Notes under the pieces: generated by a model
Database searches by the model: none
The model's input: only the letters and a program-made list of their open reading frames with translations
Told to the model about the DNA's origin: nothing
In this document: positions 1 through 64,000 of the stretch, one piece after another
Numbering within the stretch: the stretch's first letter is position 1
Layout: each line of letters starts with the position of its first letter
Position numbers and translations under genes: made by a program
From: Branchiostoma floridae
Taxonomy: Eukaryota; Chordata; Leptocardii; Amphioxiformes; Branchiostomatidae
Assembly (NCBI RefSeq): GCF_000003815.2
Contig: NC_049981.1
Coordinates: forward strand, 13,075,021-13,139,020
Direction of reading: 5' to 3'
Length of the DNA: 64,000 nt

Positions 1-167
1 GTGTGTAAAGGTGCAGATAGAGCTTTTTCGTTGAGACTATCAAACACGATAAAAAAGATAAAATCTCACAATTAGCAATGCCATTCTCTGTTATGGATGT
101 GATAATCAATGCCTTCTTCCTTTCAGTGATATAGGTTCATATATAAAGAAAAGTGGCATATATTTAC

Positions 168-2736
168 CTGGTAGTTCCTTAGGATACCCAGCCAGTGGTA
201 TACTAACCGCCCAGGCCACGGCTGCGCACACAACAAACCCGATCCACCATGCACCCACCCACCGGGGGTCATCTGGGGTCAACTCGGACCTGCCAAGCAG
301 CAAATTAAAAAAAGGTATAAAACTTACATATATATAGTATGACTGAATTCATGACTGTTGATCTATACTGATAAAAAAAATAATAGTACATTAGCACCTA
401 AACATATGAATTGATTCCAACTTACCCGTCGTTTCCTTTGTAGATGTCAGTAAAGAAGTCCAAGAGTTTCCCGCCGAAGAAATAACCGGTGGCAGGACCG
501 AAAAAGGCGCATGCGTAGAAAATACCTGCAATGGCGTCGAAGTGTGGTAGATATGTGACATTGCAGTTTATAATCAAAGCTTACACCACAAATGTCATTA
601 ACGTGTTAGGTTTGAGTTCCATTCATTATCTACTTTTTTTTCATACTTGGTATACACTATCCGTGCAAGAAAAGAAGAGGTTCATATAACATACCTATGT
701 ACAATCCTGAATTCACCGTGTCGACATTTTCATCCAGGTAGGAGACACCAATGGTGTAGAGCGGAGTAGCTCCAAGTCCGTGTATGAGTTGGGCTAAATT
801 TGGGGGCAGAAACAAAAGATTTAAACAGACTTTCCAGTTACAAATCTTCTGTGAAGAGATAGTTAACGCTATTCCTGTTCTTTATTTTCTTAGGTATTGT
901 GTAATCGGAGAGAAAGTACATTTTTAGCATCTATACATTCTGTTTGTTCTTACCTAAAACGAAGATATAAAAGTAGTTGGAAAGGTTGGTGTTTTCGTTG
1001 CAGTCTGTGTCGGTGGCGTTACCCTCCGCAGCACAGGTATCCTCGAACCCCGCCCCGTACATGTACCGTCCCGTAACAAAGTGGGGAATGGCGAAGGTCA
1101 AAGAACCAATTCCTAACACAAAGACTCCCAGAGACAGCCATTTAGGTTTGCTACCCCCTGTGCTGGCGTGATACGTCACGAACAGAGCCAGGACGGAGTA
1201 GGCTACGTCATAGCTGCCCTTGATGACGCCGAGGCTGAAGCTGGGCAGGTCGAACCGTTTCTCTATGGACGTGATGCTGACGTTCACCAGCCCGTTCACA
1301 CTCGTGCCTTGCACGAAGGCGAACAGGCACACAAAGAACAGTGCACCTTTGGAATTGTTGAAGATCTAAAAATATGAAAATAAGGTACTTAGACAAATAC
1401 TTGTGCATCATGTGTATGGAACATAGAGAGAAGTAAAGTAAAGTGTACATCCGCGAAAACAATATGACAAGATGTACATCCATTAAGATCTGAGATTTTA
1501 GCTTTCTTCATCAGGGTGGAATACTATTACGTACCGCATGTCGGGGCTACGGCAAATAGAATGTGACTAAGACTGCACCGTACCCCTGTGGCTGTGAGAA
1601 CATTAATGGGATACTACAAGCTGTTACGAGAAACTCTCAAAAAGCTGGAGTTTCACCTGTAACCATGCCGGGCGAACTGCTCCCCATCCACACAGCAGGT
1701 CATCCCCTTCTGCTGCGTCAACTTCTACTGTCGGCTGGGACTCAGGTTCTCCGTCTGCGGTCTTACTGGGGCTGAACAACACAGAACTCAGTATCATCCC
1801 CTGTCTTACAAACACACACATACTAACACAAACACACACGCGCGCGCGCGCGCGCACACACAAACACACACACACACACACACACAAACACACAAACACA
1901 CAAGACCAGCTATGCACAATATATGGCTCCCTTTATATCAAGTAACTATAGCTTGTGCCAGTATTATTTTAAATGTAACGTTAGTATTGAAGGTCACCAG
2001 GCAATGGTCGACTACTTTATAAATGACGTGACCTTTCAGCAGGCTGTAAACATGTGACCATCCGTAAAATTGGTACACTACCAAAAACTAAACCTGCCTG
2101 AAGGTATACTAAAAATTATCAGACAGGGTAGTTTTTTACATGTCATTTAAGTATGTGGGTTTAACTTACACAATTGACAAGTAGTTGTTGAGACAGTAAA
2201 TAAACGTCGCGTTGCCACTGAGATACCTTCTTTTTCAATGTTGTCCTTTAATTTGTTCAGTAAGCGTATCCTTCCATTTGCTACATACAGTCAAACCTGT
2301 CTATAGCGGCCACTCAAGGGACCGGACAAATATGGCCACTATAGACAGGTGGCCTCTGTATAGAGGTGGCAACTTGTAGATAAAATACCCAAGGGACCCA
2401 CACAAAGTGGCCTCTATGGACAGGTGGCCCCTCTGTAGAGGTGGCCCCTAATACAGGTTTGACTGTACTTATACTTTGCTACATACGTATAATTTGCCAT
2501 TCCAATCTAAATTTAGTTCCAGACACAGAAGGGTGCATAGAATTTCTTTTCATTCTAAACTGAAAATCAGTTATACAGAGAACAAAATTAGATGTTGCTT
2601 TTGTACACAATCCGTGAGCACACGGGTAACCCGCCTTCTGATCTGACATGGGTCACTGAACATGACTGCGCTAGTTTACTTACCGATACCGGCTTCCCTC
2701 CAAAGTCTCGTATTCCGGCATCGTTAAAGGTAACAT
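168..2736 (-). CDS. SLCO4A1-like: SLCO4-like organic anion transporter, gene C (5' part, runs off window)
   Basis: Membrane transporter of the OATP/SLCO family; the vertebrate SLCO4A1 relatives carry thyroid hormone and steroid conjugates across the plasma membrane. Six coding exons read on the minus strand: 2684-2736, 1657-1771, 954-1365, 695-793, 426-525 and 168-289. All have GT..AG borders and matching phases (2,0,1,1,2,1). Visible marks: the CGWG box at the end of exon 2, TM1-TM3 in exon 3 ([26 protein letters not shown]), DENV in exon 4, and the OATP signature [12 protein letters not shown] in exon 6. The start at 2736 is chosen because its exon ends in phase 2 exactly as the next exon needs; an ATG at 2721 is an alternative. 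Exons 7 onward (81, 180, 196 nt ... in the sister genes) lie left of base 1. Internal exon sizes equal those of genes A and B, indicating tandem duplication. Confidence 0.87.
1809..1902. repeat. (CA)n/(CG)n microsatellite
   Basis: Compound CA tract with an internal run of CG dinucleotides. It lies in the intron between coding exons 1 and 2 of gene C. Long open frames across it are low complexity and not genes. Confidence 0.95.
2288..2465. mobile_element. MITE-like element with terminal inverted repeats
   Basis: A 178-bp element starts CAGTCAAACCTG and ends with its reverse complement CAGGTTTGACTG. TA dinucleotides flank both ends, as expected for a Tc1/mariner-type target duplication. Internally it has degenerate repeats of TGGCC(T/A)CT and ACAGGTGGCC. 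There is no coding capacity. It lies in the upstream part of gene C. Confidence 0.7.
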
Positions 2737-3626
2737 CGGGTTAAGTTCAGAAACACGCGTGCAGCTGCGCTCTTCCCCAGTCTTGCAACTTCCAGCTCTC
2801 CGAACCTTTGCGTGTTGGTGCTGTCTTCACCATGAACAGTCCCTGCGCACGAGAACTGTTGCAGCACTCACCATGTTTGGGTCTGATCATTAGCTTCTAC
2901 GTGTTCTGGGAAACCTGTTGGACAGGCTTGTAAAGATCTATTCACTCGTCACTAATTACATCAGACGTTCCTCCCACACCAATGAATACAGTAGGACATG
3001 TATGGCACAGTCACTACGTAATAGGGGGCTTTGAGTTAAACTCGGTGCCTCTGACGTTTAAGTTCCATGCGTTTAAATATAGAAAAATATTAATTATATA
3101 TACTAAATATGAAAAGTTCTACGAACAAAAAAGACCAAGACTGATAGAAATAAAAGCTTAAGAATATAACCAAAATGTGTCGGGAAAGTTCCCTATAATG
3201 AGAGATAACGCCGGTCGGACAGACAGACAGACAGACAGACAGACAAAGAGATAGTGAAGTAATAATTGACAAAGGTTCCAATCACCAAGACTTTAATTGC
3301 AGTAGATGTAGTTCTACAACATTCACTATTGGAATTGAATGCTAGTTAATCTAGATTCGTCTATTGGCACTTATCAACTAACGTTATCCTTATATATACA
3401 TACATATACATATACATATAAAATATAGTAAGTGCGCCTAAGCTTATGTGTACATACCAAAAAAAACGCCACATACAAAAGATGTACATAAACAAACTAA
3501 ATCTATGGTCATAACTACCGGCCTTACTGTATATACGCTCCAGCAAAGTACAGTGTTTAGTACTGTGTACATAAATTTATATACTTGTTCAAATGTATAA
3601 TCAGGCATGTGCTCTGTGAATTCGTT
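2737..3626. other. Intergenic spacer between SLCO genes B and C
   Basis: Should hold the promoter of gene C (just above 2736) and the 3' flank of gene B. Apart from a (GACA)n microsatellite at about 3217-3245 and an ATTAAA on the minus strand near 3292, nothing distinctive is seen. Confidence 0.6.
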
Positions 3627-6600
3627 TTAAAACTTTGTGACTTCATACAAAGGATTTTCTGGGTGTCCTTCAGAATCTGAACCTTTCCCCGCAGCATCTT
3701 TGACCGGTTTGTAGGAGAATACAGCGAGGGCGTAGAAAATGACGGAGGCAGCCTTGACGCCTAACGCGATGTAGAGGATGTTGAGAGTCAGGGAGTTGTT
3801 ATCGTAGATCCAGCAGGCACCCTCCACCTCACAGATCGTCTGCCGCAGGAGACAGGCCTGATCAATCACAAACCCCATCAGGATCGGGCCCGGTATGCTA
3901 CCTGTAATACACAGCACACGATGGGGAATATCAGCTTTGCTTTTATTGAGTGTCTGTGAGATTGAACTGTGTTCCGAGACCTCTTCCACACTAAACTTAT
4001 CTTCGGACAAACTTCTGTCATACATAGTCAATTGCTATACCACAGAGAACATACAGTTATTCTGTCATGGGAATGAAACTGTGGCCACAATTATGAGAAT
4101 TTGGCAGAAATAAAAAAACTACAAGAAATGTAAAATGTATCTACTGATTCAAAAAAACATCTGAGAAGGAGAGTACATTGAAAAATGTGACTGGAGAAAA
4201 CTATACTACTGGAATATAAACGCCGCCATTTTTCTATCTTAAAGTTTATATGTCTCCTTGTCCTATTTTCTGACTGTCCGGTAAATGATGGCTCTGTCCC
4301 AGGACGTCTGTGTGAGAAGGTCAACGCCCCTTTTCCTGTCAATCAAAAATCATTCCGCTCCACTTTTAGATTCAATAACTTTTCCGAGATTTTCCACTGT
4401 AGTCACATTACATTACATTGGGGGGGGGGGGGGGGGGGTATCCACATAAAAGTCACGTTTATGAATATGGCAATTTACCTAGTTTTAGGAACAAAACTCA
4501 CCCAAAAGCCTGGCTACAACATTTTCCAGGCCCAAAGCGAACGGTCTCTGGCTATCAGGAACACATCTGAAAATGTGATATCAACATCATTAACAATATA
4601 TCATAAATTCCAGGTGTCTTATTATCCTGCAAACCTACGCTTGTGTATTACAGTTCGGACTTGAGGTGAAAATGTAGCAGCAAATCTTCACATAAGACAT
4701 GAGTGGATCACGGAAATGGGAATGAAACAAAATAAGACCAAAGAGGAGTAAAAAAAGAAGAAGATAAAGTCTGCTGATAGTCAATCCTTCCACAAATGGG
4801 GCCAAATCTAATATATCAATAAAATGATAAAACCAACCGCAGAGTAGCGCCTGTTGCAGGCGTCGTGTTTCCGAAGGTGAACACCATGATGAGGAAGAAG
4901 ATGAAGAGAAAGACCGGCAGTGTTTGGCAGCTGGACGGGCAGTTCCCCACAGTAGCTTCCACTGCGCCCACTGTTTGGTTGTTCATGATACATGTGCAGT
5001 TTGTGTATTGCTGAAATACAGTTCATACGATGTGTAAACAAAGTAGAGAAACTAATGATCATTGAAAGATGACGACAGAGCAAATGTGTACGTTGTTATA
5101 AGTTACAGGTAAGCTTCGATGTTACAATCGTGCACTTGTACATCATCAGCTTGGTTGTTCCCAACTTGTTGCTGTCCTTTCTGGTAGATTCGTTTTGTTT
5201 AAACTTATTTATCGATATATATCAATGCCGAAAAAAGAACTTGTGAGCCAGCCGGCCTCATTGCTACTCAGCTTTGCAAAGCGCTCGAAGTATTGGCTTT
5301 TTATCGTAATCTTCAATTACGGAAATTTATTTTCGCTGTCCAAAGAAAAAAGGCATAGAACACGATATGCTGTGTCCAAGTATGTTTATATGTTACCATC
5401 ATCCCATCAGCATCTGCCGTCAGTTCACCGGAACATCCCGCGTGACACGGCGAGAAGTACTGCAGACTGTCTGCTCCGCACGTCAGCTTTAGAAACTCCC
5501 CCTGGCAGTTGCAGTTCTTATTGCAGCTGTCTGTCAGATTTGATCTTGTCCATTGTTCTGTGATGGGACTAACGTTGAACAGAAGACCAGAGAAGTGATC
5601 GTCAGATATGGAGAAATAGAGATATATGAATAGATGGATAGAGATGGATAGATAAAAAGAGGAGAGAGAGTGTGTAACCAATGAATGTGTAGACGTTTCA
5701 GTCTACCAGCAGCATTCATTTTGTAAGCCGCTCCTGGATATACAATGTAAAATCACATCGACAATATCACAGTGGTGCTATTCTTGTTCAACCCGCTCGG
5801 GGGCGCCTTTGATACACGTGTTGATTGCCTGAAATGCGGCCATCAAGCTGATTCCTAACGTTTCTGTTTTCCATACATACCTATTTCCGTACGCCTGCGT
5901 GACTCCTGAGAACGGTATGTTCGGACAGCGCAGAAGGAAGACCAGTAAACACGCCATGGCGAGGACGGCGAACACCACACACAGTTTTAGCATTCCTCTG
6001 CAGGTTAGCTTCAACTTCTTCATCAGTGCGCCGCCGATCAGGGAGCCCAGTGCAGCACCGGGCACAATGACAGCACCTAGAGAGAACAATATGTACATTG
6101 TCTTTTTGACTGTACCATTCTCCTTTCCGCAATGCCATCATGCGGTTGGGAGTTCGAATGGCATTACGTATTGACGAAGATACAAAAGGCAGATACAAAA
6201 CGCTCGTTGTGTCAGAAATTTAGCTTCAAATCTCTCAACAACCTGGTAAGGCTATTTAGAGAGTTAACGTTACCTGACAATATGGACGCTCGCCCAGACG
6301 ACAGGTTGTACTGGTTCTCCACGTACTTTGGTCCGAAGGTAGAAAACGCGGCGACCAAGAACGACTCTGTGGCCCCGGACAAGCAGAGCAGCATGAAGGT
6401 CGGGTTGCACAGGAGGAGCTTCAGCGCGGCAGGAAAATCCCTCCAGCTCTTCCCTGTACAACATGGAGCGGGTTGGAACACACGATAGAAAAGTCATGAC
6501 TACACATCCACATAGTAGCAAAGTTTCACCTGAAAGAGATATTCATGGCTATTTCCAAATTGATTTTATGATTTCCACAACAATTTTCTGTACCGTTGCA

Positions 6601-9236
6601 TTCGTAATAATAAGAAAGTTTGAAAAGCAAGAAACACTTGACGCACCGAAATCTGGATTGGAGGCGATCTGTTCTCCCCCTCTCTTGTGAGCTTGAGATA
6701 TCTTTTTCGCTCTGATCTCTGCCGTGCCTGAACAAACCAACAAACAAATAAAAGAAATAAACAAAGAGGTGGTACATGTATAATGTTATCCAGACATCTC
6801 TCGTCGGACCACATGTAACGACAGCAAATTTGATATATTCCCGAGATAGTCGTGGACATCGTGTAGATCTATGTCGAGGGTTGTTCTGCATCTGTCCCAG
6901 ATTCGCTGTAAACCCACGTGCACTGTAACAATAGAATACCATTTGGCTCGCCCCTGGGGCGTCGCCAAAAAAGTTGCGATTTTTGTGACTTCTCGCAGTT
7001 TCCTTGGAGTGTGTGGATTCTCATAGATACCTAACAGGACTGCTTTGTGATGGGAGTAAAGGAGGTCGTCTACATCACCATTTTTTACAACCGGGACGAT
7101 GGGCGGTATCAACTTCTGACGAGATTTGACCCATTGCTGACGTCACCCATACATAAAGCCATGTGTCCTTGGGTCAAAGAGCTGAAGATGGATTCCTGTG
7201 ATAACATCTTGTTTCACCATACATACCAGGAAATTCTTTGGCGTATCCTAGCAACGGGACCGCGAGGACCCAACCCAGGACTGCGGAGATGACGAAAGGA
7301 ATCCACCAGGCACCCACCCACCTCAGGTCAGCCGGGGTCAACTCCGACCTGCACGGAGACATAGGTAGAGAGAAGAGAGACGGAAGTAGAATTGTGAAAA
7401 CTGTCAACTATCAAATGGATAACACATGTGATCACAAATATATTATATATAGTTGGCAATATGCACCATGACGTGGTAGATATCTGGCGTTACCACCTAC
7501 GTGACAATGGCCTGCCATGACGGTTAGCTAAACCTAAAAATGCCTTTTAGATTTGGATTTGCAAACGAAATTATAGCCACGTAAATGTAACATTGAACTG
7601 ATTATGCAAAAGTTAATTGTAAAAGGGTTCAACCAAACAGAACAACGGCTGGAATTTCAGGTGCAAACGACACTAGAATTAGGCGCGAAACGTCTGGGGT
7701 GTACGGCTATACGTACCCGTCGTTCCCGATGTCGATGTCAACGAAGAAGTCCAAGAACTGACCTCCAACCAGGTACCCTACGGCAGGGCCGATGGTGGCT
7801 GATGCGTAAAATATCCCTAATGCCCAAATAAAAGTAGTCAGAGATGGTAGACTTCACACCTGCTTTGCGGCCCTACCAGTCCCATAGGTGAGTATGTAAA
7901 ACAGCACTATATATTGTGTCTATGGGGAATTACAAAAACGCATGCGCATAGACAAACACACAGACAAGTCCTAAAGACTTGGGTTGAAGTAAACACAACT
8001 CGTCAGCCATAACTATACTATCTACTAGCTTACAAAACTAGGTTAAGAAGAGCCGCTCTAAATCGTACCTATGTACAGCCCCAAGCTGACCTCGTCCACA
8101 TTTTCGTCCAGATACGCCGGCCCGACAGTGTACAGGGGCGTGGCGCCAAGGCCGTGCAGGAGTTGAGCTGAAAGCCAAATAAAGTCCTTTGAGAATTATA
8201 CGTGAATGTACCATAGGTATACACACGTCAAGACTGCAGGAATGTTGCGTTTTTTTTTCTGTGATCACCCGAGGAGCCTTACATTTCCAGTTTTACGTTT
8301 AGCTACCATCGTTAGGTTACTATGAGATAGGTTTGGCGTTTCAAATTGGGGGCATCCGTTGGGACAATCGTGTATCTGTCGGACATAACTCATCTGTTTT
8401 GTTAAAGAAACAATCATATGATGAAGACCGTCCCTTGGGCCGAATATATTTTTGAATGTCAATGACATCAATTGTAGGTAAGACAACAGCTTAAGACGTT
8501 ACTATATGTATGTTGACTTTATACTATGCGTTCGATGCCATATTGTATATGCGTTTCTAAAAAACGTAACAGATTTACACAGTGCGCAATTTTCACCTAA
8601 AATGAAGACGCCCAAAAAGTACGACAAGGTACTCCCTTCCGCCGTACAATCCGTGCTGGAGGTGGCATTCCCGGTGACGTCACACATATCCGTGGTTCCC
8701 GACCCGTACACGTACGGTCCTGACGCGAAGTGTGGGATGGAGAACAGCATGGCGCCCGTCCCCAGCGCGAAGCTGCCAAACGCCAGCCACTTGGGTTTAC
8801 TGTTGCCCTGCCCTGCGTGATACGACACCACAAGGGCCAGCACCACATACGCGATGTCGTAGCACGCGGCCACGATGCCGGCGTTGTAACTAGACAGTTG
8901 GAACCGCTTCTCTATGGACGTGATGCTGGAGTTCACGTAACCGTTCACCAGCATGCTCTGCACGAAACCGAACAACGAGATGAACACGAGCGCCCCCTTG
9001 GCGTTGTTGCACACCTGTAGATAAAAAAAATGTGGATGTGAACATTTTACAGGGAGGATATGGGATGACAATAACAGAAAATACACCACATTTCATTTGA
9101 CATCATTTGCATGTACATACAGGCAAACAGACACGCACGATACACGCCCACGATACACACACACACACGCACATACAGCACACACACACTTGTACACACA
9201 CGTATAGTGCACACACACACTCACACACACACACTA

Positions 9237-9282
<46 letters not shown>

Positions 9283-9464
9283 AGCGAGGAGAGAAGGGGG
9301 ATGCCGACAACAATACTTTGCTCCCTTGTGTTGAGGTATTAATAAACTCTCACCTGAACACATGTTGGCTTGATGTTCCCCCAGCCACACCTCAGGTCTG
9401 GTGTGTCGTCTTTTGACAGGTTCATCTCCCCGTCTGTTCCCGGCTCAACCCTTGAGTCTGGCAT
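3627..9464 (-). CDS. SLCO4A1-like: SLCO4-like organic anion transporter, gene B (complete)
   Basis: Predicted 12-TM OATP transporter of 663 aa, usual for the family. Coding exons (minus strand): 9354-9464, 8597-9014, 8069-8167, 7717-7816, 7227-7348, 6647-6727, 6274-6453, 5881-6076, 5397-5568, 4838-5010, 4502-4566, 3627-3901. Every junction keeps frame. Landmarks: RCGWGNIKPTCVQ (residues 25-37), TM1-3 (38-176), QLLHGLGATPLYT, the OATP signature region (about 250-262), a PDFG linker, and the Kazal-like Cys-rich loop (about 450-525, with [13 protein letters not shown]). After that come ATLR and GSIPGPIL before the last TM. The signature reads [13 protein letters not shown], with Pro where the family usually has Gly. 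Unlike A and C, no phase-2 upstream coding exon fits; an in-frame stop lies just 5' of the ATG at 9464. Two of twelve donors are written as GT followed by TGGT or ACGT, still canonical GT. Confidence 0.9.
4420..4438. repeat. Poly-G run
   Basis: Nineteen consecutive G on the plus strand, within the gene B intron between its last two exons. Its length is likely to be unstable or miscalled in assemblies. Confidence 0.9.
9154..9280. repeat. (CA)n followed by (GA)n microsatellite
   Basis: CA-rich tract to about 9244, then a clean GA run at 9245-9280. It lies in the intron between exons 1 and 2 of gene B. Open frames through it on both strands are simple-sequence artefacts. Confidence 0.95.
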
Positions 9465-11960
9465 TTCTATTCAAATTACAGTGGAATGAAACGGATCAAC
9501 TATCGCGAAAAATAACAGGAAAGCAAGTCTATGAAACCATGAGTCACTAATAAGGGAAGTGGTGCAAGTCTACGTAAGTCACGACTTCCGGACTGGTGTT
9601 CCAGGCTGATTCAGTGCTGATGGCCAAAACGTAGTCCATGGGCCATGTCCCCAACAAAATTGGGTAACGTTACAGGTTTTCCAGTGCTGAGCTTGAATTC
9701 CATGGAAATTAAAAAAATCAACTTATACACGCCTTTATTATTGTAATTCAGTACACCACCGTCACTACTCAGCACGTAAAGAAATACGTAGTACAAAATT
9801 ATGAAACACCTGCAAAGGATCTGTTCCACCTGACTAAACTTACATTGTTTTGATGGGTATCTCAAGGTTACGAGACGCAGTGTTTCAAGGCGACATGTTT
9901 ATCTTGTTATGACAGTGACTCTTGGCTAAGAACTGAGCGAGGCCGGTGACCAGCGTCCCCATTTGAACCCCTTTGTCACCGGTCCTAAGTAAGGAGACAT
10001 CGTCACCATTTTAAAAGCGACGACCTACTGTTCAGAATGCATCCATGTGAAACAGGACTAGGGCTTTCGGAGAAATAGGTGCAATTCAGTTTACTCTGGC
10101 TGTTGAAATATTTGGCCTTGGGGCTAATTCCAGGACTCGACAACTGTAAGCAGTAAACTGTTATCGTTAGCTCCTTCCAAAAACACATCTTATTTTGACG
10201 TCGTCTTTGAATAGACAAATGTATTTTTGTTTCCCACGTTTCTAACCGTTTAGAGGGAGCTTGATTTAAAAACAGGTCACTGAACACATTGTCACTTAAG
10301 GTCACAATGTGTCGGTCTGTACATTCCGAGTGCCATTCCTACGTCTTATACGTTCTTATATCTGCCAAGATCCTCCAAATAACATCCGATTGCAAACTTA
10401 AATACTCACATGAAGTGAATACAGCACAGACAGCGCCTCTTTGATATCAGTAAGTAGCCACTAGGTAAATACTGAACTAAATCTAGAGAATGTTTTCTTT
10501 GAACAGTGCAATGATAGACAGCACCTAGACAGAACATGACTGGAAAAACGTCTTACTTTGAGTCGAGTAGTGTTGTTTATCAATGTCAAGTCTTTTGTAG
10601 ATACGTAAAGACAGGAGACAAATACTGATCGGTCGCCCGAGACTTGTCTGGTGATCTTTAACTCATCGAGTGGACAAAAATATCCACGGAAAACCTGTTT
10701 AGCAACATGATTATCTTTTACGGGTCAAGGGTCAATCTCTAAAGTGTGGGAGTGAGGGTATTATGGGTTAACCTTGGGAAGAGGACAACGTCCGTGGGCG
10801 GGGCTTATACTGAGTGTTGGAGGGTATGGATCGAGGTTGACTTTATACTATCGGACATAGATAAGATACATGTGAGTTAATCTACTGTTGAGATTTTGGT
10901 TTTAATGTCACTGATGATAATAATGATAACTGTTCTCACGGTGATTATAGGCTAAGCTGTTGGAGAACCCAAAATACTAACACTTGCATGCTGACTCGAA
11001 GGGCTGCATGCGCTATGGCTTTCACAACAAAACCGCTAGGAGACGCTGTAAGCTTTACGTCCGCCTGTCAAAAGCCATGAAAATCCATCCGCTCATGACA
11101 TTCTTCTGAAGCCTGTTTACCTACAAACACATGAACTTCAGAAAAAGACAGTATCCTTCGTGGAATACAACAACTTTGCTTTAATAACTTTTTTGTCTCA
11201 CAACAGACACCAGTGTAGTGAGAAATATGATACTTCCAGATTATGGCAGAGCACGCTTGAATAGAAAGAAATTGGGATGTATCAGGCCATATGAACAAGT
11301 CAGAAAAAACTCCTTGCAAAAGCTTTAAAAATGCACCCGCCCCATGTGCGTCATCAAAAATAGATAACACTGTAAATGGTACGTAAATAATAAGATTTTA
11401 CTTTACAGCGTTGTTCCTTCCTAAGACGTTGCCTGAATATGAAAATGTAGGTCAATGACTTAGAATATGTGTTATTATATAGCATAAACCAACTAAATTA
11501 GAATTCAAAATTGATAACATTAACACCTATATGGACATGTAATACACTATATACATGTGAATAGTACGTTCTGAATAACCATATAGCGTGAAACAGGACA
11601 TAAGATATAATAAACTTATACATATACATTTGTCGTTCATGATGTACATCTATATGGTATATACATTTACATGTATATGTACATATACATATACATACGC
11701 AGTATAAAGTGTAAAAAGAAGCTTCTTTGTCACAAATATACAATACAAATTCCATTATGAGATAGAAATACTTGATTATATCATACATATAACTACGTAT
11801 GCCATTGACGTGCTGAGTCATTTCTGTTTGTATTACAATAATTGCTTTCTTTAAAATCGCGTTTACACATGTTATTGACGTAACATATATAGCTCAACCA
11901 GACAATCACTTTTTAGAATGTTGAGAACATTGTACCCGTACAGAAGCGCTTCCTAGCGGC
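9465..11960. other. Intergenic spacer upstream of gene B
   Basis: No convincing coding exon or RNA gene. It contains the possible TATA/GC-box pair near 10.8 kb and AT-rich DNA with short ATG/TACATATA-like simple sequence around 11640-11700. Confidence 0.5.
10797..10853 (-). promoter_or_regulatory. Possible distal promoter for SLCO gene B
   Basis: Read on the minus strand, a TATAAAG motif (near 10847-10853) is followed by a GC box, CCCCGCCC (near 10797-10804). This is about 1.35 kb upstream of the gene B ATG, with no gene between. It would need a noncoding first exon spliced near 9474, where a TAG acceptor-like site precedes the ATG. Weak evidence. Confidence 0.2.
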
Positions 11961-12748
11961 TTATGTGCTAATAACAGCGATCTCCGCAGTTGACTCCATC
12001 CTTGTGAGCGTGGTCTGTGTCATCGTCTTGACCATGCCTACAGAAGGTGGCGGCGTGTAGGACATGTACGCTGCCATAAACAGGATACATGCTACCGTCT
12101 TCACGGATAACATCAAGGCGAGAAGGCTGTACCCCATGTGCTGGTTGTCATACTGTAGACACGAGCCCGTCTCACCACACGACTCCCCCCACAACACGCA
12201 GGAGCTGTCCAAGATCGCTCCCAGGATCACCGGCCCGGGGATTGATCCTGAAAGTTTAAAAAAAAAAACACAACAACAGACATGAGCATGATACAACTGA
12301 CTGAACATCAACGTGACAAGCTCTAAATGTCTATAGATATTACTGCTTGTGTGTAGCCATGAGTCAACTATCAATGTTCCCCCAAGCCGTCTACAACTTT
12401 GTACCAGAGCCAAACTACTGCAGTTACCTAAGTATCACATGAGAACATTTCTCATTCATTGTCTCTTCCCTCCTCTCTGCGTATACGTGTGTATATGTGT
12501 GTGTGTGCATTTGTTTGTGTGTGAGCGTGCGTGTGAGTTTGTGTGTGTATATTGTGTTTTCGTGATTATTATCAACAGGTTTTGACTAAAGCATGTATTC
12601 ACCACTGTATAGTGAATTACATTGATCAAAACATTCCCACGTGTCCTGTAATGACCTCTGTAAATCTGACTGAAAGTTCGTACCTATGAGTCTCCCAAAT
12701 ATGTTTTGCACCCCAAGAGAGAACCCCTGCTGGTTATAAGGGACGCAC
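11961..12748 (-). pseudogene. Orphan last two exons of an OATP (gene relic or alternative 3' end of gene A)
   Basis: Two exons equivalent to exons 12 and 13 of gene A: 12684-12748 (65 nt, the same length as in A and B) and 11961-12247 (ends in TAA). They encode QQGFSLGVQNIFGRLIG and then GSIPGPVILG, Cys-rich CGETGSC and a C-tail with PPPSVGMVK resembling gene A. Splice borders are canonical; entry phase 2, middle phase 1, identical to A. No exons equivalent to A exons 1-10 were found between here and gene A. Either the front of a tandem copy was lost, or these exons serve as an alternative 3' end for gene A, whose exon 11 donor (at 15905) is in the right phase. A possible preceding short exon lies at 12934-13006. 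Reading frames are unbroken, so pseudogene is only a working label. Confidence 0.7.
12487..12558. repeat. (GT)n-rich microsatellite
   Basis: Interrupted GT tract on the plus strand, lying in the intron between the two orphan OATP exons. Confidence 0.85.
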
Positions 12749-12933
12749 CTGAAATACAATACAAGGAACAACTATGATTATGGACAACATTTGCAAGGTA
12801 CGTTTGCAAACACATAATGTTTACCTTCACATGGTGTAGCTCAACAAAGTATATCTGTTTATTCTTATTCAAACACATTAATGTATATTCTGAACTGCAA
12901 ATCCAGCATTGTCCTGCCACTTACTAGTACTAC

Positions 12934-13006
12934 CTTATGTAACCAAATACCACAGGGTGCCTGTCACCAGTAACCATGGGGACAGCCAGGTCATTGACCT
13001 TATTTG
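12934..13006 (-). other. Possible extra OATP exon upstream of the orphan 3' exons
   Basis: On the minus strand a strong pyrimidine tract (13008-13030) ends in AAG and is followed by 73 nt open in frame, closing with AAG before GT in phase 2. That is the phase the 12684-12748 exon needs. It encodes VTGDRHPVVFGYIR, loosely like the S-IPALTATLR stretch that precedes the same junction in SLCO4 proteins. Similarity is weak, the entry phase differs from gene A exon 11, and chance remains possible. Confidence 0.3.
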
Positions 13007-14213
13007 CTTGGAGAAAAAGAGGAAAAAAGCAAAAACAATATAGGTGAAATATACTACTTAATATACTATTCAATATACTACTTATTAGTTTTATTTGCTC
13101 ACTTCTTATAATTTATGGCTAGTTTTAATGTACGCTGGAGGTGTCGGCCTTGTAAAGGATGTACTATCCTGTTGCCTACACCTCTCAGATTGATGAATGA
13201 AATATTAAATCGGAGGGGACAAGGCTGTAGACAGAAGACGAAATACGTACAAGATGGATTAAAGAAGGCATTTAAATGGGTGGGGACAATGTCTCAGGCT
13301 ATATGTGACTATAGACGGAAATGATTCTGGGACCCAGTCTTCTTCTTCACCTTCTTGATACATCATTTCAAGATGCTCTTTAATTTTTAGACAAAATAGC
13401 ACAAAATAATTTGCATCTTATTGTATAACTCAACCTACTAACGCAGTAGAATTTGCTTTGCAAAGGTGATTCCACAAAAAGATAACATCTAAAGAACAAG
13501 ATAAGATAACAGAATGCAAATTTCCACTTTATTGAATTCTATTTTGTGACAATTATATATGATTAATAACTTAGACACAAAATGACATACATGTTGTATA
13601 TCATATTTTCTTGTCCCCCTAGTTTGATGATATGCTATCATAGTTTGTAGACGGCATCTTATGGGGATTTCTTTATCTCTGTAGTTACCGGAACATCTTA
13701 ACAAATTACTACCATTAAAATATGCACAAAATGCCATTGAGGCAGCTTGATCAGTTATAACATATAGCTATAACAGTTATAACTTGATTATATACTCCCG
13801 TCGTATCACCAAGTTGAACACTACACTATGTACACTGCATATACTCATATTGATTGTGGCAGCACTATATATATATATATGCTTTATGTTTTATAAAGAA
13901 ATGAACAACTTCATATATCATACAATATACAGTAGGTACTTTTCTTATCTAAACATTACATTATATACATTTATTTCACAGGGACTAATAGCATTATACA
14001 GGCTTCTTACCGAATACAGTTCAAATTTTTTCATGTTGTCGATATTGCAGACATATTTATTACATGTAATTGCGGTCCAATCCAAATTGTTAACCATTTT
14101 TTTCTATTTCAATGGCAGTGTACACGCCTGTGGATTATTTCAACCCTTTTGCAAATTTGTAGGCCTCACAAGGATTTCCTTACTTTTAGTATACCAGAAT
14201 TAACGTTAACGGT
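13007..14213. other. AT-rich spacer between orphan OATP exons and gene A
   Basis: Strongly AT-rich with TA dinucleotide runs (about 13865-13880). No OATP exon equivalents were found here on the minus strand. It holds the candidate AATAAA signals of gene A. Confidence 0.5.
14056..14061 (-). terminator. Candidate polyadenylation signal of gene A
   Basis: AATAAA on the minus strand about 150 bases past the gene A stop codon; a second AATAAA lies at 13970-13975. Position is right for a short 3' UTR. The surrounding DNA is AT-rich, so a chance match is possible. Confidence 0.4.
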
Positions 14214-17200
14214 TCAGAGTTCAGTGCTTTCTATATCCATGCCCTTATTGCTTACTCCGTTCGACCCTGGAACAGTAACAGTGGCTAGCTCGTCCGCATG
14301 TTGCAAGGAGGCCTGAGTCGTACTTTTAACCATTTCCCCTTGCGGCGGGGGTTTGTATGACAGGTAGGCAAATGAGTAGAACAGGAAAGCCAGGACCTTC
14401 CCGGCGACAGTGAGGTACAGGAGAGAGCGAGCCATCGCGGCGTTGTCATAGAACCAGCACGCACCACGCCCATCACACTTCTCCTGCCACACCAGGCATG
14501 TGTCGTCTATGAATCTGCCGAAGAGAATCGGCCCAGGAATGGTCCCTGTGTTTTGGACGAAAAGTGGAACTACATTTAGTCAACATGTAACTGTCGTGTA
14601 AAGAGGTTCGCACGGTTCTAAGTGCGCATACACATGGTTAAAGGTGAAGACCCTGACTTCTGAACAGTTCTTGTCTCGAAAATGTTTTATACATGTCCAG
14701 ACTAGATCGGTCGATTCGTTGTTCTAAAGAATTAACAGAAAAGAAAGACGAAACGCATCGCAAAACAAGATGTTCTAATAAACACGATAGATTGATAGAT
14801 AATAGAGCTAGCATTTTTTTCAATAAGGGTTAGTTTCTAGTTGTTACATTTCTCTGCCAATGTCTATAGCCTATCAACGTTTTCTTTGGTCATTTTGAAA
14901 TAATTTCAAACAAAAAGAAGGATTTTCAATTTTTTTTAGTCGTTATCAACAATATGACATGCACGCACCGATACATCTAACGAAGATCCACTGTACGCCG
15001 AGCGCGAACGACCTCTGGCTGTCGGGAACAGTCCTGCAGAACAAAATAAATCGGTGAGAGGAAGACAAGACGATGTGTGTATCACTATTGTGTGTTTGTG
15101 TGTTGTTTGGCGTTTGTATTGACATAAACGCGCAAAAACTGTCAATGGTCTTTCAACAATGGACATTCGTACGACTCATACACTAATGCCGCACGAATGT
15201 CCCAATTTGTGGGCACGACATATGAGATTGGCTCTTAGGGCATGCAGATTTCATGATATATATATATGTACAATTATTTCTTACAACGTTGTCGCAATTG
15301 CAATTTCTACGTATACAATGTAAACGATGACTTACCGAGTGTTGGATTTGAAAAATTCATTGTTCGATTATTGTTTCTCATAATCGTTGATTGAGTAATC
15401 ATGGAGACAGGATCACACAGTCAATCAGATAGAGTCTGGAACAAGTCAACAAGCGAGCGAGCGAGCGAAAAATATGGCAGCTGCTGTAGAGGCTTGCGCA
15501 GAAGTATCAGAGTTAGCATATTATAGGTAAAGCTATTTAACATTCAGTCGCAAGGAGCTTTGATGTTAAATGCTTATAGAATGGATGAATAAAATCATGA
15601 ACAATATATATTTCATCACACTTTGTTTGCAAACAAACATGTGGTACTATTCGCCATGGCCGTGCCCCTGGATTTACTTTATCCGGAGTTAAAATCAACC
15701 TGGGACCCGGTAACAAATAGTCGCCGTAAAATAAATCGTGAAAACACCGAGATGTACCCCCGCGGTATCCGTGAGTCTATTGGAGCACATCTGTGTCTTC
15801 AGCGCCTGGTAGGGGCTACATCCCCATTTGGGCATCGTTGGAAATGGAACCGTAGCATCAGTGACAACAATGACAACACAGACACGACTAAGACCCCGCC
15901 CTACCTGAGCGTGGCTCCCGTGGCCAGGGGGTTGTTAGCGAACGTTAGCAGCATGATGGCGAAGAACATGGCCAGGAACACCGGCATGGTGCTGCAGGTC
16001 GATTCGCACTTCCCCTGAATGGTGTCTGCCAGGCTGGCCACAGAATCGTAGAAAATGCACGTGCAGTTGTGGTAGCGCTAGAAACAGTAGGAAACAAGCA
16101 ATTAGAGATGACAGGATCCCCCCCTCCTTCCCCCCTGTGCTTTGCGATGATCCTTGCGACGAAATATCATCACTGATGATATATGACAACGTTTCTACGA
16201 ATAACATAAGAGAACACACACCTTAGCACACATACCGCACGCACACATACACACCCTGAAGCGTCGCCAAAAAAAAACATACCTTTGTTCCGTCTGTGTC
16301 CGTCAAGACAGTACAGCCTGCATGACAAGGCGAGAAGTACTGCATGCCGTCCGCCCCACAGGTGGGTGTGTAGTACTCCTCCTGGCAGGTACAGTCAGTA
16401 TTGCATTGACTGGTAAGGTTGAGCCCGGACACTATTGGGTCCACTGAGCTGGGGTGACGGGAAACAAGAATGTATCAAACCAAGACGGGGGACGACACCG
16501 ACTTGCAATCAATTAGTCACGTGATCTGACCAATCAGATCATCGGTTATCCTAAAGAAAATCAGTGGGATATATTTTGTCGTGTTTGAAAATAGATCAAT
16601 TATCCTTTCAAAAAGTTGTGAAGCTGAGGTGAATGGAAGATCGTAAGATAAAAGTTTTATTAGTTTGGACTACAAAATTGAGTCAAGTTGAAGACTGTTA
16701 TGTTATTGTATTTGCCATACCTGTTGGTGTACCGCTGTGTGACTCCGGCAAACGGGATGTTTGGACACTGCACAAGGAACACCAGGTACAGCGCCAGGCA
16801 GACCCCGCCCAGGATGATACACAGCCTCAGCATGCCCCTGCACTTCAGCTTCATGAACTTCATGATGACTCCGCCCAGAATGTTTCCCCCAGCGGCGCCC
16901 GGAACCACGACAAACCCTACCAGAAACACAAAATACGAAGTACATACCCAGTGGTCCCTTACTCAAGCTGGAGCTGATACTACAGTATCAATGATTACTT
17001 CAGTTCATCGAATAGCTTCATCAGGATTCTCAGTCATTTGAAAGTAACGTTTTTGTTCAGTTTGTCGACTGCCTTCACCAGGGCGTAATAAGTAACCTGT
17101 GCCACTCCTTGCCGCTTGGTGGCGCTGTTGCACCAGGGTGTGCCAAACATGACTGTGTTTGTATCTCCATCGTAAGAGTATATAGCAGAGTTCATTGCAC

Positions 17201-20200
17201 CACGATGAATGCAGCTTACGGGGTAAAGTTTACTGTTTATAAGTGTGTGATGGAGGTCAGAATATTTGTGTGGGCTGCAAAAAAGTTAAACTTTTTTATC
17301 AACAAAAAAAAAAATCGCTTTTGATCTTACCGCAAAGCATGGCGGCCCATCCTGACGTCTGACTAAACTGCATCTCCACAAACTTGGGACCGAATGTGGC
17401 CAGTCCGCTGGTCAGGAAGCCTTCAAACGCACCGGCAAGGCTCACAAACATGAAGGTCGGGTTGAGCAGGAGGATCTTCACAGCGATGGGAAAGTCTCTC
17501 CAACTCTTCCCTGGTGGCAAATATCATACACAGATGTTAGGGAAAAGGCTACTTTTTAGCACGCAAAAGGGATCCTCGTCTAATAGCTGAGAGCTCAATC
17601 AATTGTTCCGAGTACGAAAGGTTGAGCAATGCAGGTCAAAGGTCGTGGGAAGTCGGTATAGTCCCCATCCGAAACAAAGTGTTTCGTTCTCATGGTTACT
17701 TCTCCAATCTTTTTGTGTGTGTGTGTGTGTGTGTGTTTTTTTTCTGCACAGAGCAAGGGCCATCATCACCCGGAACAACACTTTAACAGTTTGACAGTGA
17801 TCTGAGAGCAACGTTCCGACACTATCTTTACATGAGCAATAATGACCACTGTCATCATTGCAAGTATGAAAACAGTTGTACATCTCATTTGAGAGCAATA
17901 ACTATACGTACCAAAGTCCGGTTGAGACGCCACGTCCGCCCCTCCCTTGACGTGTGCCTCAGACTCTTTATTGGCTTTGATTTCTGCCGCACCTACAGTG
18001 GTACATGGAGGATTGTCACATCAGCACGTACCTGGTTGGGGTTTTAAACACTTCTTCATTAAACATTGCTTGTATGCATCCTACCTGTATGGCAGTTGAT
18101 ACAAAATAAGATCTCTGCAATAATTTATTGCCCACTAATACCTAAAAAAAACTAATATTCCATGACACATGCTGTGTGCAATGGTGCCGTCGTAAAAAAA
18201 AAAAAAAAAAAACTTTTTTGGTAACGCCTCAGGGGTGGAGCCTACATTGTTTACCTGGCAGTTCTTTTGGATAGCCGAGGAGGGGAATAGTGATGGACCA
18301 GGCGAGGAAGGTGCACATCAGGAACCCGATCCACCAGGCGCCCACCCACCGCGGATCCGCATCGGTTAGTCCGTCCCTTGTAGGGGTGAACACAGAAAGG
18401 TTTTGTGATAATTGGTCAACTGAGTTGATGGTTAATATTGGAAAAAAACTGAATTCTGATTGTAACGCAACATAACATAATATGACATGACATGATATGA
18501 CATGACATAACATAACACGAAGACTACTAAGACCATGTATGTTTACCCTGTCCGCCCGAGGTCGATGTCAGTGTAGATGTTGAGAAACTGTCCTCCTATC
18601 AGATACCCTGCAGCCGGGCCCAGCGTGGAGGCTGCGTAAAATAATCCTGAAAGCAATAGACTGTATTAAGCAATAATCCAAATACTGAAAAGATGATATC
18701 AAAAGAATATGATATTCTAAGAGGCACACTTCAGTTTAACATTGAATATTGCCATGTGCTTTTATGTATACACCTTATCACTTACCGATATACATCCCTG
18801 AGTTCGTTTTCTCAACGTTTTCGTCCAGGAATGTTGTACCCAGGGTGTACAAGGGTGTGCCACCCACACCGTGGAGCAGCTGGCCTGAAATAGCAAAGGA
18901 GGTCTTATCAATTGAGTGAGACTTGTAGTTACCTCTTCTAAGGTAAACAATCATACTTGAATCAGAAAAAAAACTAACATGACACAGACTAAAAGTTATT
19001 CACCTGAGTAACATTTCGATAACTCCCAGGCTACCAGTGTACCTTCCTCACAGGATCAACTGGATACTACTTCTACTCGCCGCATGGTGGCGCTTTAGCA
19101 AGAATGTGAGCCCAAACGTGACTGAGTCTATACCCCCTCGTCTTAGTTCAGGTGTGGACTGTCTGATCTTGATCCATACACATGTAGCCTTAATCCAAAC
19201 AACTTGATGGATTTATGAACAAAATATTGGCATAAAGAAAAAAATGATCTTACCTAAAATAAAGACGTAGAGATAATTCCTTAGACCAGTGCCTGTGCTG
19301 CCGCTGCTGCAGTCCTGACTGGTGGAGTTCCCGCCGATGTCGCATGTCTCCGTCTGTCCCGTGCCGTACACGTACGGACCGGTGGTGAAGTGAGGCAGGG
19401 AGTAGATCAGGGCTCCCAGACCTAAAGAGAAACTACCGAAGGCTAACCACTTGGGTTTACTGTTGCCCTGCCCGGCGTGAAACGTCACGAACAGCGCCAG
19501 CACCACGAAGGCGATATCGTAACTAGCGGAGACGATGCCTGTATTGGAGCTGGGCAGTTCAAACCTGGTCTCTATGGACGTGATGCTCACATTGACCAAA
19601 CCGTTCACGATGACGCCTTGTGTGAACGAGAACAGGCACAGGAACAACAGGACTCCGTTGGCATTGTTGCAGCACTGGAGATAAAGAGATGATGATAAGA
19701 AAAAGACTTTAAGTGCTGAATGGCTATTTCAAATGGCACGAGGTCATTGAAAGGGAGAGTTCAGAGACCTCTTAACTCCACAGGTTTTCTAAATGTCTTG
19801 TCTCAGCTTGTCTCTTGATTATGCAAACAAAGCTGTAACTAGCATGATCTATCCTAAAATATAGTTTTCTCTACCAAATTGCATATATTGCATGTGTAAC
19901 GGTCCTCTTAATGATTTATTCATGAAGATGCACAACAATAACTTATTAACATATAGTATGAAACTTACATCATTTATAACACTAAGAACCATGACGCTTT
20001 CGCATTAATTGTGCGAGATAGGCCCTTACTTGCATATTTGGTATCTGCAAATGTTCCACCTGCTATAAATTACACCCTCCCCTCCCGTGTACGCTATATG
20101 ACATGCAGTAGATTTCTGGCGAATTGAGTTGACCTCCCTAGAAATCTACTTCATGTCGTTCAGAGCTGAGCCTCCCCTCCCATCCTTCCCGTGCACAAAC

Positions 20201-22614
20201 CTGCAGACATGCGGGAGTGAACCGCCCCCAGCCGCACGACTGTTCCTTCTCCCGGTCCGTGAGTCCCAGGTCATCAGCCGTGGTGTGGGCACTGCTCTTA
20301 TTGGTCACCACTACATCAGCAGCTACTGGGTCTGGGGCCATGGTCTTCACTTCTTCGGACGGACTGAAACAAGAGTTATACAGAATGTTGGCAAAGCCAT
20401 GTTATGCTCCTAAACAGTCGACGAGCTACGGCCGTATTTGTTGATCGCCAGAAGGTCGGCGGAAACGTGAGCGTGTTCTTCAGCTGGAAATATACCCCAG
20501 CTTAGGCTTCGGTCCCAATTGGAAAATAGGCCCTGTCGGGCGGTTCACGGGCTGTTTGGGCACTTTTGGGTGGTACTGTGGGACTGGGTGGTACTGCGAA
20601 TCCCGGGGCATTAGGGGGACTCAAACATTTAAGTCGGACTCAAAATGACCCGGGGACCCGGTAACAAATAGACGCCGTCACCTACCCGTGGGGTACACCA
20701 ATGATCTCTCACTACTTGTCCCTCCATCGAGAGCATTCAATTACCAGTACCAAAGTCCTTCTACTTCTAGAGCACCAACTTCTTTCTAGGGACTGTCAAA
20801 CTATGGAGTTCTCTCGATGACGACTGTTTCCCTCCTGTCTACAATCTTCAAGCATTTAAAACCATTGTTCACTGCGTGTAAAATAAACCCATCGTCCATC
20901 AACTCGACAAACCCGTCAAAAATTGCGATTCCTGTCTTTCCAGTTGAGTTGCCCTAATCCATGTGATTAGGTTGTTGAGCTCGAGTGCCAGATAAGCTTC
21001 ACTGGATTACCCAGACAAGTATCCGTCTTTACCAAAGTACTGTTAACAGATGAAAACGGTATCATGATCAGCTTATTTCAGGTATTTACACCCAGACTTT
21101 GTTTTCACAACAGGTGTCTTGTTAAACTTAAAGTCTAGTAAAGCACGAGAGATATAAACAACACTGAGTGGTATCATTTTGTATGCTTGACCAAATTCCG
21201 TGGATTGACATACCAGTAGTGTCACCGATATCAAAATGAACTGAACTGAAAAAGGGACGTAAAATTGGGGTCCCATTTTCGAGGAGGTGCCTCGAGCACG
21301 TAAACAGCCTCTTCATAATGGGTACCTACTGGCTGCAATACTACACCAAGGTGAAAGAATTACACCCCTCCCCATTTTCCTCTACACCTGATACCACACC
21401 CTTACGCAGGCGATGGGACTGCATTTCCTACGTTACTGTGCAACTAAGTGTTTACATCGTCAATCAAAGTCACCTTGGTTGACCTTTAGCCTAAATTCTA
21501 GTTCCAGTCGGGTGAACACTGGGACAAAAGTTGCTACGTTGATAGAGGTCAAATTGCGAGTTACGTTTTCTCTGCATACACTGGTGTAAGTAACTTTTAT
21601 GTTACCTTATATTACATAGACACGGTTGTACCATACATTCCCTTTATTCTAAAAAAACATGTCTGTAAGATGACCCAGCTAGGATCTTGTAAACTATGAC
21701 AAAGCAAAGGTGGTTCGGATACTGGATTCTGTGTCCCGTAGAATGATAATAATGATAAACATAAATTTATATCCCCATAACCGCGAAGTTTAAGCCTCCT
21801 TGTTACAACGTACAACAACATCGTAATCTGCATAACAAGACACATAAGTCCGAAAAAGAAGATGGAAAACAAAAGACTGATATGAAGAACTCACCATAGG
21901 TGTTCGGGGTGTGTTAGTCAGGTACTTTCCTCACTAGAGCAGGAATATGGGTCAATTAACGAGGCAGTTCGGAATGTTCCTCCCGGCCAATTTGTTGATA
22001 TAAGGTGTTATGGGGGAGATAGCTACCTGTCTTTTGGAAAACAACGGCTTTTCTAGGAAGTAAAACTGACCAGCCAAACAAGCAGATAAACAAACAAATA
22101 CTGAAATGGCCAAACCAACATTTAAACTGACTGCGCAAATGTATGTTTTGATGAAGCTTATTATTCTTTTAGAACTAATCTATTCAAAAACAATGGAAAG
22201 TCTTAAACAAATATTGCAAAGCCGAACACATTTCTACGGTGGAAAGTGCTACTTTTACAGTGATTGTAAATATTCCCTTTTCAAAGATTAACTGTCTGAA
22301 TAAAGTTTGTTGTGATTCCAAAACCTGCAAAACCTGCAGTAAAAAAACATCTTACTTGAACCAAGGAGGTTTAAAAGTCCTTGCTTGAACATACCAGGTG
22401 GATTTAGCCAGAATAACTGCCTGGTGCTATTATCGCCGATGAATGCACATGAATGTTTCCTTTGTCGTGTTGGTGTGCTTGCCAGCCAAGTGGTATTGAT
22501 CGAGCTCTCGGTCACTACGATACCGCTAAGGATTTGTAAGCACAGAGGCAAGTTAAAAGCGAAGCCACCATAACTAGACATGAGATCGAGAGTGTGTGTG
22601 TGTTTACATGTATG

Positions 22615-22649
<35 letters not shown>

Positions 22650-24939
22650 ATGTGTATGTGTTTGTTTGAAGGGTGTGCGTATAGTCCGTGTCCGTGTCCG
22701 TGTGTGTGTCCTTTTGCGTGCGCGTGCATGTGTATGTGTACGTGCGTCTGTGAGTGTGCGTGCTCGCGTGCGTACTTGTGTGTGTAGGCCTAAAATCGGT
22801 AACGGCGTGGTCACATATACCGTGTTATTGTTGCGTCGATCTTCTTTTCCCTTGCCAACATACCATTACACTACAGACCGCGGGCACTCATCTATGGCAT
22901 CGCTGTCCACCACAAGACAGCTAGCTGAATTTTGTATGACACTTTGCCCAGGCTGCTATCAGTGGTAGACTCTACCAGACTAAGTACGTTGGCTATTACA
23001 GGGAGAATAATTTACCAAGGGAGTTTTGCTACCAGATAGTTTGGCCGGTCAGAGATGTAACATTTTACCTTTACATGGACTTACTCCCCTGGCCAATTTC
23101 CCGATTTTTTTGCCGAATTGTACAATCCCCGTATCCCCGTAGGAAGGCCTGGTGGAGGATACCTCAGTGTACTGCCTTAAACCTATCGTAGGACGGATGT
23201 GACCAAGCCCTGTAGTAATCTGACTGACAGACAGGTACACAAGCAAACATGATGTTTGAACATCGAATAATGACTAACTAAAGTACAATGATTCATATTG
23301 CTAAAGTCAGTAATAGTCGGTACATTGGTAACGATTGTATCACCAGTAACAAACAGTCTGAAGCTATGGGATGTTTACTGACATTGCGTTAGCATATCCC
23401 CTGTTGTTATATTGGACGTTATTCACCCAGTACTGTAAACATTACGGTGGTTGGCATTTGTTTGTCCCTATTTTCCAAAGACATTCAGGAGACAAGATGG
23501 CGAAAGAAAAGGGAGAGAGCAGCTATATATAGACTGCATCGTGAAAGGACATTAGAGAAATAGACCATAAAAGTTCCATCAACATAATTACTGGTTTGAT
23601 AGAACCGGTTTCTTTGAAATGACGATAGGCGTAAACACATTGCTGAAGAGCAATTTTCATGCCGAATCCATGCCTAAATTGACTGTACATTTAATGCTTG
23701 GGAATGATGGAATCATTAAAAACGCTGTTGCTGTTATTGGTTTGCGCCAGCACGCTTTGTGCTTTAGAAGATAGTTTCTATGACCACATATGTCAGAAGT
23801 GGCCCTCAGTGCCTTATTGACGTCGGTACAGAGTACACAGTGTCACATAATCACCACATACTAGGTTTCTAGGTGCATGGCATGAAGACAGTTCAAACAA
23901 GGTAAATCGAAGTTGGCAGGCTTGACCCAAACTACCCTTAATGCATTGAGACCCTTCCAGTTCCACTGACAAGTATAGTACTAGTAGCACGGAGTGTGGT
24001 TTTTAAATTGCAAGAGACACGCACAGACACACAGAATCAGACAGACAGACAGACAACTAGGTCAAAAATAAACATTGGGGTGAAGTGAGTACGGGGTAGG
24101 ATATGATCTAATTGTCATTTTTCTATGGACCATCTTATAAGATGGACGTTATATCTTAATGTAACAAACCTTCCTTTGATACAAGTTATGATGAGTATAG
24201 ATCAACAAAATCTAAATTTCCTAAATGAAATCTCACAGGTTGTGTGCTAAGAAATGTCACCTATACAATACAACGACAATTTGTAAACAGTTGGGATCGG
24301 GAACGTGTAACAAATTGTGTTAGTCTATTTTTAAGTATTGTAAATTTTCCACAGTGCAAACAGTCAACCGAAGGGCGGCAAGTTTTTGCCTAGTTACGAT
24401 ATCTCCAAATCTTCAGTCCCAGCAACAGAAATGAAGTTTGTCCCCAGCTGCGAAAGAATCTTTAGAAATACAACAATGCGTCTCTTGAAAAACATGTTAT
24501 TCTATGACATCAACTTAGATCGAGTATCCCCAACAATTTTGCGATGAGGTTACTCTCTGTGATCATGCGGCGCACTCACTATCAAAGAAGTTATCACGTC
24601 CCATTATGTTATCGCTGTGTGGTGTGGCTCGGAAATAAAACACCTGTAACCTGACCCAACTGGAAACACCATTGTTCAATCGCTGGAAACGCCGGTTTGA
24701 TTTATTGCACTACCACGCCTACCGTACTAAACGTATAAACCTAAGTAGTCTTACGTACCTTATACTATTCGGGTAGCTGTAAAAAAACACGGAGGACTAG
24801 AATGGAGCTGCGACTACCACCATGTTGGATTTGTCTAAGTGTGTACTCACCTGATTTTGGGGTGAAAAGGGGGTGTGGTTTTCGTGGTCTTTGCCCCCAT
24901 GTCCTGTGGGGCAAAGCTGGAGGCGCCTGACACGCTCAT
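14214..24939 (-). CDS. SLCO4A1-like: SLCO4-like organic anion transporter, gene A (complete)
   Basis: Predicted 12-TM OATP of 728 aa. Thirteen coding exons (minus strand): 24851-24939, 20201-20363, 19254-19674, 18786-18884, 18547-18646, 18255-18376, 17912-17992, 17331-17510, 16721-16916, 16283-16448, 15905-16077, 14969-15033, 14214-14545. Junction phases are consistent throughout. The 24939 start is chosen because its exon ends AG in phase 2 and joins in frame to the exon beginning at 20363; a second ATG at 20341 could start a shorter form. Marks: [15 protein letters not shown]1-3 (85-224), [15 protein letters not shown] (the full OATP signature, about 296-310), PDFG, and the Kazal-like loop (about 484-570, with CGAD and CHAGC). 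ATLR, QRSFALG and [10 protein letters not shown] follow. Order and motifs match vertebrate SLCO4A1 best. The first intron is about 4.5 kb and looks gene-free. Substrate is inferred from family only. Confidence 0.91.
17717..17744. repeat. (GT)n microsatellite
   Basis: Clean GT run on the plus strand, ending in a T tract, inside a gene A intron. Confidence 0.9.
18474..18520. repeat. (ATGAC)n/(ATAAC)n pentanucleotide repeat
   Basis: Imperfect five-base repeat of the ATGAC/ATAAC kind in the gene A intron just upstream of the exon with the OATP signature. Confidence 0.85.
20364..24850. other. Large first intron of SLCO gene A
   Basis: About 4.5 kb with no supported exon on either strand. Includes a GT-rich tract (22588-22785) and a roughly 25-base sequence near 20655 that also occurs near 15700 (core GGGACCCGGTAACAAATAG), a small dispersed repeat. 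Confidence 0.6.
22588..22785. repeat. (GT)n-rich degenerate microsatellite
   Basis: About 200 bases of GT-rich sequence with GTGC/GTCC variants in the first intron of gene A. The open frames across it are simple-sequence artefacts. Confidence 0.9.
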
Positions 24940-24990
24940 GGTCCGCCCTGTACAAACACCTGTGCACTGTTTACAAGGTACACGATGTAG

Positions 24991-25021
24991 TCACGTGATG
25001 GGAATAACGCACTCTCATTGG
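24991..25021. promoter_or_regulatory. Candidate promoter elements 5' of SLCO gene A
   Basis: Upstream of the gene A ATG (24939, minus strand) sit a palindromic E-box TCACGTGA (24991-24998) and a CCAAT box in minus orientation (25017-25021). This arrangement within 100 bases of a start codon suits a short 5' UTR and promoter. A plus-strand ORF begins 86 bases further on, so the region could be divergent. Inference from motifs only. Confidence 0.35.
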
Positions 25022-25106
25022 ACACAAGTTGTTTTCAACGGACTAGTACATGTGAGGCTTTGGGTCAGAAAGACCGAACTAGTGAGGTCTCAGAGTATAG
25101 TATGGC

Positions 25107-25418
25107 ATGGAAGCTAAGACAGACAATTGTGACAAGATGTTCAATAGCGTTTCAACTCCAGGCCTTTACAAGAACTTAGATTTACTTCCGGACGTTTCGA
25201 GTGACATCGATCACTTCTTCAGTGTTATTAAGGAACGCTGGAGAAGAGTGATTAACATCTCCTTTTTTTCACGCGAATGTGACAGTGATTCGTGTGATTT
25301 TCACCCGGTCGAAGACTTTGAATTGCCTCTAAATTTGTTTACCTGGATGTCTAACCTTCACAAACGTGTGATAAGAAAATATGCATTCACAAAACCTGTC
25401 GAGAAGCACAACAGCTGA
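25107..25418 (+). CDS. Unrecognised small ORF divergent to SLCO gene A
   Basis: A 103-codon open frame starting with ATG (context GGCATGG). The product is not recognised. It is mixed in composition, with an acidic middle, two CD/SCD cysteines, a WMSNLHKRV segment and a basic C-terminus; no signal peptide or TM is evident. It starts 167 bases from the gene A start on the opposite strand, over DNA with a CCAAT box and an E-box, so it could be a divergent transcript. No splice sites or homology support it. It may be chance. Confidence 0.22.
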   Translation: MEAKTDNCDKMFNSVSTPGLYKNLDLLPDVSSDIDHFFSVIKERWRRVINISFFSRECDSDSCDFHPVEDFELPLNLFTWMSNLHKRVIRKYAFTKPVEKHNS

Positions 25419-26084
25419 CCATGAGCGTTATGAGTTATGTAACGTTATGTCACGTGTATAATTCACGTGTTTCATGGCAGATTGGATAGATACGTGGGTA
25501 TGTAGTCTGTGTAACACAAACTCTGCTGTCCAGCGCTGTAACTGGCCCCTTCCTGGAAGGATGTTAGGCAGGTTGCTATATGCGAGATTTAATCAGGCTA
25601 CATATTACTAGTAGGTAGGCAGGTGAATCGATTGGTAGATTTATTGATTGATGGGTGGATCGATCATAACCATCATTGTATCATATTTACTTAATAGAGA
25701 GACAAAAAGATAGATGTTTACGCTTATTTTAAGACTGAAAGAAAGGTTAAATCCTCATTGAGTGCTTCGCGCTCCTCCTAACAAAGCACTGGGCGTATCT
25801 GCATAAATGTTACATTTTTCAACCTCCTTGAGACAAGCTAATCTTTTTTATCAATAATTATCTTAGTCGTGACTTACGAGGTCGATTGCTGTTCTCATAT
25901 TTGGTAGTTGGAAGTTATTCCAAGTGCACGTCTGGGGTCGCTTTGCGTGTTTTATCATTTGGTTGAACGCGTTCAAAACGTCGAAAAATACACCCTTGCC
26001 TGAAAAGCCTTCGAAAATTAACGGGTTTTGTCATTCATAATGCTTGGTTCAGTGGGTGTGTTTCGGCAATTCCAAATTTGTTGT

Positions 26085-26150
26085 TCGGCTGATAAAACCA
26101 CATTGAGTTTAACCAAGTCAATTGTTTCGGCTGATAAAACCACATTGGCT
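26085..26150. repeat. Short tandem duplication, about 41-bp period
   Basis: TCGGCTGATAAAACCACATTG occurs twice about 41 bases apart, each preceded by TTGTT-like sequence. A small local duplication with no visible function. Confidence 0.8.
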
Positions 26151-26352
26151 GAGAATATATGTTACATTTTAGTACCATTGCAATTATTAATAGCGTATAA
26201 TTCCCGGTCAAAACCCTGAAAAATGAACAAATAAAAACATCGTTGACGAATGGAATTTATGTAACATTGAATTTGAACGAAATCGATGTAGCTGTAAAAC
26301 ATATGTGTGCGAGAAAGTGATAAGGAAGTAAAACCCATTAAGATTTGGGAAG

Positions 26353-26360
26353 AAAAAAAA
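26353..26360 (-). terminator. Pol III terminator of tRNA-Arg
   Basis: Run of eight T on the minus strand directly after the tRNA 3' end, the usual stop signal for RNA polymerase III. Confidence 0.9.
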
Positions 26361-26361
26361 T

Positions 26362-26434
26362 CGAGCTTGCCAGGATTCGAACCTGGAATCTTCTGATCCG
26401 TAGTCAGACGCGTTATCCGTTGCGCCACAAGCCC
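26362..26434 (-). tRNA. tRNA-Arg(ACG): tRNA-Arg (anticodon ACG)
   Basis: A 73-nt cloverleaf on the minus strand. Acceptor GGGCTTG pairs with CAAGCTC (one G-T pair), with discriminator G. D-loop region GGCGCAACGGATAACGC, anticodon loop CTACGGA (ACG, read as ICG after editing), and T-arm CCAGGTTCGAATCCTGG. Internal A box (TGGCGCAACGG) and B box (GGTTCGAATCC) are intact, and eight T follow at once as a pol III terminator. The sequence closely follows the animal tRNA-Arg-ACG type. No intron. It stands alone between SLCO gene A and the receptor gene. Confidence 0.96.
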
Positions 26435-27775
26435 GGATGTGACGTAGCGATGGCATTTTAGTGTCTATATACTTTTTTAAGATGAGGACAATCCTTCAGA
26501 CCGTTTTTGGATGATGTGTTTTGAATTTACTTATAACTTGGATGATTACTTATTACTTGGATGCTTTAATCTGTACTCCTATCTCTTTCAAGAAGACATT
26601 TCAAGAGCGCAAGACCATACTGCTAAAAGCGCCACCTGTTAGTTGTCTAAGAAACTGCATAATAGTGCTTCAGGTATACGGTCGTAGTAACGTTTAATAT
26701 TGCAGTAAAATCGAAAGGGCCTCGAAAGGCTTGTATATCTACACTAGTAAGTCTGCTATCCTGACCATATATAACAGCACCTTCGACCAGCTCTCAATTG
26801 GCATAGTGTTAATCGGGGTTGTTGTTGTCTCTGACCGCTTGATCGAGGTGAAGTTCCCTGGGAACGCGACAGTCGGCTGCGCTGAAAACTCCCAGCTTTG
26901 GAACCTTGTCAGTATTAAACCGAAAGATGAAGAATTTGATTATTACTGTCGACAATTCCTAAGGTAGACGGGATAATCAAAGTCAGGGTGATCGCTGTTA
27001 TCCTCCTGATGTGGGGTTACTTACTAGTATTTTGAAAAAGTACAGACAGTGCCATAGATTACAATGGTGACCGGCAAAGCCAACAATGAATGGGTTATTC
27101 TAATAAGAACAGTTAGGCCATAACGGTATATAGTAAGCAACGTTAGAATTTATGGATGACATCCGCGCGCTCATTAACTTTCGCCTTAGTTCAGAAAAAA
27201 AAAAATGAGTGTATTTGCCAGCATGAGGTTCAAGTAAAGTGATACAAGTCTACAACACTAGTGTCACTTTTACTTGAATACAGGAATGAATATCTCGTTG
27301 GTTCTGATGCCATATTTCGTCACTTCAATCCTTGTTAACGTTACAACGTTTGTGGTGTCTATTTTTTAGATTTTGTTTTGTTTTTTTACCTGTCTTGTTT
27401 TTTCCACCCTTTCTCATCATTTTTCCAGTCTGAAGTGGACGTCATAAAATTTACTTGCTGTGGCCTTACGAAATACAACCTACTACTAGTAAGCTTTTTG
27501 GGTTCGGTTTCTTTCCTCTGAGAAGCAGTGAAAGACGAAGTATCCTATTTTTATTCTAATGGGTGGAAGTTGTAAGGTTAATAGGGTTGTAGTTTTCCTT
27601 TCGTCAGAAATTATTTCTGATATAGAAAAAAACATGTCATTCGTTATATAAAGAATTGCAGCAATGGTTTTTTGTCAAACAACAGAACTTCCGTACTTGC
27701 TACTTGCATCTTGGCAAACATTATGTAAATAATGATATTATTTCAATGTATGATCAATGAGATACATACAACAGG

Positions 27776-27950
27776 GGTGCCTAAGCATGTGCACGAACCC
27801 TATGAGACTCGTACGAACATTATGTGATACGCACGAATCACTATGCGAAAACGCACGAACCTTATGTGGTTCGCACGAATCACTATGTGACAAACACGAA
27901 CCTTATGCGATCCTTGCACGAACCTTATGCGAAACCGCCCAACCACCGCC
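27776..27950. repeat. Minisatellite of about 22-24 bp units
   Basis: Roughly seven imperfect units built on GCACGAACCTTATGCGA and GCACGAATCACTATG. An open plus-strand frame of about 90 codons runs through it, but it reflects the repeat and has no other support. It ends in ACGTTATTCG half-units. Confidence 0.85.
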
Positions 27951-28129
27951 GGGTCACGTTACATCACGTTATTCGCACGTTATTCGTTATCATGAACACA
28001 ATATAAATAACTTAGATACACTGAAAATATAATTGTTACCACCATGAGTTCAAGGGTTGCATTTTGTCTCTTATCCTTGATTTAAAATCAGTGTGGTTGC
28101 ATGATGTCATTGTGTTTGGTAATGTGTTA

Positions 28130-28920
28130 CAGGTTTGGATGCTTAATTGTAGCCAAACGTCCTTGTTTTAGCGGTTGTTTTGGGTATTTAAGGATATCAA
28201 ATTGACGACGCTGGTTTCAAGCTGTGATTTATGATGCACATTATACATTGCAATTCATATTCCCTAAATACCATGTGTTTAAAAACAGCAGACATAGGTT
28301 ACCCCACAGATAAAGGTGAAGTAGCGCAAACGTCGACCGAGCTGGTACCCATGGCCAGACAAATTTAAACAAATCGTGTACCAGCACATGGCAACGATGC
28401 ATAGTCACGACTTCTCCGCCAGCTTTGCTTCTTCAAAAGAATTCCATAGAAACTGTTGAGATTCCGTTTAAATATATTGACGCAGGGTTTCAGACGGTTA
28501 AGTAATTGACTTGCATACTCAACGCTTCTTTCGATATGGCTTTATTAATCTAATTTTCCTTGCAAGGCATTAATAAACAGTTTTTATCAAATTTCCTCGC
28601 AAATTCAATTCAGGAGTAATTTTCTTTAAGTTTCATCTATAGCCGCATTCTAGTCTTTTTCGACTATGTGTCTAATATGCCAAATTCTATCTTATGCAAA
28701 AAAAATTTACAAAATACATCATAGGATTTCCTTATTTTCTGTATTTTGAGAATTACAAATCACCAATATCCATGAAACTAACTTTGTATGACAAACTCAT
28801 AACCATTGTTTACGCTGGACTCTTCTATCGGATACAATTGTCCCTATGCCGGTGTTTGTGGTCATGGTGCTTGACTGAAAACAAAAATAAGAATGCTACA
28901 TTTTACAGTGAGCATATATA
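28130..28920 (+). repeat. Dispersed repeat R1, copy 1 (3' side of receptor gene)
   Basis: Collinear with a second copy at about 34930-36665. The best conserved blocks are 28358-28525 against 35459-35635 (GATGCATAGTCACGACTTCT, then a block ending TAAGTAATTGACTTGCAT) and 28735-28915 against 36480-36650 (TTTGTATGACAAACTCAT). Both copies have the same orientation. No protein domain is recognised, so it is either a non-autonomous element or a duplicated segment. Confidence 0.75.
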
Positions 28921-29093
28921 ACATATGTTACAGATCTACATGGCAAACGAACCCATGTCTTTACCTGAGTCTGATATAAAGAACTGCACGTCTAAGTATA
29001 CATTTTTACTTTAAAGAATTAACACTCATGTTTAACAACTGGCTTATAGCACTGAATCTACACTGTACAATTTGGTGTTTTCAACACATACCA

Positions 29094-29099
29094 TTTATT
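29094..29099 (-). terminator. Candidate polyadenylation signal of the receptor gene
   Basis: AATAAA on the minus strand about 600 bases past the stop codon, the first canonical hexamer seen downstream. Could be chance in AT-rich DNA. Confidence 0.3.
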
Positions 29100-29698
29100 A
29101 TACAGTGTATAGTGAAGAAAAACATTTCAGTACACCTTAATATCGCAATTTGTACAGCAAAGGCTTCTGGTTACAAGAACTTAGTAGACTTTAGACAGCT
29201 AGGCAGCATCAGCTCTTATAACACAACAACTGAACAAAGCTCTTGAAATTACATAAATTACAATGTTCACAGTAAGGGCCAAGCAGACTTGCTAATTTTC
29301 ATTCTAAGTGCTTTCAGTCACAGCACGTGACTATTCCTGTCATATGTCAGCAGTAACATTAAAACATACCACTTACCCCATAACAATTCACAATTTTAAA
29401 TTCCAAAACGTGATGCCTGACGATACCACCTTCCTTTGGTAACTCTCTCAGTCTTGAGTAAGAGATCACATTCCAAGAAGGCACCAGGAACATACTAAAT
29501 ACTAAGAAAGCAAAGAAAACATACAGTTCAACATATCAAAACAGAATATCGCTGTCCGTATTGTATCCCATGTACGAGCTAGGCATGCTTTCTCATCGTT
29601 AGTGTAGGCAACAGAGATTGAAGTTTAGTTTCTGAAATGTTCACGTGATACGAGGGTCAGGATTGGATGTGGCACCTGTTGGTTCCATAACGTCTTTG

Positions 29699-32600
29699 CT
29701 ATACATGGTACATCGTATTTTCCAACCAACGCGTCATGTTGGCATCCGCAGCAATGGAAGTGTCGTCTTCACCCAAAAGCAAGGGTTCTTGATACATGTA
29801 TGTGTGCTGAAGCGGTGTAGGGTTCCCAGTACTGGACACAGGGGACAGTGGCTGGATGTCAGAGGTGACGTATGTACGGGTCCGTGGAAGTGGATCCGCC
29901 GGGATCTCTTCTGTCTGAGTCATCTCCGAGCCTTGTGATTGTGATGATAAGTTAGAGTTAACGTACGTGTGGGTCCGTGAGACTGGATCCGGGATCTCCT
30001 CAGGAGTCGTCTCTGAGTCTTCTTGTTGTAATAAGGCGTTAGAGTAGACATACGTGTGGGTCCGTTGGATTGGATCCGGGATCCATTCTGCTTGGGTCAT
30101 CTCCAAGCCTTGTGGTTGCGATGAAACGTTGGAGTTGACGTAAGTGTGGATCTGTGGAAATGGCTCAGGGATTTCCTCAGCTTTTATCGTCTCTGGGATT
30201 GGTGGGTAGTACGAGCCGCTGATGTTGACTGAATTATTGGACCGTGAAGGTGAATCCGGGACCTCCCCTACCCGAGTTATGTCCGGTTGTAGTGAGGCAC
30301 CGGGGTTGGATCGGGGACAAGGATCTGGGTTGAATGTGGCACCTTTTGGCTCAGTCACGTCTGCGATAAACACGGGATTTTCCAGCAAACGCGTCATTTT
30401 GCCATAAGTAGCAGTAGATGTGTCGTCTTCACCCCAGACCTCTTCAGGTCCGTGCTGAAGCGGTGTAGGATTCCCTGTCGTGGAGACATGGGCGAGTGGC
30501 TGGATGTTAGAGTCAACGTACGTGTGGGTCCGTGGGAGTGGAGCCGCAATCTTTTCTGTCTGAGTCGTCTCCGGGTCTTGTTGTTGTAACAGGACGCTAG
30601 TGTTGACGTATGTGTGGGTCCGTGGGAGTGGAGCCGGGATCTCTTCTTGATGTATCTCCCGGCCTTGTGGTTGTGATGAGAAGTTAGAGTTCACATACGT
30701 GTGGATCCGTGAAAGTGGATCCAGGATTTCTTCTGTCTGAGTCGTCTCCGGGCCTTGATGTTGTAACAGGACGCTAGTGTTGACGTATGTGTGGATCCGT
30801 GGGAGTGGAGCCGGGATTTCTTCTTGAGTCGTCCCCGGGCCTTGCTTTTGTGACAGGACGCTAGAGTTGACGTATGTGTGGGTCCGTGAAAGTGGATCCA
30901 GGATTTCTTCTGTCTGAGTCGTCTCCGGGTCTTGTTGTTGTAACAGGACGCTAGTGTTGACATATGTGTGGATCCGTGGGAGTGGAGCCGGGATTTCTTC
31001 TTGAGTCGTCCCCGGGCCTTGCTTTTGTGACAGGACGCTAGAGTTGACGTATGTGTGGGTCCGTGGGAGTGGAGCCGGGATTTCTTCTGTCTGAGTCGTC
31101 TCCGGGTCTTGTTGTTGTAACAGGACGCTAGTGTTGACGTATGTGTGGATCCGTGGGAGTGGAGCCGGGATTTCTTCTGTCTGAGTCGTCTCCGGGTCTT
31201 GTTGTTGTAACAGGACGCTAGTGTTGACGTATGTATGGGTCCGTGGAAGTGGAGCCGGGATCTCTTCTGCCTGGGTCGTTTCTGGGTCTTGTTGTGGTGG
31301 AAGTGGAGCTGGGATCTTTTCCACCTGAGGTGTCTCCAGACCAGTGACGCGTGATTGGCCCTTGAGGTCAAGATAGGTATTAGAACTGTCGACTACTTCT
31401 TCATCATCATTTTCCAAGCCTTGCGGATCCGATGAAGCCCCTGATGGTGACATCATTCCTTGCATCTCAGAGTCTTGTGGCTGTGGTGAGACGTCAGAGT
31501 TGACGTGCATCTGGGTACCTTGACGTGAATCAGAGATTTCATCTGCTTGAGTCGTTTCCCTGCCTGGCGGGCAGTGCGATAACCTGACGTTGAATGTACT
31601 GTCAGGTCGTGGAGGTGGGATTGGGGCAGCGGGTGAGGAGTCATCGTCGTTCTGAATCTCTTCATGTATGTCTTGCTGAAGCGGTATAGGATTCGTCGAT
31701 GTCGCAGAGACCGGTGGCAGATTATGCTGTAGCGGTCCGCCTCCTATAGCGCCATCAGTATTGTTATGTAAGTGGTGCCTCTCGTAGCACTTGAAGCATG
31801 CGACCATTACCAAACCGAGAAAGACCAGAGCCAGACATGCGCTTGTGGTGTAGACGACTATCATCACGGTGGACTCTTTTGTGTCATCTTCGGGAGTGGT
31901 TCTCTTCTGCTGGGGGTTCATGTCCGTGGAGTTTCTCATTTCTTCCGTTACATCTGTGTGCCACTGGGCAGGCGCTGTTGTGTAGACGGTTGTCACGGTA
32001 GGCTCTAGCATCTCTTCTGCCTCGGTCGTCTCCGTGCCACGTGATTGTGATGAGACGCTAGAGTTGACATACGTGTGGGTCCGTGGAAGTGGAGCCGGGA
32101 TCTCTTCTTGAGTCGTCTCATGACCTTCTGGTTGTGATAGGACGCTAGATTGGACGTACGTGTGTGTCTGTGGGAGTGGATACGGGGCAGGTGCTGTTGT
32201 GTAGATGGTTGTCACGATAGGCTCTTGCATCTGACCTTCACTACTTGCCTCATTTGACACGTTCAATGTCAGATTCACGTCCAAGTCCCACGTCGAGCTC
32301 CATTTTGTCTGCTGCACGATACACCGGAAAACACCTCCCTTCCAGCACCGATAGACTTGCTGACTCATGCTGATAGTGCACGTGGACCTACCGATGTAGG
32401 GTAGTGCCGAGTGTGCCATACCTCTTACAGGAAACTCTGTGATGGGAAACTCGTGCTCCAAACGTGCGGTTACGGCACCGCCGCATTCGCCCTTTCCAAC
32501 AAGGGTCTCTGTTGGGTCCAAACATCTTATGTTCTCTGGCTGCTTCTCCCAGAAGACCTCGCATATGAGAGTGTGTCCGTCATCACGACGTGATACCCTG

Positions 32601-33586
32601 GCTGTCGGCATCGGACAGATCATCTCCTCCACTTCAGCAACCCTTCTCCCTGAGACGCTGGGCGGGTAGCTGCACCTCAGTCTCCTGTAGGTATCTTCAC
32701 CCAGTAGTGCCCTAACCCTAACAGACTTTAGGCTTTTCAAGGCACAGGTGCAGCGCACAGGGTTCTGTTGAAAGTTGATAAACCTCAAACGTTCACCCAT
32801 GGCCGTCAGTTGGTCACCGGGGATGGCCGATATCAGGTTGTGTTGAAAGTTGGCATTCCTCAGAGCGGTCAGCCCTTTTAGCCATTCTGCGTTCAAAGCC
32901 AATAACTTGTTGTGTGCCAAGATGAGGACTTTTAGACTGGAAAGATGATGGAAGCACTTCCCGTCGATGCGTGAGATGCTGTTGTTGTCCAGGTATAGGT
33001 ACACGAGGCTGGTCAGATTTGCGAAGTGCCACTCTTCAATAGCATGGATCCGGTTATGGCTCAGGTAAAGAGACTCAAGCCATATCAGTGGCTGAAAAGC
33101 ATTTTCTTTGATTTCCTCGACTTCATTCCAAGACAGGTAGAGACTTCTCAGCTTTGAAATGCCACCAAACCAGCTTCCAATGGCGCTGATGGCGTTCCTT
33201 CCCAATGCCAGTGTGGTGACGTTTGGCACAGCGGATAGGATTTCATGTCTAACCGTCTGGAGGCGACCAGGCCCCAGAATCAGTGTGTGGAGCTGGGCGA
33301 GACCAGGCAGTGGTTTGAGCACACGGTTGCTGTCGGAGTGTCCCGCGAGTTGCAGCATCTTCAGAGTGTCTGGAAGACACATGAGTTTATTCCCATCCGT
33401 CTCTCCGGTCGTCTTGCAGATTGCACAAGGCAGTGCTGGAGCCGAGAGCCCTCTGGCCAATTCCTCTGGCACCTCGCATGGCTCAGTACGCTTTATTTTA
33501 CAGAGCTCAGGGCAAGATAGCCCAGTCGGAGACGAGCCAAACGCAAAACAGAACACAAGAAAAAGTGAAATCTTCAGGCCAGACAT
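29699..33586 (-). CDS. LRR-Ig single-pass receptor with a tail of tandem HTYVN tyrosine repeats
   Basis: Intronless, 1295 aa. The start at 33586 is chosen because this Met opens a signal peptide (residues 1-24, core LFLVFCFAF) in good context, and the frame upstream offers no ATG. Domains: Cys-rich N-cap (25-70); about eight leucine-rich repeats (93-272, e.g. LRSLYLSWNEVEEI); LRR C-cap NPVRCTCAL (275-325); Ig-like domain (about 330-444, Cys342 with EVFW, Cys422 in GVFRCIV); Thr/Pro stalk with N-glycosylation sites; TM 574-598. The cytoplasmic tail of 695 aa is low-complexity and carries a PIPPPR SH3-type motif (655-660). It has 29-30 residue repeats with HTYVN tyrosines at 786, 816, 846, 875, 905, 934, 964, 993, 1149 and 1208, plus variants at 1023, 1179 and 1239. 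YVN fits the pYxN rule for GRB2 SH2 binding, so the likely role is a signalling receptor of the amphioxus LRR-Ig type. Ligand unknown. No named orthologue is recognised. Confidence 0.9.
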   Translation of the reverse strand: MSGLKISLFLVFCFAFGSSPTGLSCPELCKIKRTEPCEVPEELARGLSAPALPCAICKTTGETDGNKLMCLPDTLKMLQLAGHSDSNRVLKPLPGLAQLHTLILGPGRLQTVRHEILSAVPNVTTLALGRNAISAIGSWFGGISKLRSLYLSWNEVEEIKENAFQPLIWLESLYLSHNRIHAIEEWHFANLTSLVYLYLDNNSISRIDGKCFHHLSSLKVLILAHNKLLALNAEWLKGLTALRNANFQHNLISAIPGDQLTAMGERLRFINFQQNPVRCTCALKSLKSVRVRALLGEDTYRRLRCSYPPSVSGRRVAEVEEMICPMPTARVSRRDDGHTLICEVFWEKQPENIRCLDPTETLVGKGECGGAVTARLEHEFPITEFPVRGMAHSALPYIGRSTCTISMSQQVYRCWKGGVFRCIVQQTKWSSTWDLDVNLTLNVSNEASSEGQMQEPIVTTIYTTAPAPYPLPQTHTYVQSSVLSQPEGHETTQEEIPAPLPRTHTYVNSSVSSQSRGTETTEAEEMLEPTVTTVYTTAPAQWHTDVTEEMRNSTDMNPQQKRTTPEDDTKESTVMIVVYTTSACLALVFLGLVMVACFKCYERHHLHNNTDGAIGGGPLQHNLPPVSATSTNPIPLQQDIHEEIQNDDDSSPAAPIPPPRPDSTFNVRLSHCPPGRETTQADEISDSRQGTQMHVNSDVSPQPQDSEMQGMMSPSGASSDPQGLENDDEEVVDSSNTYLDLKGQSRVTGLETPQVEKIPAPLPPQQDPETTQAEEIPAPLPRTHTYVNTSVLLQQQDPETTQTEEIPAPLPRIHTYVNTSVLLQQQDPETTQTEEIPAPLPRTHTYVNSSVLSQKQGPGTTQEEIPAPLPRIHTYVNTSVLLQQQDPETTQTEEILDPLSRTHTYVNSSVLSQKQGPGTTQEEIPAPLPRIHTYVNTSVLLQHQGPETTQTEEILDPLSRIHTYVNSNFSSQPQGREIHQEEIPAPLPRTHTYVNTSVLLQQQDPETTQTEKIAAPLPRTHTYVDSNIQPLAHVSTTGNPTPLQHGPEEVWGEDDTSTATYGKMTRLLENPVFIADVTEPKGATFNPDPCPRSNPGASLQPDITRVGEVPDSPSRSNNSVNISGSYYPPIPETIKAEEIPEPFPQIHTYVNSNVSSQPQGLEMTQAEWIPDPIQRTHTYVYSNALLQQEDSETTPEEIPDPVSRTHTYVNSNLSSQSQGSEMTQTEEIPADPLPRTRTYVTSDIQPLSPVSSTGNPTPLQHTYMYQEPLLLGEDDTSIAADANMTRWLENTMYHV
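30497..31276 (-). repeat. Coding minisatellite (87/90-bp units) in the receptor tail
   Basis: Nine near-identical units, each encoding a proline segment, (R)THTYVN or RIHTYVN, a Ser/Val/Leu stretch and an acidic Thr/Gln/Glu stretch. Tyrosine spacing is 30,30,29,30,29,30,29,30 residues. Two unit types alternate (QQQDPETTQTEE and QKQGPGTTQEE), a sign of doublet expansion. High identity keeps a second frame open (30691-31371), which is a shadow. More diverged units continue at 29852-30169 and upstream of the membrane span. Confidence 0.93.
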
Positions 33587-33666
33587 TTTGGTCTCTCTAG
33601 GCCTCCCTACAACACTCTTCAGATCTTGTCCGTCCAGTTTTTTAAATAACTTCAAAGCGACATCAA

Positions 33667-33687
33667 GTTATATAGTTCTTGCCCAAT
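33667..33687 (-). promoter_or_regulatory. Core promoter of the receptor gene
   Basis: On the minus strand CTATATAAC (33675 to 33667) lies about 80 bases 5' of the receptor ATG, preceded by an inverted CCAAT box (ATTGG, 33683-33687). Spacing fits a TATA promoter with a short leader of about 50 bases, so an intronless 5' UTR is likely. Confidence 0.55.
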
Positions 33688-34929
33688 GCAGCTGGTCGGC
33701 CTATTCTTTGTCGTCTCGCCAAGGCCAGGCTAGGAGTCATGATGAATGTAGCTCGTAATTCGCTACAGAGTGAAAAAAAACCCAACAGTTATCAACCGTT
33801 CTTGTTGATAGGGACCAACAAAGGGAAACAGATTTGCATAATGTTATTATAAACAATTACCTGGATATGAATGGAAACAAGTATCAAACACCTCTTCACA
33901 TACCACAAATTCTATTTCAATGAGTTTGGTGTTCTACGGACTCTTGTTTTTTCAGGTTGTCAGTACAAATCAATTTACAGTTTATCATTATCGCTACCAA
34001 AGGCATCGATATATTTCTGATCAATAAAAGCATATTTATCCGCCCGCCTTGTATGTTATACCGATGCCATACGCAACCATTTTTGAATTTATGAACTACA
34101 ACAGAAGAGTACAGGGAGGTCATAATCATATGCAATATTACTGTAATTCTCGCTACACCTTTCCACAAGGAATTCGTGAAAAGAAAAAATGATAAGGTAA
34201 TAAACAATGGAAATAAGATTGTAGATAAAAGATATCATGGGGATATATACAGTCCGTTTTGGCAGGGAAAAATCGGCATTTAATCCATTGCCAATATCAT
34301 TAATATTCATGCTTGTCCAACCATATCCTATGCAGTTAAAACCAGAAGTCACGAGTGACGATACAATATGAGGTATACATTAAAGAATTATTCTATGTTA
34401 TCAAGAAGATCACAGGTAAACTTCTTTGCTTAAGTATGCAAAGGTGCTGGTCAGTATAATTTCGTCAAAATTGAGCCCTTCTTGATGTATAAATCACTGT
34501 GTGACGTTTAAGAAGCTGTTTGAAAAATACAGAAAAACAAGAACTCTTGTGATAATAAAACCTACCTTTACGTTAATCTTGGATCATCCCTGCATCTTGT
34601 ACAGCGTCATTAGATGATGTTTATATTCCCGGGAATTCCCGAGAACAGCAGCGCGATTACTATATAACACCTACCATTATCCAGCAAGTTAGTCTCTGCT
34701 GTGTTTTGTGACGTGAATAATCATGACACAATGCTGGCTCATGTACAGTGGAGACCTATCAGAAGAAAGGTTACCCAGTATAAGTTTATTCATGATAAAA
34801 CATGTCGCCTGTTACCGTTTTTTCATGTCTCCTATGCAGGCCCCTTGGCGTCTTGTGGGTCGCGTCATTAAATTTTAAAAGGTGAAGGAAGCCGTAGCGC
34901 TAGTTCACCTTTATCCATGGGGTAACCTA

Positions 34930-35870
34930 TATCTGTTCTTTAAAAAACAACAAGGTATTTAGGGATATCAAGTCGACGGACGGCAGTTTCAAACTACAGT
35001 ATTTTGAAAATTTGAGAATATTCAAGAAACTACCGGTAACGACGTCCCTAAACACTGTTTTTAATAACAATGCATTTAGGCAACCCCGTGGATAAAGGTG
35101 AACTAGCGTTTATTGCACTTCTCCTGTCTACTAAAAAATGCATCATGCTTTGTTTGAGGATGACTGCTTTTCCTACACAGTCAGAGGTAAGATAGTCAGA
35201 ATATCTAGCATCGGTACAATATCACTTTTCTGTCATAGATAAATGAATGGTAACCCTATTTTCATAATTGATAAAATGAAAAGGTTTTCTGCAATATGTT
35301 CACGGTAAATTATGGGAAATTTGCATACAGTATGTTAAGTTAAAGTTGACATAGTCAGAAAACATTATGCAAATTACGGCACACTTGCGCAGGTATTAAA
35401 TGAGAAGATAATTGTTGGCCATCGACCATTTATCATGAAAGTTTGCTCGAGTTGACATCAGACAAATTTAAAGAAGCATGTACCGCGCAAATGGTAACGA
35501 TGCATAGTCACGACTTCTCCGCTAGCTTTGCTTCTTCAAAAGAATTCCGGAGAAACTACTGAGATTCCGTTCCATTATACCGACGCAGGGTTTCAGACAG
35601 CTAAGTAATTGACTTGCATATTCAACGCGTTTTATGTAACGTTAATATTTTTATTTTCCTTGCTTCGCTTCTCATTCGTAAATTATCTGTATCAAATTAC
35701 CTGAAATTCCGTTCGGACAGGGGTAAAACATTCTCCAAACTTCATTCTTTAGTCGCACCCCCTTTCTAGCCTTTTCCCCACAATGCCATTTGTAAGACTA
35801 CCAATACACAATGCAAAACAAGATACAAAATACTCCACAGGATTTCCTTATTATCTTCAGTAGAATGCTA
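34930..35870 (+). repeat. Dispersed repeat R1, copy 2, first part
   Basis: Matches copy 1 (28130 onward) from the GGTATTTAGGGATATCAA segment through CACAGGATTTCCTTATT near 35850. Extra sequence of about 300 bases lies inside (about 35110-35450). The match resumes only at about 36470, so this copy is interrupted. Confidence 0.7.
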
Positions 35871-35999
35871 TGTTATTGGTTTCTATGTGTTTATGTTTGT
35901 GAGCTTGTGTGTGTGTGTGTGTGTGTGTGGATGTACAGCACCTGGATAGTTTGTATTAATATCTGGTATGTGGATAGGTCTTGAGATGTGGAGATGATT

Positions 36000-36110
36000 A
36001 GATTTTGGACCCCCTAGCAGCTTGTTACGGTACCACAGTTCTGGACATACATGCTCTTGAGGTAGAGCGTAAGTGGTGTAGGTTTGGGTCCCCTGGCGGC
36101 TTTTTTTCTT
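36000..36110 (+). repeat. Dispersed repeat R2, copy 1
   Basis: Contains CCCCCTAG(C/A)(A/G)(G/A)CTTGTTA, TTCTGGACAT and AAGTGGTGTAG. The same order appears in reverse complement at about 37545-37720, and part of it at about 47395-47500. Diverged interspersed repeat. Confidence 0.6.
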
Positions 36111-36469
36111 AACTGCAAGATCCTGTCTAGTCTTTATCTTATTTTTTTAAAACTCAATAAGGGATTGACATATTATCATTTTTGGTAATATAGCTTTAGC
36201 GATGCTTGGTATAATTAGGTTGTAATTATACAAATCAGAATCCAATTGCATAATGAGGAAATGTCATGAACCTGCCCCATTCCATGATTGGACTACATGT
36301 AGTTAAACTAGTGACATATGTAGCCAAAGAAGATAAGATTGATAGAGCAAAAGTATGCAAATGAAGACCAAATTTGCATAATCAATGAGAAAATGCTATG
36401 ATTCCATAGTGGTCAATGATGGGAATTTCATACCAGTGGCATTTTTAATTGGCAAAGGTATGGGGTTGT

Positions 36470-36665
36470 GGAACTCTTGTTTTCTGTATTTTTTTAATTG
36501 CAAATCACCAACACCCATGAAATCAGATTTGTATGACAAACTCATTACATCTACTTATACTGGACTCCTCTATAAGATACTGGTACCAAATGGGTATGAG
36601 GTTGTGGTGCTGGAATTACCACAAAGACAGAAATGCTACCTTTTACACTGCCAGCACTTGTACAT
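36470..36665 (+). repeat. Dispersed repeat R1, copy 2, second part
   Basis: Continuation of copy 2 after an interruption of about 600 bases that holds a GT microsatellite and repeat R2. It aligns with 28735-28915 (TCACCAACACCCATGAAATC and following). Confidence 0.7.
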
Positions 36666-36847
36666 ATAGAAATGGGAATGAAACTCCTCTTTAAAGCGGT
36701 AAGCCTACAGTAAGCTCAATCTACTATGAACAACAATGATGCTGTCCAAGTACACTGTAAACCCATAGTTGTAGCAACCAAATTTTTTAAGTGGAGTTGC
36801 CTTAGGTCGGCAAAAGTTCATTGAGGTGAACTTAGTTATTATATATA

Positions 36848-37049
36848 CTGTAAATGCAATTAAGTTCGCGGGGATTCATTTTAGCTGAAGTGGGAAAAGA
36901 GATGTGGTGGTTTTAAGTTCGCAGTAGCACCATGCACTGTAGTCTCTTACTGCCAAGGAAAAATGTTCACGGTGGTTTTAAATTCGCGGTGAAGTGGCTA
37001 CCGCGAAACGGCGAACATTAAACCACCGCGGACATTTCTGCATTTACAG
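36848..37049 (+). mobile_element. MITE-like element, copy 1
   Basis: A 202-bp element with perfect 11-bp terminal inverted repeats (CTGTAAATGCA / TGCATTTACAG) flanked by TA. Inside are degenerate repeats of TTAAGTTCGCGG and GGTGGTTTTAA. Noncoding. A relative in the opposite orientation lies at 48197-48404. Confidence 0.75.
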
Positions 37050-37544
37050 TAACTCAAAATTGTCCAGTCACGTAGAGCGTAGCATTAAATATGCAAGAAA
37101 ATCACTTATCCGTCTGAAACAGGGCGCAACGCTCGTTCATACAGTGGGGAGGCATAATCATAGCTTCCTTGGAATGCTTTAGAAAAAGCCCGATAGCAAA
37201 CAAGGAGGTCTTGACTATTCACTATTCCTTTATGCTGGTCTTAAATGTTCTGGTCTCAAAGAAAAACAAACAATTGAAACAGTTCTTTTAAAAACTTTTC
37301 AACTAACCCCATACATTTGCCAAATAATTTCAACCTTTACAATCGGACCATTAGTTATGTTTGTCATTAATTATGCAAATAAGGTCCTCATTTGCATAAA
37401 TTACAATAGTTGATCATCTCCTCAACCCAAATAACAGATGTACACACCTAATAACATACGATAAAGAGATGACGCTCTGCCAACCCCTTCTTCAGTTATT
37501 CCCTTTCACATTCTGACACTAAACCAGCCCCTGCAGTTCCCTAA

Positions 37545-37720
37545 CAAGGCACTAGGGGTCCCAGGTCTACACCACTTACTCTCAGCCCTGAGAGCTATCT
37601 AACGCTCAAATATTATGACCACAGCATGTCCAGAACTAGAGATATCAAAACAAGAAGTTCTGCTGCAGTACTATAACAAGTTTCTAGGGGGCCCGAAATC
37701 TAACCGTTTCCAGGACTCAT
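37545..37720 (-). repeat. Dispersed repeat R2, copy 2 (inverted)
   Basis: Reverse-complement relative of 36000-36110, and close to 47395-47500 in direct orientation (shared GACCACAGCATGTCCAGAAC and AGTTCTGCTGCAGTAC). Confidence 0.65.
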
Positions 37721-37783
37721 CAAAACCTACCCACATACCAAATATCAATACATCTAAGCGTTCTTGAGTTATTCTGGTCTACT

Positions 37784-37814
<31 letters not shown>

Positions 37815-38357
37815 AATGCTACCGGAAATATTATTTTCTTATTAATGTATAAACAATATCTCCAGAGCGTACACAAGGTCGTTGTCCCATATACGCTGCA
37901 TATTAGAGTCGTTTGTGGTTGTTTAGGCATACCCTCATTGTAATACAGAGTCATATTCAGTAGTCTCAAGGCCTTTATTCAAAGCACAGGGAATTTCAAA
38001 CAACATTCTGTAAAGATTTGTAGTACTTGTGATTGACTGTTGTTCTATGACCGCACAATCAAATCTTCTTCTAAACCTGAATTAGTCCTGTTAACCTCAT
38101 GATGTGGCTTAATTTCTCATGTGATTAGCCATATATGCAGAATGACAACTGATAGACTCTTATGATTAAAACATCTAGTTGTCAGCTTACATGCATGTAC
38201 CGTCCTCATAGTTACCTCCAATACTGCGTATGCTGCGAAATCTGAAAGTATATCACAGTTGGCAACATTCAGTCACAAGTACTATCATTCCTGGATCTCA
38301 GAACACAACATGCTGCTTGTCTAGTTTCCAGAATCCCGGCCTCTGCACATGCACAGA

Positions 38358-38457
38358 NNNNNNNNNNNNNNNNNNNNNNNNNNNNNNNNNNNNNNNNNNN
38401 NNNNNNNNNNNNNNNNNNNNNNNNNNNNNNNNNNNNNNNNNNNNNNNNNNNNNNNNN
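38358..38457. other. Assembly gap (100 N)
   Basis: Exactly 100 N, a placeholder of unknown true size. Confidence 0.99.
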
Positions 38458-41400
38458 CAATTGTATCTACATAGGATGTACCATCACACAAGGGGCCCAT
38501 ACCCTTTCAATTTCATAAAACCGTTCTCCTTTTAGGAGTTAAACCGAGCCTTTTTTCATACATATTGGGCAAGATGGTACATCCCAGTAACAGACATTTA
38601 CAGTTTTAATCACAAAGCACTTTTATACCTTTTTTAAAAAGTATCTTTAGCAATTTCACAAAAAACACCACACCTTACAAATAGCACTTACCAAGTGATT
38701 TTTTTCACATGTAGTATACATGAACATGTGTGAGTTGTCAGTTACCATAAGAGAGATCCACACCTTATTCAAGGTAGCAAGCAATAATACACAAAAATCA
38801 TACACTGAGCTACATCATAGTGAAAAGAAATCTAAAGTTTAAGTTCAATATACATATAGAGATATCATCTGTAATTGTAAAATTAGTTACAAATTGCTGC
38901 ACACATCATTGAAGGTATGTTGAGGAAGGGTAGACTCCCCCCTCCCCCCACACAGTTCTATAAGAGTCCTTCTGGACTTGATCACGCATACACGCACAAA
39001 TCATGACACACTTTGAGTTTCACTCGAACCATACGAAGACCATGCTTCACACAACGACTACCATGCTTTGCATGGACTCAACGCTTTTTCATCCCTGGGA
39101 GCTGACCTCACAACCTCATCCCAAGCATAGTACAGCACATGGTCAGTGGTTATCATACAAATCACACCAGCCACCCCACCAGTTCTACCTGTGCTGCTCT
39201 ATTGTTCCTTCATCTCAACACAACATTAAAGGAAAATCTCTACAAAACATCTCTGCTCCTGGACAAAAATATCCATATCTGAATAGCAATGCCTGTCTAT
39301 GCTTTTTATGCTGTAAAAAGAAGAGAGGAAGGGAAACAGAAATGTGCAACCTCTGCAATCACAGGAGCCGAATAGATGTGCTTGTTAGGGCCAGACTGGT
39401 GGTTGCTGTTGAGTTTCCGGGTAAACCCTTTCTCTTCTGAAATAGATAACCTTAATACTGTACTGTATATGAGTACGAACATTTTTTGTTGTAATAATAA
39501 TGATATATGTAAAAAGTACATGCCTTTCTTCTACATTACAAGTGATTGTTGGTACATATCAAATCACACTACTCTACAGATCAGTACCAACCATCTGTGC
39601 AGTGGGGTGCTCAGCAGACAGCATGGTCATTAACACCTTTCTCAACTGACTTCTCATCTGTGCCCTTCCATACGACCCTCCAAAACCATGGCAAGCAAAC
39701 ATTCGCCAACTTAGACACTTACTCATGTAGAACTTCAGGCTAAACTATTAGGGATATCCCTTATGTTAGAGCATCTTTAGTGGTATAATACAATACCTCT
39801 GCTCCAGTACTAGTCTGGCAATCCCTACTGTTGCATTGGCCATGCCCAAGTGACTGAATGTGTATTTACAAAGAGAACTTGGGACTGTACCATGCTCCTC
39901 CCAATTCACCTAAAATACTGTTGACATCCTGGTCTTCAGATAGGCATTTGGCCCAATAGTGGATTTCATGATTAAACGCGATAAAATCGGCAACTATTCT
40001 CAGGCTACTATAGCTATAAAACCATCTTAAAAATGATCAGGATATGAGCTGGAAAAAACTGAATTTAAATTCTTGGATGTATACACATCTATGAAGGAGT
40101 ACATCTGGTGAAGGTGGATGTTAGGTAACAGATACTAGGTCACCATCTATTTTAAAACACATACACTCATTCACACAATACACTCACCCTGTAAAAGCCT
40201 TATTTGGTATACTGATTACAACAAAATCCACTCTCCCTTTTGCCCATATTAATATATATTTATATATATCTATATATATATAAAATTAACAAAGATTTTT
40301 TTGTCCCACCAGAATGCAAGTGCACAGCTGACAGCAGTTTTTATCATCACATTTTAAAAGCTGCGTGCTGGTAACAAATGGTCTTATTTTGATTGGCTCT
40401 TTTTGAATCACAAATATATATTCTATACATACCTTATGTATATTTCTATAATATATCACTGTCATAATTGTGCATGTGACAGCAGCAATCTCTGGAGTAT
40501 GTGTCCATGAGATTATCTCGAGGAATTCTTCTTCTTCTTCCAACTGTGAGTCTTCTCTCCGTTGTGGACCATTGCTTCCAACAACAACTGCAGAGTCATT
40601 TCCAGAGCTGTAAGTTCCCTCTGGACCTGAACCCTGCAGCTGTGTGGAAGCAAACTTCTGCTGGTCCTGACGTCCTCCCTCTAGCGGGTCCCGCCTGCCT
40701 CCGCTACGCTCTAGACTGAGGTAGGATTAGTGCAAAATAGAAGACTATTTGAAACCAGCCAGCACAAACAAAACTTGTACACACTTCCTGACAGAAGTCT
40801 GATTCAGAGTCACTGAACACCTTTTTTGTATCTTTCAGGAACTCACTGCTGTCATTTGTGCGCATGCAGACAAGACCATTTATAATTCATGTAGTAATAA
40901 TGACCACCATAACCACTTGCCCTGACCTGAGGCAAGCTGTGGCAAGACATTCAACTGTGGATCGGCAGTTATACTTATATATATTTTGAGGTTTGTCGGT
41001 TGTTAATTTGTGAACTAGGAGATCTCTACTGACACCTGAGCAGCAAGGTTTGAGGAAAGAAGCATGTCTTGACATGGGCTGAAGACAGGACATGCTCCTT
41101 ACATTTGTTCTTGTACGTTTGGAAAGATCGATGGAAACACCTGCCCTTCCCCCTCTGTGGTGGGTCTATTTCTAACAACAGAGAACATAGGGGTTAAAAT
41201 GTGCCGGGAATATACATTGAGGACTGTACATGTAGTATAAAGCACCTGATGACGCTAAATCAGTTGCCTGATTATCTTAAGCTTGCAAGCAATCAGCAAT
41301 TAAAAGTAAGAAAACATGGCAGATGCAGTAGCACATCAGCCTAATATAAGCAAATACAAATGTATAAGCAAAAAAGCATGATTATTTTCAGCAAAGTTAC

Positions 41401-41492
41401 AAATCACTGTAATATATATATACACAGAGCAATAAAGCTATGCAGAGCTTACCGCCTCCCAAATACCACTACAGCGACTACAGGCCGAGTCT
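38458..41492. other. Region 3' of ROR
   Basis: Expected to include the ROR 3' UTR. Apart from the candidate exon at 40433-40715 and a TA-rich tract (about 40250-40290), no gene is supported. A 145-codon plus-strand frame at 39003-39440 has no start context or splice evidence. Confidence 0.5.
40433..40715 (-). other. Candidate coding exon 3' of ROR, unrecognised
   Basis: On the minus strand an acceptor CTACCTCAG (ending 40716) opens 94 codons in phase 2 up to a strong donor AAG/GTATGT (40433). The first two-thirds look like coding sequence (SLERSGGRRDPLEGG, REDSQLEEEEEFLEI); the end is AT-rich. If unspliced the frame stops at 40286. No ROR donor in the matching phase was found, so it may belong to an overlapping gene, a ROR isoform, or be 3' UTR. 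Confidence 0.3.
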
Positions 41493-54999
<13,507 letters not shown>

Positions 55000-55030
55000 G
55001 GTATCGCCTGATTAAAATTAGAACAGCTGG

Positions 55031-55038
55031 TCACGTGA
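55031..55038. promoter_or_regulatory. E-box TCACGTGA at the ROR 5' end
   Basis: Palindromic E-box (CACGTG core) 32 bases upstream of the first ROR ATG. It suits bHLH factors such as USF or CLOCK-BMAL1, known regulators of vertebrate Ror genes. Binding here is inference. Confidence 0.45.
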
Positions 55039-55197
55039 TCTTCCGATTCTTTTCATCATTTTCACAAAAACGTCACTAAAAATTACTACATATCAAATAT
55101 GTACATAAGATATATTCTACTAGTTGTTCTGTCTTCATCAACGCGGTTGTTGAAACTAAAAATCTAAAAAGCTCTTTGTTTTCCCTGGTCAGTTTTA

Positions 55198-55213
55198 CAA
55201 ATGGCGGCCATTT
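55198..55213. promoter_or_regulatory. YY1-like palindrome between ROR and the divergent exon
   Basis: CAAATGGCGGCCATTT contains the YY1 core ATGGCGGC and is near-palindromic. It sits midway between the ROR start (54999, minus) and a plus-strand exon candidate (55326), as in many bidirectional promoters. Motif match only. Confidence 0.4.
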
Positions 55214-55325
55214 CGAAGGCATGATACTGACCTACTTCCAGTGACTTTTGTAACATTTAACACCGATGCCTTACCCGGTGGATAGATTTTGGTTTTGAAC
55301 GATTTCTATGACATTCTGTCCAATA

Positions 55326-55577
55326 ATGGATCTATTGGAATTGTATAAAGGTAAGGTTTTTCTTCGTTTCTCTTGTTATTCTCGTCCCGACTATGCGCGC
55401 GTGTCCTACTTTATGACTTGACCCACTTTCTTGTGTACAAATCCGGTAGGCCTAAAACCGACTAAAACGTTGTGTATTGTTGCCCTTTCAGATTTCTCAG
55501 TCTTAGATCCTGTTCTGGTTATTGTGAGCTCAAGTTTTCGGACGAGCTTTATTCAATTCTGCAGCAACAGAGCGTAG
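55326..55577 (+). CDS. Candidate divergent two-exon ORF or gene start, unrecognised
   Basis: ATG at 55326 opens MDLLELYK and one base before a strong donor AAG/GTAAGG (55350). The next acceptor TTTCAG (ending 55491) joins in frame to DFSVLDPVLV and onward to TAG at 55577, giving 36 residues in all. Either this is the start of a larger gene using an inner donor (GTGAGC at about 55525), or a short or noncoding divergent transcript. No family is recognised. Confidence 0.28.
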
Positions 55578-58500
55578 AAACTTGTCCGGCTTTTGTTTTG
55601 GCTAGCGCGCATAACATGCATAACAAATTACTAGCATCAATTATGAGCGACGCGTGAATTTTCCCCATTCGATTTAGCTGAACATATGATGAAAAATAAT
55701 GTAAGAAGGCAAAGAAGCTGGAAATGATGCTTTGCAGGGTTTTAGCGACGAGAAGAATTTTGTTTTTGATGATGAGATGAATTTTACAACGTTTTAAATG
55801 AGTTCACAAAGCGCTACTTGGTTGGTAATCTATAACGTTACATTTGTCAAATGATTTGTCTTTTTAAAAATCACAGCCTTTTCAAAATTTGTCAGTCTTT
55901 GAAATTTGATAAAAAATCACGCACAGGTGAGAAACATGTTTAGGGTTTCCCAAGGCACGTTTTTGAAGCAACTCGTTGTCAGATTGTTAAAACTAATGTT
56001 TCATTTCCTTTTTCCAACATTGTACTAGTATAATCTGTAGTTTGATTAGATTACACCCTCAAGCAGTGTAACATTTGACACCCGTAGATTCATACCATAG
56101 AAATAAATGATTCTTTTGCAATAAAAACAGTAGTAACTGAAAAAATGAAGTTGTCACAGTACAGTTTTCCAGCAAAGAATTGTTTTTGTACAGTTGTAAA
56201 TCAATGCATTGCAATTATGTAGCATTGTGTGAATAAAAGAAACAATTACTAAACACACACACACACATGAACAATGGTTTTATTGCTTTTTCCAGATAAA
56301 ACAATTAAGCCACTGGCTAAGATGAATAAGATAGCAGACTGATCTGTATACAAAAGCAATGGGTACATAAACAAGCTTCAAAAGTTCTACTCACAGTTTA
56401 AAGCAAGGAAATAATCATTATGACAAGATTGTATTAAATTGATAAAAATAGACTGATTCCACTTTGGCATAAATGTCAAGAAATCCAAATTTGAAAACAA
56501 AAACAGAAATGCACGTGCTTCTGAACTCCCAATTTTGCCAAACAGTTGATGTTAATGAACAGTTGGGATTAATCTATCATCATTATTTGTGAAATTATGT
56601 CATTTTGGAAATAAATTTATAAAAAATTTGCCTATTTACAAAGATATGGAAAAAATACTGGTAGTGCAGCATTCAAAACCATGAGCATTCTTCTAGTTCT
56701 ACTGTAATATAACAACATTAACAAGTTCACCAATAGATCATTCTCTTGTATTTTCTCTATACACAAGAGAGAAACAAGTCAAACAACACATGATGTTACC
56801 ACTCCAAGTCATTTTTGTTGTAAAAAGTAAAAACTTGTTGGAAGGCCTTGCATCAAAGTTACGATCAAACTATATATTCACTCTGTGTATCAAGTTTTGA
56901 TATCTGTCTTCATACTTATCTTCCAGCTCAACATTTATGACTTTAATATAAGAACCAAGAAATTACATTGGAGTGGCCCATTGCCCATAGCACATACACA
57001 ATTAGAACAACACCAACAACTTGAACTTGCTATGCACAGGTATTTGACCTTCAGAAAATTCCTCTAACTATGCTTCACTTTTGTGTTGTTCTATGTGGCT
57101 GTCCTCTTCTGCAACTGGTGGTGTCCAACAACTGGGTTACTGCAGAAGCAGCAGAGTGGTGAGTTGAGCTCCTCCGACTTCTTCTACTCTTAATCTTTAT
57201 ACAGTAAATACAGCAATGTAGACTGCAGACTGTATATGACACAGCAGGGAAAGCTTATACGTATGTTTACACATGTTTGTACAGTTCTGGGTACAGTTGA
57301 CAGTAGTGCTTCCCCTTTCAGACTGACGTTTTGGTGCCTTTTGGATACTTTTTGTTGTGGCAGCTCCAATATACATTGTAGTTCTATCTTGACGGTACTG
57401 CTTTAACCCACAAAAGATGTTCCTTAGTTACATATAACAGTGTTATGAAAATGCATGTAACATTTCTATCGTTACCATTGTATAACTATTCCAGTCCCAC
57501 TTAAATCCCACAATAGTCGGAATATCGGATTTTGATTTTTAGGAGGTTTAGGATTTTGCAGTGGAGCATGATGTGTATTGCTCTTGAATAGTATCAGGCA
57601 CACCACAGTGTGAAGTACTTAACAGTAATTGACTAATTCTGTAGCTCCGCCCACCTTGTTCAGCTGTAAATCTTATTGGATGATTATGAAGTGGTAATTT
57701 TGATGGACAGTCTGGATTGGTCTGTCACTGTATCTACCTTGTTTTTCTGTGAATTTTGATGTGGTAATAACTGATTTTGATTATTATTTTGTCAGTTGAA
57801 TATATTTGGTCCATTTTTTTATTCTGCTGTTACTGAGATGATATAATATCCAAAATTCTTTTGAACTGTGTAAACAGCAGAATAAAAAATTATTCAAATA
57901 TTCCAACAAATCCATGTGGATATTTATGTACAATAAACCTTGACGTGTTGTTTGGGCCACACAAATTTAATTTGTTGGTTCTTGGATTTTGTTAGGGAAT
58001 TAAAGCCTGTAGTGGGATTCAACAATATGCATGGGAAGCAAGATCACCAATCTATTGTGCCACAAGGACACTACATGTGCGTCACTTTCCATTGAAGATG
58101 TACTCCTACTTTTTAAGTTAGTGGAACTTTTATCATCACAGTGCCATGGTGGAAAAGATGGATTGTATTGTCCGTTATCATTAAACTGCACCCTGACATA
58201 TCCCGCAGTGGTGGCAGATGGTAGCACTTGATTGTGCCACCCAGAGAAGAAAAAATGCCCGAATCTCTGTGTACGGTCATTACACATAAATGTCAATTTA
58301 AACATTAATGACAATCTCTATCATTAAACCTGGCAGATAACTCAGACTGTTAGCAAGGATCTCCAAATCAGTTGAGGCGTTGGAGATTGGAAGGGGAAAT
58401 CCATCTATTTACGGAAATGCCCCTTGTAAGAAGACCATCCTGGTAATGATGATAAAGTCAGACAGTGTCTGGTTGATGTGTTATCTCCTGAAGGCGTTTT

Positions 58501-61500
58501 GTGGTACAGGTGTTGAGTGCTTTATGTATTGGCGTGCGGTAAAAGTTGTCCAGGAATGGTCATGTAGATTAGATATATGAACTATGAATTGGGTGGATCA
58601 AATGTAGTGTTAAGAAAAGGCCTTTAAGCAGTACTGTCTACATCTCCAAATCTTTTTTCCATCCTACTCATTGTTTGGGAGCCCATGTTGTTAATTTTCT
58701 TTGTTTGCAAAAATTCATTTTCATCAGTTTCATGTCATTTAGTAAAGACATTTTGGACAGACGGTAATTTTTGTCCATCGCATTTCATCCTGGGACGGAG
58801 GGAAGGGTCCTAGAGATATAGGCATGAAGCAAACCACTTGTGGACATTTGTTTGTGTTCATTTTCAAGAATAACAACAACAGTGATGTAGTGTTAATGCT
58901 CACTTTCAGAATAAAGCTGATCAGTCAGAAGAAAATTGTGTTTAAAACAGGAACCATACAGCACAAGAAGAGATAACTTAATCTACCAACACTTGACTTG
59001 AGGTGTTAAAAAAATGTCCTCTTTCTCCCAAGACCCAGTGTACAGTTAATACATTGTTACCAAGTCATCACTAGTAAACTGAAATTAAAGGACACTTGAT
59101 ATGTAATAAGTAACTTAAGATGTGACAGGTTGTCCAGTAAAACTGTATGATATATGTTTAACCAGCTGATGCCGCATGTTGTGCACAAGAGTATAGTAGT
59201 TATACCAGTTGAAGAAAAAGTGCGGAATGGCCATAATTGACAGCCATATGGATTATGTACTTTGTATAATATACACATTTTGCAGTAATCTATACAAAAA
59301 CATTAAAATAAACATTGCATATTAACTACGAAAAACCATACCATAATTATGTAATCGTAGAAGAAGCGGTTCTAATTCAGAACATTCATACATTACTGTA
59401 ATATACAGAGCATGAAAAGTGCAACCATGTATTTAACACCAATTCTACTGTGACACGTAATATGTAAAAAGAACTAAAACATGTTGCAAAATGCAAGAAT
59501 GTCTATTTTCAATGCCAGCTGCTGTAAATGTCAGTCTACACAATGGAACATGCACAGATCTAGAAACATCATAGAGAACTGGTATATTGAAAAGAGGCCA
59601 TAGTTGTGTTGGTGACACATATGGCCTGTAGCTGTATGTCTTTATATTCCTGTTGTCATTGATACAGCATGCCTACATTTTTTATTTTATGTCTTTTCAT
59701 CCAAAAATGATATATAACATCGTCCCAATGCCCCCCAAAAAACATTCTTTGGAATACTTGTATATAATGTATGACAAAATCTTACAGAAAATCATTTTCT
59801 GTGTCAGTCACACATTGTTTGATCATTCAGAATTGTATATTTGTTTTTCCCCATCTTTCCTTGTCGCTGGTATTACTTGTACCAATAACCTGTATTTCTA
59901 CGGAAAGGCTTTGGTTGAATATTGTTTCTGGATGTAAAGAATTGAAATGGGTCAATCTAATCATAAGGAATTGTATTAACGTAACCTTTAGTGAGACACC
60001 TATTTCGTTTGAAATTGAAAGCAATGTGCAAAATGATGTAGCCTGTATAACTGTATTTTATCCAAATAATTGTTCAGTGGTCAGAAGAAATTTGATATAA
60101 AATGTAAAGATATTTGCCTTTTCTTGTTAAATTTTGATTTTTGATTTTTTTTTTTTTGAGACGGTTTAGATCATGACCATTTCTTGGATGTTGGCATCTT
60201 ATCTAAGTGTTGTATTTTTATAGAAAAAAAGGTTACTAAATGATATAAATGATATCTTTGCTGACCTTTTAGCTGGTCAAGAAGACCTTTGTCCTGTACT
60301 TAATTTAGTTCATAGGGCCTGGAGTCATACAGATACCTTTGAGGTACACTGCAGGTTGATTGATCGAGAATCTGCAGAATCATCGCCCAAAGGCCATACT
60401 TCTCTGTATCAGTCTGGTGCAGGGATAGAGTAATGTTGGTGCTCTCTTCTATATTTTACGAAACCCACGTACACACAAAAGCAGGGCTTTCTTCAACCCA
60501 TTCTTTATTTGGGTGGCCATGTTGTTAATTTCTGTTGTGAAATCTTTCATTTTAATTTAAGCATAATAATGAAAACACATTTTCATCTCATTTCATGTCA
60601 TGAATTTCAGATCATTTTGACCGAGTGAATCCTTTTTTTGTCCAAATGTAGAGTAAGCAGATGATTTCTGTTCTGGGATGGAAGGACTGGTCCTGTAGAC
60701 AACAATTGGCACTAGGTAGAATAACTACAATTTATAAAAACATTCTCATCCAGTTAAAACTGTGGATATTGTCAAGGTCTTTGGGATATTTTCAAATTGT
60801 AAGATATTGTGCCAAATTAATTCTGGACTGAGTAACCAGGAACATTGACGCCAACATTAATGATGTAAACTAAAAGACTGAGGCTTTCAGACATTTTGTT
60901 TGTTCACCTTACAGGTAAACTGCCTTAAGGTGTGACACACTATTTTGTAATGTACAAGCTGATTAAGACCAGAATGAGCTTGATCCTCTTATATAGAGAT
61001 AGACCATCTTCTATAGATAAGTGTGGCTCTCCTCAAATACAGGACATTCCTTGATATTCCCATCCAAAAGGACTTCTCTTGTATCAAAGCTAAATTTTTT
61101 CAAACACAAAATTTACAGTACAGGCCAGAAACCAATAGTCACTGGTAATTGTGTTTTTTATTGATTTGCAGTATGGCATGCCAATTTTGTAGGGATTTAT
61201 TCTGAGTGCTAATTGATTTTTTTAGTATGGAAAAGGAAACCTTGGTCCTTTCAACAAGTGGGCAGCATTATTTGCCACAAATGGAAAAGACAAAACTGTA
61301 CCGCCTCATAAAACTATCATAAAAGTGGGTGAACATGTTGTAATTATTGCAAAAGTACATACATGCCATAATACATCCTTCTTATTCTTAAACACAGCAA
61401 GATTATTATTCTTTTTCACTAGATTTCCTGTCTTAGAAGATTGGTCTCTTTCAAACCAAAAAAAAAGATGCACATATGGCTTAAGTTTTTACTAAGTACA

Positions 61501-63159
61501 GAAATGTTGATGCAAAATCATTGCCAGCAAAAATATAGGTATGCTGTCCTGATCCCTTATGTAGTCCAGAAAGTGTCAGTTCAGAAAATACTTGTACCTT
61601 GACTCAACAGTTATGTACATTTGTATGAGATATTTTTAGTTGTTACGTAGATATTGTGCCAAATGTATTCTGGATTGTGTAAGTTGTGTAACCAGAGACA
61701 TTTTAGTGAATTTTACCATGACTTGTTGTCTGAATCACAGTCAGATGTTGGCCCTTTTACATGCCAGTGGTTCATTTGGACTGGTCAGTTTTATGTTTCC
61801 GGAGGCAGAAGTTAGAACAGAGAAAGCTAATCCCCCGACACTTTCTGGTATGCATCTTTTCTCCCTGGTGTTTGCATAGTGGTTTCCGCTGTCAGTCTCT
61901 GATCTGCTGATATACAATATACAGGGGCAGGGGGGAGTGATGTTGCTCTGTATATGCACCTTTAACTGCCCTATATCCAATAGTCAATAATTGCATCTAT
62001 ACCTGGTTCTTCCTTGTAATCAGCTGTAGCTTTGATACGCGCAGTGCAGGAACTCTAATTTGGATATCAAAGTTGCCAGGATTACAGTGCGTCCAGAAAA
62101 CCCATTCCGTCCCCCAGACATGTGATTGTTTCTGGTCCGTCTCTTTCATCAAACAATTCCTGAAACATGGAAAGTTAATCCTCCGCCACTGTTAGAAGCT
62201 CGTCCGGGGCTTTCCACAGTGGAGGTTTATTCTTTCTGAGTTTTGTACCTGGTGTCATGTTTGGAGGGAATTGTTACTCTTCAATCAAGTGGCGTTACAG
62301 ATTTAATATACTTGTACCTGATGGTGTTGATAAATATCTAGTTCTACTAGGATACATGTAAATGATGTACATAGAGTAGTGTCAACTAATATGAAATATG
62401 ATATGTTACATTCAACAAATTAGATGTTACAGAAAACATCAAACATAAATTGAGATAATTTTCATTCATACATGTATGTTGCTGTAGATTTTTATTTACA
62501 TCCCTGTATTTGAAATTATGTTTACCTCCTCAGAGGTTCTTGCAAGACAAGTAAAAAATAAATTTTTTCCCGAAGCAATGATGTCTAAGTATTTTAAAAG
62601 AATAACTCTAGTCTAGTGCCACATTTATGTACGTGCAAGTCAAATTTATAATACTTGATAGAAAAATGCTCATAGTATCATTACGTAATACCTTACACAT
62701 GTATTTGCTTTGGATCTTCAAATTATTTTAAGACTGCCTAGACATGCAGTATTTCATATCATCAGTTTTGTACTTTAGATTTTTCCAGTAATAGATTTCT
62801 GGTGACATTTTGACAGGTCCTTTTTTTAGTTTTTTTTCCCTTAACAACAGTTGCACAAGCTTTCTCTCAGTTAGACATTAAATTAATTTGTTATAATTGT
62901 ATTTATCAGGAGTAGACAATTAGAACTATTTACTACTCTAATGAAATGGCCTGATTTTGTAGTTGCTGGTTGTTGACCATGGACCTGTGCTATTTTAGAG
63001 TTAATACAATTAGAAACAGATGTGAGGCACAACTTCGACATATTCAGGTCAATTGGTAAGTTCCAATACCATTCCCTGGTGCTTTACTAACAAAGTTTCT
63101 CCCCACCAAGGCTACAGGAATAAGAATATGTGGATAGGTCTAACACTGCTCTGACTCAC
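55578..63159. other. Gene-free stretch upstream of ROR
   Basis: AT-rich, with no exon supported. Contains diverged internal duplications (58640-58840 with 60480-60700; 60775-60835 with 61645-61705; 61815-61850 with 62165-62200). If the 63.2-kb first exon is real, this is ROR intron and may hold enhancers. Confidence 0.5.
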
Positions 63160-63184
63160 CTTGTAGTATAGGGAAGGCCTCCAT
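63160..63184 (-). other. ROR: Candidate alternative first coding exon of ROR
   Basis: On the minus strand ATG at 63184 opens MEAFPILQ and one extra base before a strong donor CAAG/GTGAGT (63160). The phase is 1, exactly what either the 54766 exon or the finger-1 exon (48526) requires; joined to the latter it gives a short N-terminus directly before AQIETIPCK. Vertebrate ROR genes use several first exons in the same way. The same donor also ends a 157-codon frame (63156-63629) in phase 2, which would not fit ROR. Inference from splice phase; no transcript evidence. Confidence 0.42.
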
Positions 63185-64000
63185 GTCGCCGAATACGTCT
63201 TCGGACCAAGAAGAGACGATACATTCCATAGTCCAGGCTTGGTGTCAGGTCTGGTTGCCTTTGACTGATGGTCTCTGTTAGTTCTTCCACCTCTAGATTA
63301 GAACAAGGCATTGAGGGGCATGTTGGCATCCCTGGTTTAATAAGAAACAGTGCAGACTCCCAAGCCTTTCTATCTATCTTCATGTTAATACACAGCATAC
63401 AAATGGATGACTCAATGACGTTTTTTAGGCTTTTTTTTACCAATGTCCCAGGTGGGATGGGAAATGGTGTACAGGCAATACTTTTCCATCTACGTTCATC
63501 CCCCTGTGCTGAAAGTTGTATGGTAACACTTATACTAGGCCTGCCTTTCGTTAGGAACAGTACAGAGGTTTGAACCCTCCATCGATCATGGACTGAAAGG
63601 TGTTGGAGGCTACATACAGACACAGCCATTACTCAAGACACCATCCTCTAGGCTAAGCCCTAGCTACCTACTGTGTTGTTTGTAAGCTGGCCGTATGTCC
63701 AATTATATACATCCATGAGTTAAAGACATCTAGAATTTCTTCTAATGATTACTATCTCCTAACTAGTGGCAGCAAGGCAATGCATGGATTATTAGGTAGC
63801 TATGGCACTAGGGCCTACAAACACCTAGGGATTATACAGGAAGAGAGAGAGTTCTTTCTATCTTTGGAATGTTTCAGTCATGGTCAGTCAGCTAAAGCTC
63901 CCTGACCTTCCAGCTTGTTGTGTTGACATTCCTGCGGACCCCTACACACAGCCGGTACTACATAACACACAGCTCACAGTAGTCATCGTGTTACAGCATA
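63185..64000. other. Right end of window
   Basis: Holds a 157-codon minus-strand frame (63156-63629) that overlaps the candidate ROR first exon in another frame; it would be 5' UTR if that exon is used. Nothing else is recognised. Confidence 0.4.

Follow-up and report, generated by a model that had tools for sequence, protein, structure and literature searches.

The window, a stretch of 64,000 nucleotides from Branchiostoma floridae, carries on its minus strand (29699–33586) a single stop-to-stop frame of 1322 codons, which encodes 1295 amino acids plus the stop when counted from the first methionine. All of the features described below lie on this strand. The protein opens with a signal-peptide-like N-terminus at about residues 1–22 (33521–33586), assigned by hydropathy alone (windows 1–10 at 1.0–1.6), and continues with leucine-rich repeats (LRRs) at about residues 93–290 (32717–33310; Pfam LRR_8, E = 3.5e-29). 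Its sequence matches in the PDB include IGFALS, LGR4/5, and LRIG1. Beyond the N-terminus there is one strong hydropathy peak, with a maximum of 2.28, and we place a single predicted transmembrane segment there, starting at about residue 574 or 575 and ending at about 597 (31796–31864), the call being made from hydropathy and not by a dedicated predictor. Outside this segment, values of 1.0 or more occur only at the N-terminus and in one window at 215 (1.11). The tail that follows the segment is 698 residues long. The ectodomain has an omega of 0.33 against the nearest paralogue, and the gene therefore appears to be maintained.

The Ig-like part, taken together with the end of the LRR C-cap (32219–32617), was delimited on alignment A2 of the gene family, in which C19 and C99 are invariant and W32 is nearly so. 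The window protein itself has no Pfam match to an Ig domain, even at E up to 5. At the same lax cut-off, Ig_3 is matched by 16 of 19 family members (best E, 0.00034) and I-set by 10 of the 19 (best E, 3.9e-5). The PDB profile matches for this region are mostly Ig-bearing receptors, at weak scores (E 0.078 and up), and a single-sequence AlphaFold2 model of the ectodomain, with a mean pLDDT of 39, is too low in confidence for use. Judged from its sequence, the window protein is probably an LRR-Ig single-pass receptor, as the earlier note had described it, with the Ig part assigned by family evidence only.

The tail contains 13 repeat units with a TYV core. Ten of them read YVN (Y786, 816, 846, 875, 905, 934, 964, 993, 1149, and 1208); the other three depart from it (Y1023, YVD; Y1179, YVY; Y1239, YVT), the same count as reported before. 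The main array (30473–31273) comprises nine units, of which eight read YVN and one reads YVD; TRF places it at 30508–31295 in the DNA, with 84–90% matches between adjacent copies. The other four (YVN, YVY, YVN, and YVT) form a second array (29825–30184). Together, the units take up 386 of the 698 tail residues (55%), so the earlier description of the tail as built almost wholly from repeats was overstated. Two further copies, Y477 (YVQ) and Y506 (YVN), lie N-terminal to the transmembrane segment in the stalk (32024–32200), which is outside the cell under the predicted topology. The tail has 11 YxN sites, including the ten YVN, and none of its 13 units has an acidic residue at the five positions before the tyrosine. 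The PIPPPR motif noted previously is present at residues 655–660 (31607–31624); it is a class II SH3 motif (PxxPxR) that also fits PxxxPR. By eye, the related PDPPPR/PVPPPR occurs in paralogues. A YLDL motif at Y738 (31364–31375), a YxxL-class site, is found in 11 of 20 tabulated tails.

How widely is this design distributed? The earlier note had proposed a search of the tail against Branchiostoma; the search was run within this genome, where it reveals the gene as one of a family. The LRR-Ig frame is common to 19 of 20 related stretches fetched from the same genome, and, with the window counted, 15 loci carry YVN units. Among unbroken frames of this one genome, the YVN sites per tail range from 1 to at least 10. 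The motif pattern has 72 matches genome-wide as compared to 3 for the reversed control, and all 72 fall within the window gene or the fetched family loci (places compared by eye), which argues that the array is not a product of chance. The same holds for 60 of 61 protein matches, the remaining one (C7:8818819-8819112) lying 8–10 kb from the family locus L015. The idea of a motif spread among unrelated genes is thus rejected. In the searched literature, the letters HTYVN do not occur.

For 96 of 108 units, the closest unit at the DNA level comes from the same subfamily (shuffled mean, 33.8; maximum, 48). Since the repeats cluster in this manner, the arrays were probably amplified separately. 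The residues flanking the core differ in two of the six subfamilies—TNR in L013/L023 and NRHT in L014—while IHT is common to the other four, and YVN is the consensus in all six. In L009, three IHTNVN units were copied after the tyrosine had been lost.

We next consider selection within the units, with omega estimated by parsimony on the repeat tree for 102 units and for a wider set of 113 that includes weaker ones; the estimates are approximate, as repeats may convert one another, and the detecting profile included the motifs, which biases them towards conservation. YVN has an omega of 0.24 in the 102 units (binomial p = 1.1e-5) and 0.37 in the 113, and the tyrosine alone gives 0.16 and 0.28. 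PxPLPR follows at 0.45, a result that weakens to 0.66 (p = 0.015) once the weaker units are added. The linker is near neutral, at 1.00 and 0.85, respectively. A separate run on 108 units with kappa 2 gave 0.24 for YVN and 0.95 for the linker. The spacer adjoining the tyrosine is likewise constrained (0.47–0.48), and the serine at +3 reached 0.22 in the wider set. The constraint on the asparagine alone falls short of significance (p = 0.09–0.15), and that on the valine is not significant in the wider set (p = 0.15). Purifying selection acts on YVN and, with less force, on PxPLPR.

Could the array instead be a selfish or neutral protein-coding minisatellite, in which YVN is kept only through young, converted copies? 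The close match between neighbouring copies in the window would fit such an origin, and so would the two stalk copies, which lie beyond the reach of any SH2 domain. YVN is kept by 84 of 108 cytoplasmic units (14 loci) and equally often, by 13 of 16 units, in frameshifted arrays. Because these off-frame units are evidently too young, they are unfit as a decayed control, and we dropped them from that use; because they keep YVN so often, youth and copy-making explain part of its uniformity. Copying alone is nevertheless insufficient, since the linker is near neutral while YVN is constrained in the same units. The variation of the core flanks in two subfamilies, with YVN the consensus in all six, also speaks against it, and only 1 of 4 extracellular copies has YVN, a difference from the cytoplasmic ones that is suggestive (Fisher p = 0.043), with four copies only. 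We therefore regard a minisatellite without function as unlikely.

A second possibility is that function lies mainly in the proline motif, with the tyrosine secondary, the tail being a PxxxPR array for SH3 domains of the CIN85/CD2AP type, with a role in endocytosis or in membrane-cytoskeleton links. This PxxxPR-type motif, which the earlier note did not mention, fits 85 of 102 family units. The canonical class II form PxxPx[RK] fits 2 of the 102, and a canonical class II reading of the unit is ruled out. CIN85 is reported to recognise PxxxPR (PMC2833206; PMC10923291), and PxPLPR fits this class, to which SH3 domains of CIN85 bind. The genome also has CIN85-like SH3 exons on C9 and C12, which are 62% and 60% identical to a typed CIN85 SH3A query. 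Against these points, the tyrosine is strongly constrained, the PxPLPR signal weakens with the poorer units, and PxxxPR fits only 6 of the 13 units in the window, whose tail has 8 matches in all. A primary role for the proline motif is hence improbable.

The weakest candidate is an inhibitory or decoy receptor whose tail recruits phosphatases in an ITIM-like manner or soaks up GRB2. One LRR receptor of B. belcheri, BbLcLRR, carries ITIM-like sites and is reported to inhibit signalling through the T-cell receptor in Jurkat cells (PMC8211107), and YLDL is YxxL-class, but a motif-pattern scan of the window tail found no ITAM or ITSM and a single ITIM-pattern match (SYYPPI, residue 1125) outside the units, so we give this reading little weight. 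The tail may still act as a GRB2 sink. With none of the three motifs in the units, an ITAM, ITIM, or ITSM interpretation of the units themselves is ruled out.

Multivalent docking of the GRB2 type, as the earlier note had put forward, is the best reading, because selection preserves the tyrosine and YVN in arrays that group by subfamily and because the genome encodes GRB2 with its specificity tryptophan (exons with FLWVVKFNS and FLIRES). This tryptophan of the GRB2 SH2 domain reads pYxN. The absence of acidic residues before the tyrosine counts against the proposal, as a setting of this kind is unfavourable to many tyrosine kinases, especially those of the Syk/ZAP-70 type. Grb2-family SH2 domains are reported to bind pYxN (PMC6669380). 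On balance we favour, with some reserve, a cell-surface LRR-Ig receptor whose tail would be a built-in multivalent GRB2 scaffold, similar in action to LAT or LAX.

Such a receptor could work in the following manner. First, ligand clustering would lead a Src-family kinase to phosphorylate the YVN tyrosines. Each pYVN would then bind one GRB2-family SH2 domain, and GRB2 with its SH3 partners would cross-link the tails into clusters, as in the model in which Grb2-SOS1-Grb2 cross-linking drives LAT to gel (PMC3291652). Finally, the clusters may feed into Ras signalling or into actin-based responses, uptake among them. PxxxPR beside many of the YVN sites may meanwhile hold CIN85/CD2AP-type SH3 proteins constitutively.

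LRIG-type receptors share the order of LRRs, Ig, and one transmembrane segment, and LRIG1 is matched through its LRRs; to our knowledge, they have no such repeat tail. LAT, LAB (NTAL), and LAX are not known to have LRRs or Ig domains outside the cell, or to carry their sites as tandem repeats. They resemble the window protein, in its proposed mechanism only, as transmembrane proteins with several YxN-type Grb2 sites, and differ from its ten sites on a receptor-like chain: LAT is reported to have three, LAB three distal ones, and LAX five (PMC3291652). SLP-65 (BLNK) combines PxxxPR-type motifs and tyrosine sites on one chain, as does the window tail. It is not a transmembrane receptor, and its motifs are not known to form a fixed repeated pair. 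With CIN85, this disordered chain, which has several motifs of each kind, is described as forming condensates (PMC10923291).

Reports on two lancelet LRR receptors also lend support to the scaffold reading. BbLcLRR is, like the window protein, a transmembrane receptor, and it is tyrosine-phosphorylated by Lck in Jurkat T cells; compared by its description, it differs in being 699 residues long with ITIM-like DDYATV, HDYSEV, and HDYDDP, and the text of that paper has no word beginning with "yvn" (PMC8211107). FrLRR was represented by one peptide in a Grb2 precipitate from B. belcheri gut cells, and Grb2 knockdown inhibits FrLRR-mediated uptake of bacteria (PMC10199209). This LRR receptor is thereby linked to Grb2 and bacterial uptake, but it has a predicted GPI anchor and no tail, and its route to Grb2 is described as not known to the authors (PMC10199209).

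We tentatively extend the scaffold proposal: the receptor may serve as its own LAT and SLP-65, each unit pairing a constitutive PxxxPR with a phospho-switched YVN. Selection would have amplified this pair repeatedly in separate subfamilies, and array length would set the condensate threshold beneath an LRR-Ig sensor of pathogen or self. If so, the valence that vertebrate lymphocytes split over LAT and SLP-65 would here be built into one receptor chain. The family's own range in YVN number, from 1 to at least 10, would make the relation between docking-site number and signalling threshold testable with natural variants, and the family would supply tailed candidates for the partner that links the tail-less FrLRR of amphioxus to Grb2.

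The window gene is a single open frame on the minus strand (29699-33586) encoding 1295 residues. From a signal-peptide-like start, the protein proceeds through leucine-rich repeats (LRR_8, E 3.5e-29), an Ig-like region, a stalk and one transmembrane segment near residues 574-597 to a C-terminal tail of 698 residues. Thirteen units of 29-30 residues, each with a TYV core, take up 386 of the 698 tail residues. Ten of the cores read YVN and the other three read YVD, YVY and YVT, exactly the count of ten sites and three variants claimed in the earlier note. Two additional units, at Y477 and Y506, lie N-terminal to the transmembrane segment. Searched alone, the Ig-like region gave no recognised domain match, and a single-sequence structure model was unusable. 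At a lax cut-off (E ≤5), Ig_3 is matched by 16 of the 19 family members, with a best E of 0.00034, and I-set by 10 of them, with a best E of 3.9e-5; two cysteines of the region are invariant across the family, and one tryptophan is nearly so.

Elsewhere in the window, three minus-strand exons match OATP (organic anion transporter polypeptide): 8505-9092 (E 3.5e-32), 11964-12434 (E 1.4e-14) and 19213-19728 (E 5.8e-33). Two of the three align with the beginning of the profile, pointing to two adjacent copies of the gene. A tandem repeat with a period of about 20-42 bp (27791-27938) lies downstream of the receptor gene.

A protein search of the same genome with the window gene returned at least 78 matching stretches, several per gene (a lower bound, with 36 of 1864 first-look candidates scored). 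We fetched 20 stretches (loci L009-L028), leaving out weaker LRR-only matches. Counting the window gene, a frame with the Ig-like signature is present in 20 of 21 loci, the exception being L026. The nearest paralogue, L009, sits on the same contig at a distance of 6 Mb and is 77% identical across 1003 residues; its array is interrupted by a run of N. The C-terminal ends of these two proteins show a small shift: the window frame ends in NTMYHV and a stop (29690-29720, minus strand), while L009 runs on into NTMYSKDIAEPKG at the same place. Scanning the 21 loci with a repeat profile yielded 151 units at ≥5 bits and 129 usable units at ≥20 bits. The latter comprise 4 extracellular units, 16 out of frame, 1 past a stop and 108 classed as cytoplasmic (14 loci), on the assumptions that the L009 units past the N run share the tail and that the L020 tail frame is part of that receptor. 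L017, with shifted units only, brings the loci with units to 15. In L014 and L017, reading-frame changes inside the repeats interrupt the arrays, by assembly error or real breakage.

Selection within the unit was measured by counting changes by parsimony on a tree of units, for sets of 102 and, with weaker units included, 113; the detecting profile includes the tested motifs and is thus biased towards conservation. In the smaller set, YVN shows 18 nonsynonymous and 22 synonymous changes (omega 0.24, p 1.1e-5), as compared to omega 1.00 for the linker; in the larger set, the values are 0.37 (p 6e-4) and 0.85. The contrast between motif and linker therefore holds for YVN, though it is weaker once the weaker units join. 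For the smaller and larger sets, respectively, omega is 0.16 and 0.28 for the tyrosine alone, 0.29 (p 0.039) and 0.50 (p 0.15) for the valine, 0.36 (p 0.15) and 0.33 (p 0.09) for the asparagine, and 0.31 and 0.22 for the serine at +3. PxPLPR (0.45, p 8e-5; 0.66, p 0.015) and the spacer (0.47; 0.48) are similarly constrained, indicating that the whole block from PxPLPR to YVNS is constrained, rather than two sharply separate motifs. Within-array spacings are mostly 28-34 residues, which argues that the profile missed few units. Out-of-frame units were no help as a control, since 13 of 16 still keep YVN, no fewer than the cytoplasmic units (84 of 108); the shifted arrays thus broke recently. The extracellular copies differ in the expected direction (1 of 4 keeps YVN; Fisher p 0.043), on few copies.

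The number of YVN sites varies widely among tails. In frames unbroken from the ectodomain, the window gene has 10, L013 has 8, L023 has 6, L010, L011 and L012 have 5 each, L016 and L018 have 4 each, L019 has 2 and L021 has 1. L009 has 8 ahead of its N run, and L014 has 4 ahead of its frameshift. The ectodomain-continuous frames of L015, L017, L020, L022, L024, L025, L027 and L028 have none, those of L020 and L017 being cut by N and by a frameshift, respectively. On the ectodomain tree, which is midpoint-rooted and places L021 on a long branch flagged as unsure by the program, L022, L024, L027 and L028 group together as a clade, with L021 branching first among the remaining loci. A single YVN site may therefore have preceded the arrays. 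By eye, a GGEGTSRDCSTIK-like repeat recurs about ten times in tandem in the L021 ectodomain stalk, ahead of the transmembrane segment. In the sister clade of L022, L024, L027 and L028, the YVN-less tails each have two or three copies of NPxY, usually in the form NPQY (as in VFLNPQYG), and motif multiplication in tails may thus be more widespread among these receptors.

Units cluster by subfamily, as defined by us from the ectodomain tree, with L026 assigned by its repeats. For 96 of 108 units, the nearest DNA neighbour belongs to the unit's own subfamily, against a mean of 33.8 and a maximum of 48 when labels are shuffled; for 69 units it comes from the same locus. The window pair has the consensus unit PAPLPRIHTYVNSSVLSQ, L013/L023/L026 have PDPLPRTNRYVNSNVSS and the loci on C4 have PDPLPRIHTYVNSNVTSQPRG, and the L014 unit has one residue more (NRHTYVN); IHT precedes the tyrosine in four of the six subfamily consensuses. 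These sequence relationships make it likely that the arrays were amplified separately in the subfamilies, and gene conversion within loci could yield the identical pattern.

Candidate partners are encoded in the same genome. Two GRB2 SH2 exons on contig C13 (20247782-20247907 and 20248659-20248823) show 76% and 78% identity, respectively, to the query sequence and contain FLIRES and FLWVVKFNS. The GRB2 SH2 tryptophan favours pYxN. Grb2-family SH2 domains are described as binding pYxN (PMC6669380). Exons resembling CIN85 SH3A occur at C9:12786380 (62% identity) and C12:18953354 (60%), with more SH3 exons within a few kb; these are matches at the level of single exons. PXXXPR is reportedly recognised by CIN85 SH3 domains, which no longer bind it when the first proline is changed (PMC2833206). 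PxxxPR fits 85 of the 102 units, 68 of which also have YVN, and the canonical PxxPx[RK] fits 2. The pairing is less complete among the window units, 6 of 13 having both motifs, which makes the boldest reading, a unit that would pair a constitutive SH3 site with a phospho-switched YVN, slightly less probable.

Multivalent Grb2 docking is already known: LAT has three such sites, LAB three distal ones and LAX five (PMC3291652). The window receptor would share this property, but differs in having its putative sites repeated in tandem along an LRR-Ig chain. No receptor with such an array was found among the matches listed, judged by titles and abstract openings, with subscription literature mostly outside. 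Large amphioxus LRR-Ig sets were reportedly described in a 2008 genome survey. What appears to be new here is the tandem arrangement of putative GRB2 docking sites on an LRR-Ig receptor.

In the mechanism we propose, ligand would drive receptor clustering, a Src-family kinase would phosphorylate the tail, GRB2 would be recruited at several sites, and GRB2 with its SH3 partners would cross-link the tails. The present data reach only the sequence, family and selection steps of this putative scaffold. None of the 13 window units has an acidic residue among the five positions ahead of the tyrosine, which counts against the mechanism. There are lancelet precedents for parts of it. A B. belcheri LRR receptor is described as being phosphorylated by Lck in Jurkat cells (PMC8211107). 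Grb2 knockdown is described as inhibiting FrLRR-mediated bacterial uptake; FrLRR is tail-less, and the authors of that study therefore propose a mediator (PMC10199209). We speculate that the window-gene family might supply this mediator between FrLRR and Grb2.
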